This document shows, piece by piece, positions 1-64,000 of a stretch of DNA of 64,000 nucleotides (positions are counted from its first letter, which is position 1; each line of letters starts with the position of its first letter). Below the pieces are notes generated by a model. The model was not told the origin of the DNA, did not search any database, and saw only the letters and a program-made list of their open reading frames with translations. The translations under genes and the position numbers were made by a program. This stretch comes from Haliotis asinina (taxonomy: Eukaryota > Mollusca > Gastropoda > Lepetellida > Haliotidae), in NCBI RefSeq assembly GCF_037392515.1, contig NC_090288.1:9341969-9405968 (forward strand), written 5' to 3'.

Positions 1-635
1 GTTACAAAGAAACTGTTTCACGATATGTAACTCCAAAAAACTCTCATCCTAATGAATCACCCTAATTTAAATGGTGGCACAACCAATAAGACTCCCCAAA
101 TTCCAAATCTGATTACACTACATCAAACTGTGCTTTGCTCAACATGATCATCTGTCCGAATGACCAATAATCAGTTATCATAAGGAAGCAGGATGTAATA
201 CATTTGAGCAAATGCTAAGTAACCTTGACCTTCTGACATGTAATAGGTTTACTAATGACCTTGACCCGTGGATTATTGTGATCTGTCTACCAGTTATTTT
301 GATCCATTAATCCATAATGCTTATATTTCCATATCAATGCATTTCAAATCAATTTGTTTAACAAGAATGACATAACAGTTATAATTGTGTATAGATGTGT
401 ACTCACAACAAAATTATTTCAGTAATTCCAAAAGTTGCACCACAGTTTGATGAGTGATAGATTATGGACAAAGACTGACAGACGCCACATCATTGTATAA
501 ACTCCCAACCCCTTGTGTTAATAAACACAGATATGTCTAGTCTATTGCTCTTGATAATATCAAAATATTCTGAACACTGCTTATATTGAAAGTCCAACTG
601 CATCACAGGCTGATTACTTATCTCCAACACATACT
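1..635. other. AT-rich sequence downstream of ASZ1, no gene seen
   Basis: No exon, RNA gene or recognisable repeat is seen. It is probably the 3' UTR and downstream flank of ASZ1 if the candidate last exon is right. Confidence 0.4.
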
Positions 636-789
636 TCACTTTTCAAACCAAAGATTCATTTTCAACAACTGATAGTCATAGGCATCTAAAAATACATGCT
701 GCTTATCTGGATGTAGCAAATTAAGGATAACACCTAACATCCAACACTTAATCATTACTGTAATGAAAATAAACATAATTTTTCCAACT
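636..789 (-). CDS. ASZ1: Candidate last exon of ASZ1 with a membrane segment
   Basis: A minus-strand reading frame ends with a stop at 636-638 and encodes a hydrophobic run (GKIMFIFITVMIKCWMLGVI) followed by a short polar tail. Human GASZ also ends in one membrane helix plus a short tail. A tttttgcag acceptor lies just upstream at about 790. Its phase does not match the preceding exon (1028-924, which ends in phase 0 at gtatga), so a small exon may be missing, another acceptor may be used, or the true last exon may lie beyond the left edge. No AATAAA or ATTAAA in minus orientation was noticed below it. Confidence 0.42.
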
Positions 790-3700
790 GCAAAAACCTT
801 CAATATTAATATGATAAACCTCAACCTCCTAACGTGAACAGATTCATAGAGAATGACTCTACAACAATATGGAATGGAAATATCACAAATGACATTAAAA
901 AGAATAATAAATTGTCTTCATACCACATTTAGGCAACTGTGTAATCGACTAATTTCCTTTGCCAAGGCGTCAAGATTTTTCGAGGCATCTTGTGTATGCT
1001 TGTGAAGCTGCCTTGGCCCGGTGCCATCCTGGGAGAGAAATACAGCACAGAAATAAGCACCTGTCTATCACACAGTTAACAAGCTACAGAAAGCAAAACA
1101 TCCCACAGCCCTTACCCTGACAAAAAACACAGGTAGATCACACACTGAAGGTAGGATAATGTCTTGCCTGTCGCGGATCTAAGTGGACAGACTGAAAACA
1201 TTATAGCAAAACATCTCACAGCTGTGACAGAAAACACATGTTCTCATGTGAGTGAATTTTACTCCCACAAGACCTAAGTAGAAAGGTATTGCTGAAGCGG
1301 CTGAGGTTGTAATACTCACAAAATGGCATAAGAAAGATGTTTAATTTGGGAGAGGGCTTGAAACCACCTGTTTCAGAAGTTAGATCAAGTGTCCATGTTT
1401 CACCGTGATCTTCAGAGATCCACAACTCTGTTTTTAGTGACTTTGTTATGAGTATGGCAAAAAGCCTTCAAACCGTAACACATACAAAAACTATCTTGAA
1501 TTTCCAAATCCTTAATTAAAAGTCACATTTAACCAAACTTGACCTTCAGAAACACTGCAAAAATTCCCAAAGTTGTCTTGATGACAGTTGTGACACAAAC
1601 AAAAGTTGTCTTGCTGACAACTATGACACAAACATAAATTGTCTTGATGACCATTGTGACACAAAGGTTGTCTTCCTGACAACTATGACACAAAAATAAA
1701 TTGTCTTGATGACCATTGTGACACGAAGGAAGGTTGTCTTGCAGACAGATGTGACACAAACAAAAGTGGCCTTGATGACTGTTGAGACACAAACAAAAGT
1801 TGTCTTGAATGGGCAACATTTAACCTATAGCAAACATGTTCAAAGCTGTGACACCACCACACAGATCCAGCATAATCCTGTATGATAAAAAACTTAATAC
1901 CTTCCTTGTGTCTTGTTACAAGTTACCACTGAGATAGCCAGATTAGACATGGGGAAGCAGCATAGGATCTACCTTGGTATGTTTGGAGAAGCAACATACC
2001 TCGCCTGTCCGGGCATCATAGGATAGCAGCATAGAACCTACACTGGCATATTTGGAGAAGCAATATAGGATCTACTTTAGCATCTCTGGATAAACAATAT
2101 AGGATCTACCTTGGCATTTCTGGAGAAGCAATATAGGACCTACCTTGGCACCTTTAGAGAAGCAACATAGGATCTACCTTGGCATCTTTGGAGAGGCAAT
2201 ATAGGACCTACCTTGGCAACTTTAGAGAAGCAACATAGGATCTACCTTGGCATCTTTGGAGAAGCAATAGAGGGTCTAACTTGGCATCTTTGGAGAAGCA
2301 ATACAGGATCTACCTCAGCACCATAGCATAGAACCTACACTGGCATATTTGGAGAAGCAACATAGGATCTACCTTAGCATCTCTTGAGAAGCAACATAGG
2401 ATCTACTTTAGCATCTCTGGAGAGGCAATATGGGATCTACTTTAGCATCTCTGGAGAAGCAATAAAGGATCTACTTTGGCATCTTTGGAGAAGCAATATA
2501 GGATCTACTTTGGCATCTTTGGGGAAGCAATAAAGGATCTACCTTTGCATCTTTGGAGAAGCAATAGAGGATCTACCTTGGCATCTTTGGAGAGGCAATA
2601 TAGGATCTACCTTGGCACCTTTGGAGAAGCAACACAGGATCTACCTTGGCATCTTTGGAGAAGCAATAGAGGGTCTACCTTGGCATCTTTGGAGAAGCAA
2701 CATAGGATCTACCTTAGCATCTCTGGAGAGGCAATATAGGATCTGCTTTAGCATCTCTGGAGAAGCAATATAGGATCTACTTTAGCATCTCTTGAGAAGC
2801 AATATAGGATCTACTTTAGCATCTCTGGAGAGGCAACATAGGATCTACTTTGGCATCTCTGGAGAGGTAACATAGGATCTACATTAGCATCTCTGGAGAG
2901 GCAACATAGGATCTACTTTAGCATCTCTTGAGAAGCAATATAGGATCTACCTTTGCATCTTTGGAGAAGCAATAGAGGATCTACCTTGGCATGTTTGAAG
3001 AGGCAACACTGGATCTACCTTGGCATCTTTGGAGAAGCAATAGAGGGTCTTCCTTGGCATCTTTGCAGAGGCAATATAGGATCTACCTTAGCATCTTTGG
3101 AGACGTAATAGAGGATCTACCTTGGCATCTTTGGAGAAGAAATAGAGGATCTACCTTGGCATCTTTGGAGAAGCAACATAGGATCTACCTTGGCATCTTT
3201 CGAGAAGCAATAGATGATCTACATTGGCATCTTTGGAGAAGCAATATAGGATCTACCTTTGCATATCTGGAGAAACAACATAGGATCTACTTTGGCATCT
3301 CTGGAGAAGCAATATAAGAGCTATCATAGCATCTATGGAGAAGCAACATAGGATCTACCTTGGCATCTTTGGAGAAGCAATAGAGGGTCTAACTTGGCAT
3401 CTCTGGAGAAGCAACATAGGATCTACCTTGGCATCTCTGGAGAAGCAATATAGGAGCTATCATAGCATCTCTGGAGAAGCAAGATAGGATCTATGTGTCA
3501 TCTTTGGAGAAGCAATAGATGATATACCTTGGCATCTTTGGAGAAGCAATATAGGATCTACCTTTGCATCTTTGGAGAAGCAACATAGGATCTACCTTGG
3601 CATCTTTGGAGAAGCAATATAGGAGCTACCATAGCATCTATGGAGAAGCAACATAGGATCTACAATACCATCTTTGGTAAACCAATACAGGATCTACCTT

Positions 3701-6700
3701 GGCATCATAGGGGTAACAACATGGGACTAATTTGGCATTATTGCGGAAGCGAAATGGAGCCTACCTTGGCATATTTGGAGAGACAATACTGGGCCAGCAC
3801 TTATGAGATAGTGTCAATGAGGTAGTATAATTAGGACAACAGTCAATGACTTACCCGGGCATCATTGAGTATCTGTGGGTGGGCTCTGATCTGTTCTCGC
3901 ACATATACCACTGTGCTGCCGATGTAACGCAGGTGCTTGGAGATGTTGGCCACCATAGCCATGGCATCTGGGCAACTGAAACACACACATGGATGTTAAT
4001 ATGTCTGTTCCACAGTAAACACTGTTCCAGCCATATCATGTTGATTGTAAATAGTGGAGTTTGGATCACACCAACCAGTGACTGATATCATGATCAACAA
4101 TCAACCCAAATGAGTGTGTGAGTTTAGTTTTACGCCACACTCAGCAATAATCCAGCTTTATGGCGGCAACCCAAATGAAGTAAGATGATAAAAACAGACA
4201 GGAGTCTGACTACTTAATCCTGTTTATAGTCCTCTTAATACAAGCATGGACTATCACAGTCAACATGAATCTGGACAAAGAGCTTTTCATCATGTAATGT
4301 AACCATATCTGTGTGGCCTCTGAAGACCTCTGGGATGGAAATGGTCTTCAGCACCCCATGCCCCTCATAAGAGTTAACTAAGAGCATCAGGCAGTCAGGC
4401 TTGCTTACTTGGTTATTAAGACACTAACCATCCCAAAACACACTCGCATGACAACCTATATTATTACTCACTTGTGGAAAATTCTGCAGTATAATATTGT
4501 ATGACATTATTACATCAGTGAAATACAGCTATACATATGACATCATAATGTTTATGACTACAGTAGTTGCAATGAGCATGTGTTGGATGTGTACTGAACT
4601 CAAGATAAACCAGTGGTTGATATAGTGAGCATCCTTCCATGCTATTTCGGTACTGTCACAGCTACAATAGGTAGAGATGTTGAGATACTTGTTATGTCAC
4701 ATGTACCACAGTTTTTGTGTTACTTTGCCCGAAATCATCACAAGCATGGAGTAATGCAAGCCTATAAGTGGTATAGTGAGAAAAAACAGTGACTGGTTCT
4801 GTCAGTAGAATCTGTCCTGTTTCCAAGGTAAACATTCAGAAGATCATATTTATACTCGTTCCAAAGAACACAAACTGAGGAAATTCCACACAAAATGAAT
4901 ACACATAGTCATCACATAAAGTGAGGAGAGCTAAGGGAGAGAACTCTGCAGTTAAGATGTGGTCAATGTACCCACTGTCGTCTGTTATAGACATATGTGG
5001 TTGACTGATGTTTCCCTAAAACCATACAAATGAAGGTTACTTTTTACACTTAAAGAGTGAGTGAGTGAGTGAGTGAGTGAGTGAGTGAGTGAGTGAGTGA
5101 GTGAGTGAGTGAGTTTGGATTGAGCTGTATGTCTGTGTCAGCTTTTTATATGAAGAATTGAGTGAGTTTAGGTTTATGCCACACACAGTAATATTCCAGC
5201 TATATGGCAGCGGTCTGTAAATATTTCAGTCTCAGCCAGAAATACAAGTGATCACCAGCATGAGCATCGATCTGTACAATTGAGAAATGATGACATGTGT
5301 CAACAAAGTCAGCTAGCCTGACCACCTGATCACATTAGTCTTACGAGAAGCATGGGTTACTGAAGGTCAATATATTGAGCTGGACCTTCATGGGTTGATG
5401 TAGGAAGAAAGCCTAAGGGATGCATGGTTGGGATGTTTAGGGACAGTTTATAATCTATGGCTTGGGGGTGAAGCATGTACAATGTGAATGACATCCCCCT
5501 AAAATTTATGTGCAAAGTAAGTGACCCTGCCACGAATGCCATGTACAAAATCAATTACCCCACAGCCTTTCCATAATTTTTCCACATACTGTTGTAATGT
5601 TTCCATGTCAAAAAGTGCTGACCCCACTCTAGTAAATGTGTATGAAATTGATGGCAACTGCCTCCCCAGCAACAAAATGGTCACCTCCTCCGTTCATCAT
5701 CATTTCGCCATAGCCACAAATTATGTGAGTTCCCTTACCATCTCTGACGTACTGACAGCATACAAACATTATCCAAAACCCATGATTATAGTTTCCTGGC
5801 AACACTAAGGGAAGTAACTCTGCACAACTGTGCCCCCCCATTGCAAGAGTTTAACGTACTGTGTTTACTAAGCAGTGATTACACTTTGGCACACAAATGG
5901 AATAAGCAACAGTGATTCAGCTACATCTTAGCATGCTCTGTTGGTAAAACTGTGGACACATCGAGGGCATATCAGGGATTCAAACTCTGAACAGGGGATA
6001 CTAGCATGGCAAATGCAGTAAACTGTGGGGGTAACGTTCGTCCATGTTAACGTTATATGTACTGCTAGTCATAAATAATATAAGTGACAGCAGAAATTGT
6101 TGTAAAATGTTAGTAGTAACCATGAGTGGATCAAATATATCAACCACTTTTAATAAATATAAAGTGGTGTTTTGACAAAGTTTCAACTGCAGTAGAGAGT
6201 GGAATCTAGAGTTATCTGCCCCTGACTGTTTACATGCACAAGGGATGATTAATCATTTAAGAATTTCTGGCAACAATGGGAAGCTTCACCTCATTAACAG
6301 CAAAAAGGGTTGTTTTCAGGCCTAGCTCACCTAACAAGTTGCAGCACAAGTAACTATTTGTAAACACATAACCCAGTCAGTCTTTTTACTCAATTTGTGA
6401 ATCCAAATACAGAGTCGGGTCTCTTTCAGTCCATTAGTAAGCATGTATCCAAACAGGGCTACAGCAACTGAGATACAATGTGTGCCCCACATATGAAATA
6501 CACAAAGCTGGTGAGTGGGATTATGGAACCAACCCCAAGGGTGTGCATGTCTGTGTTGTGCTCACCCAATGTGTTTGTTATACTGTACAGAGATGAGGCT
6601 AGAGGTGTCCCACTCCTTCTTGTGGACCACCTCGATCGCATCCAGCAGCTTCTTGCGTATTCCGATCTGCATGATCCCCATCTGTGGAGGGAGGTAGACA

Positions 6701-9700
6701 CAGGACATGAGGAACAAGTGATGACTTTGTAACATGCCAATGTTCACCCAGCAGTAAATCGGTACCAGGTAGGATGACATGGTAGTGTTACTGTTATCTT
6801 TCTAGTTCTTTTTTTCTCATTCAAACCAAAAATCAGTTATCAACAGAAGTTCCATACCACCATGGCATCAATACAATTTTTGCAATAAAAGTGTAGTGTG
6901 GTAAATAGTACAAGCTTACAGACATTTGGTGGTTCACAGTGACTACCGGTGGACATCACTTTTCATGTTGGACACCCAGTTATTCCTTACCAACTATCTA
7001 CAGACTGTTAGTTTTGCATACAATCATATCAGATTTACTCACATTTATCAAATCTTGTTCGTTGAAACGAAGAAAGTTGAAAAAATCAACATGCTGATCT
7101 TTAAAGAGAGGAATGAGGTGTCCAACCTCCAGGCCATACAGGAACACCTCCAGCTCTCCATACCGCTCATCAACAGGGCTGTAACCATGGCAACAGGTCA
7201 AACACTATATCTGTGGAATCTGTCTCTCAGTGCTGCCGTTGTAACATGACACTAACATTGGTCAGCCGGAAACAGTAACACTATTACCAACATGTAAAAC
7301 AATGATATAAAACATATCTTTGTAGAATGAGGTTCAGTATTTCATAATATCATGTGCAGTAATATATCAATCTAGCATTACCCAAGGGACCTCTCATGAC
7401 AGATGTCTTTTTCCCAACTGTGCCATCACTCCTAAGTAAGTGAGTGAGCATGGTTTTACATCGTTTTTAGCAACATTTCAGCAATATCATGACAGGGGAC
7501 ACCAGAAATGGGCTTCACACACTGCAGGGATGCCAAACCTGAATTGAAAGAAAGCGGAGTCATACCTTGCTAAAAGCAATTCCTGAGCCCTGAACATATT
7601 TATGTTCTAAAAAATCTGAGTCTGACAAATCAGAGTGTGGATTTTGTAACTGAAACTTGGAGTTAATCTTCCAGTGATTGGCATCTCTGCACACTGTACC
7701 CACCTGGGGAATCGAACCTGAGTCTTTAGCGTGATGAGCGAACGCTTTGACCACAAGGTTACCTCTGAACACATACTCATTCTAGTATCTGGGCGGTGCT
7801 TCTGCTTAACTAGACAGAGTTGCTATGACAACGACATGATTATTCATAATATATTAGATTTACTGACTTGTCTACGGGGATTAAGTCTCCTTCAGGTGGG
7901 GGTGGCTTCACCCTCTGTTTCTGTACTACAGCCGGTTGTTCTCCACTTGACATGGGGTGCCCATTCATTACAACTGGCCTTGGGACTGGCTTCTCATAGG
8001 GCTTGCCTTCTATTAAACAGACCATCTGGAATACAACATGCATTTAGCGAGCGTCAGGTGATATCCAAAGGTATCTGAAGATCCTGGTTAGAATTGATCT
8101 TCAGTAACTTGGCGACTAACGGTGTACATGAAAGTTTATGCTGTTGATCACTGGATTGTCTGTTCCAGACTCAATTAAATACAGACTGCTGCCATGTAAC
8201 TAGAATATTGCTGAGTGTGATGTAAAACTAATTCACTCACACTCACTTGTATATCAAATATAACAAAACTCAAAAAGTCTCAGAATTTTAAAATTTTATG
8301 AAAGTTGTTTTTTACCAAGTGACGATTGGGTGAATTCTCTATAGCTTGATTACCTCATCATTCAATGCAATGTCCACTGCCTTCTGACCATCGGAGTGTT
8401 TGAGATTGCGGTCAGCTCCCTTGTCCAACAGGAGCTTCACAGCCTTCATATGCCCCTTGGAAGCGGCCCACGACAAGGCCTGGAGGGCAGAATAACACAG
8501 TCACATCACATCACAGTTTTCCAGTCACATCACAGGGCTTTAGTTTAAAGTGGAAGGACAAAGTGGAGTACACATTCACGGTGTACAGTCGAGCCCAGTA
8601 TTTTCCTTCCACACAAGTTTTCAGCAAAACAAAACTTTTCTTTAAATGCACTCACATACTCGGACTGCACTTCCTGACCCGAACGATGATTTTTTTCCCT
8701 ATAATTTCTATTGAGAGTTGACCCAATTACCCGGAAGGCTTACTCTTGTGTTACTTACTGACAGGAAAGCATACACAGGTTTTTAGTAAAACATAATGTT
8801 TCTTTAAATGCACTCACATACTCGGACTGCAATTTCTGACCCGGACGATGAGTTCTTTCCCTATAATTTCCATTCAGAGTTGACCCAATTACCCGGAAGG
8901 CTTACTCTTGTGTTACTCACTGATAGGAAGGTGTACATGTGTGAGTTCATGCTTTCTGGACAACTGATTATTGTGTTCAGTGCTACCACTTGGAAATCTT
9001 TTGATATGTGTCCTTGTTAATTACTTGTCAACATATACCCCAAGCAGCATGATTTGGCAGCCAGGAAATGCAATCACATGTCTTGTTAGTGATAAATGTA
9101 TCTAACAGAGATACATTGTCAGGATTCTGTTGTCAAGACTTGAGCATGGCTAGTCAACATCCTTAACTCAAAGTGTGAGGTTTACAAATTTAATGAAAGT
9201 AATCCCTCAGCCAGTTTGGACAAAAAGAATACATGTTCATTCTCCTGAACGTGTTTCTTGGTAAATTCAAAATAGTCGGACAACTTGCTATCCGGATGAT
9301 TTTCAGATGTAACCAAAATGTCCATGTCCGCAGGGCCTGACTGTACCTAAAACCCATAGGTCTGGCGCTGACAATACATAGAATTGTAATAGAAGCAACC
9401 AGGACTCCTAACAGAAAATTGTAGCACCTTTGTGGACTCGACCACCTGAGCTTGGAACAAATCTCAAACCACTCACTGTCAGTCCCCGCGAGTCCTGCCG
9501 ATTCATCTCTGCCCCTTGACCAATGAGGTACTCCATGATAGTCACATGACCTTCCCGAGCAGCACACATCAGTGGAGATACGTGATATCTGCAAGCATCA
9601 CAGAAGCCCTAAGGGGATCATTGCCTAGATGCATTTGCAAGACTTCAAAAACACAGAAACTACCCCTTCACTGCCATTTGATAACTGTTATGCGTATTGA

Positions 9701-12700
9701 TGAACTACTGAATATGTGATGTATAGTGTGTGGATTAGAAGTGTACCCCTTTACTTCACCCCCAATGATAACAAAAAGCTTGCAGAGTCTCAGCATGTCA
9801 TGTACTCTAGCTTGCTGGGCCTCCTTCATCATCGTTATCTCCAGCGTGTACGTTCCGACAAGTCTCCACTATATCCTGGATGCATGTACAGCTCTGCCCG
9901 AGAATTTTATTACCTCCCTTGGCTGGCTTATTATCCAATCAGGTGTATACTCTGAGAAGTTGAGTGAACCAATCACAACTCACTTTCGCTTTTTAAATCA
10001 TCTAACCGATTAAGCTTGGCAACGCAAACCACGTAGAGGTTCTCTGAAAGAGGTAAAAGGAGTATTTGCTTATATGTATTTAAAGTTTCAGACCTATAAA
10101 TTTATACAAAACTGTAGAGGTTATGAATTCTTTGAAGAATGTCCTCCTTGGGGTACATATATAGCATTAAAATGTCCATTTTAAAATGCCTACGACAGTT
10201 GTAACAATATTGAATAAATATTTTACAAAACAAAAAACTCGTTTTGTCTTGTGAGACCACCCCTTACAGGGCCCCTACCTGGGCCCCTTGACAGCCAAGA
10301 GCAGGTAACTCCCGCCGAGAACCTCGCACCTCACTTTTCATGCTGAACTCGTCAGACAGAATGTGGGGAGGTGGGTGGCCGTACCCCAAGGAGGACATTC
10401 TTCAAAGAATTCATAACCTCTACAGGTTTGTATAATTCTTTTTCAGAAGAAGTCCTCCTTGGGGTACATATATAGCATAAAACAGACTCCCAACAAACGT
10501 GAGTCGGGAGAGGCATTCTGTCTGCTAACATATACCCTTCACACACTCTCATACACTGCCGAAGCTGCGAGAGATAAAGGAAACACTTACCCAAACACCG
10601 AGACCGCTGATGTCAATCAGGTGGGGGCGTGGCCAATGTGGGGTATAGCCAATGAACGGCTGCGCTCAGGACTGATGGACATGAGTCCACGCCCTAAACT
10701 CTACACTGTATGGTACATTCCCCAAACCAGCGAACAGTGCCGGGAACAACAGTGCATAATAACAGTAGCGTATATCGACGCTATAAGAAAGTGCCATCGT
10801 CTTCTTGGTACTTTTTTTTTTTTTTTTGTAATATATATATATATAAATATATATACAAAAACCACCACCAGTATAAAATCCACCACCATAATGAATTTAC
10901 TGACCCATCACCAGAGGTAAAATACACATGATCTCGATGTCATTAGCTCATTCAGCTAGGGAGGGTCACGACCCTGCCCACTGGAGAGAACTGTCTGACC
11001 AAACCGAGCACGCTCCCTCGAGTGTTTGTCCAACTGATAGTGTCGGATGAACGTGCTCGGCCGGCTCCAAATAGCCGCTGAGCAGATCTCCTCAATGGGC
11101 AGTGCCGCTGCATAAGCTTGTGATGTAGCCACTGCCCTAACCGAATGAGCTTTCAGCCCTTGGGGTATAGTTAACCCCTTATGGGTGTAAGCCATACAAA
11201 TGGCAGAGACAAGCCACCTAGAAATGGTTTGCTTGTTCGCCGGCAGACCAGCTCTCCCCCCGCCATAACAGCAAAACAACTGTTTATTCTTCCGGATATC
11301 AGCAGTTCGTTTGATATAAGCTCTGAGAGTTTTACGGACATCTAAGACGTGAGCACGTCGAAGAGAGGTACCGGACGAGGGAGGCTGCATGAGCGTAGGT
11401 AGCTCGATAGGTGCTGTAACATGAAAAGCGCCTGCGATCTTAGGACGGTAAGAATCCGGCAACCTAATACTGACCCTGTCTTTATGAAAGACAGTCAGAG
11501 CAGGATCTGCTGACATAGGGTGAATGTCGCCAACCCGCCTGCCGGATGTTACCGCCACAAGAAAGGCAGCCTTCCAAGTTAACAGCTGGAGAGAAAGAGA
11601 CGATAGCTCGTAAAAAAGAGGACCGGACAGCCAATCAAGAACGATTGACAAGTCCCACGGGGGACTAATCCGCCGGATAGTCGGACGGATCCTATCCACG
11701 CCTGCTAGAAAACGCTGCATAAGAGGGTGCTGCCCCAAGAGAGCACCGTTGACAGGAATATGGAAAGCCGAAATAGCTGTGGAATAGCCCCGGATAGTAG
11801 ACGCGGCAAGGCCGTTCTCTAGCCGGGACTGTAAAAATTCCAGAACTTCAACTAAAGTTGAAGAAAAGGGATCAAGAATCCCCCTGTCGACACACCAGCG
11901 CGCATAACAGGCCCATCTATTCTCATATTGAACGTTTGTCGAATCCCTCCGCGAAGCCAGAATTGTGTCTGCAACTGGTGCAGGAATTCCGCTCGTCTGG
12001 AGGCGATCCCTGACAGTGGCCAAGCCACCCATTGAATCCTGGGATTCGGGTAAGGCGCTCCGTTCTGGGATAATAAGTCCGGTCAAAAGGGTAACAGGAT
12101 AGGAGGCAGTGCCAGAAACCTGAGTAACACCGGAAACCAGCTTTGAGACGACCAAAGAGGGGCAAGAAGCACTAACAGTCGAGCTGGTTGGGTGGCAAGC
12201 TGCGAGAGGACCCTGGGAATCAGTGGCAGAGGTGGGAACGCCCACAATACCCTGTCCGTCCAATCGAGTTGGAAGGCGTCCTGGGCGATGGCTCTCGGAT
12301 CCGGTATCCGAGAGCAAAACACCGGAATCTGGTTCGTCCCCCCAGAGGCAAACAGATCCACCTGGAACGACCCGAACAACCGGGAGATAGTCTCGAATAT
12401 CTCCCGATGTAACATCCACTCGTGTGGAGCCAGAACACGTCGAGAGAGCGCATCTGCTCGAACATTGTCCACCCCCGGGAGATACACGGGAAACACCCGC
12501 ACGTTGAACTGGTCGCACCAGAGTAGAAACTGCCACGCCTCCTGAAGGAGAGAAGGAGACACCGTACCGCCCTGTTTCAGGATATAGGTCATTGCCGTCT
12601 GGTTGTCCATCTCTAGACGCACCACACAGCCGCTGACCATCTCCCGAAAATGTCAGAACACCAGCCGGACAGCTCTCAATTCTAGCACATTGATGTGCAG

Positions 12701-15700
12701 GTGCGTCTCGTTCTGCGACCACAGGCCCGAGACTGACTGACTGCCCAGTACACCCCCCCACCCCGTGAGGGAGGCGTCTGTCTGAATTGAGAGATCTGGT
12801 AAGGGAGCGTCCAGGGGCAGTCCCCTGGATAGATTCCCTACCACTGTCCACCACCGTAAATGAGGAAGTAACCACCCCGGAGCATGGAGCATTGTCTCGT
12901 AGCTCTGGGAATGAGACCACATCCGAGCCAAGGCGTACTGAATGGGCCGCATCCTCAACAGCGCTCTCCAAACGATGTCCACTGTCGCCGCCATGTTGCC
13001 TAGCAACTGGAGCCAAGTCCGAGCTGTGGCCGAGGGGGACTCGAGAAATTGTAGAACAACTCTCTGAACTTTGGAGATTCGATCCGGAGATAGGGAGACC
13101 AAGCCTCGCGCTGTCTCGAATCGTGCGCCTAAGAAGATCAGATCCTGTGTGGGAACGAGTTCTGATTTCTGTAGATTGATAATCCAACCCAACTTGGTGA
13201 GAATACACATGACTGCAAACGTCGCGTCTCGACTCAAGTGAGCGGCAAGTGCCCGAAGGAGCCAGTCGTCCAGGTACGGATGACAACACCTGCCCTGTGA
13301 CCTGGCCACTTGCGCTGGGATTAGCATAAGCTTGGTGAACACCCTCGGAGCCGTAGCGATGCCGAAGGGAAGCACCCGAAACTGATAGCATACCCCGTCG
13401 AAGGAAAACCGGAGGTACTTCCTGAACTGGGGATGCATGGGAATGTGCAGGTATGCATCCTTGAGATCGATGGACGTAAACCAATCGCCTCTTTCTACAG
13501 ATGAGATCACCGACCTCAGTGTCTCCACCTTGAATGAAGGGACCTGCAACAATTTGTTCAGACCTTTTAGATTTAGAATAGGTCTGAACCCTCCGTCCTT
13601 TTTGGGAACTAGGAAATAAGTGGAATAAAACCCCTCTTGTTCCTGTCCCCTCGGAACCACCTCGATGGCCGCCTTGACCAGTAATAGCGGACGCCGATCT
13701 CCTGACGGAGACCAGACATCGCGTCCGAAATGAGTGTGTGGACCGAAGCCATTTGCTGCTGTAAAAGATTGGTTAGCATATCAAGGGTTAAGGGTTGTGA
13801 TGGTTGAGACGGAGGTGCACTGGATGAAGTGGAAGCCACCGCCGGGGGTGGGGGCGACTGTACACTTCGCTGATTTGGAAGATTTCCCCCCCGCCGAAGA
13901 ACCCTTCTTTTTCTCCCCTTTAGCTTTTTTTGAGGGTGGCTCCTGGGCCCAAATGTCACCCCCCGCCTGAATCAGAGACCGATAGAATATAAGGTCTGCG
14001 TGCCTAGTCTTTATGGCCCTGGGTGAAAACCCCTGGCAAATAGCACACCCCTGGTCGTCATGTGCGTCTTCAGCTAGGCACCTGAGGCAGGACGTGTGTG
14101 AATCTTGGGGAGGCAGCATGGCGCTGCATGTTGAGCATCCTTTAAACTGGAAAAAACAGAACCAAGCTATGTAGTAGCAAGGTCCGTAAATCCACTAAGC
14201 ACACATACTTTTTACAGAGAAAAATAAAACGCACAGGCGATATCTAATCTGAAAAAAATAGCAGCTATTATACTGAACAGTATGAATAGCCCCCAATGCG
14301 CCTAAGTAGAGAAGCCATAAAGGATACTATACTAAAACATACCAATTGCAAGCAAAGGAAAAATCCATAATCACCCCATAGCAATAGAATCCACGCCTAA
14401 TTTTCTAATTAACAAGGCTGGAAACATTAACCATGCGGAACATGCTGACCGCCATCTTGTCAGCCACATGGCTGAAAGACGCGGACACCACGTAAAGTTA
14501 CAACATTTCATGAATGAAAAGGTCTAACCTATGAATTCCTAATAGCGCCCGTGCATAAAAAAGGAACCATACATACAGAGTTAGAAGTCTTCTCACTCAT
14601 AGTTATCCGTAAGCTTTGACAGTACTTGTGTCTTTGTGCTGGACGTCTGTCTCGTATGACGACAGTATGAAAAGTGAGGTGCGAGGTTCGCGGCGGGAGT
14701 TACCTGCTCTTGGCTGTCAAGGGGCCCAGGTAGGGGCCCTGTAGGGGTGGTCTCACAAGACAAAACGAGTTTTTTGTTTTGTAAAATATTTATTCAATAT
14801 TGTTACAACTGTCGTAGGCATTTTAAAATGGACATTTTAATGCTATATATGTACCCCAAAGAGGACTTCTTCTGAAAAAGAATTGTCTGTATGATTTCCC
14901 AAAAAATCCTTTGCAAACCTTCGCAGTTGCGACTGCTACCTTTCTCAACACCGACAAGCTCGGCCATAACGGCAGTCTAGGGTATAGTAGAGACTTATTG
15001 GAATGTATACCCTGGAGATATCGAGGATGGGCCTCCTCCCACACAGCACTGAAGTGATTGTAAGGTCAAATAGTCAACATGTCTGCAATGTTAAAGGCCA
15101 CATGCAACCCTAAAAGCAAACATAACTAAATCACAATTAGCACTCATTTATGACATCTAATTTACACTGGTGATTGTGAAAAAAGAAATGAACAAAATTA
15201 CAAGCATACAATCTCAAATCAAAAGTGCAATACTTTGTACTTGGGTTTACTGCAGTCGAAACGAAGCACCTGGAAGACTGAACCCAGTTAGAGTGGGCAG
15301 GCATGCACTAAATGTAAAAAAGACTTTTCATTGGCCTTTACATTTGCCGATGTGCTGAGATCTTATTGTGTGTATATAGAGATGATCTGTTTGAATGGCG
15401 TTTTAGAAGTATGGTGCGCAATAAGAAAGTAACGTTTTTTCATGGATAACAACCTTTTTCGACATGGATTCATATACCGTTGTCAAGCAAAAGTGACAAC
15501 GGCATAAGAATCCATAGTGAAACGTTGTGTCATATACAATAGAAGAAATTATCCATAAATAATGTACATAGAGATTTTAGACTTTGTAAATACATGTTCT
15601 CTGGATTTCTCAACAAATACTGAACTGGTGAACTAGAAATTGCTGTTTGTGAAAGTACAAAGCAGAACTTGAAACTAACAACATGAGTTTGCACCAGTTT

Positions 15701-18700
15701 CTGCCCAATCCAGTCATCCGAGAAAAATGGATGCAATTTGTTTTCAACACACATACAACATAATTTTCTATGAAGATATGTTTTAAAACATTTCAGTTTT
15801 CAAACTGAACAATTTTTAGCAATGAAATTAGTATTTCTAATGCTACACTTTCTTGAAATCTGAAAGCATGGAACCATTGCATTTCTGTCACTGTGCAGGC
15901 CCAAGATGATCACAATCACAAGAAACATCTCTTGTTCTCAGACATTTTTCAAGTCCATACTGAAAGTTATCAGAATCTGCAAAGTTGTGTTTTGTATTGC
16001 ATGTGACCTTTAAAGAATGGGGGTTAGGGTTAGCCTTAGGAAAGGTTGCTTCATGAAAGGAGCCCCTGCTTAACTATTTACCAGATAAGAATATAAAGAG
16101 AGTTATCTCCCATGGGTTTGCACCTACTGTTCCTAGTAATCACTTTCACAGCATGTATTGTGAGATATTGGGGACTGCACTTATCTCCAATTCTTTCATG
16201 TGAAAAAATTACAGAGGGTAATAAAAGGAACAGTTAATCAAAAACGTAAATATTCCCAAGATGATGAGATGAACAAGCATGTGAAAACAATATCCTCAAT
16301 ATTCTGTTGTGCTTTTAAGAATATTATTTGGGTATAATAGTGAGAGTGATTTCAGGAAGGGAGACAACTCTATACCTGTCTCTGACATTGACGTCGGCCC
16401 CTGCTTCAACAAGAATCTGCACACACTCCAGGATGGAGCCATTGACCTCTCGATTAGATGAACAGGCAGACATTAACACAGTGTAGAAATCTGAAAAATA
16501 ACCATGTCATGTACAGCATTGTTTGCTTGTTTTGTTAGTGCTGCTAAATGCATAATTTTTCTATAGCAATATGATAACAACTGTATAAAGTGTTGTCACT
16601 ATGGCAACATAATCCCTCGTAGCATCTTATCAAATCAAACTTAAAAAGTAATGAAAGTGTAGATTATAGTTTAAGATGGGGTTAAATGTCAACAAAAATA
16701 TGACCAGTCAACTTCTTTTGATGTCTTGCTGTGTAGTTGTTTGAACACACAAATAAATCTGAGACTCAGTTTGACCTTGACATGAATGCCATGGTGTATG
16801 AAATGTGCAAAAATAGTAATAAACAAATTACTTATAAAGATACATTCAAGAGAAGTCTTGAAAGTCTTTGAAGAAAATCCAGTGAACCTGTACTTGAGAT
16901 TTCTTGCTGACAATCTTAACATGCAGGTGAATATGCTTAAATCTTTTAAGTGTCACCATGACCTTGAAAATTATGTCAAGGTCTCCAAACTCAACTGTGC
17001 CCTAAACCTTGACTAGACGAAACTTGGTGTCAAATATACAGAAATTCCAGTGAATGGTTCTTGATGTATCTGGCTGACATGCACAACATGCATGTCAAGA
17101 TGCTGAAATCTTCAAAGTGACAATGTGAGCTTGAAAATTACATGATGATCACCAAAATCGATGGACTCTCCCGCGTTCCTAGATGAAGTGTGGTGTCACA
17201 TATGAAGAAAATCGAGTGAATGGTTCTTGAAATAGGTCACCGACAAGGGTAAAACATTTAAGTTCCCTTGTGACCATGAAATGATAGTCAAGGTCACCAA
17301 ACCTGACTGAGACCTTTTTCATACTATGATGAACCAAGGTACCAGATATAAAATGAATCTAGGCAAAGGATATTCCAATTTGTATGTGTAACGGAAGGAT
17401 TGACTCTAATGTATCCTCTGCTTTGCACAAAGCGTGCAGGGGCAGAAGTAAGGAGACAACTCTGGACACAAGTTGCCAAGCAGAAAAACTCAGTTCATGA
17501 ACAGACGATCTTTTGTGGCTACAGCTAAACGTTTTTGACAAGATACATCTCACATGTTTTTTATGTTTTCACATGTTCATACATACACAGACATCATACA
17601 AACAATGAAGTCAAAAACATGGTCTTTTCATGCAGACTTAAAGATAAACAAGGCTTGTCTAGTGCTTATGATTCTTAAACAGTCTGCTGTGAGTCATGAA
17701 GACGGTCTTCACAGACTTGTTTGATATCCAGATAAAAAATGAACATTTCAATAGTTCAGCAATGCTACTGGAAAAGAAATGTACCTTTATCAAAGTTTGG
17801 ATCGGCTCCTTTGTCTAGCAGTAATCTCACAAGTTTGGGATTGGCTGAATTGGCAGCATACATGAGGGCAGTCCACCCACATTTCAATATTTCATCTACG
17901 TTCATTCCTGAAACATTATCACAAGAAAAGACAACAGAATGAATATCAACTTGAAATTGACAAAACACTACATACAGGATTTGGTTCAGTATTTTAGTCA
18001 TATATATCACTGACTGCCAGCGTAATGATGAAGGAAAGTCCCAAGTGATGCAAATATCAGCCAGGAAGTTCAAAGTTTATGTTTGCTGAAACGTCTGTAT
18101 ACAACTTGCATACATGAATTTATTTGTAGCATAATGTCACATTCAGCAATATTTCAGCCATATGACATTTAGGAGATAAACATCATGTGGTGGCCAATTT
18201 CCGGGTGTCATTGAGTATTTGAAGCACGGGAATGCATTTGGAACCGACGGCGTCAGTCAGAGGTTTCAAATGAAATATTCCCGTGCTTCAAATACTCAAT
18301 AACACCCGGAAATTGGCCAACACATGATGTTTATCGACATTGTAAACACAAAAGTAAACTAAAGGGTTTTACTGTTTGCACTCGTTTACATCGAGAACGA
18401 GTACAGCAGTGAAGTGTCATCAGCTGGCCGTTTTAGCTGGTTCCGATGTGGAGTTGCTCATTTGTGACGTCATTCTAACTTTACGTCACAATATGATTTG
18501 AATGACGTCACCACTGTTGATGACGTAACAAAACAATTGTTTGCGAGGTTTCTACGTATCAGTACGCAGTAAATAGTCTTGCAGTTTCCGGGAATCTAAT
18601 ACCATTTGATCATGTTTTTCAGCCAATCAGATTACAGAACACAGTGACTTTTGGTTTACAATTGCCTATAACCACATGAGTCTGGCCAAGATATTTTATG

Positions 18701-21578
18701 AATTAATCCTTTAAAAGTTTAAGGATCATTACAGATCCCTTTTTCAGGCGAAGTGGAAACATTATGTGGAAAGAATAAAGAAGCTTAAATTTATAAAATA
18801 TCTTGGTCATCAACAACAAGTTCTAAATGCTGCTGAACGACATTACATGAGTCTGGATCTGAAAATCCAGTAAGTGATAATATATACAACAATGCATGCT
18901 GTTAAACAAGTCATCTGATCTACTACAACCAGTAACAGAGCTTGTGTTCGAATCCCAGATGGGACTCAACTTTAAAAAAAAAGTACTAGAAAGTGTAATG
19001 GCATTGTGTGATCATACTACAACTAGGTTGATAGGAACCCATTGTAACCTGTACTCATGTGTACTTGAGAGTACAAATAATCACACATGGAAATACTTTA
19101 TTAGAGCCTGACATTATTTTCATGGCTGTTCAGCATTCACTAACCCTGTTGCAGACACTGTTCTACTACATCAGTGTGGCCCCTCATGGCTGCTGCCTGG
19201 AAGTCATCCTTCGATCGCATGTCCTTCTTCGGCATATGTGAAGAAAGGGGGACACCAAACCCATTTTGAAGGTGCCTCTGGATGTGAAAAATTGGGTCTT
19301 TGTTAATGTATTGAAATTTACTGGCATGATAAATGGATTTACTTGAACCTAAACATTTATCAGTTTGAAGGAGCATTCTTCTCAAATCTTTACAGATTTA
19401 AGACTTTAGTGACTTAAGAATTCAGCCCAGAACATTTCATGATACATTCAATAATCATCATACTGATTATCAGGGCTCCAATGATTCGGTTTGATTCATC
19501 AAAAATTAAATCTGACATCACAGTTTTAATTTTTGAAAACAAATATCACTATTTTGATATTTTAATACCTATTTATATTATTTCCACACAGCCAAAACGA
19601 ACTTATAAAGCTGTCTGGGGCACTTTTGAGCACAAGGTGTTATTATTTCATAGCCATATCATAATAGACACAAAGCACTGCCATCAAACACATTCCATGA
19701 ATCGGATTGTTATGACTGTTGCACTGTCAAATTTTATAGCACCCAAGTTACTTTGGGATTTCCTGGGGTAAATTATCAACGAATAGATCGTCATCGACTT
19801 TAGACTTTACCACGAATAGAGATAGCGATCACAACTATGGTAGAACTGACATTTCATGTAACTGTCGGAAGGCTCCATAAGAAACCTCGTAAAAAGCGTT
19901 CATGTTGTTATCCCCATAATTATGATAATATCAGGACCCGTGAAGGCCCCTGGAAGAAAAGGCCTTCAGCAACCCATGCTTGCCATACAAGGGGACTGTG
20001 CTTGTCGTAAGAGGCGACTAACGGGATCGGGTGGTCAGGCTTGCTGCACAGGAACCCGATACCGCACTGTAGGTTAAACATTGACCATAGATATACACTC
20101 ATGTCATATATATTAATAGAGTAAAGGAGCAGCAGCTGCCATATTGGATTGTCGCGCAGACATTGACTTGTTCCGATTTCAAGCTGAAATGTAAGCTAAG
20201 AATTCGGTGACATTCAAAACTATGCACACATACCTCTCAATTGTACTTGTCCCCATACATCCTGCCTGATTTCCACGACATAACACCCATTTTACTAACT
20301 TTAATATGTCCTCAAATTCGAAAATCAAATTTAGGGAGTAGTGCACTTTACTGGGCGCGCTTTTTCCGATTTTTTTTGGTTGTGCTGGCGGGGCTCGAAC
20401 GCTCTCAGCAGGGGTCGTGGGATTCCAACTGGCGCTAATTAGTCTAATTAGCGGACACGCTACCTCGGGACCACCGGTGCGATCACAGTTAGCTAGTGCT
20501 CGTTTAATGGGTCATTACCCCACTAGCTCTGCGCATGCGCCGTGAATGAAAACAAACTATTATAGTTTGTTTTCATTTACTGCGCATGCGCAGAGCTAGG
20601 CCCCGCCTACCCATTCATCAAAGCGAGAAGCCACACCTAGGCATTGTTTTCAAGATGTTGTGCAGCCAATCCAGCGAAGCTATGATATATGATGACGTTT
20701 ATCGTTTGACTTTCGATTCATGGATGGATATATGGATGTAATCGCATCTAAGGTAAGCCAACCCTAACCTTTACTCACTAACCCTGAGGATCTAGAAGGG
20801 GGGGTCCCTAACCCTAAGGATCTAGAAGGGGGGTCCCTAACCCTAAGGATCTAGAAGGGGGGTCCCTAAGCCTAAGGATCTAGAAGGGGGGGTCCCTAAC
20901 CCTAAGCATCTAGAAGGGGGGTCCCTAACCCTAAGGATCTAGAAGGGGGTCCCTAACCCTAAGTATACATCAGCGCGGTAAAGTGAGACAGTTCAGTAGC
21001 TCTACATCGTGCTATCACTATAGCGCGCTCATTAGCGAGCGCTCAGCAGTCCCGGGTCGCGCGCCCGGTAAACTGCACTCTAGCCCAAATTTACTTACGT
21101 TCAGCGGACCAATGAGATTGCTCGAAAGGTTGCGAGTGCGGGATAACGTTCACCCCAGAGGTGTTTTGGTTTGATTTTCGAATTTGCGATATTGGGTTCC
21201 CGTGGCTTGCTGACTTGGTTGCCACATGTCATCGGTTCAAAATTACGCAGATCGATGCTCATGTTGTTGATCACTGGGTTGTTTGGTCCAGACTCGATTA
21301 TTTACAGACCGCCGACATATAGCTGGAATATTGCTGAGTACGGCATAAAACAAAACTCACTCACTCACTGATCCTATCAGTTGATGATAAGATAACGACA
21401 TTACGTATATCAGAATATTGTCATCAACTTCACTTACTCGATTCGTATTACTTGTGGGTCCCTTTTCGACTGGTCCAAGGAGCCTTGGCTTTTCATCAAA
21501 CTGCACGTCTTCATTTCCTAGCATGAAATCATCTTCATCGAAGTCATCTTCTTCTCCTGCAGCACTGAACAACGCCAT
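636..21578 (-). CDS. ASZ1: ASZ1/GASZ: ankyrin-repeat, SAM and membrane-anchor piRNA-pathway protein
   Basis: In vertebrates and flies GASZ sits on the mitochondrial outer membrane of germ cells and scaffolds piRNA biogenesis. Coding exons read on the minus strand: 21578-21438 (MALFSAAGEEDDFDEDDF, acidic N-terminus), 19277-19145, 17907-17785 (ankyrin, CGWTALMYAANSANPKLVRL), 16490-16376 (ankyrin, ACSSNREVNGSILECVQIL), 9588-9477 (ankyrin, PLMCAAREGHVTIMEYLIG), 8479-8354 (ankyrin, ALSWAASKGHMKAVKLLLD), 8025-7864 (linker), 7165 or 7178 to 7043 and 6681-6566 (SAM domain, YGELEVFLYGLEVGHLIPLF), 3975-3855 (helical, AMAMVANISKHLRYIG), 1028-924, and a probable membrane exon ending at 636. The order and residues match human GASZ throughout. 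Splice phases agree from the start codon to 1028-924 except at the exon 7/8 junction, where either GACAA|gtcagt with acag|CCC or TCA|gtaaat with gatgag|CGG restores frame. The start is the first ATG of the conserved acidic exon. Length would be about 500 residues against 475 in human. The introns hold a DIRS element, MITEs and a large minisatellite. Confidence 0.88.
1575..1810. repeat. Degenerate short tandem repeat in an ASZ1 intron
   Basis: Roughly seven irregular units of about 30-36 bp built on TTGTCTTGATGACCATTGTG and GACACAAA. The units differ in length and base content, so the array is old or was never homogeneous. It lies between the exon at 3975-3855 and the exon at 1028-924. Confidence 0.7.
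1955..3800. repeat. 34-bp minisatellite (about 54 units) next to an ASZ1 exon
   Basis: Units of 34 bp built on GGATCTACCTTGGCATCT plus TTGGAGAAGCAATA run for about 1.8 kb; spacing of the GGATCT motif is 34 bp (for example 2467 to 2501). The array sits directly downstream, in gene direction, of the ASZ1 exon ending at 3855. The unit resembles that exon's end and donor: the plus-strand TTACCCGGGCATCATTGAG at 3851-3869 aligns with the unit's CTACCTTGGCATCTTTGGAG, and a variant near 2010-2025 keeps CCGGGCATCAT exactly. On the gene strand each unit reads TGCCAAG|gtagat, a fair 5' splice site. Open frames across it are by-products of the repeat. Confidence 0.93.
4108..4172 (-). mobile_element. SINE fragment (abalone-type 3' end)
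   Basis: This has the family's tail region in reverse, GTTTTACGCCACACTCAGCA followed by ATCCAGCTTTATGGCGGC. The 5' part is missing. Confidence 0.7.
5053..5114. repeat. GAGT tetranucleotide microsatellite
   Basis: About fifteen GAGT/GTGA units. Such runs are the reverse of the (ACTC)n tail of the local SINE family, whose fragment follows at 5150-5340. Confidence 0.95.
5150..5340 (-). mobile_element. SINE copy, reverse orientation
   Basis: It contains GAGTTTAGGTTTATGCCACA, TTCCAGCTATATGGCAGC, a diverged central part and CTGACCACCTGATC, in the order expected for the reverse of the copy at 60387-60629. Confidence 0.75.
7436..7760 (-). mobile_element. tRNA-derived SINE copy, reverse orientation, interrupted
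   Basis: Read in reverse it starts with a tRNA-like head (AACCTTGTGGTCAAAGCG as A box region, GGTTCGATTCCCC as B box, 7690-7760) and ends with TTGCTAAAAACGATGTAAAA and a GTGAGT tail near 7440. About 130 bp of unrelated sequence (around 7550-7680) splits the body. Confidence 0.65.
8110..8250 (+). mobile_element. SINE fragment, plus orientation
   Basis: This is the 3' half of the abalone-type SINE: TGTTGATCACTGGATTGTCT, then AATATTGCTGAGTGTGATGT and an ACTCAC tail. It lies in an ASZ1 intron. Confidence 0.75.
8605..8935. repeat. 162-bp tandem duplication in an ASZ1 intron
   Basis: Two adjacent copies with ACTCACATACTCGGACTGCA at about 8650 and 8812. They share ACCCAATTACCCGGAAGGCT and differ by scattered substitutions. 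Confidence 0.9.
10103..14883 (-). mobile_element. DIRS-type tyrosine-recombinase retrotransposon
   Basis: Parts, read on the minus strand: right terminal inverted repeat (14672-14866), a gag-like region with a Cys/His cluster (about 13610-14119), reverse transcriptase and RNase H region (about 12080-13660), a tyrosine-recombinase region in an overlapping frame (within the 842-codon frame 10956-13484), then an internal complementary region (10381-10478) and the left inverted repeat (10144-10340). This is the standard DIRS layout. The inverted repeats are about 195 bp and almost identical, so the insertion looks young. The element looks whole or close to it, with at most a few breaks. It lies in ASZ1 intron 4 in gene orientation and interrupts a MITE. 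Confidence 0.93.
10381..10478. repeat. Internal complementary region of the DIRS element
   Basis: The first half is complementary to the left end of the element and the second half to the right end, joined head to head. DIRS elements are thought to use this region to form a circular intermediate. Its presence fixes the element ends at 10103 and 14883. Confidence 0.88.
15091..16013. mobile_element. TTAA-flanked MITE-like element in ASZ1 intron 4
   Basis: TTAA followed by AGGCCACATGCAA at the left, and TTGCATGTGACCT followed by TTAA at the right: 13-bp inverted ends with one mismatch and a TTAA duplication. TTAA targets are used by Kolobok and piggyBac transposons. The 900-bp interior has no transposase frame, so it would be non-autonomous. 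Confidence 0.72.
16770..17345. repeat. Three diverged units of a ~150-bp repeat
   Basis: The phrases AATCCAGTGAACCTGTACTT (16877), ATTCCAGTGAATGGTTCTTG (17043) and AATCGAGTGAATGGTTCTTG (17209) recur about 166 bp apart, each followed by a GCTGACA- or CCGACA-type stretch and a diverged AAAATT/TCAAGGTCACC region. No coding function is seen. Confidence 0.7.
18175..18335. repeat. Foldback element, 58-bp arms
   Basis: The left arm GATAAACATCATGTG...GTATTTGAAGCACGGGAAT pairs with the right arm ATTCCCGTGCTTCAAATACT...CATGATGTTTATC around a loop of about 45 bp. The following sequence to 18560 is rich in TGACGTCA/TGACGTAA-like motifs. Probably a non-autonomous DNA element; no clear target duplication was found. 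Confidence 0.8.
18935..19045 (+). mobile_element. 5'-truncated tRNA-derived SINE
   Basis: It begins at the B-box region (TTCGAATCCCAGATGGGACT) and continues with a body shared with the longer copy at 61705-61920, including AATGGCATTGTGT. Confidence 0.7.
19928..20062 (+). mobile_element. SINE 5' part
   Basis: Contains CAACCCATGCTTGCCATACA, AAGAGGCGACTAACGGGATC and GGGTGGTCAGGCTTGCTG, the 5' half of the abalone-type SINE. The 3' half is absent. Confidence 0.75.
20523..20599. promoter_or_regulatory. 77-bp hairpin with NRF-1-type palindromes (composite MITE)
   Basis: Arms of about 37 bp pair almost perfectly around an AT-rich tip. Each arm carries TGCGCATGCGC, matching the NRF-1 consensus YGCGCAYGCGCR exactly at 20581-20592 and at 11 of 12 bases at 20530-20541. 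It lies about 1.2 kb from the NDUFA12 start codon. Regulatory use is inferred, not shown. Confidence 0.6.
20757..20962. repeat. CCCTAA-containing 26-28 bp tandem array in the composite MITE
   Basis: About seven units of CCCTAACCCTAAGGATCTAG plus a G-run. The CCCTAA core equals the animal telomere repeat, but the unit is longer and lies inside a transposon, so this is not an interstitial telomere. The counterpart is at about 41890-42066. Confidence 0.9.
21205..21372 (+). mobile_element. SINE copy in ASZ1 intron 1
   Basis: Good match to the 60387 copy from GGCTTGCTGACTTGGTTGCC through GACTCGATTATTTACAGACC and GGAATATTGCTGAGTACGGC to an (ACTC)n tail. It ends only about 65 bp from the ASZ1 exon 1 donor at 21437. 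Confidence 0.85.
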
Positions 21579-21775
21579 CTTTAAAGTACAGGAACGGAGC
21601 AAATATTATTCAAGAAGCCCATTTATTAAAAACCTATTCTGGTGACCCTTTTTTCGATATGACTGATAACTATGTATGCAGCCACCTTGGAGATACATAT
21701 TTACATGTGATATTTCTAGTACAATCATGTAAATGAACCATGATTGTTCATTTGCTGCGGTACTACCTTTCCAAG
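21579..21775. promoter_or_regulatory. Shared ASZ1 / NDUFA12 intergenic region (bidirectional promoter)
   Basis: Only 197 bp separate the two divergent start codons, so both core promoters and 5' UTRs must lie here unless extra untranslated exons exist. No TATA box is obvious in a fitting position for either gene. That this is a bidirectional promoter is inferred from spacing. Confidence 0.65.
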
Positions 21776-24092
21776 ATGTCGAAGTACATCGCGAAACTTT
21801 CGAGGTTCTCGCAAATTATCAAGGAACATGGGGGACCCGTTGGAGCATTCATAAAACTTTACAAGTACGGCTAACCGAAAATGCTTTTCTTTTCAATCTG
21901 TATGGTAGTTATTCTTGTGTGACCTGTGTAACACACGTGTCAAACAAGTAACCTGGATAACCTTGCAATGTCTTAACCTGTGAACTGAACATGTCAACGC
22001 TTTGATCACCATGAAATGGCCCAAATTAAGTAAATATCGGTTGCTTGATGACTAATATTCATTGCAGTAGGTGTGGCCCACATCAGACAGATTGTGTTCG
22101 GAAAGGCGATAAACAAGGTGTAACATGATTCATGAATGAAAAGAGACCATGCAATATGTATTTTGGCTGTTAGCCTGTTGTCGTAGTGTTGGGTACATTT
22201 CACTGTTTCTGTCGCACCTGTGCCAACAACGAACCCTTCAGCATTGATACCCAAATGGGCTAGAGTGCACTTTACCAAGCGCAGCCCTCGGTAGGCAGTT
22301 GTGATGGGTCTTTTGCCCCCAAGGTAGAGTGTCCGATACTTATGTCACTATTTAACAAAGTCAGTAATCTGGCGAAGAATGCTTGAGCCCCCACAGCGCT
22401 AATTTTCATTAATCTGAAAAAGTGCACACGGTAAAGTGCACTACTCCCTCTTGAGTTTATTGTCACTTTACATGTCACTTTAAGCTGATACACTTTGACA
22501 CAGGCTAACTGTCAGACTGTTTAAAGTGTCAATTATATCTTAACACATTCACTGAATCAGTTATTTTTAGTTATACTTAATTTTTCACTCAAACTTTCAA
22601 TTTTCGATAAATCAGACATGTAGAACAACTGCTTGTGACTGATCATTGACAACAAATTAATTTATAAATTATTTTGATAAATATGAAATCGATTCCCAGC
22701 ATTTATTGAAAGGCTTCTATTTATTGCTGACATTAAATTCCATTCTTGTCATTCCAATATTCTGAGGCACAGCTATTTGTCGTTTATTAGCATGCCAGAA
22801 AACCATGATCATGGCTTTCCAGATTTGTCTTGATTCTTTTGTTTTGTTTGCCGTCATCATGATGATACATGACCCTTTGTGATTGAGGCAGCTCAGTCAT
22901 TTTGTTGATGCACAACATTAAGTCTGAATGGTATGGCTTGATTCTCAAGATGTTAATTGCATTATGGTCTGGTTGAGTCAGTTATTTACTGACTGCAGCA
23001 ATAATCATGTTAACAAACAAACAAACTGAAGGAATTTATTCCTGACCTTCCTTTCTTCAGATTTTCAATGATCAACACCAAAGTACTGTTAAAAGTGTCA
23101 TTGTCTTTCTTCTTCCATCAGTGTATGTGAATTAATGACTGCAGCCAATGATTCATCTTTCAGGACTGATGAGCTGAAAACCGGTACCCTTGTAGGGGAA
23201 GATAAATTCGGAAACAAATATTTTCAAAACAACATGTACTTCATGGGTGAGTTTCAGCATTGCTATTTGGTATGTGTTATATGCTGTGACTGATTATTAT
23301 GACTATTTTAATGAAACAAAAATCATTCAGTAAGTAACTGTAAACATTAAAAGTGCTATCTAAAAAAAATATACAGTTCACTCAATACCAAATGTTCATT
23401 TGGATGAAAATGTATCATGGCTTGATGAGGTGAATACTTGTGTATCCAGGGCGGAGTCGATGGGTTGAGTACAGCCCAGCAGTCAATATGGACTATGATG
23501 CCAGTCAGATACCAGCAGAATGGTAAGTGACTGCATGCCTGGAAACTTCTTTCATAAACCAAGTAACTGACTACGTAGTCAACATGAAAGGGGAAAAGGC
23601 TAACAATATCAGTCACTGGTTTGTATATTATATTACTTGCTGTTGACGTCTTACAAGAATACTGCTGAGTGCAGCAAAGATTAGCAGCCAACAAACCCCT
23701 GGTCTTGAAGTTGTCCTTTTGCCCCACTACTTCTTAAACCAGGCTGATGTATTTGAACAAATTCTGGTCACTCGACAGTACAGTATCCATGCCAATGTAA
23801 ACCTTCAGTTACCATGGTTACCAGTGGAATTGGTTGTAATTTCACCAAGTCAGAATGGCTGAAATCTCTAATGTTGGTACAAAGAATAAGGGATATCTGT
23901 CTTAATGTTGATTTTGTCCACAGGCACCACTGGCTTCACTACATCGCAGATGAACCTCCAACACAACAACCTCCCGTACAGAGGAAATGGATGGCAGAAC
24001 ACACACAGAATCTGTCTGCAACACCAGATGAATATGTACCCTACAGTACAACCAAACCTAAAGTGCAGGCTTGGACACCAACCAAGAAGTAA
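21776..24092 (+). CDS. NDUFA12: NDUFA12, NADH dehydrogenase 1 alpha subcomplex subunit 12
   Basis: Accessory subunit of mitochondrial complex I, on the matrix arm in known structures. Four exons: 21776-21864 ([20 protein letters not shown], ending AA|gtacgg), 23164-23246 ([17 protein letters not shown]), 23450-23522 ([10 protein letters not shown], ending in the PAEW motif split by the intron) and 23924-24092 ([17 protein letters not shown] to [20 protein letters not shown]). Phases 2, 1 and 2 agree and give 137 residues, against 145 in human. The [20 protein letters not shown]-like and EYVPYSTT blocks are the family's hallmarks, so the protein looks complete and functional. The start is the first ATG before the conserved N-terminal amphipathic stretch. 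It is head to head with ASZ1. Confidence 0.96.
22257..22448. mobile_element. Composite MITE family, short form (NDUFA12 intron 1)
   Basis: It has the same ends as the long copies (GGGCTAGAGTGCACTTTACC and, inverted, GGGAGTAGTGCACTTTACC) but only 192 bp. It keeps a diverged tRNA-like module (AAGGTAGAGTGTCCGATA, then GCTTGAGCCCCCACAGC) and lacks the hairpin and CCCTAA array. No target duplication is evident, so it is older than the long copies. Confidence 0.78.
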
Positions 24093-24235
24093 ATAGGATT
24101 TGTGTGGTAGAAAGAATGTTGTGTAAATTTCAGCTGTGGCACGAACGTTTCTTACAAAGATGAGATCTTTAATCTCTGAGTTTCAGTTATCATCCAGAGA
24201 TCAGCGGATTTCTTCTGTGTAACATAGGTTTATTT

Positions 24236-24241
24236 AATAAA
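24236..24241 (+). terminator. NDUFA12: NDUFA12 polyadenylation signal
   Basis: AATAAA 144 bp after the stop codon, followed by a GT-rich stretch (TTTCATTGTGTATTTGGTAG). Confidence 0.8.
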
Positions 24242-26545
24242 ATGTTTCATTGTGTATTTGGTAGTTTGTTTGATGTACTAGTGCCGAAGATTAATTGGTT
24301 GGAATTAACATCTTTTAGAAAGTGTTTCATTGATTTTACAACATGTCAGTATAATGTATTATGAAAACACTGAAGCACATCGTAGATGTGTATTAGTGCT
24401 TTTACAAACCCAAGAACAGGCATGGTACGGATCAGAATCCATACAGAAGCAGATTCTGGCACAACTAAGGGATGTAACTCTGCACACAAAATTGCAGTGA
24501 ATCAGTTCTTAGGGCTTCTACTACCTCTTGCTGAGAAGCTCAGGCTCATTGTGAAGTTGCAGGTGGTTGTGGGGGAAGTATTCACTTGTCACACAAAGAT
24601 CCTGTGTTCAGTTCAACAAATGGGTAGATCATGTGTCCCATCTCTGATATTGCTAAATTATTTCTGAAGTGCTGAATGGTTCTCCAACATGACTATGGTT
24701 GTCCTAAAACTAAAAGTGAAAACTAAAAGGCCTTACAGAATATCATGATCAGGACAGCCTTACATTACCTGTAAGTTTGTGAATTGAATTTCAAGATAAC
24801 AGCATTTGAAAGAGACTTCTATCCACTGCTTTTTTATTGGGTATGTGGTTTGAATTATTATCAGTTTCCTCTGTATCTCTTGTTCCAATTTACTTGATTT
24901 CTTTACTGTTTAATGCCCTTCTTGGTAAAGTTTCAGCTTTGTTGTGGTGGTACAGAGTAATTGAGTGAGTGAGTGTGTGTTTACTTTTGCATTGCTTTCA
25001 GCAATATTCCAGCAATATCACAGCAGGGGACACCATAAATGTGCTTCACACATGTACCATATGGGGTAACTGACCCATATCTTCAGCATTAGAAGTGAAT
25101 GCTTTAACCAGTAGGCAGCCCCAACCATCCCAGAGTATTGGAAGTGCTGATGGTGATATTTGAACACAGACACTCAAGTAATCAGATGTCAAGTTTATTT
25201 GTGCTGGCACTGATTGCATGACATGACACAGTCTTGTGATCATAAAAATTAGGGATAAAGAAAATAATGTGTGTCAAAGCAGCATATGCAGTCAAAGGAT
25301 GTAAATCTGAATCCACACTTATCATGATATTTATCAGGATGAAATATAAAGGTATTTTTCAGGATGAGATAGGAAGGTAGAAAAATGCAATCATTGAAGG
25401 AACAACACAGCCAGAGTTATTTCCAAGTAGTAGGCATCTTGTACTGTGATCTCTAATGTGAACTTAGAGCTGCTTTTGGACAAATATATTGAGTGCAGTT
25501 TATATAAAGATCTACAACTGTCAGCACAGATGGAACTTCGAATATTCAGCATTCTCCACCACTGCCAAGATAGACTAATAACAAGCAAAACTGGCATCAG
25601 CGTGAGGATAAACATTTACACCATAATCATACTGATTCCCTCAAGAGATGCAACTGACCTGTCTGGTGAAGTGTGATGGACACTGTCTGTAAACAGTTCT
25701 GACTGTATGGAAAAACTAAGCGGGCAGATTTACATCACTTAATTTTCACATGCTCTCTGTTATTGTCACAGGAGTGAATTAAAGGCATATGAAGCAATTT
25801 CATCAGGCAAAACTGGAATAGTTTTGAGTATAATAGGATTTGTTTGTGCAAATGTACTGTTATAATTCCAAACCCAACGTCTTGAGTCCTGAAACTTTAC
25901 TACTAACAAAACTGTTTGGTTTAAATGATTTTGATAGTGCTACATAAATGTGTTCGGTTCAGGACTGGTGGTGTAAACCTAACACCAACACAAGACATAC
26001 ATTTTGTACCATCCTATGCCTGATGGTGTGCATCTGAATCCACATGTCATACAGAGTGCCTTGAGTGTCTGAAGTGATGGTGATCCAGATGTGATACAAA
26101 TATGCTCCAAGTATGAGCAAGTCATCATCATATGGTCCACATGCGATCCAAATGTGATACATTCAAGTTCAGACCAATGTGATAATAGGATTTGTTCGTG
26201 CAAATGTACTGTTATAATTCCAAAACTAATATCTTGAGTCCCTAACACTTTGTGATACACACTCGTTCATTGTTAGATAAGAACTGAAACAGTTGATGAT
26301 TACACGTCTGCAAAGTTAAGTACTACCTGAATTAAGTGAAAACATTCAATTGTCTTCATTTAAGCACATTCTTCATTTGTTTTCTTGCTGGCATGAATGT
26401 TTGCCTACAGGCTAACAGACGTGAATATGTGGAAATGAACATCACAATGTAAGGCTGACATTTTGTTGACGTGTGCTTGTTTTGTATCCGTGCCTTGGTC
26501 AGCTTAACAGGAACGTCCATGACAACTCATTCGTCTATCTCTATG
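24242..26545. other. Intergenic region between convergent NDUFA12 and ALG12
   Basis: No exon was recognised. It holds a SINE (24960-25180) and a direct repeat of about 60 bp (from 25835 and from 26188) containing TGCAAATGTACTGTTATAAT, 352 bp apart, flanking unrelated sequence with several GTGATACAAAT-like phrases. The rest looks unremarkable. Confidence 0.6.
24960..25180 (-). mobile_element. tRNA-derived SINE copy, reverse orientation
   Basis: GAGTGAGTGAGTGTGTGTTT, GCAATATTCCAGCAATATCA and GGGGACACCATAAATGTGCT match the family seen at 7436-7760 and 48425-48545. The tRNA-like head is eroded. Confidence 0.68.
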
Positions 26546-26551
26546 TTTATT
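26546..26551 (-). terminator. ALG12: ALG12 polyadenylation signal
   Basis: AATAAA on the minus strand, 11-16 bp after the ALG12 stop codon. This is unusually close, and a later signal may be used instead. Confidence 0.5.
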
Positions 26552-26561
26552 AATTCATACA

Positions 26562-29500
26562 TCAAGTTTTTCGTTTTAATATTGCAATTCTTGGTTTGGT
26601 AATAATCTCTAATGGTGGAAACTGATTCCATTTAAAACGAAGTTTTTGGAAGGCTGGAACTTCCATGATATTATAATGAGAGTTTTCGTAAGGCTTGAGT
26701 TCTTCCTTGGAGTCTGACAGACCCAACAGGAGGTGGGTAAAGCTCCTCATTGCTGTGCCACCTGGTTGTAAGCCCTCTGTCTTGTTGTACCTGGAACAAT
26801 ATAAATTGATTCTCTTAATCATTCTAGGAATCTGGTTGGCTTGTTGTCACCTTAGAAAATACATTCTGTATTGACTGTTCTGTTTTTGTTTTTCAGTTAA
26901 TGCAGCAGTCTGCAATATTCCAGCTTCAGGGTGGTGACCAACCTTGACAATCCAGTGACTGACATCATGAGCATTGAGCATCTACCCTATGAAGTTGGGA
27001 TGCAATGACATGTATTAACAAGATCAGCCTGCCTGACCACTCGATCCTGTTAGTCACCACATTCTTAGCTGAAGATCAGGTGCAATTTCTGGAAACAAAC
27101 TCAACTGACTTTGACAATTTGAAACTGCTGAGTTTCCCACTTTGTTGCAATTCTAAAACCAAAAAGACAAGACAACTCATGTAACCTATCTACGTAATAA
27201 CAATTGTTTAGTAAGTTTGAGTTTAACATCCACTTCAGTTTATTTGGGAAAATGTATTTGAGTGAAAGTTTGCTGAAATCAGTAACTTAAGCAAAAATGT
27301 GTTTTGTTTTGGAACCAATTCTATCCTGGATCATCACAATGCATGTTCTGTGCAACATCCTCTGTTGCATCAGGACCATATAAAATGCATGGGTCTGAAC
27401 ACCAAAGATTAGATACACATGAAGTTAATCTTGATACTGAGTTTGATACGTAGGAGCATTATTTCAGTTAATGGTAGCTTATCAGCTTATCGTGGGAAGC
27501 CACACAAGGACATGCTGGTGTCAGATGTTTACCAGTTAAGTGAATCTGTGGTCTTATCAATACAGTATCCTAATCCTATAAAAGTTGGTTGGTTTGTTGG
27601 TTTTAACACTGCACTCAGCAATATTCCATCTGTATGGCAGTCCTAATCAAAGCAAATCATACAGACTGTTTTGCTCAGCTAACGAAGAAGTGTGAGATCA
27701 CAAGTGTCCCCACTGGGCAAATTGTCTCCATGAGGTTCCAAGAGTCAACATTCTAGATCAGGTGGTCAAGACTTATGACTCGGTCGATTGCATGTCATTT
27801 TACAATGAGGTGTGGATTGTTGCTCATGATATCAATCTCTGGATTGCCTCATTTTCACATGGTTGTTTTGTAAGGTGCCATCACATAGCAACATCATTGC
27901 TGTCTGTATTATTACAGTCAACAAATGAAACACATGTAAATCACAGAATGTAAGATGCACCAAATAAGGGAGGCAACTCTTGGGTGAGTGTACTTTTATG
28001 TCTTCTTCAAGGGACTAAAGGGATTCAAGTGTGCCACCATCATTTGCATGGAAGAAGGAGACACGTATGATAAGCATGAGTCAGGATGAGGAAAAAACCT
28101 CCCATTTAAAACACAGAATGTAAGACTGACTAAACCACCTACCTCCAGTGATCATGGGTTTGTGTGAACCTCGTCACGCCCGTCTGCGCTGGGTAGACGC
28201 CTATGTGCACATTCACATCTGAAACATCAATGCTTGCTTGAGAAACCATTGTGTTGTGATCAGTATCTGGTGGTTGTCTGCATAAGGCCATTACAGCTAT
28301 CCCCACTAGTACTGGTCCAAAGTATTCAAAATTTGCAGTCTAAGCAAACTTAGATTCAGTGTAATTCGTTACACTCCCCCTCTGAGTCTAACAAACCCTT
28401 GTAGAAGGTTGTGTCAGGTAACCTTTGAGTGACCTATCCAATCAAACACATGACAGTTAAATGGATTTAACCAATCAGACAACAGCTACTACTGAGGGAT
28501 AGGAGGGACTTACAAAATATTCAGGTCACTGACACAGATCTCTTCACAAACAAAAATCCGCATATAACACCGTTATTTGGCCTGCAGTAGATATGCTTTG
28601 GGGTTTCTGTTGACATGGCTACCATTAGCTAGTATTTCCGCAAGATGACATCCTTGAATATTGCCAAAAACACTATTTTCAGTGACTGTTTACTCACTGT
28701 TGCCATGTTGTAACGTGTGCCGTGCGCTTCCCCTTGGAAGTGAGCGTACGCAAAACAGCATTTGGAATCATTTGGGTACAGAAGATAAGTTTACTTAGAC
28801 TGTAAAAATTTGTGACATGCATACTTGATGTTTATCACTTGAGGTGTATGGATGCACTGATGTATCATGTCATGGTGACTTCATCTAAATGACAGAAAAG
28901 ATATGGATGGCAGCAAATTGTGTTACACAATGATTTTTAGTTACCAAGATCTACCTACCACGTTCCACCTCCACGTGGTGCAACACCAGCATTGCTAGGC
29001 CCCCTGGGTAGTTCTGACGGGAGATGTACAGAAAACCTGCTGTGGAACAAAGATTGCCGAACAACAGACAAGAGGTGCCAAGGGCCAACAGTGACTGTTG
29101 AATGGACTTGGATTGGTTCTGCCATCTGAAAACATTAATCAGTACTGGAGTCACAAATGTAATTAGAAGATAAAGCTCCTCAGATTTATCAATTTTGCAG
29201 ATCTTCATAGTTGATTTAAGACAACTAAATGTGATTTACAAACCGAACGCGCTAGAACATGGACTACAGAAATGGAAAGACTGGCCATCATGGCCAGGAT
29301 GGAAACAGACATGTTAGGATGTGTGGGCCGATGTGACTTGTCGACATTATGTCCACTGGATCAATTTAAAGTATGGTGAAATACTGCACTGTTGACAAAT
29401 TTTCCTGCTTCAAAGTTTCTGAAGTGGGATTTCGCTCAACAAATCCTTCTTCAAACCATATGCTTTTTACTTTGTAAACATCAAAGATGCTGCTGAGCTA

Positions 29501-32500
29501 GAAATCGCTGATGTCCAACATGTTTGTTTACAAACGAAAGGGTCAGCAGATACATTGTATTCATATGCGCTCAATCATTCATGCTAATTAGTGGTCCTTA
29601 TACTACCATTTAAACAAGGTTTGATGAGCTCTGATGAGTTGAGTATCACACGATGTCACGACAGAATCCCTGATGATGTGACATAGAAAATGGTTCAAGA
29701 CAAAATGGCAAACTCATAGAGTGAAGGGATGTGAAAAAGCAGTGAGCCTAACTATATTCTTGATGCCCAAAGTTTGTAAAGTTTTAATTTTATTCTAAAG
29801 GAATCACTAGCAAAGCCAGATCCAAAGTTTAACCTATGTGGACAATGTGGGTCACGAAATATGAGTCGTCACTACACATTGAGGAACACTATTTGTAAAG
29901 TAATTGCAGAAAGTGAAAACGATGTCATTTGGTACCATTTCATGGCAAAGAGACTGGTCCTCAGTCTGTAAGATACATAATGGTCAAACTGATGCTAATC
30001 ACATGACAAAGAATACAGTTTTTACTGCCTCAAAACCTGTCCGCACATTACTTGCCTCCCATTCTTTTTCAGTAATCAGCAGGGAGCTCTTGTACAAAAC
30101 AACTAAGGCTACCTTATGTCTATGTTAAGGTGTAGGAGTTATGGTCACTTTAGTGCTAACATCGCTTTGTACAATGACACTCTAGTAATCAGGATGGTAC
30201 ACTTTATATAATTTTCATAATCAAGATATGGGTCATTTATGTAATCTTAAGAGGTGATGTCAAAACGTAGTGAGCCTCACCAGGACAATTATATAAATGC
30301 AGATTTTTTTATGTTTTATTTTTATACATATTATCTGTGAACCTCAAGCAAATTGGTTTGGCTATGTTCCAGTCTCACAATCCCCATGTTATTCGACTTT
30401 ATCTTGGAACACCCCAAATAGTAAAGTGCATTAAAAAACCAATTTGAAACTATAATTGCTTGTTAATGTGACTCCCCTCTTCATGTTTACTGAAAGAGCT
30501 TGTTTTGGAGACACTACACATCCCCCTCCAGATGACGTAGTCATAAGGACATACATGTAACCGATTCTAATGTTTTCTCTATTCATAGGGTTCAGTCTAA
30601 ATACTGAATGTCATCAAAGTGTCAACTCCCAATATATTGAAAACAGTGCCAATTTGAAAATCTGGACACAGTGTTTGTGAAGATTAAAATGGGTGTGTCC
30701 TTAGAAAAGAGCCCCTGTCCACATTTAATCAAGTAATCCTTTACATTTTATAGATAAATTATAAATGAAACACATGCTTATTAAAACTGCACATTGAGTG
30801 AGTGATTGAGTTTAGTTTATGCTGCTTTTAGCAATATTCCAGCCGTATCACACAATGTTGCAACAGAATCCCTGATGATTTGAACCCAGAAAGGGCTTCA
30901 TACATTATGCCTATGACACGACTCAAGTGGGTCAAGTGTTCACAGGGCAGAGGGGTAGCATAGTGATGGAAGTTGTCTTGTTGAAGACACTGGTTTGATG
31001 CAAGCCCATTTCTGGTGTTGTGTGCTTTGATATTGCTGAAATATTGCTAAAGTAGGCACAAAACCACTCACTCAATCACCCAAGACAACCAAAGACTGTT
31101 CTCTGTATGCCCCGCCATGATATTTTTTCAATACTGTAAAAAGCAGCCCCAAACTGTACACACAGGGTATAAACCCGTCATAGTAATTGCCTGTTTGTCC
31201 ACAATGTTGTTACTAGGTGAGTAGACTTACAGTCGTGACAGGGCACATGCGATGGCCACGTTGAGCACTGGGAATACATAGATGATGAAACGCAGCTCCT
31301 TGTGAGGCAGGAAGGAATACAGCAGTACAAAGGTCAAGGCTGGCCAGAGTAGAGACCACACCTGCCGTGTGAAGTATAGTCCGACGGGGATGAGAACGAT
31401 ACTGAAGGAAAGTGCACGTGGCAGGGCGGAGTAGAAGTACCACAGGAACGGGGATGTCAGATCCAGTCAAGGAATTGGAACACTGATTTTTACACTGACG
31501 ACTTTCATCTCATGGATAACTTGACCACCTATCAAAGATCTGCCACCACCACCACCACCTGAAGAACATTGGTTCTATTTGTCACCTCCTCACCAGAAGC
31601 ACCACAGCTACACTGATGAGATCCTTAGTGCTGTCGCGGTTAGACTACTGCAATAGCCTTTTGATTGGTATTACCAGTGACCAACTTCACAGCCTGCAGA
31701 AGCTGCAGAAAACCGCTGCCAGGATCATCACACGCATGACACTACCAAGTCACATCCATCCTGCATTGAAGTCCCTAGACTGGCAGAGAGTGAGGGAAAG
31801 AATAGAGTTTACGATCTAAACTCTAACCTACAAATCCCTAAATGGAACATCTCCACTCTATCTCCAAGCCCTTGTCGTCAGCCTATGTCCTGAACAGGAA
31901 TCTCTGATTTGCCAATCAATCACTTCTTGTTGTTCCTCAAAATAAACCCAAAACATTCGGAAATAGATCATTCAAACATTCAGCTGCTTTCCTATGGAAC
32001 TCCCTACAGACACTAAATCTGCTCCAACTCTCACAAGTTTTAAATCTTACCAGAAGACAGTACTTTTTTCTTCACTACTGACTTATAGTTATTATTTATA
32101 ATTAACTTTAAGAAATTTGTAGCAATTAAATTGGCAAAAGAGGGAACTGTGTATGTTGCTTCTTTGAAAGAATGAATGAGGTTAGTTTTACATGGCACTC
32201 AGCAATATTCCTGATATATTGTGGCAGTCTGTGAATAATTGAATCTGGACCAGATCATCCAGTGATCAACAGCATGGACAATTGGGATACCATTTCTTTT
32301 GAACAATACACAGTCATGATTACATGCCAGTTTGTTGTAAGAAAAATGATCCAATTGATGAAACTCTGACGCTTTAATCATTCTGAAGAAAGCCATGTGT
32401 CTGAAGTCAATCTACTACATTTATAAGTCAAGGAATATTTGAGATTGAAACCCATACCATGTGGATCTGGACACATCTAAGGTGCATAACTCTGCAAAAC

Positions 32501-35500
32501 AAGAAGCAGCAGCCCAACTATTAAAAGATCTCTTTATCTGAGCAGACTCCAGTTTTCAGTTGTTGTGTATGACATCTATTGTGCTTAACATTCGTTCAGT
32601 TGGTACAATCAAAACTGATATGATGACGGTCTGTGAATATATAAGCATTTAAGTCTCCCCACGTGTGTCTCCATGAGTGAGATTGTGTAAGTACACAATG
32701 ACAAGGATACCCCCCAGTCTGAGCTCTTGTTGAGGACAGTGTTGTACCACAACACCTCACCTTCTGGCCACAACCATCGCTGCCACATCACGGAGTCGAC
32801 ACACACTGTGAGTGCTGAAACACAAAACACAGGACATTCCCACACTGTACGGCCTGAATAATGACATGCCTAGTAACAAGGCCGTTCTGATTGACCTTGT
32901 TACAATGGGCTGCTGTAACTCACCTAGTAACAAGGCTGTTCTGACTCTTCTAGTAACACTGGACTGCTGTAATTCACCTAGTAACAAGGCTGTTCTAACT
33001 CACCTAGTAACACTAGACTGCTGTGACTCACCTAGTAACATGGCTGTTCTAGCTCACCTAGTAACATTAGACTGCTATGACTTACCTTGTAACATGGCTG
33101 TTCTAACTCTCCTTGTAACACTAGATTGCTGTGACACCTAGTAACATGGCTGTTCTAATCCACCTAGTAACACCAGACTGCTATGACTCACCTAGTAACA
33201 TGGCTGTTCTAATCCACCTTGTAACACTAGACTGCCATGACACACCTAGTAACATGGCTATTCTAACTCTCCTTGTAACACTAGACTGCTGTGACTCACC
33301 AAGTAACATGGCTGTTCTACCTCACCTTGTAACACTGGGCTGTTATGAATCACCTTGTTACACTGGGCTGATATGACTCACCTAGTAACACTGTTATGAA
33401 TCACCTTTTAACACTGGGCTGTTGTGACACCTAAAACCATGAGATTGCTACGACTCCCATAGTAACACTACGCCTGCTGTGACTCACCTAGTAACACTGG
33501 GCCTGCTGTGACTCACCTAGTAACATGGCTGTTCTAGCTCACCTAGTAACACTAGACCGCTATGACTTACCTAGTAACATGGTTGTTCTAACTCTCCTTG
33601 TAACACTAGATTGCTGTGACACCTAGTAACATGGCTATTCTAATCCACCTAGTAACACCAGACTGCTATGACTCACCTAGTAACATGGCTGTTCTAGCTC
33701 ACCTAATAACATTAGACCGCTATGACTTACCTAGTAACATGGCTGTTCTAACTCTCCTTGTAACACTAGATTGCTGTGACACCTAGTAACATGGCTGTTC
33801 TAATCCACCTAGTAACACCAGACTGCTATGACTCACCTAGTAACATGGCTGTTCTAATCCACCTAGTAACACTAGACTGCCATGACACACCTAGTAACAT
33901 GGCCATTCTAACTCTCCTTGTAACACTAGACTAATGTGACTCACCAAGTAACATGGCTGTTCTACCTCACCTTGTAACACTGGGCTGCTATGACTCACCT
34001 GCAAACATGGCTGCTATGACTCACCTTGTTACACTGGGCTGATATGATTCACCTAGTAACACTGTACTGTTATGAATCACCTTGTTACACTGGGCTGATA
34101 TGACTCACCTAGTAACACTGTTATGAATCACCTTTTAACACTGGGCTGTTGTGACACCTAAAACCATGAGATTGCTATGACTCCCATAGTAACACTAGGC
34201 CTGCTGTGACTCACCTGGTAACACTGGGTCTGCTGTGACTCACCTAGTAACACTGGGCCTGCGATGATGACGGTGGTGAAGAATCTGCGGAGAGGCATGC
34301 GTCCCATGACCAGGTCTGCCAGCAGGATGAGGCCGAGGAACATGGCGAGCTCTGCTCGGAAGATGATAATGGCTGCTCCAGAGTACCACAGGAACTGACT
34401 GTGCTGCTGTCTCAACCAGTTGGACAGTGCCTGCAGGACTGATACATCACCATGGCTACAGACCACTTATCCAGGTGATAGTAGACACACATCATCAAAT
34501 TTTAGCCAAGAAATTCAAGGACTTAAATCACTGTCTCATTTATTTTCTGAATTTGGTGATTCATAATAAAACATGCAGATGTAGATAGTTTTTGTGTTAC
34601 CTAGGGCGAGAGCAAATACATTAGGCAGTGGTCTGGACATGTAGAACATGAAGTGGAACTGTGTGATGGTGGTAACCATCAGCCAGAACTTCACACCGGG
34701 ACCGAACCGGGTCTGAACAGCCCGGCAGAATGTCAGGAAGCTTACTGACACAATAAACCCAAGACAACCACGAACTGGAACATAAAACTCTTGAAATAAT
34801 ACAGAGTACATACTAATACAAACATACAATTTTGACATGAAAGAACCAAGAAATGTAAAGTTGATAGATTAAAACTTATAACACACATTGTTCAAACTGT
34901 AATTCTTTTCTGAACTTTTACTTTGACCATTAATAATAATGAATGCATTATGACAACACTGCTTAACGCTCACCAAGATATTGCCGAAAAAGCTTGTTTC
35001 CATTGAGGAGCTGAGAAACATGAGCCCAAGGGGAGGCAACTGCAGCCACAAACATGGGCCCCAGAAAACTGCGAGGTACCACACCAGGGAACTCAAGATG
35101 GTCATACTACAAACAGAGGTGATTCATAATGACAACACGTGTACAGCATAACAATCATTTACCTCAATCAATAGACCGATTCAGTCCGGGTCGATAAGCT
35201 CCGCCCACTTCGTTTCTTGACGTTAGAGGGGACAACCTCTGACTAATAACAATGGCGTCACCTCTGTCAAAACGTAAGAACGGCGTCGATGACTTCTGCT
35301 TGTGGTATTTTGGTATCCGTCTTTTCTAAATGATATTTAAAGCGGAAAGTTACACGTACTTTATTTTTAATATATCATAGCTAACAGGTTGTAATTAGCG
35401 AGTGAAATTGAGTTACATGCCTGATGAAAAATCGTCTCGGCCAGTGGCTGCGTGTAGGAAGCGTACTTTCCTTTGAAACGATTAATCTATCTGGCAATTC

Positions 35501-38500
35501 ATGTCCGTCTAAGATACTATCAGGGAAGTGAAACTGAAGTATGCTGTTTAGGTTTTTTTCCCTCTAAATTCCCATCATAGTTTTATAATAACTGTGAACA
35601 CTGCCACATGTTCAAATTGCAGATCGTTTTGGTAACTATAAATAGATTGTCAACACTGCGTGAGGAGCCTTCAGTTCGATCTTTTATCCGATGTTCAAAT
35701 TTAGTTCAATCATTTATGTGAAATCATGGGTCTATACCTTTGATTAACAAAGCAGAAAAATATTTGCATACTAGTAGATGTATCTGGACATAGATCTACC
35801 CAGAAGCAAATATTCAGTAGCTAATCTTAGCAAATCTCAGTAAAATTTCAATCTTCAAATGACTACACCATCCTAAAATGACACTTGATATATAGAAATA
35901 TATTCTTTTAATCATCCTCTTCAATTTATTTTTCTGTGTGTACTTTTTTGTGGATTTCTAATTTACAAACTTAAACAATACTGGACTTCATGAACTGCCA
36001 GGGTTTATGTTCAGGTATATAACACCTCCATAACACAAAGAAGATCCAAGATACACTCTGCACCTGTACACTGACCCATCTTCCAGAGACAGTATAATCT
36101 CTGAACAGAGGATCCACAGTTACCAAAACAAATAACTAGGTTTCTTCAGAGATAATTACTAACGTACATAAGGTGCAAAAAATATCTCCATGTTTCAAAG
36201 AGTTGTGTCAATAAAATTACATTTAGCCATCAATGCTTCTTAAACAATGATTCTAGAAATCTTGTTTTATTATATCTGAGACCATATCCCCAGAGGACAT
36301 AACATGAAATCTGATCTATTTCCTTTTCTGGAATACTTAGAAATGTTACCAAACACATATTCAAGTTGTTTCAAAATGTGGTAAAAGTTATAACATAACT
36401 TTAGGAAAATATCCTAAAGCATTCGCATCCTGCAAACCAGTGTACAATTTTATATGAAGCTAATTTTCCAAATAACCATGCATCAATAAACCTTGAACAA
36501 TTTGTCCATCTTAATAAACAACACTTTAGCTCAGTCATGAAACACTGGTAACCTTCTCAAAAGATGGTGATTTCTAAGAAGCATTACATCAAATATGGGC
36601 TAAATGTATGTTTCAATATTCATTCCAGTTACATGAATAGTGAACTAAAATTTTGTAAGTTATTCTGTTCGAAGACTGAATAATGCCAGACAAGGGTGTG
36701 GCCAAAACGTAGCATTTGCTAAGTTTGTGCCAAGCCATTGCTCTGCCATGACATGTCTATAGTGTTGTCTAATTATGCCTGGTTCTGCTTTCAAACCACA
36801 TGAATCTAATATGTCAGTCAGTTAGGAATTATTGTTTATAAATGGTTATATTATTTAATTTATTTATTTTACTACATTTCTACGTAAGTTTAGTAAAGGA
36901 TGTAAGATCCTTAAAAGATATCTTGCTATCAATTCTAATGACTGTATTATTCCTAAAGTGTACCAATGTACCTCTCCTGCATGAACAAATTTATGTTGTA
37001 ACAAAAATTAAAGGCAAATAATATTCTCTTAGTTAAGAAATACAATTTTATTTAATTCCCTCCAATATTCCAGAAAGTCACTATTCTTCTGGCATAGTTT
37101 TCGTCTTGATCCACATCTCCTTTTGGAAATTCCGAAATATTTAAGACATGGTTTTATAGACACCCAATGCTTTTCATATTTTGGATATTGTGTGATAGGT
37201 ATCTGCTTACAATGTCCCTTTGAATTAAAAATATTACTCCTCAGATATTTTGAGCTATTGATGGATAGTGTACTGCACAGTAGCCCTTCAGATAGTGCTT
37301 TTGAAATTTGACAACATCATAAAATATGTGACAAATTTAAGAATATGTAAGATCGAAGGCAACCATATCCATCACATTGTTCTTTAATGTAACAAATTGG
37401 GCCATTTTGGTCTTCCTTAACTGAAATCAGATCGCTGTCAGATTTGTTTACATTGTGTCACGGCCTCGTTTCAGCTTTATCAAATCAATGCCCGGTATTG
37501 ACTACAACATTGTGCAAAAACAATCTTGTAGTTACAAAATTTATCCGTGTTTATGACACTTGCGAAGCCTAAAACTGCTAGTTGTTGTCATCCAAATGGT
37601 AATGGTTTGCGAAAGTGCGAAAGTGTGGAAATTCATGCAAATTTTCAACTTCGAGCAGACGTAGGTTTCGAGAACGAGGGTGCCGACAATTAACTGATCG
37701 TGAGGCCTATAGCATTCCTTGATCCACCTCAATTTTGTTTGTCTTCACCAAAATGGTTTTGTTGAAGGTACTCATTAAATTGCAGTAATGTATAACAGAT
37801 ACTGCGAGTGTGAATGGCATAATTTGAAGCACATCGCTTCGGAGGCTTCGTTTGACCCCGGAAATAAGTCTGACAAATCCACAATGCACACCCGGCCTGC
37901 TGATTGGCCGAAATTGACGCATGCACCAGCTTTGATTGACAGACTGGATCGGTCTATTTGTGATTGTTGGAGGGAGGAAGGAAGGAATGGGTGATTATTG
38001 TTTATGCTGCTTTGAGCTATTGTCAAGCAATATCAAGGTGAGAAACACTAGAAATGGGCTCCACACATTGTACCCATGTGGAGAACTGAACCCCGGTCCT
38101 ACCTCACCTGGATGTAACAGCATAATGCGGTTTCCATCACCTGATCGACCCAAACCAGGCGTTGACTTGCTCAGTGACATTTACAGTTCTTGCGAAATCA
38201 AACACACTGAAAACATCATCCTTGATATCTCCAGGGTCTACGTTCCGAAAAGTCTCCACTATACCCTGGACGCATCTACGGGTCGGCCCGATAATTTTAT
38301 TACCTCCCTTTGCTGACTCCGCTTTCTCACAGTAGCCAATCAGAGTGGTCGCTGTTATAACCAAACTTGCCAGTGTCAACAAAGATAGCAGTTGCAACTG
38401 CGAAGGTTTGCTTGCCGTGCGACTCACAATTTGGGGAAATCATACATGCAGCTTTATAGGTCCGTCCGAAACCTTTTTGAAAACATATGCAAGAAATCCA

Positions 38501-38973
38501 TCTAATACTTTCAGAGAACCTACGCATGGTTTGTTTGCCAAGTTTAATCGATTAGAGAATTTAAAAAGCGAACGTGATTTGTGATTGGTTCGCTCGAATT
38601 CCCAGCGTAGACACCTGATTGGATAAAAAGCCAGCCAAGGGAGGTAATAAATTTATCGGGCTGAGCCGTAGATGCATCCAGGGTATAGTGGAGACTTTTC
38701 GGAACGTAGACCCTGGAGATATCGAGGATGTGAAAACATGTGACAGCTAAACTTGAACACAGCTGTAGTGTTAAAAAGAAAGATAAATGAGCTTAACAAC
38801 TTTGCCAGTTGTGTTACTAAAGTATCACATCCTTCAGGTTTTACCTTAGAAATGTCGAGTCTGTGATGGAGGATGTCGTGCAAGGCTTGCATGTTGAAGC
38901 TCTCCTCTACCTTGGTATATGGGCACATCATCAGGTGGATGGCCATTGCAAGAGGCACTAGGAACTCAGTCAT
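26562..38973 (-). CDS. ALG12: ALG12, dolichyl-P-Man:Man7GlcNAc2-PP-dolichol alpha-1,6-mannosyltransferase
   Basis: Multi-pass ER enzyme (GT22 family) that adds the eighth mannose to the lipid-linked oligosaccharide for N-glycosylation. Coding exons on the minus strand: 38973-38845 ([20 protein letters not shown]), 35106-34974 ([17 protein letters not shown]), 34774-34601 ([20 protein letters not shown]), 34438-34244 ([16 protein letters not shown]), 32814-32711 ([20 protein letters not shown]), 31457-31231 ([12 protein letters not shown] to [19 protein letters not shown]), 29125-28959 ([12 protein letters not shown]), 28218-28143 ([11 protein letters not shown]) and 26790-26562 ([11 protein letters not shown], stop). 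All phases agree and give 477 residues, against 488 in human. The luminal catalytic block [10 protein letters not shown] and the PHKELRFI motif are present. An acceptor just upstream of the start (ttcag at 38992) suggests a separate 5' UTR exon. Exon 4 abuts a minisatellite, and the intron between exons 5 and 6 looks U12-type. Confidence 0.95.
26890..27085 (-). mobile_element. Degraded SINE
   Basis: GCAATATTCCAGCTTCAGGG, ATCCAGTGACTGACATCATG and GCCTGCCTGACCACTCGATC keep the order of the reversed abalone-type SINE. A second fragment (CACTGCACTCAGCAATATTC) lies at 27600-27650. Confidence 0.65.
28000..28115 (+). mobile_element. Terminal fragment of a DIRS-like element
   Basis: CTTCAAGGGACTAAAGGGAT and AAGCATGAGTCAGGAT match the right-end region of the DIRS-like family in GRIPAP1 introns (about 59740-59815). 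Only this piece remains. Confidence 0.65.
28333..28806. mobile_element. MITE-like element in an ALG12 intron
   Basis: Inverted ends TTGCAGTCTAAGCAAACTTA and, on the other strand at the right, TTACAGTCTAAGTAAACTTA are separated by about 440 bp with no transposase frame. The target duplication is unclear. Confidence 0.65.
30795..31075. mobile_element. Two SINE fragments in opposite orientation
   Basis: The left part (30800-30890) is reversed (AGTTTAGTTTATGCTGCTTT, GCAATATTCCAGCCGTATCA). The right part (30945-31075) is forward, with a tRNA-like head (GGGTAGCATAGTGATGGA) and a CACTCACTCAATCAC tail. Confidence 0.65.
31478..32150 (+). mobile_element. 5'-truncated LINE (L2/CR1/jockey-like reverse transcriptase tail)
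   Basis: The 67-codon frame 31616-31819 encodes [13 protein letters not shown] and [15 protein letters not shown], the conserved C-terminal end of reverse transcriptase in these LINE clades. Further conserved phrases follow in other frames ([27 protein letters not shown]), so the copy carries frameshifts. It is opposite in strand to ALG12. The exact clade cannot be told from this piece. Confidence 0.85.
32170..32300 (-). mobile_element. SINE fragment, reverse orientation
   Basis: TGGCACTCAGCAATATTCCT, CCAGATCATCCAGTGATCAA and CAGCATGGAC match the 3' half of the abalone-type SINE in reverse. Confidence 0.7.
32866..34250. repeat. 27/54-bp minisatellite carrying the ALG12 exon 4 donor
   Basis: Dimeric units of about 54 bp (two ~27-bp halves) built on CTCACCTAGTAACACTAGAC and TGCTGTGA, with GTAACATGGCTGTTCTA in alternate halves. 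A longer period of about 727 bp is visible (ACCTAAAACCATGAG near 33428 and 34155). The last unit merges with ALG12 exon 4: CTAGTAACACTGGGCCTGC (34244-34262) is both exon end and repeat. On the gene strand most units read GTTACTAG|gtgagt or GTTACAAG|gtaagt, strong 5' splice sites. Confidence 0.95.
35170..37958. mobile_element. Possible 2.8-kb DNA element with short inverted ends (ALG12 intron 1)
   Basis: AATAGACCGATTCAGTCCG at the left and, inverted at the right, AATAGACCGATCCAGTCTG. Both ends are GC-richer than the AT-rich interior and contain a possible short first-exon-like frame (MASPLSKRK, 35252). No transposase was recognised and no clear target duplication was found, so this may be a decayed DNA transposon or chance. 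Confidence 0.45.
37990..38105 (-). mobile_element. tRNA-derived SINE fragment, reverse
   Basis: AGAAATGGGCTCCACACATT, GTACCCATGTGGAGAACTGA and ACCCCGGTCCT match the family at 7436-7760. Confidence 0.7.
38217..38730. mobile_element. Mutator-like foldback MITE, intact copy
   Basis: About 100-bp terminal inverted repeats start with CATCCTTGATATCTCCAGGG and end with the complement of CATCCTCGATATCTCCAGGG, and include CGTTCCGAAAAGTCTCCACT on both arms. It is flanked by the perfect 9-bp duplication TGAAAACAT (38208-38216 and 38731-38739). No coding capacity. The right end is 115 bp from ALG12 exon 1. Confidence 0.9.
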
Positions 38974-38991
38974 TGTCTGCCAGCTTTTGTT

Positions 38992-41281
38992 CTGAAACAC
39001 AGAGTAAAAAATGAATGGGAATGAGTACAACAGCATGATTAGATGAAAAACTGGTCCAGAAGTCACCCAAATCCTTTTGACTTCGCATCAGTACCTGCTT
39101 GAAAACAAGCCTGGGCTGTTCGGCTAGTGAAATGAATACTGCATCATGTGCATTAATTAGATATTGTGTTTCATCAATACTGTCAAAAAATACCTTGGTC
39201 AAGTTTGTGAACAATCAAGATATAAAATAGTTCAGTTCCCTCAACTTTGTGGAATTGGAGAAGATATAAAAGCCATTAATTAAAAATGTCAATAAAATAG
39301 CTCTTAAAAAAACAAAGCCAATACAATACAACACCCTTAGCATAACTTTTACGCGATGATCCTACTTTGTGATGATCATCTGCCTGATGAAATTTGCTTA
39401 ATGTCAGAGCTCCAGATAAACTTTTGGTCATACTTTTGAGACAAAGTGGGTATTTCCAATTTCAAGAGGGTATCTATAGTTTTGGATACCCATCATCTTT
39501 CTTAAAATCTGGTTATTCATTTCAGATGAGTATAACAGGTGCAACATTGTTTTATTCAATAACAGAATAAGAAAAAATCCACCCAACAATGCCAAATTAT
39601 AGCTCATACATCTTTATCCACGTGTTGTAAAAAATAACATGTGCCTTACTCTGTACTGGTGTTAAACAAGATACCAAGATGGCTTTTATGATTTAGATGA
39701 TATAGCAACCATGTCTTCATTCTAACAGTTATTTCTTTTCAAAACCTTGTTCCCATTGTGTTGTTTCACTTCCCCACCATGAATATCTAATGTTACAAGT
39801 TCATTCAAAATATTATCGACAACTGGTTCTGATAGTGAAACACAGTACATGTCTGTTCATGCATCTAGCAGTCCTCTGATGAAGTTGTTTTCTGTTTGTA
39901 AGGTGTAAAAACTATGTAGTCTACTTTCAGCATGTGGAAGCTTTTGATCACACTGTCTCACCACTATCAATTGCTTTGAAAAAAGAAAACAGCTATTTGG
40001 TAGGTTGCTATTTACATATGGGCCAATCAGTGATCAACCATGATTAGTATTCTATTTCTGTTGCCCATTTGAATTATGTTTAGAATTTTTCAAGATTAAT
40101 TTGTTTTTAATTAAAAATATTCAGAAATTTTAAAACTAAGTTCGTTTAGCATTAACTGATGTGACACACAACATGATTTTGATGCATTAGGTAAATATGC
40201 ATTGTTATTTTGACACAGTGTAAATGTAAATTTTTACTGTTTTTTCACATGCTGGCATTTAGTTTACTTGCTTATTTCAAATTTTCTGTAGGGTATTTTA
40301 AGCAAATACGCAGCTTATCTGGAGCTCTGTACAAGAAATAAAAATGGATTATCCAGTTTATATTCATTCACACCAGATATGCTCCAGACTCTTTACCACA
40401 CACATCTGCATCAAAACTAATCACGAAAAACAGATTTTAGGAAGTTTATACCCTCTTATTCAGAAGGCTACGTGTGGTATATTTTCATAGAAGCATACGA
40501 TGACATCACAGGTTTGACTCCTTACACAGAAACATCACTTTGGATTTACACATAACAGTGACGAAAATGTTAGGAGCTCTTCCACGTGGGATGTTTAAAA
40601 AAGTTAAAACAGCCGTGTTTTCAACTTGTGAACAAACTTTACCCTTACAATTATGCAATAAAGCTTTAAACTTTCAAGACAGGCAAGAACTGTTTCTAGA
40701 GTTCATCTGACAACTGGAACACAAAAACAACTGTGTATGCACGATGCCTATTGCTTTTCATCTTAACGTGATAAACATGATGGATTAGATCTAGTGCGAG
40801 ACAGCAAGTGATAACGAGAGACAGTGAAAAACCAATGATGTCGTGACTCACTTACATAAAGAGTCAGGATATTATCTTTGATGCACATTGATGTCACACT
40901 ACTATATGTATAAATACACGTACTCATAAATCACATAACAGATAATGCAGCTGTTTAATAGTTGTTATTGATTTTTCACCCTCTGACGAAAAAGTCATGC
41001 TATGGGCGCAGACATATTGGATTTAGCAAAACTGTGGATTATAACCAACTAGTAACACGGATACATATTAAGATAATAATTATTACTCCGATACTTTCAT
41101 GTTTCTTTTCTATCAGCATATCTAATTTACTATTGTATTTGTTTGAATATGCGCGAACAATTCCAACACTCGGTTACATAAACTCTTTATATAATTCAAT
41201 ATTTGACATAATATAATACCAGTTCCTATTTTACATAAACCAGTAGCCTCGGTTTCAGATGAAAACATTGGCAGCAGCAAA
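38992..41281. other. Region between divergent ALG12 and GRIPAP1
   Basis: No coding exon was found. It must hold the ALG12 5' UTR exon and promoter (an acceptor at 38992 points to an upstream exon) and the GRIPAP1 promoter. The sequence is AT-rich and otherwise unremarkable. Where transcription of ALG12 starts cannot be told. Confidence 0.5.
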
Positions 41282-44200
41282 ATGGCGTCTGCCTTGTCAG
41301 AAGAAGAGTTTCATCGTATGCAGGTACCGTGTTTACTTTCTGCTTCGGATGTGTGCAGTAACAGTAACAGACAAAACTGTCAGGAAAATATTACATTACT
41401 TGGAGACGTGTTTGCGTAATACGGAAACTCAATCCCAACCTTTTTCCGTTCTAAATTTCTGAAAATCTAGTTTATTTTTGATAATTGCATGATCAGTGGT
41501 GACCTGATGGTATAGACTGTGGGGACCCTTTCATTACGTGCATAATTGCATTTCGCGAATCTATATCACTTTACATGTCCGCACAAAATCACGATCAAAG
41601 CTGGGCAATTTGCCGGGACACTCCGGATGACGGTAAAGATTTGTTCACAGAAAATCTAAACTTGAGTAGGCGTGGCATAGGCTGTCAAATTCTTTTTTGA
41701 TGGAGAATTTTGACATGAAGACATTATCATTATATTATCACTTTTTGTATTGCACATTCTTCCAAATCATTATCAGCTTTCGTAAAAGGGCTAGAGTGCA
41801 GTTTACCGGGCGCGCGACCCGGGACTGCTGAGCACTCGCTAATGAGCGCGCTATAGTGATCTACTGAACTGTCTCACTTTACCGCGCTGATGTATCCTTA
41901 GGGTTAGGGACCCCCGCTTCTAGATCCTTAGGGTTAGGGACCCCCCCTCTAGATCCTTAGGGTTAGGGACACCCCCCTTCTAGATCCTTAGGGTTAGGGA
42001 TCCCCCTTCTAGATCCTTAGGGTTAGGGACCCCCCTTCTAGATCCTTAGGGTTAGTGAGTAAAGGTTAGGGTTGGCAAACCTTAGATGCGATTATATCCA
42101 TATATCCATCCACGAATCGAAAGTCAAACGATAAACGTCATCGTGTATCATAGCTTCGCTGGATTGGCTGCACAACATCTTGAAAACAATGCCTAGGTGT
42201 GGCTTCTCGCTTTGACGAATGGGTAGGCGGGGCCTAGCTCTGCGCATGCGCAGTAAATGAAAACAAACCATAATAGTTTGTTTTCATTCACTGCGCATGC
42301 GCAGAGCTAGTGGGGTAATGACCCGTTAAACGAGCACGAACTAACTGTGATCGCACCGGTGGTCCCGAGGTAGCGTGTCCGCTAATTAGTCTAATTAGAA
42401 TCCCACGACCCCTGCTGAGAGCGTTCGAGCCCCGCCAGCACAGCGAAAAAAATCGGAAAAAGCGCGCCCGGTAAAGTGCACTACTCCCCGTAAAAGCTTT
42501 GGTGATTTTAGTGATAGTTTCCATGAAATTTAGACTCGTGTAACATTTGATTAAAATCTTATCGAGGATACTGTTTGTACTGTGCTGAAGTACTTGTTCC
42601 TTCATTGTGAGGGTATACTTAAATTTTACCATTGCTTGTGCTGTAATTGCAAATGATCCACTTGTCATAGCTCTACATGAGGGTCAAGATGCCCACTGAC
42701 GGCAGTTTCAGTGAAATCCTGTGAAGATTCAGGTTAGGATTTGGCTTCAACAATCCATGCTTGTTAGGTCTGATGGTCAGGTTCATGACTTGCCTGATGC
42801 ATGACATGGTATACTGCTTGTGTAGACAAATGCTTATGATATCAATAACTGGATTGTCTGGTGAATATTTACAGACCATTTTACATAGCTGGAATATTGC
42901 TGAGTGCAGTGTTAAATAGCAAACAAACAAGTATGAAATGATGCTTGTAATGTTCAACATAAATCTTTTTCAGCTTCAGCTGATAGAGCTGAGGACAACA
43001 AACTATGAATTTGAGGGCAAACTGAAGAAAATAGAGAGAGGTATCTACATAATTAGCATAATCTTTATAGAATTATCTAGAGGAGATCTGGATTTATTGT
43101 GTTAACCCTTGTTAATTCTGACATGTTCTGTAAGATGATGATTCAGTGTTTCTGAGAAATGTTTTTTCTAAAATTCTGTTCAAAGTGCCAAGGGCAAGCA
43201 GCAACAACATTGGTTTGTCATAAATTGGGAGTGTTGTCTTTTCTAATATTGGGAAATAAATTTTTTTATTACTTGCCCGTTGAAGATACTGCAGTGTAAT
43301 ATTTTCACTTCAATATTACACTAGTGTAATACCGCTTAATGTATGACGTCAAAATGGTTCAAAGTTGTGACGTCACAATGCTAATATTGATGTCACGATT
43401 TTACTAGACCTTGCTTGACTTGAAAGCTGAGTCCTCACACTGTAGGCCATTTCACCGCAGTTTCTGTCAATTTATGTTGGCGAGTAATAAACAGAATACT
43501 AAACTCGCTTCTGTGAAATACCATTTTCATTAAACTCGTTAAAGATTTAGTATCAAACTCGCTTTCGCTCGTCTGATACCAAATCATTAACTCGTTTAAT
43601 AAAAATGGTAATACACGGAAGGTCGTTTAGTATCCTCTATATATTAAATAAGGTTGTAATGGGAAAGTTGATCTCGTTCTTTGTGTACAACAAGACACCT
43701 TTTCAAGAAGTTAACATTAGTTGCAAAGGGCAGTATGATTGTTAATTATATCCAAATATTTTCTGACTTTCTTCTGACTGGGGACTCAATAGTGATTGTC
43801 TAATTACTTGTAAAGTTTAAACAAGATTCATAATCATTGCTATTCAAAAGGCAAATGGGTAAAATTGTCAATGATTTGTGAAATGTGCACGTCTTGTGTT
43901 ACAGAGCTCATAAATTCAGCTGAGAAAAATGAAGCACTGGAAAAAGAACTGATTAAAGCCAACAAGGTAATGTTTAAATGGCATGCATGCAAATATATGT
44001 TCATTTTAAACCATCTGATAGTCAATGACTGATAATACCGGTATGTCATCTTTCACAAATCTTATTTGTCTTTGGCAGGCAATCAGCAAGAGCAAGAAAG
44101 CTAAGGTAAGATCTCATTTTAATGCTTCTTGTTCACAAAGATCAAATGTCTGTCTCCAGGAAACAGGTTAAATATCCAAGTTCTAAATGGTCTTCGTTAA

Positions 44201-47200
44201 TCCATGTTTGTTATAAGAGATGACTGAAGAAATGGGGTGTTCAAGATTGCTGACATGGTTTTGTATGTTGTTGTGTCAACATTCCTTATGTCAATGAGTT
44301 GATTGTGTTGACTTGATTTAGCTGAAATATTCAAATATTTATTGATAGCAGTGACGATCAAGGGCAGGGATGAATGTAGAATAACTATTGTTGATGTTGT
44401 AGGAGGTAGAGCTGCTTCTTCAGGAGAGTGATGGACTCCAGAGAAAGCTCCAGAGTCAGGAAGAGGAGTTCAGGCTTCAGAACCAAACCCTCATGCAAGA
44501 ACTTTCAGCAGTAAGTAATGCTACATGCTGCCTTATAGTACTGTCAGATTTTTCCTTATCCTGACTCATGCTTATTTGCTTATCTCCTCCCTCTATGCGA
44601 AGATTGTGGAACACTTGAAATCCCTTCGTTTGAAGTGGACGTATGATCACACTCACCCACAGGAAGGATTCCCGTTTCCAGCCACATCCGTCACACGACC
44701 AACCTTGTTTGTCACTCTCTCCTCCATTGCCCTGTGAGACGCTTGGAGTCAACTTGAGTCCCAATATGGAGTTTAATATCCTTACGGTCCTTTAAACAAA
44801 ATTTGGAAATATGGGGCTTTGGCCTGTTTTAATCATCATTACGATATGAAATTGTGGATAAATTTACATATTTTTTCTGTTGTTGAACATGTACTGATAT
44901 GCATCATGTAAGATTACGTTTTCATTGATGCAATCATGCTCCTGGTGTATGTTATGGCTGTTTGCGGCTGTTCCCTATTAGTATGTCCTACTTGCGTGGT
45001 TATTTGTTCTTTCAGTGTTCACTGTGAACTTGGTAAAAATTTTGTTTGTATTTGTTTACCATTCAAATATATGCTAAAAAAAAATTGTACATATTCTCTT
45101 CCAAGTCGTGTCAGGAAATTTGATTCATGTGCTAACTACTGCTGATGTTCAGGTTTATAGTGAATCTCCAGACAAAACCTGGGGGTTCCGCTAGGATAAT
45201 ATGGAGACTAGGTCCTAGTCCCAGAAGAGGTCATTGTTAGAATCAGTCATCTCAACCAAAGACGTTGAAGTCATCTACATCCTCCAAGACTTGTCTTCAA
45301 CTACCAAATACTACCAGATCATCATTGAAACAACAGACCAGCTCTTCTATGTAGTCCTTCAGCAATGATATCGCCCCTCCTGATGAAAGAAACGTCTACA
45401 ACAAATCTTGACTCCTACTACCTGAGGTAATGAGCTTCAGGAAATCAGCGCAACATGCAGCATCTACTAGACCTTCATCTACAGCATCTACAATGACTCT
45501 GCAACCTTCAGAGAGTCTACTTTCAATGTAGACTACGACTAACATCTACACTCAACTCGTCTCATGCTTCTGCAAATCTACAGCCGCCAGTTGGACATGG
45601 TTAGTCATCAACAACTATTACGGTCACCTTGCATGATGATTCCACAGCTGCAGCAGGTTTGTCAAATGAAGAAGATCTTCACCATCAGCTGTAACATCTC
45701 GACACACATTAGACGATGCACTGTGTGAATGCTCCCATTCAAGAAGATCTTCACATCAGTTGTATCTTTCACCATGAGGTGTATCTCCTTGATGCAGTTT
45801 AGAAGATGCATTCTTCATCGGCTTGGCAAGGGCATGCACGTATCCTGCTATAGCAGCAAGAATTCACCGACTGCATCCCCTGATCGTCACAGACGTTGTC
45901 ATTGTTCGTCATCTTCGTTTGATTTGGTCTCCACACACAGGCCTGTGTGGAAGCATTCACAGAATGACAACCACTCCAGGGATATACGCAGACATGAAGA
46001 TCACTCTGATGTTCGGTGCAGGAATGACGTTCAACGTTGAACACTTTCAGACCACTCGCGAATGTATTCGCAGAACAATAGAGATGACTTATAGGAGAGT
46101 CGTCTGCTTACATAAAAAACTCCAAAAATCAAAAAACCCTCAGAGAGTACATCTTGGATTATAATTGGGCTAAACCTCACTTCACTGTAGTCCTATGACA
46201 CCCTCACCTTCAAGATCTACTACGACTTGACATCTTGACCTTCCCTCCGATTACACTGATATGTACGGTATTGGACAACTTATCTAAGATTTCCCATACA
46301 GTGACAGAGTATCAGCATCAATGCATTAACTCTGCAACCTACAACTGACACAGCGAGTGCACTCAAGCACCTTCAGCTTTTCAGCAGGAAGGGTTCCCTG
46401 AATGCTTATAGTGTGTTTGACTTTTCAGCAGGAAGGGTTCCCTGAATGTTTATAGTGTGTTTGACTGAAAAGCAGACCAATGAATTGCAGGTGTTCGAGT
46501 AGCAAGTGTACAAGTGTCGACAAAGTTTTTGATTTATTAAACCTGTGCTGTGCTGTCTCCAGCCTTTCTCTCACACCTGGATGTCCCTGTCTCTGCACTC
46601 CTCCCTCGTAACAAACAGTGAACTGTGTCAAGATTTTTATGATAGTTTGTTTAACAACTTTTTCATTTTTAGGACAAAAATTCTGCAAAAACCTCACAGA
46701 GTTGGTACGATGTTTAAATTATGATAAGCTTTTCATTGAGTATTTTATATTTATTAGTTTTCGAGTTGGATTGCAATTCATCGGTGCGCTTTTGAGCCAA
46801 ATGGACTATAGTCAGGACAATACGACTTGAGATACGAGTCGTCTTCACCATTGAACATGAATCTTCATCCTTCACAGGTGCATGCACACATGCATGAGTG
46901 AATGCATTTGAAGAATATGAACTATTCTATTAGACCAACGCGTGCAGAATCTGCCTATGAACATTTGCCTTTTAACACCAGAAGAAGATATTTGTACAGG
47001 TGAAGTGTTGCAACCTGTCATAGGAATCTTGACATACAGTAGCATTAGACACTAGCAGGATGCAAGCTGATCTATATATCATCACGCTCCACTCAGCGAT
47101 CGCTTCACAAGAAGAGAAGTTCAGCTGGATGTGATTCCCCTGGTACTTGTAGTGAAGATAGTTGTACATATGAAAGGTCACAACTTGCCTTGACATAAAT

Positions 47201-50200
47201 CTTGACATACAGTTGCATTAGACACTAGCAGGATGCAAGCTGATCTATATATATCATCATGTTCCCATCAACAGTCGCTTTACAAGAAGAGAAGTTCGAC
47301 TAGATGTGATCCGCCTGTTTCATGGATGAATACTGGAAGATCATGGCTGTTACAGACCCCGAAGTTGGGGAAGTACTGGATGTCCTTGTATGGCAGCCAA
47401 CAGAATTCATCGTGGTCTGACCAACCTCCGATTCTCTCAGATACTGTAAGCAAACAAGTATGATTCAGGATAAGGAAAAATATGTAATTTTCTGAAAAAA
47501 ATTGATATTTTATACTTATCCTGACTCATGACGTCAAACCCTCCCAACTGCCTCACTCAGACACATTGGATTCTCTGGAATTCTTGTGTCATGCTTTTGG
47601 AATTACGGAGTGAGTGACAAACAGGGCTGGTCATGTGACCAATGTGGTGGGAAACGGGAGCTTTCCTGTGGGTAACTCTCATTATCTAGCCTCATGTAAG
47701 AATGTCGAGTTTTGACTGGTCCACGTGACTCTGATAAAATACCATGTACATCCATCACGAAATATCAATTTTATTCAGAAAATTACATTTTGATGGACTG
47801 TCGACTCAGCTGGCATGAAATACATGTGCTGTCTAGAGGCAAGGGAATCATCTCAAAGATATTTTATGCTTTTTCAAATATGTTGAAGTTTACTATTTGT
47901 TATGAGGGAGGAGTGCAGAGAAAGGGACAGCCATGTGTGCGAGAAAGCATGGAGACAGCACAGCACAGGTCATTGAATAAATATCTTTCTTGCCACTTGT
48001 TCACGTTCTTCTTGAATACCTTTCTCTGCACTCCTCCCTCATAATATACAGTGACCTGTGTCAATATTTTACTTATAGTTTGTTAAACAACTTTATTATA
48101 ATTAAGACAAGAATTCTGCAAAAACCTTACAGAGTTGGTATGATGAGTTGATTATGATTAGCGTGTCACTGAGTATGTTGTGTTTATTAATTTTAGTTAG
48201 ACTGCAATTCATCGGTCCTCTTTTGAGCCAAACAGACCATATAAAGCCATAAAGTTGTATTCTTCTTGGCTGATATGGTGGCTGAACTACATTCTGTAAC
48301 ATCCTGTTTCATGGACAGTGGTTCGAGTTACATTGCAATTCATTGGTCCGCTTTTGAACCAAACTGACTATAGACAATGTCACATCATTTGTAAATTGTT
48401 ATGACATGCACTGTCACTTCTGTAATGAGTGAGTTATGTTTTATGACACTTTTTGCAATGTTAGAGCAATGTCATGACTGTGGAGACCAGAAATAAGCTT
48501 CACACATAGTGCCCATGTGGAGAATTGAACCTGGGTCTTTGGCAAGGGAGCCGTGAAGGTCCAGGATAGAACAGACTTTCGGCAACCCATGATTGCCATA
48601 AAAGGTGGCTATGCTTATCATAAGAGGTGACTGGGATCGGGTGATCAGACTCGCAGACTTGGTTGACACATGTCATCAGTTCCCAGTTGTGCAGAAACTA
48701 GAGTTTGTAGACACATTTTAGAGTTGTACCTATAATTTTTAACATGTACACATATTCTTTAGTTTGCCATCACATGACTGGAATATTGTTGAAAGCAGCT
48801 TAAAACAATACCCACTCACTCAGTTTGGGTAGTAGACTGGAAATACATTTACAGTGTTTTCCAAACTTGTATTGATTTCAGTAGTTTTATTACTAGAATG
48901 TACAGTTTTTGCCAGACCCATTCTTCATACTGGTGATTTAGTCACAGACTACCTAACTTTGCAGCTGGTAGCCAGAAATGAAGAGTTGGAAAAAGAAGCA
49001 ACTGAAAAGCCACAAACAGGGGGAGATAACTCTACCCAGAAGGAATGTGACCCAGCTCTTGAGGATGAAGTGAGAAGGTTACAGGCTCAGAATGCAGTAT
49101 TGCAGAAGAATCTGACTGGTGGGCATATACTGTGACTGTAATGATCATTGGCAAAAATATGAAAATTTCTGTGAGGTTTTCACAACCAACCAAATATTGG
49201 TAACTTGCATAAGCATTTGGGTCAACCCTGTAATGGACCATTCTGAATTTATGACTTGTTGGGTGGGAGGTGGTGGTGGCTGGGAAGAGAGCATGGACAA
49301 AGTAACTGGCTCACCCCCACCACACTGCATGTCATGTAGTAAATCAATGACACTCCTGATTTCAAAACTGAAATAATGTTTTATGCACAAAATTAATGAT
49401 ACTATAGTACATATGTGCAACGTTGATGACTCGCCCCTACCCTCCCTTTTCCCCAGAACAAAATGAATGGTCTCTGATGGTTCATAACATTCACTCACCC
49501 TTTCTCATTCTTTAAGTACAGGGGCCACTTGCACAAAACGATCTTAGAGCTACAATTATTGTAAATCCTTAAGATCTCGATCTTAGGCTTCGGCTACAAT
49601 CGCCATCCTCTTGCTCAAAGCGTTTGTAGGCTAAGATCATTGTAAGTTACAATCAAAACTTACAATTGGTCGGAACCAATTGTAAGGAGCTAAGATAATT
49701 GTAGTCAGTAGCAAAATGGCGTTAAACTTAATGTCAGTTCACGCAAATAATTAGCTTTGGAGATTGCTTTTATATTGCATACAACTGTATGATTCGCCTT
49801 GACACTTCAACAACACGGAGAATGCAACATCGATTTAACGTCTGAAACACCATTATGTGAGGTAGTGAACAACATCATCGAGTTGATATCATAGAGTACA
49901 ATTCTCACCCGATTCAGTGTTGGAAAAAGTATGAACGCCATACCTATTTGATAAACAAGGAAAGGATAGTAACGAAAGGTGTCTGCATGCGATTAGCAGT
50001 GGCCATAACCTTTTCAATAACTCAAGGGCAGCTAATTTTAGTTTTTACGCAAGATGGGAATGGTTTCCCTTTGCAGATTATGCCGTTGATATTGCAATCT
50101 GCCATACCGAAATACAGTGCATGTTCTGTTGTGACAACAGATATCCACATACTTCTTTTCAGTTAATGATTTTGTCTTAGTTTATCATTGAAATAATCTA

Positions 50201-53200
50201 CAGTTGGATAATGTACAAAATTATGTTTTTTCTACTTGCAAAAATTGAATCTGACGAGAGACAAGAGTTTTAATGCATTTTAAATATAATACAAGTATTT
50301 TTCAAACGGGAAAAATACACTAGCTGGGGTATGTGAAATTTGCATAAAACGTTTTTTTTAACAAAGCGAAAAAATAATTATCAAGAAACACTCCCACAGT
50401 CTTGTCACACTTTCATATCTTTACAAATCTAATGCTTGTGGGATATATATGGGATTTTACACCAAATAACACCGATGCCAAACTGTGTTCAACTGACAGT
50501 CAGTGACAAATCATGGTACATTTAGGTGTTATATCATAAGGAAATTTTATTTATGTGTTATCTTTTAATTTCATGATTATTAGGTCAATAACTCAAGACC
50601 CAGTCTGTTAAGGTATTTGTTTGTATTTCAATATTTGCATAAAACATGATATTTCTGTGGTTGCAGTATCACATGTTTAGTTCATTAAATTATTAGAATG
50701 TAGAAAAATTAGAGAATAACCCTGAGGTACGAGTGATTATACATGTTACCTTCTACGTTATCTCTTCCTTCTTTAACTTTATTATTTCCTTCAAAGATTT
50801 GTGGTTTGAGGTTGTTTGGGGTTTTTTGTTTGTTTTTTTTTATTTATTTTTTTGTTTTGTTGTCATGAAAAATCTGCAAGGTGCGGTTAAAGAAGGAATG
50901 TCATTTGTGTGCAGTAACCAGTTCCATGTTGTATTTGCGCTGCATGCTATGCACACTTGAAGACAACTGTAGACAGGAGTCAAGTTTAAGAAATTTCTAC
51001 CTCCAACGTTGAGGAGTTCGATCTTAGTTAAGATCGCGATCTTAAATCCATGATGTCTTGAGATCGTCTTTGTGCAAGTGGTTAAGGGCAATTGCATGGT
51101 GATTGTAAAGTTGATTGTAGGGGCCTAAGATTGATTGTAACTAAGATTGCTCTGTGCAAGCGGGCCCAGGTTTATTTCTACTATTGGTTTGTGTTGTTTT
51201 TCATAGTGTAATGTGATATGTTGATATTTTGTCTTTATCTTTCCATGTTTGAACAGCCGCACAGGAAAAATATGAGCAGCTCTTGAGTCAAGGAATGTCA
51301 GATTCTGGGCTTGTGACCGGTGTGCGAGAAGCTCCGACTGGCGATGAAGCCAACAGGTAAAAAGACATATTTGTTCTGCCAAGTACATTAAGAAACACAG
51401 AGAGTGTTACCTTCTTGTGTTGGTGGTTTGGTGTTTTTTCAGTGATTCAGAATTGTCAGATGACTTTAGGGAAAGTGCCAATGTGACCAAATGTGAACTC
51501 ACTCACTCACTTTGGGGAAAAAGGATAATTATATGTAATGTGAAGCTGAACTAATATTGCACTAAATGAACCAAAACAAACAGGTGATCATAGTGTGAAA
51601 CTGTCCATGTCTCAGTAAAAGTTTCATATGTGTATAGGTGCAGTTATATGTTTTGCAGTATTTTTAATTCTTGATTTGTCAGCATCTCTTGTGCTTGTAG
51701 CATTCACACAGTGTCAAATACCCATAAATATCTGGGTTAAAATTGATGTTTTCGTAACTCATGCTATTGATCACTGGTTTATCAGGTCTAGACTTGATTG
51801 TTTACAGATTGTTGCCATATAGCCTGAATATTACTGCATGTGACTGGAAACAGCAAACAAAAGTGTTAAAGCTGAAAAACATGCAGCTATTTGATTTTTT
51901 TTTAATATACTGTAACAAAGAGCAAGACAGAAACAAAGCAGTGTTAAACTTATCTTCCAGAGACGACATCCAAGTTGATGGACAGGATGCTGCAGATGGC
52001 GCTGTCAGCATTTCTGTACAAGATGGTGAGCATAAAATTGCTGTAGTGCCAGGGCCTGTGAGGAGTCCAGTGGTCAAGTAGCCACCAGATACCTGATGTT
52101 TTTCAAAAGAGCTGACTCCATGAAGGTCAGGGTATCGATCCACAAAGCATTCATAACATTACGACCTGTTGTAGCTTTATAGTTTATCCTGGGAGTGTCA
52201 ATGTCATAGTGCTACAAATGTTTTGTGGGGACCCAGGATTAGTAGGGATCTTCAGCAACCCTTACTTTGTGTAAGAATCAGCTAATGTGATTAGATGGCC
52301 TGGCTTGATGATTTGTATTGTGCATGTTATCTAATCTCAGTTGTGTAAATTGACACTAAACATGATACAAATCCTCTGGCAGAGTGTATTTATAGTTTAA
52401 AGGCCACAGAGAGCTAAATATTTGGCTTTTGTCAATAGCTGTTTTTCTGAATCTTAGCAAGTGTTATGACATTATTACTGTCTTACAGTCCCTGAACTGC
52501 ATTATTTCCCCGACCTTCCAGTCCTTTCTCCAATGCTAAGCCCTAAATGAAGCAAGTGTAGATTTCCTCAGGTTCAGGTTGAACGTTCAGGTTCAGAATC
52601 TCCCTTCTTACTGGGGCTTATTTTCAGTTTGAATTTCGACCTCCTCCTTCATGTATTGGTTAGCGCATCTGCCCAGAGAACAGATGGTTGAGGGACAATC
52701 GTTGCCCGCGTCAAACCAAGACATGTTAAAATATGGTATTTGTTCATCTTAGCCTGTGCTCAGCATTAATGGGTACAACAAGGACTGGTCGGCTCAGAGG
52801 CAGTATGTATCTGAGTACGGTATTTATGCTTAACTATTGCATGGTATCTTAATGAGCTATTGCTAAAAACACACCTGAAGTTGAGCAAGTACAAGCAACC
52901 ACACATACACACACATGCATGTCGTCATGTGAGCAAAATATTCATTAGTGCAGTGTTAAACCCTGTTCTACCTCACCTTACCTTAATTTCAATTTGAATG
53001 TGCTAGTCTGTCATTATGACATTGATGTGAGATTTTGAACTTGACTGGCATAATTTTCTTTTAGATGTTGTATACTTCTTCGTGTATGCAGTTGTTGTGC
53101 TACACACTTTCAATGCCAGTTTTCAATGGGAGTAAAATATGATGATCTTAAAATATTGTTAAAGACATTTACACTATATTATTTCAGATAAACTACTCAC

Positions 53201-56200
53201 ACAAAACATTGGGCTCTACAAATTCTGCTTCAGTCAATACACCAAAAGTTCATGTATATTTTTGTCATCAAGGAATGGGGATAAGCAGACTGACTTTTCA
53301 ATGTAGGGCTAGATTCTTTGTTGATTTGACTTATTGAAATGAATTTGGCATGTTAATGTGTGGACATGCTAGTCCTTTTCTTAGAACAGTGTTGTGAGCC
53401 AGGTTTCTGTTGTTTGTTGTTGTTTGAGAAGAGATACTTGTTTCAGGTCCTGAGAATGGTGAAAACAGAAGACTTGAGGACTTAGCTGAAGAATTAAGCA
53501 GTAAGTAGACTTTTGTAATGTATTTAGGACTCACTTGCTGCACTGTTTTCTTTATGTGTGCATGAATATGACCCCTTTTATGTTGTTCACAATATATAAC
53601 TGTAGTATCAGTAGGTTTGTCTCTCCTGCATTTCAGAACTCAAGCTCAATCTGGAAACAGAATCAGAAGAAAAGAAGATCCTGAGGGATCAACTTACATC
53701 TTGTGAGGTAGGTTCAATGATTTATATGGAACTTCTAGGCCAGCCCATCAGCAAATTATCTTTACAAATTCCGCTGTTTTGAGTTATGAATGTTCTACTT
53801 CATGTTTTAACATGTACTGTTACCAACACTGTGACCTTAAACATTGGTGCCATGTCCATCAAGATCATCTTCATGTTGAATATTCCATGCCAGCTACAGT
53901 TGTAAATCAAAGACAGGTGGTGCAATTTCATTGCAATGAGGACATGTAAAGATCAGGGTAGAATAGGCCTTTACCAACCCATGCTTGCCATTAAAGGTGA
54001 CTATGCTTATCATGAGAGGCGACTAATGGGATCGGGTGGTCAGGCTCATTGACGTGATTGACTCCTGTCATCGGCTCCCAATTGCACAGATCATTGCTTA
54101 TTGTGTGGTCCAGACTCGATTATTTACAGACCGTTGCCATATGGCTGGAATATTGCTCACTCACTCACTCACTCATTGCAATGAGTTATCTTGGTCAAAG
54201 TCAAGGTCATGGTCCAGTACAAGTATTTTGGACTGGCGTTACATGGTGGTTCCTTTGAATATTAGAAGCTTTGATGAATTGGTGTTGAAGGTGCTGATCC
54301 ATTTTGGCAAGTTAATTTCATTATTCAAATATTAGTGATGGTAGGTCTGTTGATAAGTCAAATATTTTAACCTTACAATGTGTATGTATTTTGTTCTTTT
54401 TCAGAAAAAGTACAAGGATCAGTTGATTACTCTCCAGGACGAAGCTGAAAAAGTGAGTTTGCATTTCTATACTTTCTCATGCATAATATTTGTAGGACTT
54501 GCTAATTTATGTGTCTTATGTGTAAACAGTAAGATCTGTTTAATGTGATACCATATGACTAGTTTTAGGCCTATTGTATCACAAATTATAGAATTTACAG
54601 GAATTGTATAGGTCAATGAAGCCAAGTGACTGAGCTGAAGTAAGAAATTCAGCTTGTTGCAGTGTTTGGATATGAACAGTATAGAGATACCGATCAATAA
54701 ACATTTCTCTTAATTACAGGTAACTGAAAAATTAAAGAAGAAACAGGAAAGGTAAAAATATGCTGATTTTTGTTATGTTTTGAAGCATTTAGAACTTTAA
54801 TGTCTTGCTGAAATGTCTTGTGATTAAGTAGTTTTGAAGCATATTTTAGCCCAATATTGCTAAGGGCAACAGTTTCTATTCTTAGTCATGCCAGGATCAG
54901 TCATAATCCCAGCTTCCACAGATTGCAGTCATTGTGTCGTTTAGTTGAATAAGCACTATACTCGCATTCTTTCGTGTTATCAAAATAATAAACATTTTTA
55001 GCCCTTGTTTCTGAGGGCCTGTACCCTCTCACAGTGCTTAACGTTGTCAGAACTGGAATGCTGTTCAAAGCAGCACTCACTCCTTGTCATCAGGTGATGA
55101 AGTTCCATTTCATGTTTCATTATGTGCTCTGTCTGGAGCATTTTGAGGTGAAATAAACCAGGAAGATTTTGTAATTACTGAAGATGTCCTTCACCCCATA
55201 TGCAGTGTTCCTCACAGGTGTTTCATCTTGTTTCAGTTTTGTTAATTTACAATCTGAGAAGGAAGAGCTATTCAAAGAAAGCAAGTGAGTGATATAACAT
55301 GAGGCCAGACGCTTTTTAAAACCAACTTTATTTGTCTGTTGACTCATGGGCTCCCTCCCTCAGCAAGTAGTCTGTATACTGCTGTTTATTGTGTTGACAG
55401 TTACATAGACAGAGTCTTTCATACAAATAAAATTTTCAGTGTGATTAGTTTGTCTGACAAAACATCCACTTGCAAGGTTTGAGATTGACTGGATCATTGG
55501 ATGAAGAATTATTTGCAAAAAGAGATTGACTGGATCATTGGATGAAGAATTATTTGCAAAAAGAAATGGGTCCACATACATTTCATGCCGAAAGATAAAT
55601 CCTACTAACCTTCTGCAATATGTATACCCGGGTCCAGAGTCATGTTAGTGAGTGTACAGATGTACAGATGTACAGATGTACAGATGGATATCTCTGAAAC
55701 AGATGCAGATTCTCTGAACACAGTGAAGTTCAGAATAGATTTTACTTTGGTTTGTCCAGATATCAATCAATATTCACACCTCATCACAGTGCATTAGCGC
55801 ATCTGATGCTCAGAATTGTTGCAGTTTATCACAACATATGTATTGTAAAGTTATTTATTAATGCTTATTATGACAGATGCAGTGAGAACAAAGGGAGATA
55901 ATTTATACAGTACTTGCCAACTGCAGTCATTTTGTGTGATAAATATCCCTCTCTTTCACTCACTTTCAGATAATTTTTGTGGTCGTTTTCCACAATTTCC
56001 TCTTAGTGCTCATATCCACCCTGTTATCTGTCTGTGGCTGTTAACCGATATCTCCAAGGAGACTACAAGACCTGTGGTGTGTGTAGAAAGGAAAAGAATT
56101 GTTAACAGAAGTTTTAGATATGGCAGCCAATATTTCTTGACCATGTAACAATGTAACTGCATACTTAATGAACTCATAGCAATTCCAGATTAGAATGGTC

Positions 56201-59200
56201 CTTAGCAACCACTTCTGATAAAAAGGGACAACTCATTTTGTTGGTTATCTGTATGTTGATGGCAGGTCAACATGACCCAATGGCATGGTTCATTGCTCAT
56301 AATATCAGTCACTTGATTATGGCTTAATTATTTACAGGCTGCTGTCACATACATTACTGCAGAGTGAGCTATTAAAGAATAAGTACATTGTTAAAGTTTT
56401 GCTTATACAGCAGAGCTATAAGTTGTATTACCATGGTTACAGTAAGAAGATTGAGGAGTTACAGTCAGCAAGGGACAGAGACCAGAAGTATTATCAAGAC
56501 CAGATCAACAAACTGCAGCAGGAGATTGAGAAACTCAAAAAAGTATGTCAAGGGTTTAAATGATAACATAATTCAGTTTAATTTGAGTTGTGTCATTGTT
56601 TTAGTTTACGGTGTGGAAATAGCAGAATTTGTAACAGACACAATTCACATGTGTATGGAGGTTTGGCTGTAACTTTATCCAATTTGCACATCATAACAGA
56701 GTTAGATATGGTATACAAGATAATCCAGGATGAATGACAACCAGATCTTTAATCAATACAGTCTGATGAAAGTAAGCAGTCCTCATCAGATCAACAGATA
56801 CAGGATCTACAGAGAACAGTGAAGACTCTTCAGTCACAGGTTTGTGCCTCTTGTATATCTGTCATTATGAATACCTCTTTAGTGAGTGTCCTGTAGACCT
56901 GGGGGAGCATTGATCTTCGGCAGCTCATGCTTGTTGTAAGAGCAAGGGGACCTGATGGTTGCTACATTAATCGAAACTGCTTAGATCAATGCTTTTAGTA
57001 ATTAGTGGATTGGCTGGTCCTGTCTCCGTTGTTTAGAGATTTGATTGTAATCACAAAGTTATAGTCTTGTGGGAGTGGTTTAACAACAGTTTCTTCATTT
57101 CTGAAAGTGCAGCATGTTAGATGAGTGATTGCAATGTTTTTACTGTAATTCAGCTCAATATTTCATGCTGTGAAGATATTGACTGTTGTGTTGTCTCATG
57201 ATATCAGGTTGATGCTGCTGGGATTGTGGGCTCCCAGCAGCTCCAAGAACAGAGCACCAGGTATGAGCAACAGGTCACAGAGCTACAGAACAAAGTGGAA
57301 CAGCTGTCACAGCTCAGGGAGGACTTGCAGCTGCAGCTGAGGGTAGGAACACAAGACCAGCATCGTCCACTCTGTCTTTCTTCATTCATTTGTTCTTTTG
57401 TTCATTTGTTTGTTTGTTTGTTCTTTCATTCATTTTATGCATTGTGTCTGTGAACAAGGAGAATCTGGTTTATATTTGGTTACCAGATCATCTTTTAATT
57501 CTTTGTAGAAGGGACTAAGTTGTTCAATGGACTTTGTTGATTTCCCTTCAATATTCTGGGTTAGAACTGGTCTCAGAAATGTATGCTGGTTGTTAGGTGT
57601 GGCCAAGTGGATTGAGCAGTTTGGCACCATGATCATGTTATGTCACGTTACTCTCACAATATCAGTCACCAGATTGTAATGTTTAAGTTGAAATTGTTTA
57701 TTTTTCCTAATCCTGACTCCTGCTTATTATGCTTGTTTCCTTCTATCCGAACATAGGGGAACACTTGAATCCTTTGAAGTTCCCTTCATTGAAGAGGATG
57801 TAAAATCAAAACTCACCCATGAGTAGCCTCCCTTTAGCCTGTGCATGGTCACGCAAATTAGTCACATGACCAGCCATGCTTGTCACTCTCTCCTTCATCA
57901 CCCTAGAGGATGGATTTGAGGGCACCTGGGTCCTGATACGACACCATGTCCTTTTAGTTTTTGACCTTGCTCCATCTAAATTTCAGCTTTATCTGCTTTT
58001 TGATCTGTATATTTATATTATGTACCAGAATCATTAAATAGTACATATTTTAAATGTAGTTTTCTTGTATTTCATCATTTATGTTTGCAAATTGTTTGTG
58101 AAAACGTACTTGGGTTGTAAATACCTGTTGTCTGCAGCTGATCCGCATGTATATTGTCCATCTTGCATTATGGTTTGCTATTTCAGCTCCCGGTGTATTC
58201 TTTGAATAAAAAACAAAAAGAAAATTCAACTATCACAGAGTTCAATGGTTGTTTTAGTGTTGTTCGAAGGCGTGGCTCCTGGGGAGTCCTCTGCTACATT
58301 GGCAGGCTGTGTCCTCACCCCAGAAGAGATTGTCACCTAGCGAGATGTCATCCCTAGGGGGAAGAAGGAAGACGACAAGTCAGAAGACTTCGTCAAGCTC
58401 CCGTCGTGGTCCATCACAGAAGTCGAAGTCATTCTCTTTACAGAACATCCCTCCAGACAAAGCAGACGTTTTTGATGACCCCACTGATCCTTCAGTCTTC
58501 AGTCAGATATCTCTGCCTGCTACAACTGCTAGTGCGACAGCTACAGTTTCTACACCTGTGGCAGAACTTGGCTCAAAACCTACAGCCACCACTGACACAA
58601 CATACAAAAACCTATAGCAGTGTCAACAGTCACAAGTGCAGCATTCATCGCAGAACTTTGACACAAGCCTGTTTATCTCTAACAGTTCTATGAGCAACCC
58701 CTTGAAGTGAAGGCTTCCAGAGTCTTCAAGTCTTCAACTGTGATATGAGTGGCCCTGCATGGCAGCGCTAAGCTACTGCACTGCGCTCAGGCCAAGTTTA
58801 CAGTCTTCGAGATCTTCATGATGACCTGCATGAAGACTTGAGTGAAGACTCATGTGAATCTCAACAACGATGGTGAAGATGAAGACTGGCATAAAGACCT
58901 GCGCTGAGATCTACGTACAAGTGTACAGTCCAAGACGTGTTCATGAAACATGTTACAAGGTAGATATTGGCTATGCTGGATCAATTTGTTGCTGACAGAA
59001 TCGGCGCACAGCTGAAACTAACATGTCGGATAATGTCCACATGCATCAAACGAAGTTGCTATAAAGTAACTAGTGGGACACAAGTACAGTGGAAGCTGTC
59101 TAAACCGGCACTCATTGGGACTGAAGAAATTATCCAGTTTAGACAATGTGCCATGTTGTAGAGCTGATGATAAATGTACAAGCCACCGATGGGACTGAGA

Positions 59201-62200
59201 TTTTGTGCCGGTGTTGACAACTTGACGGATCGGACAGATGCTGGTTTTGACAGCTTTCACTGTATGTCTAAAACCACACACAGATGTCACAGGACACTTT
59301 CTTGACAAGTTTGTCAAGTGTGTTACCCCCAAGCTACAGAACGAAAGTTGAAAGTTTGCAAGTCAGCAGTGCCGTTTACTAGCTCCCATGGGGGTTGGGG
59401 TTAAAGGATGTATGTAAAATAAAGACAACTAGAGAATCCAGGAAGTGGCATGGCCCACCACCGATTCTGTCACACATAATAATCATGAGTCAAGATAAGG
59501 AAAAATATGTAATTTTCTAAAAAAAAATGATATTTCATACTTATCCTGACTCATGAGGTCAACCCTTCCATCCTCCCCTCTCATGACATTGTAGATTTCA
59601 CTGTAAATTTGTGTGTTGAGCTGGTTGATTCAGAGAGAGTGACACGCATGTCTGGTCATGTGACTGATTTGCACGCTAATACATGGGCTAAAGGGAGGGT
59701 GAATGTTGATTTTTACATCCTCTTCATTGAAAGGAACTTCAAGGGATTCACATGGTTCCACTATGTTCGGTTAGAAGAAGGAGACAAGCATAATAAGCAT
59801 GAGTCAGGATAAGTATAAAATATAAATTTTAATCAGGAAATTGGATATTTACATTAGATATTAGAATTAGCTTTCAACTGAGAGACCAGAGCTTCTGACT
59901 TAAGATGTGTGGTGGTTTATAATGACATAACTGTTGTGCAGGAGAGTCAGAAGGCCAGCCAGGAGACCCTGGACCAGCTGCAGGCTGCTCAGAAGGAGAG
60001 AGACACCGAGATACAGGCCCTACAGGAGGTCAGCAAGGTCAGTACAAGATCACATTGACAGCAAGTGTTTTGATAGCATTTGTTTGGCGTGATTTGCTTG
60101 ATGGATAAATATTGCTGCATGTCTTTTGTACTTTTGTCTTGAACAGAAACCATTCTGATATGAATGAATATTACTTAGAGGAGTGTCAGAAATGTCCATT
60201 TTGCTTGGGATATACTTCATTATTTAGATTTGATCATAAAGACAAATGACTGCAACATTTAGCAGCATGTGATGCATGCAGCAAGAAGCAAAGTAGAAAG
60301 TAGTATTCAAGCCCTGTCGAACCAGTTTCAGATGCACATACTGATGAATAACTTTCAATACAGCATTTTTTTCCCTAAGATAAAAGACCTGTGAAGATCC
60401 CGGGGTAGAATAGGACTTCTGCACCCCATGCTTGTTGTAAGAGGTGACTAGTAGGATTGTGTGGTCAGGCTTGCTGACTTGGTTGACACATGCCATCGGT
60501 TCCCAACTGCGCTGATCGATGCTCATGTTGTTGATCACTGGACTGTCTGGTCGAGACTTGATTATTTACAGACCACAGCCATATAGCTGGAATATTGCTG
60601 AGTGCAGCGTAAAACAAAACTCACTCACTCCTAAGATAAAAAGGGAAAATAAAATTGACACTACTATGATTATGAGGAGATGCTGTTGGAAGAGAGCACA
60701 TGTCAGATTGAGGCATGTTTGGACTCTTACACATCTTCGAAGTGACTAAACATGGACAGGTTGTTAGTGTGTGCTGAGCATGGATAGGACACCTTGATGT
60801 TATCTACGATTTGATGGAGATACTACTGGACTTGAACTGGACTCACTCATCTCTTTACTTCCTCAGATTGCAGAGAAGAGGAAGTCCCTGCTGGATGAGC
60901 TGGCCATCAAGTATCAAAAGGACTGTGATTCTCACCATGCCTACATCAAACAGGTGGAGGAGAAGCATGGGGATGAGGTGCAGGCACTGCAGAAACAGAT
61001 AGAAGAACTAGGGGTAAACACCTTCACATGTCGCACTTAGCTCACCTGAGCGTTTGATATGTAGCTCACCTGAACATGTAATATAGACTAGGGATATCTG
61101 GCTGCCTGTTTATCAATATGCTCTCCATTACTTGTATAATGAACTGGAGTAAGTAAAGTCATGTGTAACTCTTAGCTCAACCTCATGAGTGACATGTACC
61201 TCACCTTCACAAGTGACATGTAACTCACCTTCACAAGTGACATGTAACTCACCTTCACAAGTGACATGTGCCTCCACTTTACTAGTGACATGTAAGTCAC
61301 CCACTCAAGGTATATGTAGCTCACCTTCACAAGTGACATGTATCTCCACTTTACTAGTGACATGTAACTCACCTTCACAAGTGACATGTAACTCACCTAC
61401 ACAAGTGGCATGTGCCTCACTTTCACAATTGACATGTAAGTCACCCACTCAAGGTATATGTAGCTCACCTTCACAAGTGACATGTGACTGGAACTGACTT
61501 ATATAGCTCACCTTCAGATGTAAACAGTAGCTTGCCTTATGTGAAATGAACGTGGGTTAAATACCTCAGGGTGTAGCTTGTAGCTCTCTTTTGCTTGTAA
61601 CATTTAGCTCACCATCACTTGTTACAAAAACTAAGTCATGTAATGTTGCTCACTTCAATAGCTAGAATTGACATGTAGAATTATTGAACTCAAGCTTCCA
61701 CTGAAGTCGCAGTGGCTGAGTGGGTTAGCCGGCTGACTTTGTGTGCTGTTGATTAGGCGCCTGACTCTGAGAGGGTGGGTTCGAATCCCAGATGGGACTG
61801 ATCTTTACTAAGAAAGTGTAACCCCAAATATAACATATGCTAAATTTTAACACTTTCTAAATGGCATTGTGTAATCGAAACTCAACCTTTGTATTAACTG
61901 AGTGGAGAATGGAATTATGTCCTGTGTATGTTAAAGCATTCAGCTGAAGAAATAATATGGACTGATTCATTTAAACCATCTTTAATCTTTTCCAGCTAAG
62001 GTGTGATCAGTTACAGAAATATGAACATCAATGTGATGAACTCCACACAAGAGTTAAGTCCATTGAAGATGCAAAAGGCTGGTTGGAGAGACGATTGAAG
62101 GAAACAGAGGTGAGATGCAATTACTGTGAAGTCTTGTTAATCTGACCCCTGTTTATCTGACAGTTGGCTTTATCTGGCGCTTTTGTTGGGAACAAATTGA

Positions 62201-64000
62201 AGTAACATAATTTAGTCTCATTTATTTAGTCCGACATCCTCATTACAATGACAATTTGCAATGCAATGGAAAATGTCGGATTAACAAGAGTTGATTGTGT
62301 GCCTGTGTTCCCCAAGATAATTCCTGGTTAGAGAAGATCTCTATTCATTGGAGACACCCAAATGAATTTGGTAGTCGGTCAAATTGACTTAATGGAGAAC
62401 TTGTCCTCATGTGTGACATAGCATGCATCTCTACTTATGATGTCGATCACTGGATTATTTTGTCAAGACTGAAAACTTTGATACCATGTTGTATAACTGA
62501 GTGCAGTGTTAACAACAATCTTCTCATGCTGAATCAGTTGAAACAATGTATTTTTCCTTATCCTGACTCATGCTTAATTGCTTATCTCCTCTTCCTGGCG
62601 AAGGTAGTGGAACACCTGAAATCCCTTGAAGTTCCCTTCTATAAGAAGCAGACGTTAAATTCACGCTCACCCATGAGTTACCTATGCTCCTGCACACATC
62701 GGCCATGATACTTACTTTTCTCCTTATTGCCTGACTTGGAGTTACCTGGAAGAAAGGCTTCATGGCGATGAAGACAACACATCTGCAGAATATTTATGTC
62801 ACCTACGACATTTCAGAGGTCAGAAAGGCTCTACATTGTCTAATACTTGGCAGCTCTCAGCTCAGTTGTCACCATGGAAACGAGAGCCAAGGACTAAGGA
62901 ACCTGAGCTTCTTGCCTTGCTGTGCTCCTTCAAGTTTGAAGATCAACAACGTAGATTTAGAGCTCCAGCATGGGATCTAAACTTTGTACTCCAACATCTC
63001 ACAAGTGATGCATACGAGCCGCTTGATCGGACCTCATTTGAACTGCTAACTCAGAAGACGCTGTTTTTACATTGCCTTGGATATAGATGCACGAATGTCA
63101 GAAATTCATGCTCTAGACTTCGACCGCATGAGCTTTGATGCAAGTCATCAGCAGACAGCTCATCTGGGTCTACGATGGGATTTTATTGCGAAAAATCAAC
63201 TGCCAGGTTAACTGGATAGACAATTCCACATACTGGCACTATCTTCAATTCTTCGACCCCATGATACTCAAGATTTATCATTATGTCCAGTCAGAGCATT
63301 GAAGACATACATCACATGTACCAAGTCTGGAAGGCAAAGCACTAGGCCTGTATATCCCTTTATCTACTGAGACAGTTACTGAAGTATCCCGCAACACTAT
63401 CTCAGTGTGGAGCAGAGCTGCTATATTGAGAGCCTATAAAGCAGCAGGATTGGAACCTCTATGAGCCTCCAACCCACATGAAGTCAGAGCCTTGGCCTCT
63501 ACACTAGCGCTACATGGGAATTACTCACCATGAACTACAATGGAGGGCTGCTTTTGGAAGTCAAAGTCGGTATTTGCCAGCCACTACCTATGAGACATAG
63601 TCACAGAGGATGTCTCTGGCATTCACCATTTGGGCCTCTTGTTGTTACTCAGCAACTAACAGTTCCCTGAGTTCACTCACCCGTTTTAGAAGGGAACTTC
63701 AAGGGATTTCAGGTGGTCCACTACCTTCGCCAGGAAGAGGAGATAAGCAATTAAGCATGAGTCAGAATAAGTTTAAAATATCAATTTTATTCAGAAACTT
63801 ACATTTCTCAATAGAAGGAGAGTACAAAGTCAAAAAACAAGTTATAGAATGCAAATAGTTATCAGTAATACAATTCTTTCTGAATGTTTGATATTAAGAT
63901 AAGATACTAAGTTAGTATCTCCATGAGGTGTTCTGTATCTGTTGCTGATACTGTTGTGCCCTCCCTGTCATCCAGGAAAACATGGAGCAGGTGAAGCGGA
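41282..64000 (+). CDS. GRIPAP1: GRIPAP1/GRASP-1, coiled-coil Rab4 effector (5' part, continues beyond window)
   Basis: In mammals a recycling-endosome coiled-coil protein linking Rab4 and GRIP1 to receptor trafficking. Exons: 41282-41323 (MASALSEEEFHRMQ, against human MAQALSEEEFQRMQ), 42974-43040 (LQLIELRTTNYEFEG), 43905-43966, 44079-44105, 44403-44510 (LQSQEEEFRLQNQTLMQEL), 48965-49118 (EVRRLQAQNAVLQKNL), 51257-51356, 51961-52025, 53447-53500, 53637-53707, 54405-54452, 54720-54751 (VTEKLKKKQE), 55237-55284 (SFVNLQSEKEELFKES), 56443-56542, 56762-56839, 57208-57342, 59942-60037, 60867-61013 (IAEKRKSLLDELAIKYQ), 61996-62109 (SIEDAKGWLERRLKETE), 63978 onward. All phases agree, about 520 codons. 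Nearly all is predicted coiled coil, rich in Glu, Lys and Gln. Short exons are separated by introns that hold three DIRS-like relics, SINEs and MITEs. The C-terminal third lies to the right. Confidence 0.95.
41788..42488. mobile_element. Composite MITE, copy 2 (GRIPAP1 intron 1, inverted)
   Basis: Same family as 20334-21086 in the opposite orientation, with every module kept: GGGCTAGAGTGCAGTTTACC end, CCCTAA/TTAGGG array (about 41890-42066), 77-bp hairpin (42234-42310), tRNA-like module (about 42355-42440), other end. Perfect 7-bp duplication CGTAAAA (41781-41787 and 42489-42495). A 10-bp gap in the tRNA-like module relative to copy 1 is the most visible difference. Confidence 0.9.
42234..42310. 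promoter_or_regulatory. 77-bp hairpin with two exact NRF-1-type sites (composite MITE copy 2)
   Basis: Counterpart of 20523-20599. Both arms carry TGCGCATGCGCA (42241-42252 and 42292-42303), exact to YGCGCAYGCGCR. It lies about 1 kb into GRIPAP1 intron 1. Confidence 0.6.
42690..42935 (+). mobile_element. Diverged SINE copy (GRIPAP1 intron 1)
   Basis: CAACAATCCATGCTTGTTAG, GATATCAATAACTGGATTGT, TATTTACAGACCATTTTACA and GGAATATTGCTGAGTGCAGT follow the order of the abalone-type SINE. Confidence 0.75.
43494..43635. repeat. 142-bp foldback in GRIPAP1 intron 2
   Basis: Arms of about 65-70 bp pair imperfectly: GAATACTAAACTCGCTTCTG on the left against GGTCGTTTAGTATCC on the right, then TACCATTTTCATTAAACTCG against CGTTTAATAAAAATGGTA, with an ACTCGCTTTCGCTCGTC tip. 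Likely a non-autonomous foldback element. Confidence 0.7.
44546..47790 (+). mobile_element. DIRS-like retroelement relic, copy A (GRIPAP1 intron 5)
   Basis: The left end is marked by CCTTATCCTGACTCATGC, the right end near TATCAATTTTATTCAG, and an internal complementary region joins the complements of both ends (about 47461-47535). The interior is a remnant, much shorter than a full DIRS element and broken many times. It carries a later MITE insertion (46464-46800) and a 173-bp internal tandem duplication (about 47000-47330). It starts only 35 bp after the GRIPAP1 exon 5 donor. Old. Confidence 0.72.
46464..46800. mobile_element. MITE nested in DIRS-like copy A
   Basis: Inverted ends CTGAAAAGCAGACCAATGAA and, at the right, complement of CTCAAAAGCGCACCGATGAA. 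A 44-bp direct duplication containing TCAGCAGGAAGGGTTCCCTG immediately precedes it. Confidence 0.65.
47880..48370. mobile_element. Relatives of the nested MITE, rearranged
   Basis: 47905-47970 is the inverted complement of the 46545-46615 segment (GAGGGAGGAGTGCAGAGAAA; GGAGACAGCACAGCACAGG). 48020-48240 repeats 46590-46810 in direct orientation (TTCTGCAAAAACCTTACAGA, TGCAATTCATCGGTCCTC), and a further right end lies at 48320-48370. Confidence 0.65.
48425..48830. mobile_element. SINE fragments, two families
   Basis: 48425-48545 is the tRNA-derived family in reverse (GTGCCCATGTGGAGAATTGA, ACCTGGGTCTTTGGC). 48550-48830 is a forward abalone-type SINE (GGCAACCCATGATTGCCATA, GTCATCAGTTCCCAGTTGTG, ACTGGAATATTGTTGAAAGC). 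Confidence 0.7.
49520..51168. mobile_element. 1.65-kb inverted-repeat DNA element (GRIPAP1 intron 6)
   Basis: The left end GGGGCCACTTGCACAAAACG and the right end, inverted, GGGCCCGCTTGCACAGAGCA share about 35 imperfect bases including ATCTTAG..TACAAT. A second copy of the right end lies inside at about 51005-51083 (inverted CCACTTGCACAAAGACGATC), so the right terminus is doubled or nested. No transposase frame. The superfamily is uncertain. Confidence 0.72.
51750..51850 (+). mobile_element. SINE fragment
   Basis: CATGCTATTGATCACTGGTT, GACTTGATTGTTTACAGATT and TTGCCATATAGCCTGAATAT. A further diverged 5' fragment (CAGCAACCCTTACTTTGTGT) lies at 52220-52345. Confidence 0.7.
53941..54173 (+). mobile_element. 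SINE copy with 12-bp target duplication (GRIPAP1 intron 10)
   Basis: Near full-length abalone-type SINE. CATTGCAATGAG flanks it on both sides (53929-53940 and 54174-54185). It lacks the GAGTGCGGCGTAAAAC stretch and passes straight from GGAATATTGCT to the (ACTC)n tail. Confidence 0.88.
55482..55690. repeat. Small tandem repeats in GRIPAP1 intron 13
   Basis: A 41-bp perfect duplication containing GAGATTGACTGGATCATTGG (55482-55563), and about 90 bp further a 9-bp repeat GTACAGATG of four to five units. Confidence 0.85.
56180..56370 (+). mobile_element. Diverged SINE
   Basis: CAGATTAGAATGGTCCTTAG, GTTCATTGCTCATAATATCA and TTATTTACAGGCTGCTGTCA follow the abalone-type SINE order. Another diverged fragment lies at 56895-57030. 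Confidence 0.6.
57702..59842 (+). mobile_element. DIRS-like retroelement relic, copy B (GRIPAP1 intron 16)
   Basis: The left end carries CCTAATCCTGACTCCTGC. A gag-like N-terminal region (basic, Ser-rich) begins near 58345. The internal complementary region is at about 59486-59560, followed by the right end (CATGAGTCAGGATAAG to about 59842). The reverse transcriptase and recombinase regions are gone, so the copy is heavily broken. Same family and same orientation as copies A and C. Confidence 0.75.
60387..60629 (+). mobile_element. Full-length abalone-type SINE
   Basis: Reference copy for this window, 243 bp. It contains GTGAAGATCCCGGGGTAGAA, CCCATGCTTGTTGTAAGAGG, GTGGTCAGGCTTGCTGACTT, CATGCCATCGGTTCCCAACT, TGTTGATCACTGGACTGTCT and GGAATATTGCTGAGTGCAGC, with an ACTCACTC tail. 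A direct repeat CTAAGATAAAA on both sides (60375-60385 and about 60630-60641) is the target duplication, so it moved by LINE-type retroposition. Many fragments in the window belong to this family. Confidence 0.92.
61185..61492. repeat. 24-bp minisatellite in GRIPAP1 intron 18
   Basis: About twelve units of CTCACCTTCACAAGTGACAT plus GTAA, with variants such as CTCACCCACTCAAGGTATAT. Since 24 is divisible by three, spurious repeat-peptide frames run through it on both strands. On the minus strand units read GTGAAG|gtgagt, but the gene is on the plus strand. Confidence 0.93.
61705..61920 (+). mobile_element. tRNA-derived SINE with a well-kept tRNA head
   Basis: GTGGCTGAGTGGGTTAGCCG (A-box region) and GGGTTCGAATCCCAGATGGG (B-box region) lie about 60 bp apart. 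AGTCGCA at the start pairs with TGGGACT at the end with one mismatch, as a serine/leucine-type tRNA acceptor stem would. The non-tRNA body that follows is shared with 18935-19045, which makes this a SINE rather than a tRNA gene. Confidence 0.75.
62549..63806 (+). mobile_element. DIRS-like retroelement relic, copy C (GRIPAP1 intron 19)
   Basis: The left end has CCTTATCCTGACTCATGC and the right end CATGAGTCAGAATAAG with TATCAATTTTATTCAG. The interior keeps only a decayed tyrosine-recombinase-like region. Heavily deleted, with many breaks. Same family and orientation as copies A and B; it ends about 170 bp before GRIPAP1 exon 20. Confidence 0.72.

What the first reader, a model, noticed from the sequence alone, without database searches (positions are those of the whole stretch)
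32866..34262. Minisatellite grown from the ALG12 exon 4/intron boundary, giving dozens of decoy splice donors
The array unit contains the last ~19 bp of ALG12 exon 4 (CTAGTAACACTGGGCCTGC, plus strand) joined to the first ~10 bp of the intron, so the real donor is just the outermost unit. On the gene strand the following 1.4 kb repeats CTAG|gtgagt or CAAG|gtaagt every ~27 bp, many as good as the true site. A spliceosome must choose the first of about 40-50 near-equal donors. Either exon definition enforces the choice, or alternative transcripts with array-derived tails exist.
Basis: partly seen in the sequence, partly recalled or inferred. Interest (0 to 1): 0.78.

Follow-up and report, generated by a model that had tools for sequence, protein, structure and literature searches.

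The report
Splice-donor minisatellite inside gastropod ALG12
A stretch of DNA at the end of one exon of a sugar-transferring enzyme gene has been copied head-to-tail about fifty times, filling the next intron with look-alike splice signals; such arrays were described before in lancelets and in one human gene, and here they turn up in several other genes of the same animal.

Summary
The observation largely holds. On ALG12's strand an array (32869-34254) of 52 units, 23-29 nt apart, starts inside exon 4 and makes up 96% of the next intron; units join exon tail to intron start. All 32 decoys break ALG12's frame or add a stop. The genome search found one copy, so the array probably grew in place. 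It fits a known kind: amphioxus "mirages" and the human IFI6 minisatellite. New here: of 27 other donor-bearing arrays read, 6 by homology (NDUFS2, MTO1, HIRA, TLE, RIM-BP, ACAD10/11-like) and 5 more by open frame start at a coding exon end. The census pattern misses ALG12's own array, so such arrays may be commoner. Whether donors attract arrays could not be tested fairly. Decoy donors are partly decayed and no selected function is seen. Most likely: a tolerated local tandem expansion, the exon-proximal donor being chosen by exon definition. No RNA data or related species were available; decoy use is untested.

The parts
34244..34438 (-). ALG12 exon 4 (195 nt), ends ...GCAGGCCCAGTGTTACTAG
34238..34246 (-). 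true 5' splice site TAG|GTGAGT (10.9 bits), outermost unit of the array
32869..34254 (-). minisatellite of 52 units spaced 23-29 nt, 96% of intron 4; units join exon tail, donor and intron start
   Evidence: TRF; unit list; extent
34209..34217 (-). nearest decoy donor CAG|GTGAGT, 29 nt downstream, stronger than the true site (12.5 bits); its use shifts the frame, stop in exon 5
33474..33506 (-). unit identical over 33 of 33 nt to the exon 4/intron junction, 756 nt inside the intron; near the start of a repeated block of the array
32815..32868 (-). 54-nt unrepeated intron tail with the 3' splice site (tttgtgtttcag)
32711..32814 (-). ALG12 exon 5
31208..31221 (-). single copy of the array's 14-mer CTCACCTAGTAACA in reverse orientation, from nt 10 of the intron after ALG12 exon 6

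Best explanation
A junction-derived minisatellite, of the kind called a mirage in amphioxus. A short tandem duplication spanning the exon 4/intron 4 boundary grew by slippage or unequal exchange to 52 units (inferred from unit structure and a large internal block duplication). Selection keeps only the first copy, which codes for protein and supplies the true donor; the rest drift (inferred). Splicing tolerates the decoys because exon 4 is recognised across the exon, where the donor nearest its acceptor wins (inferred). Leakage to decoys would yield frameshifted or prematurely stopped mRNA, expected to be lost by nonsense-mediated decay (inferred). No positive function of the array is needed.
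For: The array DNA has one match in the genome search (that search passes over very common words). Units carry up to 19 nt of exon tail; one unit matches the junction over 33 of 33 nt. The exon end aligns with 9s6t without a gap at the exon 4/5 join, so the exon looks like the source. Donor columns are not kept better than the rest: +2 T 83%, +4 A 75%, +5 G 67%, against 88-100% for the exon-derived GTTAC. 32 of 32 decoys lead to a stop, 31 in the array and 1 by frameshift in exon 5. Other arrays of the genome also start at exon ends. Published: amphioxus mirages are said not to disturb regular splicing (passages); within large introns, splice sites closest across the exon are preferred (PMC9225289, abstract only).
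Against: No RNA data: use of the true donor is inferred from frame and homology. The nearest decoy is stronger than the true site and only 29 nt away. AG|G and +3 are kept at 90-98%, so decay is partial, and units were picked by likeness to the junction (at most 7 of 16 mismatches), which inflates all columns. In human IFI6, two downstream repeat units are used as donors, giving three mRNAs (PMC4526556 passage). The upstream intron is short (162 nt, from the exon ends), which weakens a pure exon-definition argument.
Confidence: 0.78

Rival explanations
1. Leaky choice: a measurable share of ALG12 pre-mRNA is spliced at decoys, and array length tunes ALG12 output through nonsense-mediated decay.
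For: 18 decoys as good as or better than the true donor, the nearest one stronger; all 32 decoys lead to a stop. IFI6 uses downstream units (passage).
Against: Donor positions +2, +4, +5 and +6 are kept less well than the exon-derived part. Amphioxus mirages are reported to splice normally (passages).
Confidence: 0.13
2. A dispersed satellite inserted in the intron and happens to look like the exon end.
For: 16 of 27 other arrays with AGGTRAGT showed no clear exon at their start.
Against: One match in the genome search; 33 of 33 nt identity of one unit with the junction and 17 of 19 exon nt in unit 2.
Confidence: 0.02
3. Donor-proximal nucleation: something about 5' splice sites (for example an RNA-DNA hybrid at a U1-bound nascent transcript) makes tandem growth start there more often than elsewhere.
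For: 6 by homology, and 11 with those judged by open frame, of 27 AGGTRAGT arrays start at exon ends, while 0 of 20 single AGGTAAGT sites looked to me like ordinary gene donors.
Against: The 20 sites all come from the first 0.55 Mb of one contig and several lie in frames that look like mobile elements, so the comparison is unfair. Random nucleation with tolerance may give the same share; rough recalled intron numbers allow 35-70% of such sites to be true donors. Match counts against backward patterns show no clear excess.
Confidence: 0.07

Closest known systems
Mirages of amphioxus (Adh3, globins, TnC; similar repeats in PGBD5)
   Same: Minisatellite-like tandem duplication spanning an exon-intron boundary; many but not all units carry AG/GT signals; unit 10-72 bp in Adh3 (PMC3087553 and PMC3902484, passages only).
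   Different: Gastropod instead of lancelet; 52 units against 6 and 3 in the two BflGb6 haplotypes; makes up nearly the whole intron; splicing and instability not tested here.
Human IFI6 (6-16) splice-donor minisatellite (Turri, Cuin and Porter 1995)
   Same: Repeat units at an exon end that act as splice donors.
   Different: IFI6 uses two downstream units, giving three mRNAs (passage in PMC4526556). The original paper was not held and was seen only as a title in reference lists. In ALG12 all 32 decoys lead to a stop.
Polymorphic 27-bp minisatellite in intron 3 of abalone TSSK1-like
   Same: Intronic gastropod minisatellite with a similar unit length, copy number differing among individuals (PMC6905558, passages only).
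   Different: Not described as spanning a splice junction in the passages seen.

Membership tests
Mirage (amphioxus type) | tandem minisatellite-like repeat spanning an exon-intron boundary | tested here: met
Mirage (amphioxus type) | many, not all, units carry AG/GT splice signals | tested here: met
   41 of 52 units keep AG|GT
Mirage (amphioxus type) | unit length in the reported range (Adh3 10-72 bp) | tested here: met
   spacing 23-29 nt
Mirage (amphioxus type) | regular splicing not disturbed | not testable with these tools
   no RNA data; frame open over exons 2-6, protein homologous over 429 residues
Mirage (amphioxus type) | copy-number instability between haplotypes or somatic | not testable with these tools
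   one assembly, one match; an internal block copy is suggested by the repeated run of unit lengths
IFI6-type multiple-donor minisatellite | repeat units hold near-consensus donors, the outermost being the exon's donor | tested here: met
   (definition partly recalled)
IFI6-type multiple-donor minisatellite | downstream units used as donors in mRNA | not testable with these tools
   no RNA data

The most novel reading that the evidence does not exclude
Junction-seeded donor arrays are a genome-wide, recurrent load on splicing in this mollusc lineage. By growing, an array changes how its own intron is recognised: it lengthens a short intron (here about 54 nt of unrepeated tail plus a few units) to 1.4 kb, moving donor choice from pairing across the intron, which would favour the innermost decoys, to pairing across the exon, which favours the true donor. 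Array length would then be a self-protecting, allele-dependent switch on ALG12 output.
Probability: 0.1. Interest if true: 0.78.

Novelty: new member of a known kind. Interest (0 to 1): 0.47.

Why it matters
How the spliceosome finds the right donor among many equal ones is usually studied with built minigenes. This genome supplies natural cases in conserved genes (ALG12, NDUFS2, MTO1, HIRA, TLE) with different unit lengths and decoy strengths. In ALG12 every decoy counted is frame-breaking or adds a stop, so fidelity could be read directly from RNA. It also extends mirages from lancelets and one human gene to a mollusc, suggesting a wider route by which exon ends seed minisatellites and, possibly, new introns.

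Tried and rejected
Dispersed-satellite origin: disfavoured, one match in the genome search. Selection to keep decoys: not seen clearly. Two other arrays in the window (1950-3788 and 61188-61489) were tested as junction-derived. Similarity to the nearest exon junction was weak (36 and 18 of 1000 shuffles as good, and 100 and 64 of 2000 random 50-mers of the window), so it is not claimed. Donor-array matches against patterns read backwards: 1468 vs 949 for GTGAGT and 573 vs 592 for GTAAGT; grouped by hand over contig 1 up to 64.2 Mb, 14 arrays vs 10. Large arrays dominate the match counts and the backward word is common in GAGT repeats, so no enrichment is claimed. Open frames before the first donor: 12 of 27 arrays have one of 40 codons or more, against 20% of 75 donor-like control sites in the window (the control includes sites of the ALG12 array). 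A fair null (share of single AGGTRAGT sites that are true donors) could not be measured: 20 sites at a contig tip gave 0 ordinary gene donors (judged by eye), and a spread sample could not be cut out. Paper searches on tandem repeats and splicing listed no mollusc mirage; led to PMC9225289. C. elegans and earthworm minisatellite papers (passages) concern other things. The donor matrix is recalled, not derived from this species. NCBIfam gave no match.

Full report
What is there. Conceptual exons match Pfam Glyco_transf_22 (E 4.6e-45) and the solved chain 9s6t over 429 residues (E 7.6e-119; titled only "Mannosyltransferase"), while the chain titled ALG9 matches at only 6.7e-06; the name ALG12 rests on this and on recall. 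A further coding exon (KVEESFN...) lies upstream near 38.9 kb, so the exon in question is probably exon 4: 34438-34244, 195 nt, with an open frame through exons 2-6. Its donor is TAG|GTGAGT at 34243. The next exon starts at 32814 after a 1429-nt intron, of which 1375 nt (96%) is the array. A 54-nt unrepeated tail with the 3' splice site remains.

The array. TRF reports 32869-34254. Splitting at the junction motif (at most 7 of 16 mismatches) gives 52 units, spaced 23-29 nt. At the junction 43 of 52 keep GT, 48 of 52 keep AG before it, 41 of 52 keep AG|GT. The unit at 33487 is identical to the exon junction over 33 of 33 nt, and the run of unit lengths 29-29-28-26-23-28-28 recurs there, so a large block of the array was itself probably copied. 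The exon-derived GTTAC columns are kept at 88-100%, AG|G at 96-98%, +3 at 90%, and the remaining donor columns +2, +4, +5, +6 at 83, 75, 67 and 81%. Decoys are partly decayed, with no sign of special upkeep; the selection of units by likeness inflates all these figures.

Donors. On a recalled donor matrix, 33 sites (true one included) reach 5 bits, 19 equal or beat the true site, 8 strictly. U1 pairing energy puts 16 other sites at or below the true one's value. Over 300 dinucleotide shuffles of the array, the mean is 0.6 sites (maximum 4) at the true site's score, 6.1 (maximum 17) at 7 bits against 32 seen, and 16.1 (maximum 28) at 5 bits against 33 seen. The antisense strand gives 0 at all three cut-offs. 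The nearest decoy (34214) is stronger than the true site. Of 32 decoys, 31 put a stop inside the retained array and one (34214) shifts the frame to a stop in exon 5. So none of these decoys can give a normal ALG12 protein.

Where it came from. The whole array has one match in the 1.14-Gb genome (the tool passes over very common words and scores only its best candidates). Its 14-mer occurs 16 times: 13 in the array, once in reverse orientation beside the donor of ALG12 exon 6, twice on another contig; the pattern read backwards occurs 5 times. The protein aligns to 9s6t without a gap at the exon 4/5 join. So the exon end is the likely source and the array grew in place.

Not alone. Searches for three AGGTGAGT or three AGGTAAGT with 10-40 nt between them list the first 100 matches each; by position I grouped these into 27 arrays (14 and 13), all on contigs C1-C3. 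The AGGTGAGT pattern has no match in the window, so this census misses ALG12's own array and others as degenerate. I read the DNA upstream of the first donor in all 27. In six, the exon running up to the first donor has homology below E 0.01: NDUFS2 (Pfam 1.7e-08; PDB 4e-15, aligned to its last residue), ACAD10/11-like (APH 0.0016, below Pfam's cut-off; gene name recalled), RIM-BP (SH3_9 0.0071; PDB 9.9e-11), HIRA (7.2e-12), MTO1/MnmG (1.1e-18), TLE/Groucho (WD40 1e-06; TLE1 chain 1gxr over all 48 residues). Five more (L051, L056, L074, L076, L091) have, by eye, an open frame up to the donor, an acceptor-like AG or a start codon, and a unit that repeats the exon tail, but no firm homology. For L051, L089 (HIRA) and L091 the frame taken is not the longest open one. 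L074 matches DUF4487 only at 0.035, no better than a chance-like hit in another array (Zn_ribbon_9, 0.041). The other 16 show no clear exon there (L064, L077 and L086 are uncertain). 12 of 27 have an open frame of 40 codons or more before the first donor, against 20% of 75 donor-like control sites in the window.

Exon nt repeated in the unit, best of up to five following donors: ALG12 17/19, NDUFS2 20/21, ACAD 36/39, RIM-BP 7/7, HIRA 23/24, MTO1 17/23, L091 11/12, L056 34/35, L074 30/31, TLE 21/22, L051 3/3, L076 11/11. RIM-BP and L051 are thus weak on this point. In 12 of 12 (ALG12 plus 11), at least one downstream donor in the DNA held scores as high as the first one. Of 153 downstream donors of 6 bits or more within 1.4 kb, 147 add a stop, 4 shift the frame and 2 (both L051) stay in frame and open. 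Some of these lie beyond the arrays, the held DNA is short for several loci, and distant donors meet a stop by chance anyway.

Is there a bias for donors? I cannot tell. Under random seeding plus tolerance, the share of donor arrays at true exon ends should equal the share of AGGTRAGT sites that are true donors. AGGTAAGT occurs 40,409 times, the word read backwards 61,295 times. The only sample I could read, 20 sites in the first 0.55 Mb of contig 1, had none that looked like an ordinary gene donor (by eye) and is unrepresentative. Match counts of the array patterns against backward patterns show no clear excess.

How it most likely works. Shown: structure, one match in the genome search, decoy strength, reading-frame damage, partial decay of donor columns. 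Inferred: growth by slippage or unequal exchange; purifying selection on the first copy only; donor choice by exon definition; decay of leaked transcripts. In support, amphioxus mirages are reported not to disturb splicing (passages), and alternative sites within large introns are reported to pair across the exon at the shortest distance, within short introns across the intron (PMC9225289 abstract). Against, IFI6 uses downstream units (passage), and the upstream intron of ALG12 exon 4 is only 162 nt.

Comparison. The features of a mirage that can be tested here are met; splicing and instability could not be tested. Searches that could have shown a mollusc case listed none in the held library, which lacks most subscription papers. 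An abalone intronic 27-bp minisatellite varying among individuals is on record (PMC6905558 passages), without mention of a splice junction in what I saw.

Noticed in passing
32710 down to 31458 (minus strand): The ALG12 intron after exon 5 has a U12-type donor (GTATCCTT) and branch site (TTCCTTGAC; consensus recalled), but the in-frame 3' end reads TG|ACA, not AG: a GT-TG minor-spliceosome intron or a base error.
   Followed up: partly
L090 about 250-560: The MTO1-like exon with a donor array downstream also has an acceptor-side array upstream (repeated ...GTTACCATGTTTCAG, by eye), so both splice sites of one exon sit in minisatellites.
   Followed up: no
1950-3788: A 54-copy, 34-bp array begins 66 nt after the donor (3854) of a likely coding exon on the minus strand; units read GATGCCAAG|GTAGAT, faintly like the exon end GATGCCCGG|GTAAGT (36 of 1000 shuffles as good).
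   Followed up: partly
61014-61489: A 24-bp array lies downstream of the donor GTAAACACCTTCACA of a likely plus-strand exon; units read GTAACTCACCTTCACA (18 of 1000 shuffles as good).
   Followed up: partly
31208-31221: One reverse copy of the array 14-mer lies at nt 10 of the intron after ALG12 exon 6; the same word read backwards occurs 5 times in the whole genome.
   Followed up: partly
L076 1490-1580; L061 (minus strand) about 1500-1620; L093 450-900: Some AGGTAAGT arrays read like pyrimidine-AG|GTAAGT in each unit, resembling arrays of recursive (zero-length exon) splice sites.
   Followed up: no
20778-20963 and 41894-42055: Two arrays with the same kind of 29-bp unit (CTAACCCTAAGGATCTAGAAGGGGGGTCC) in opposite orientation, 21 kb apart.
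   Followed up: no
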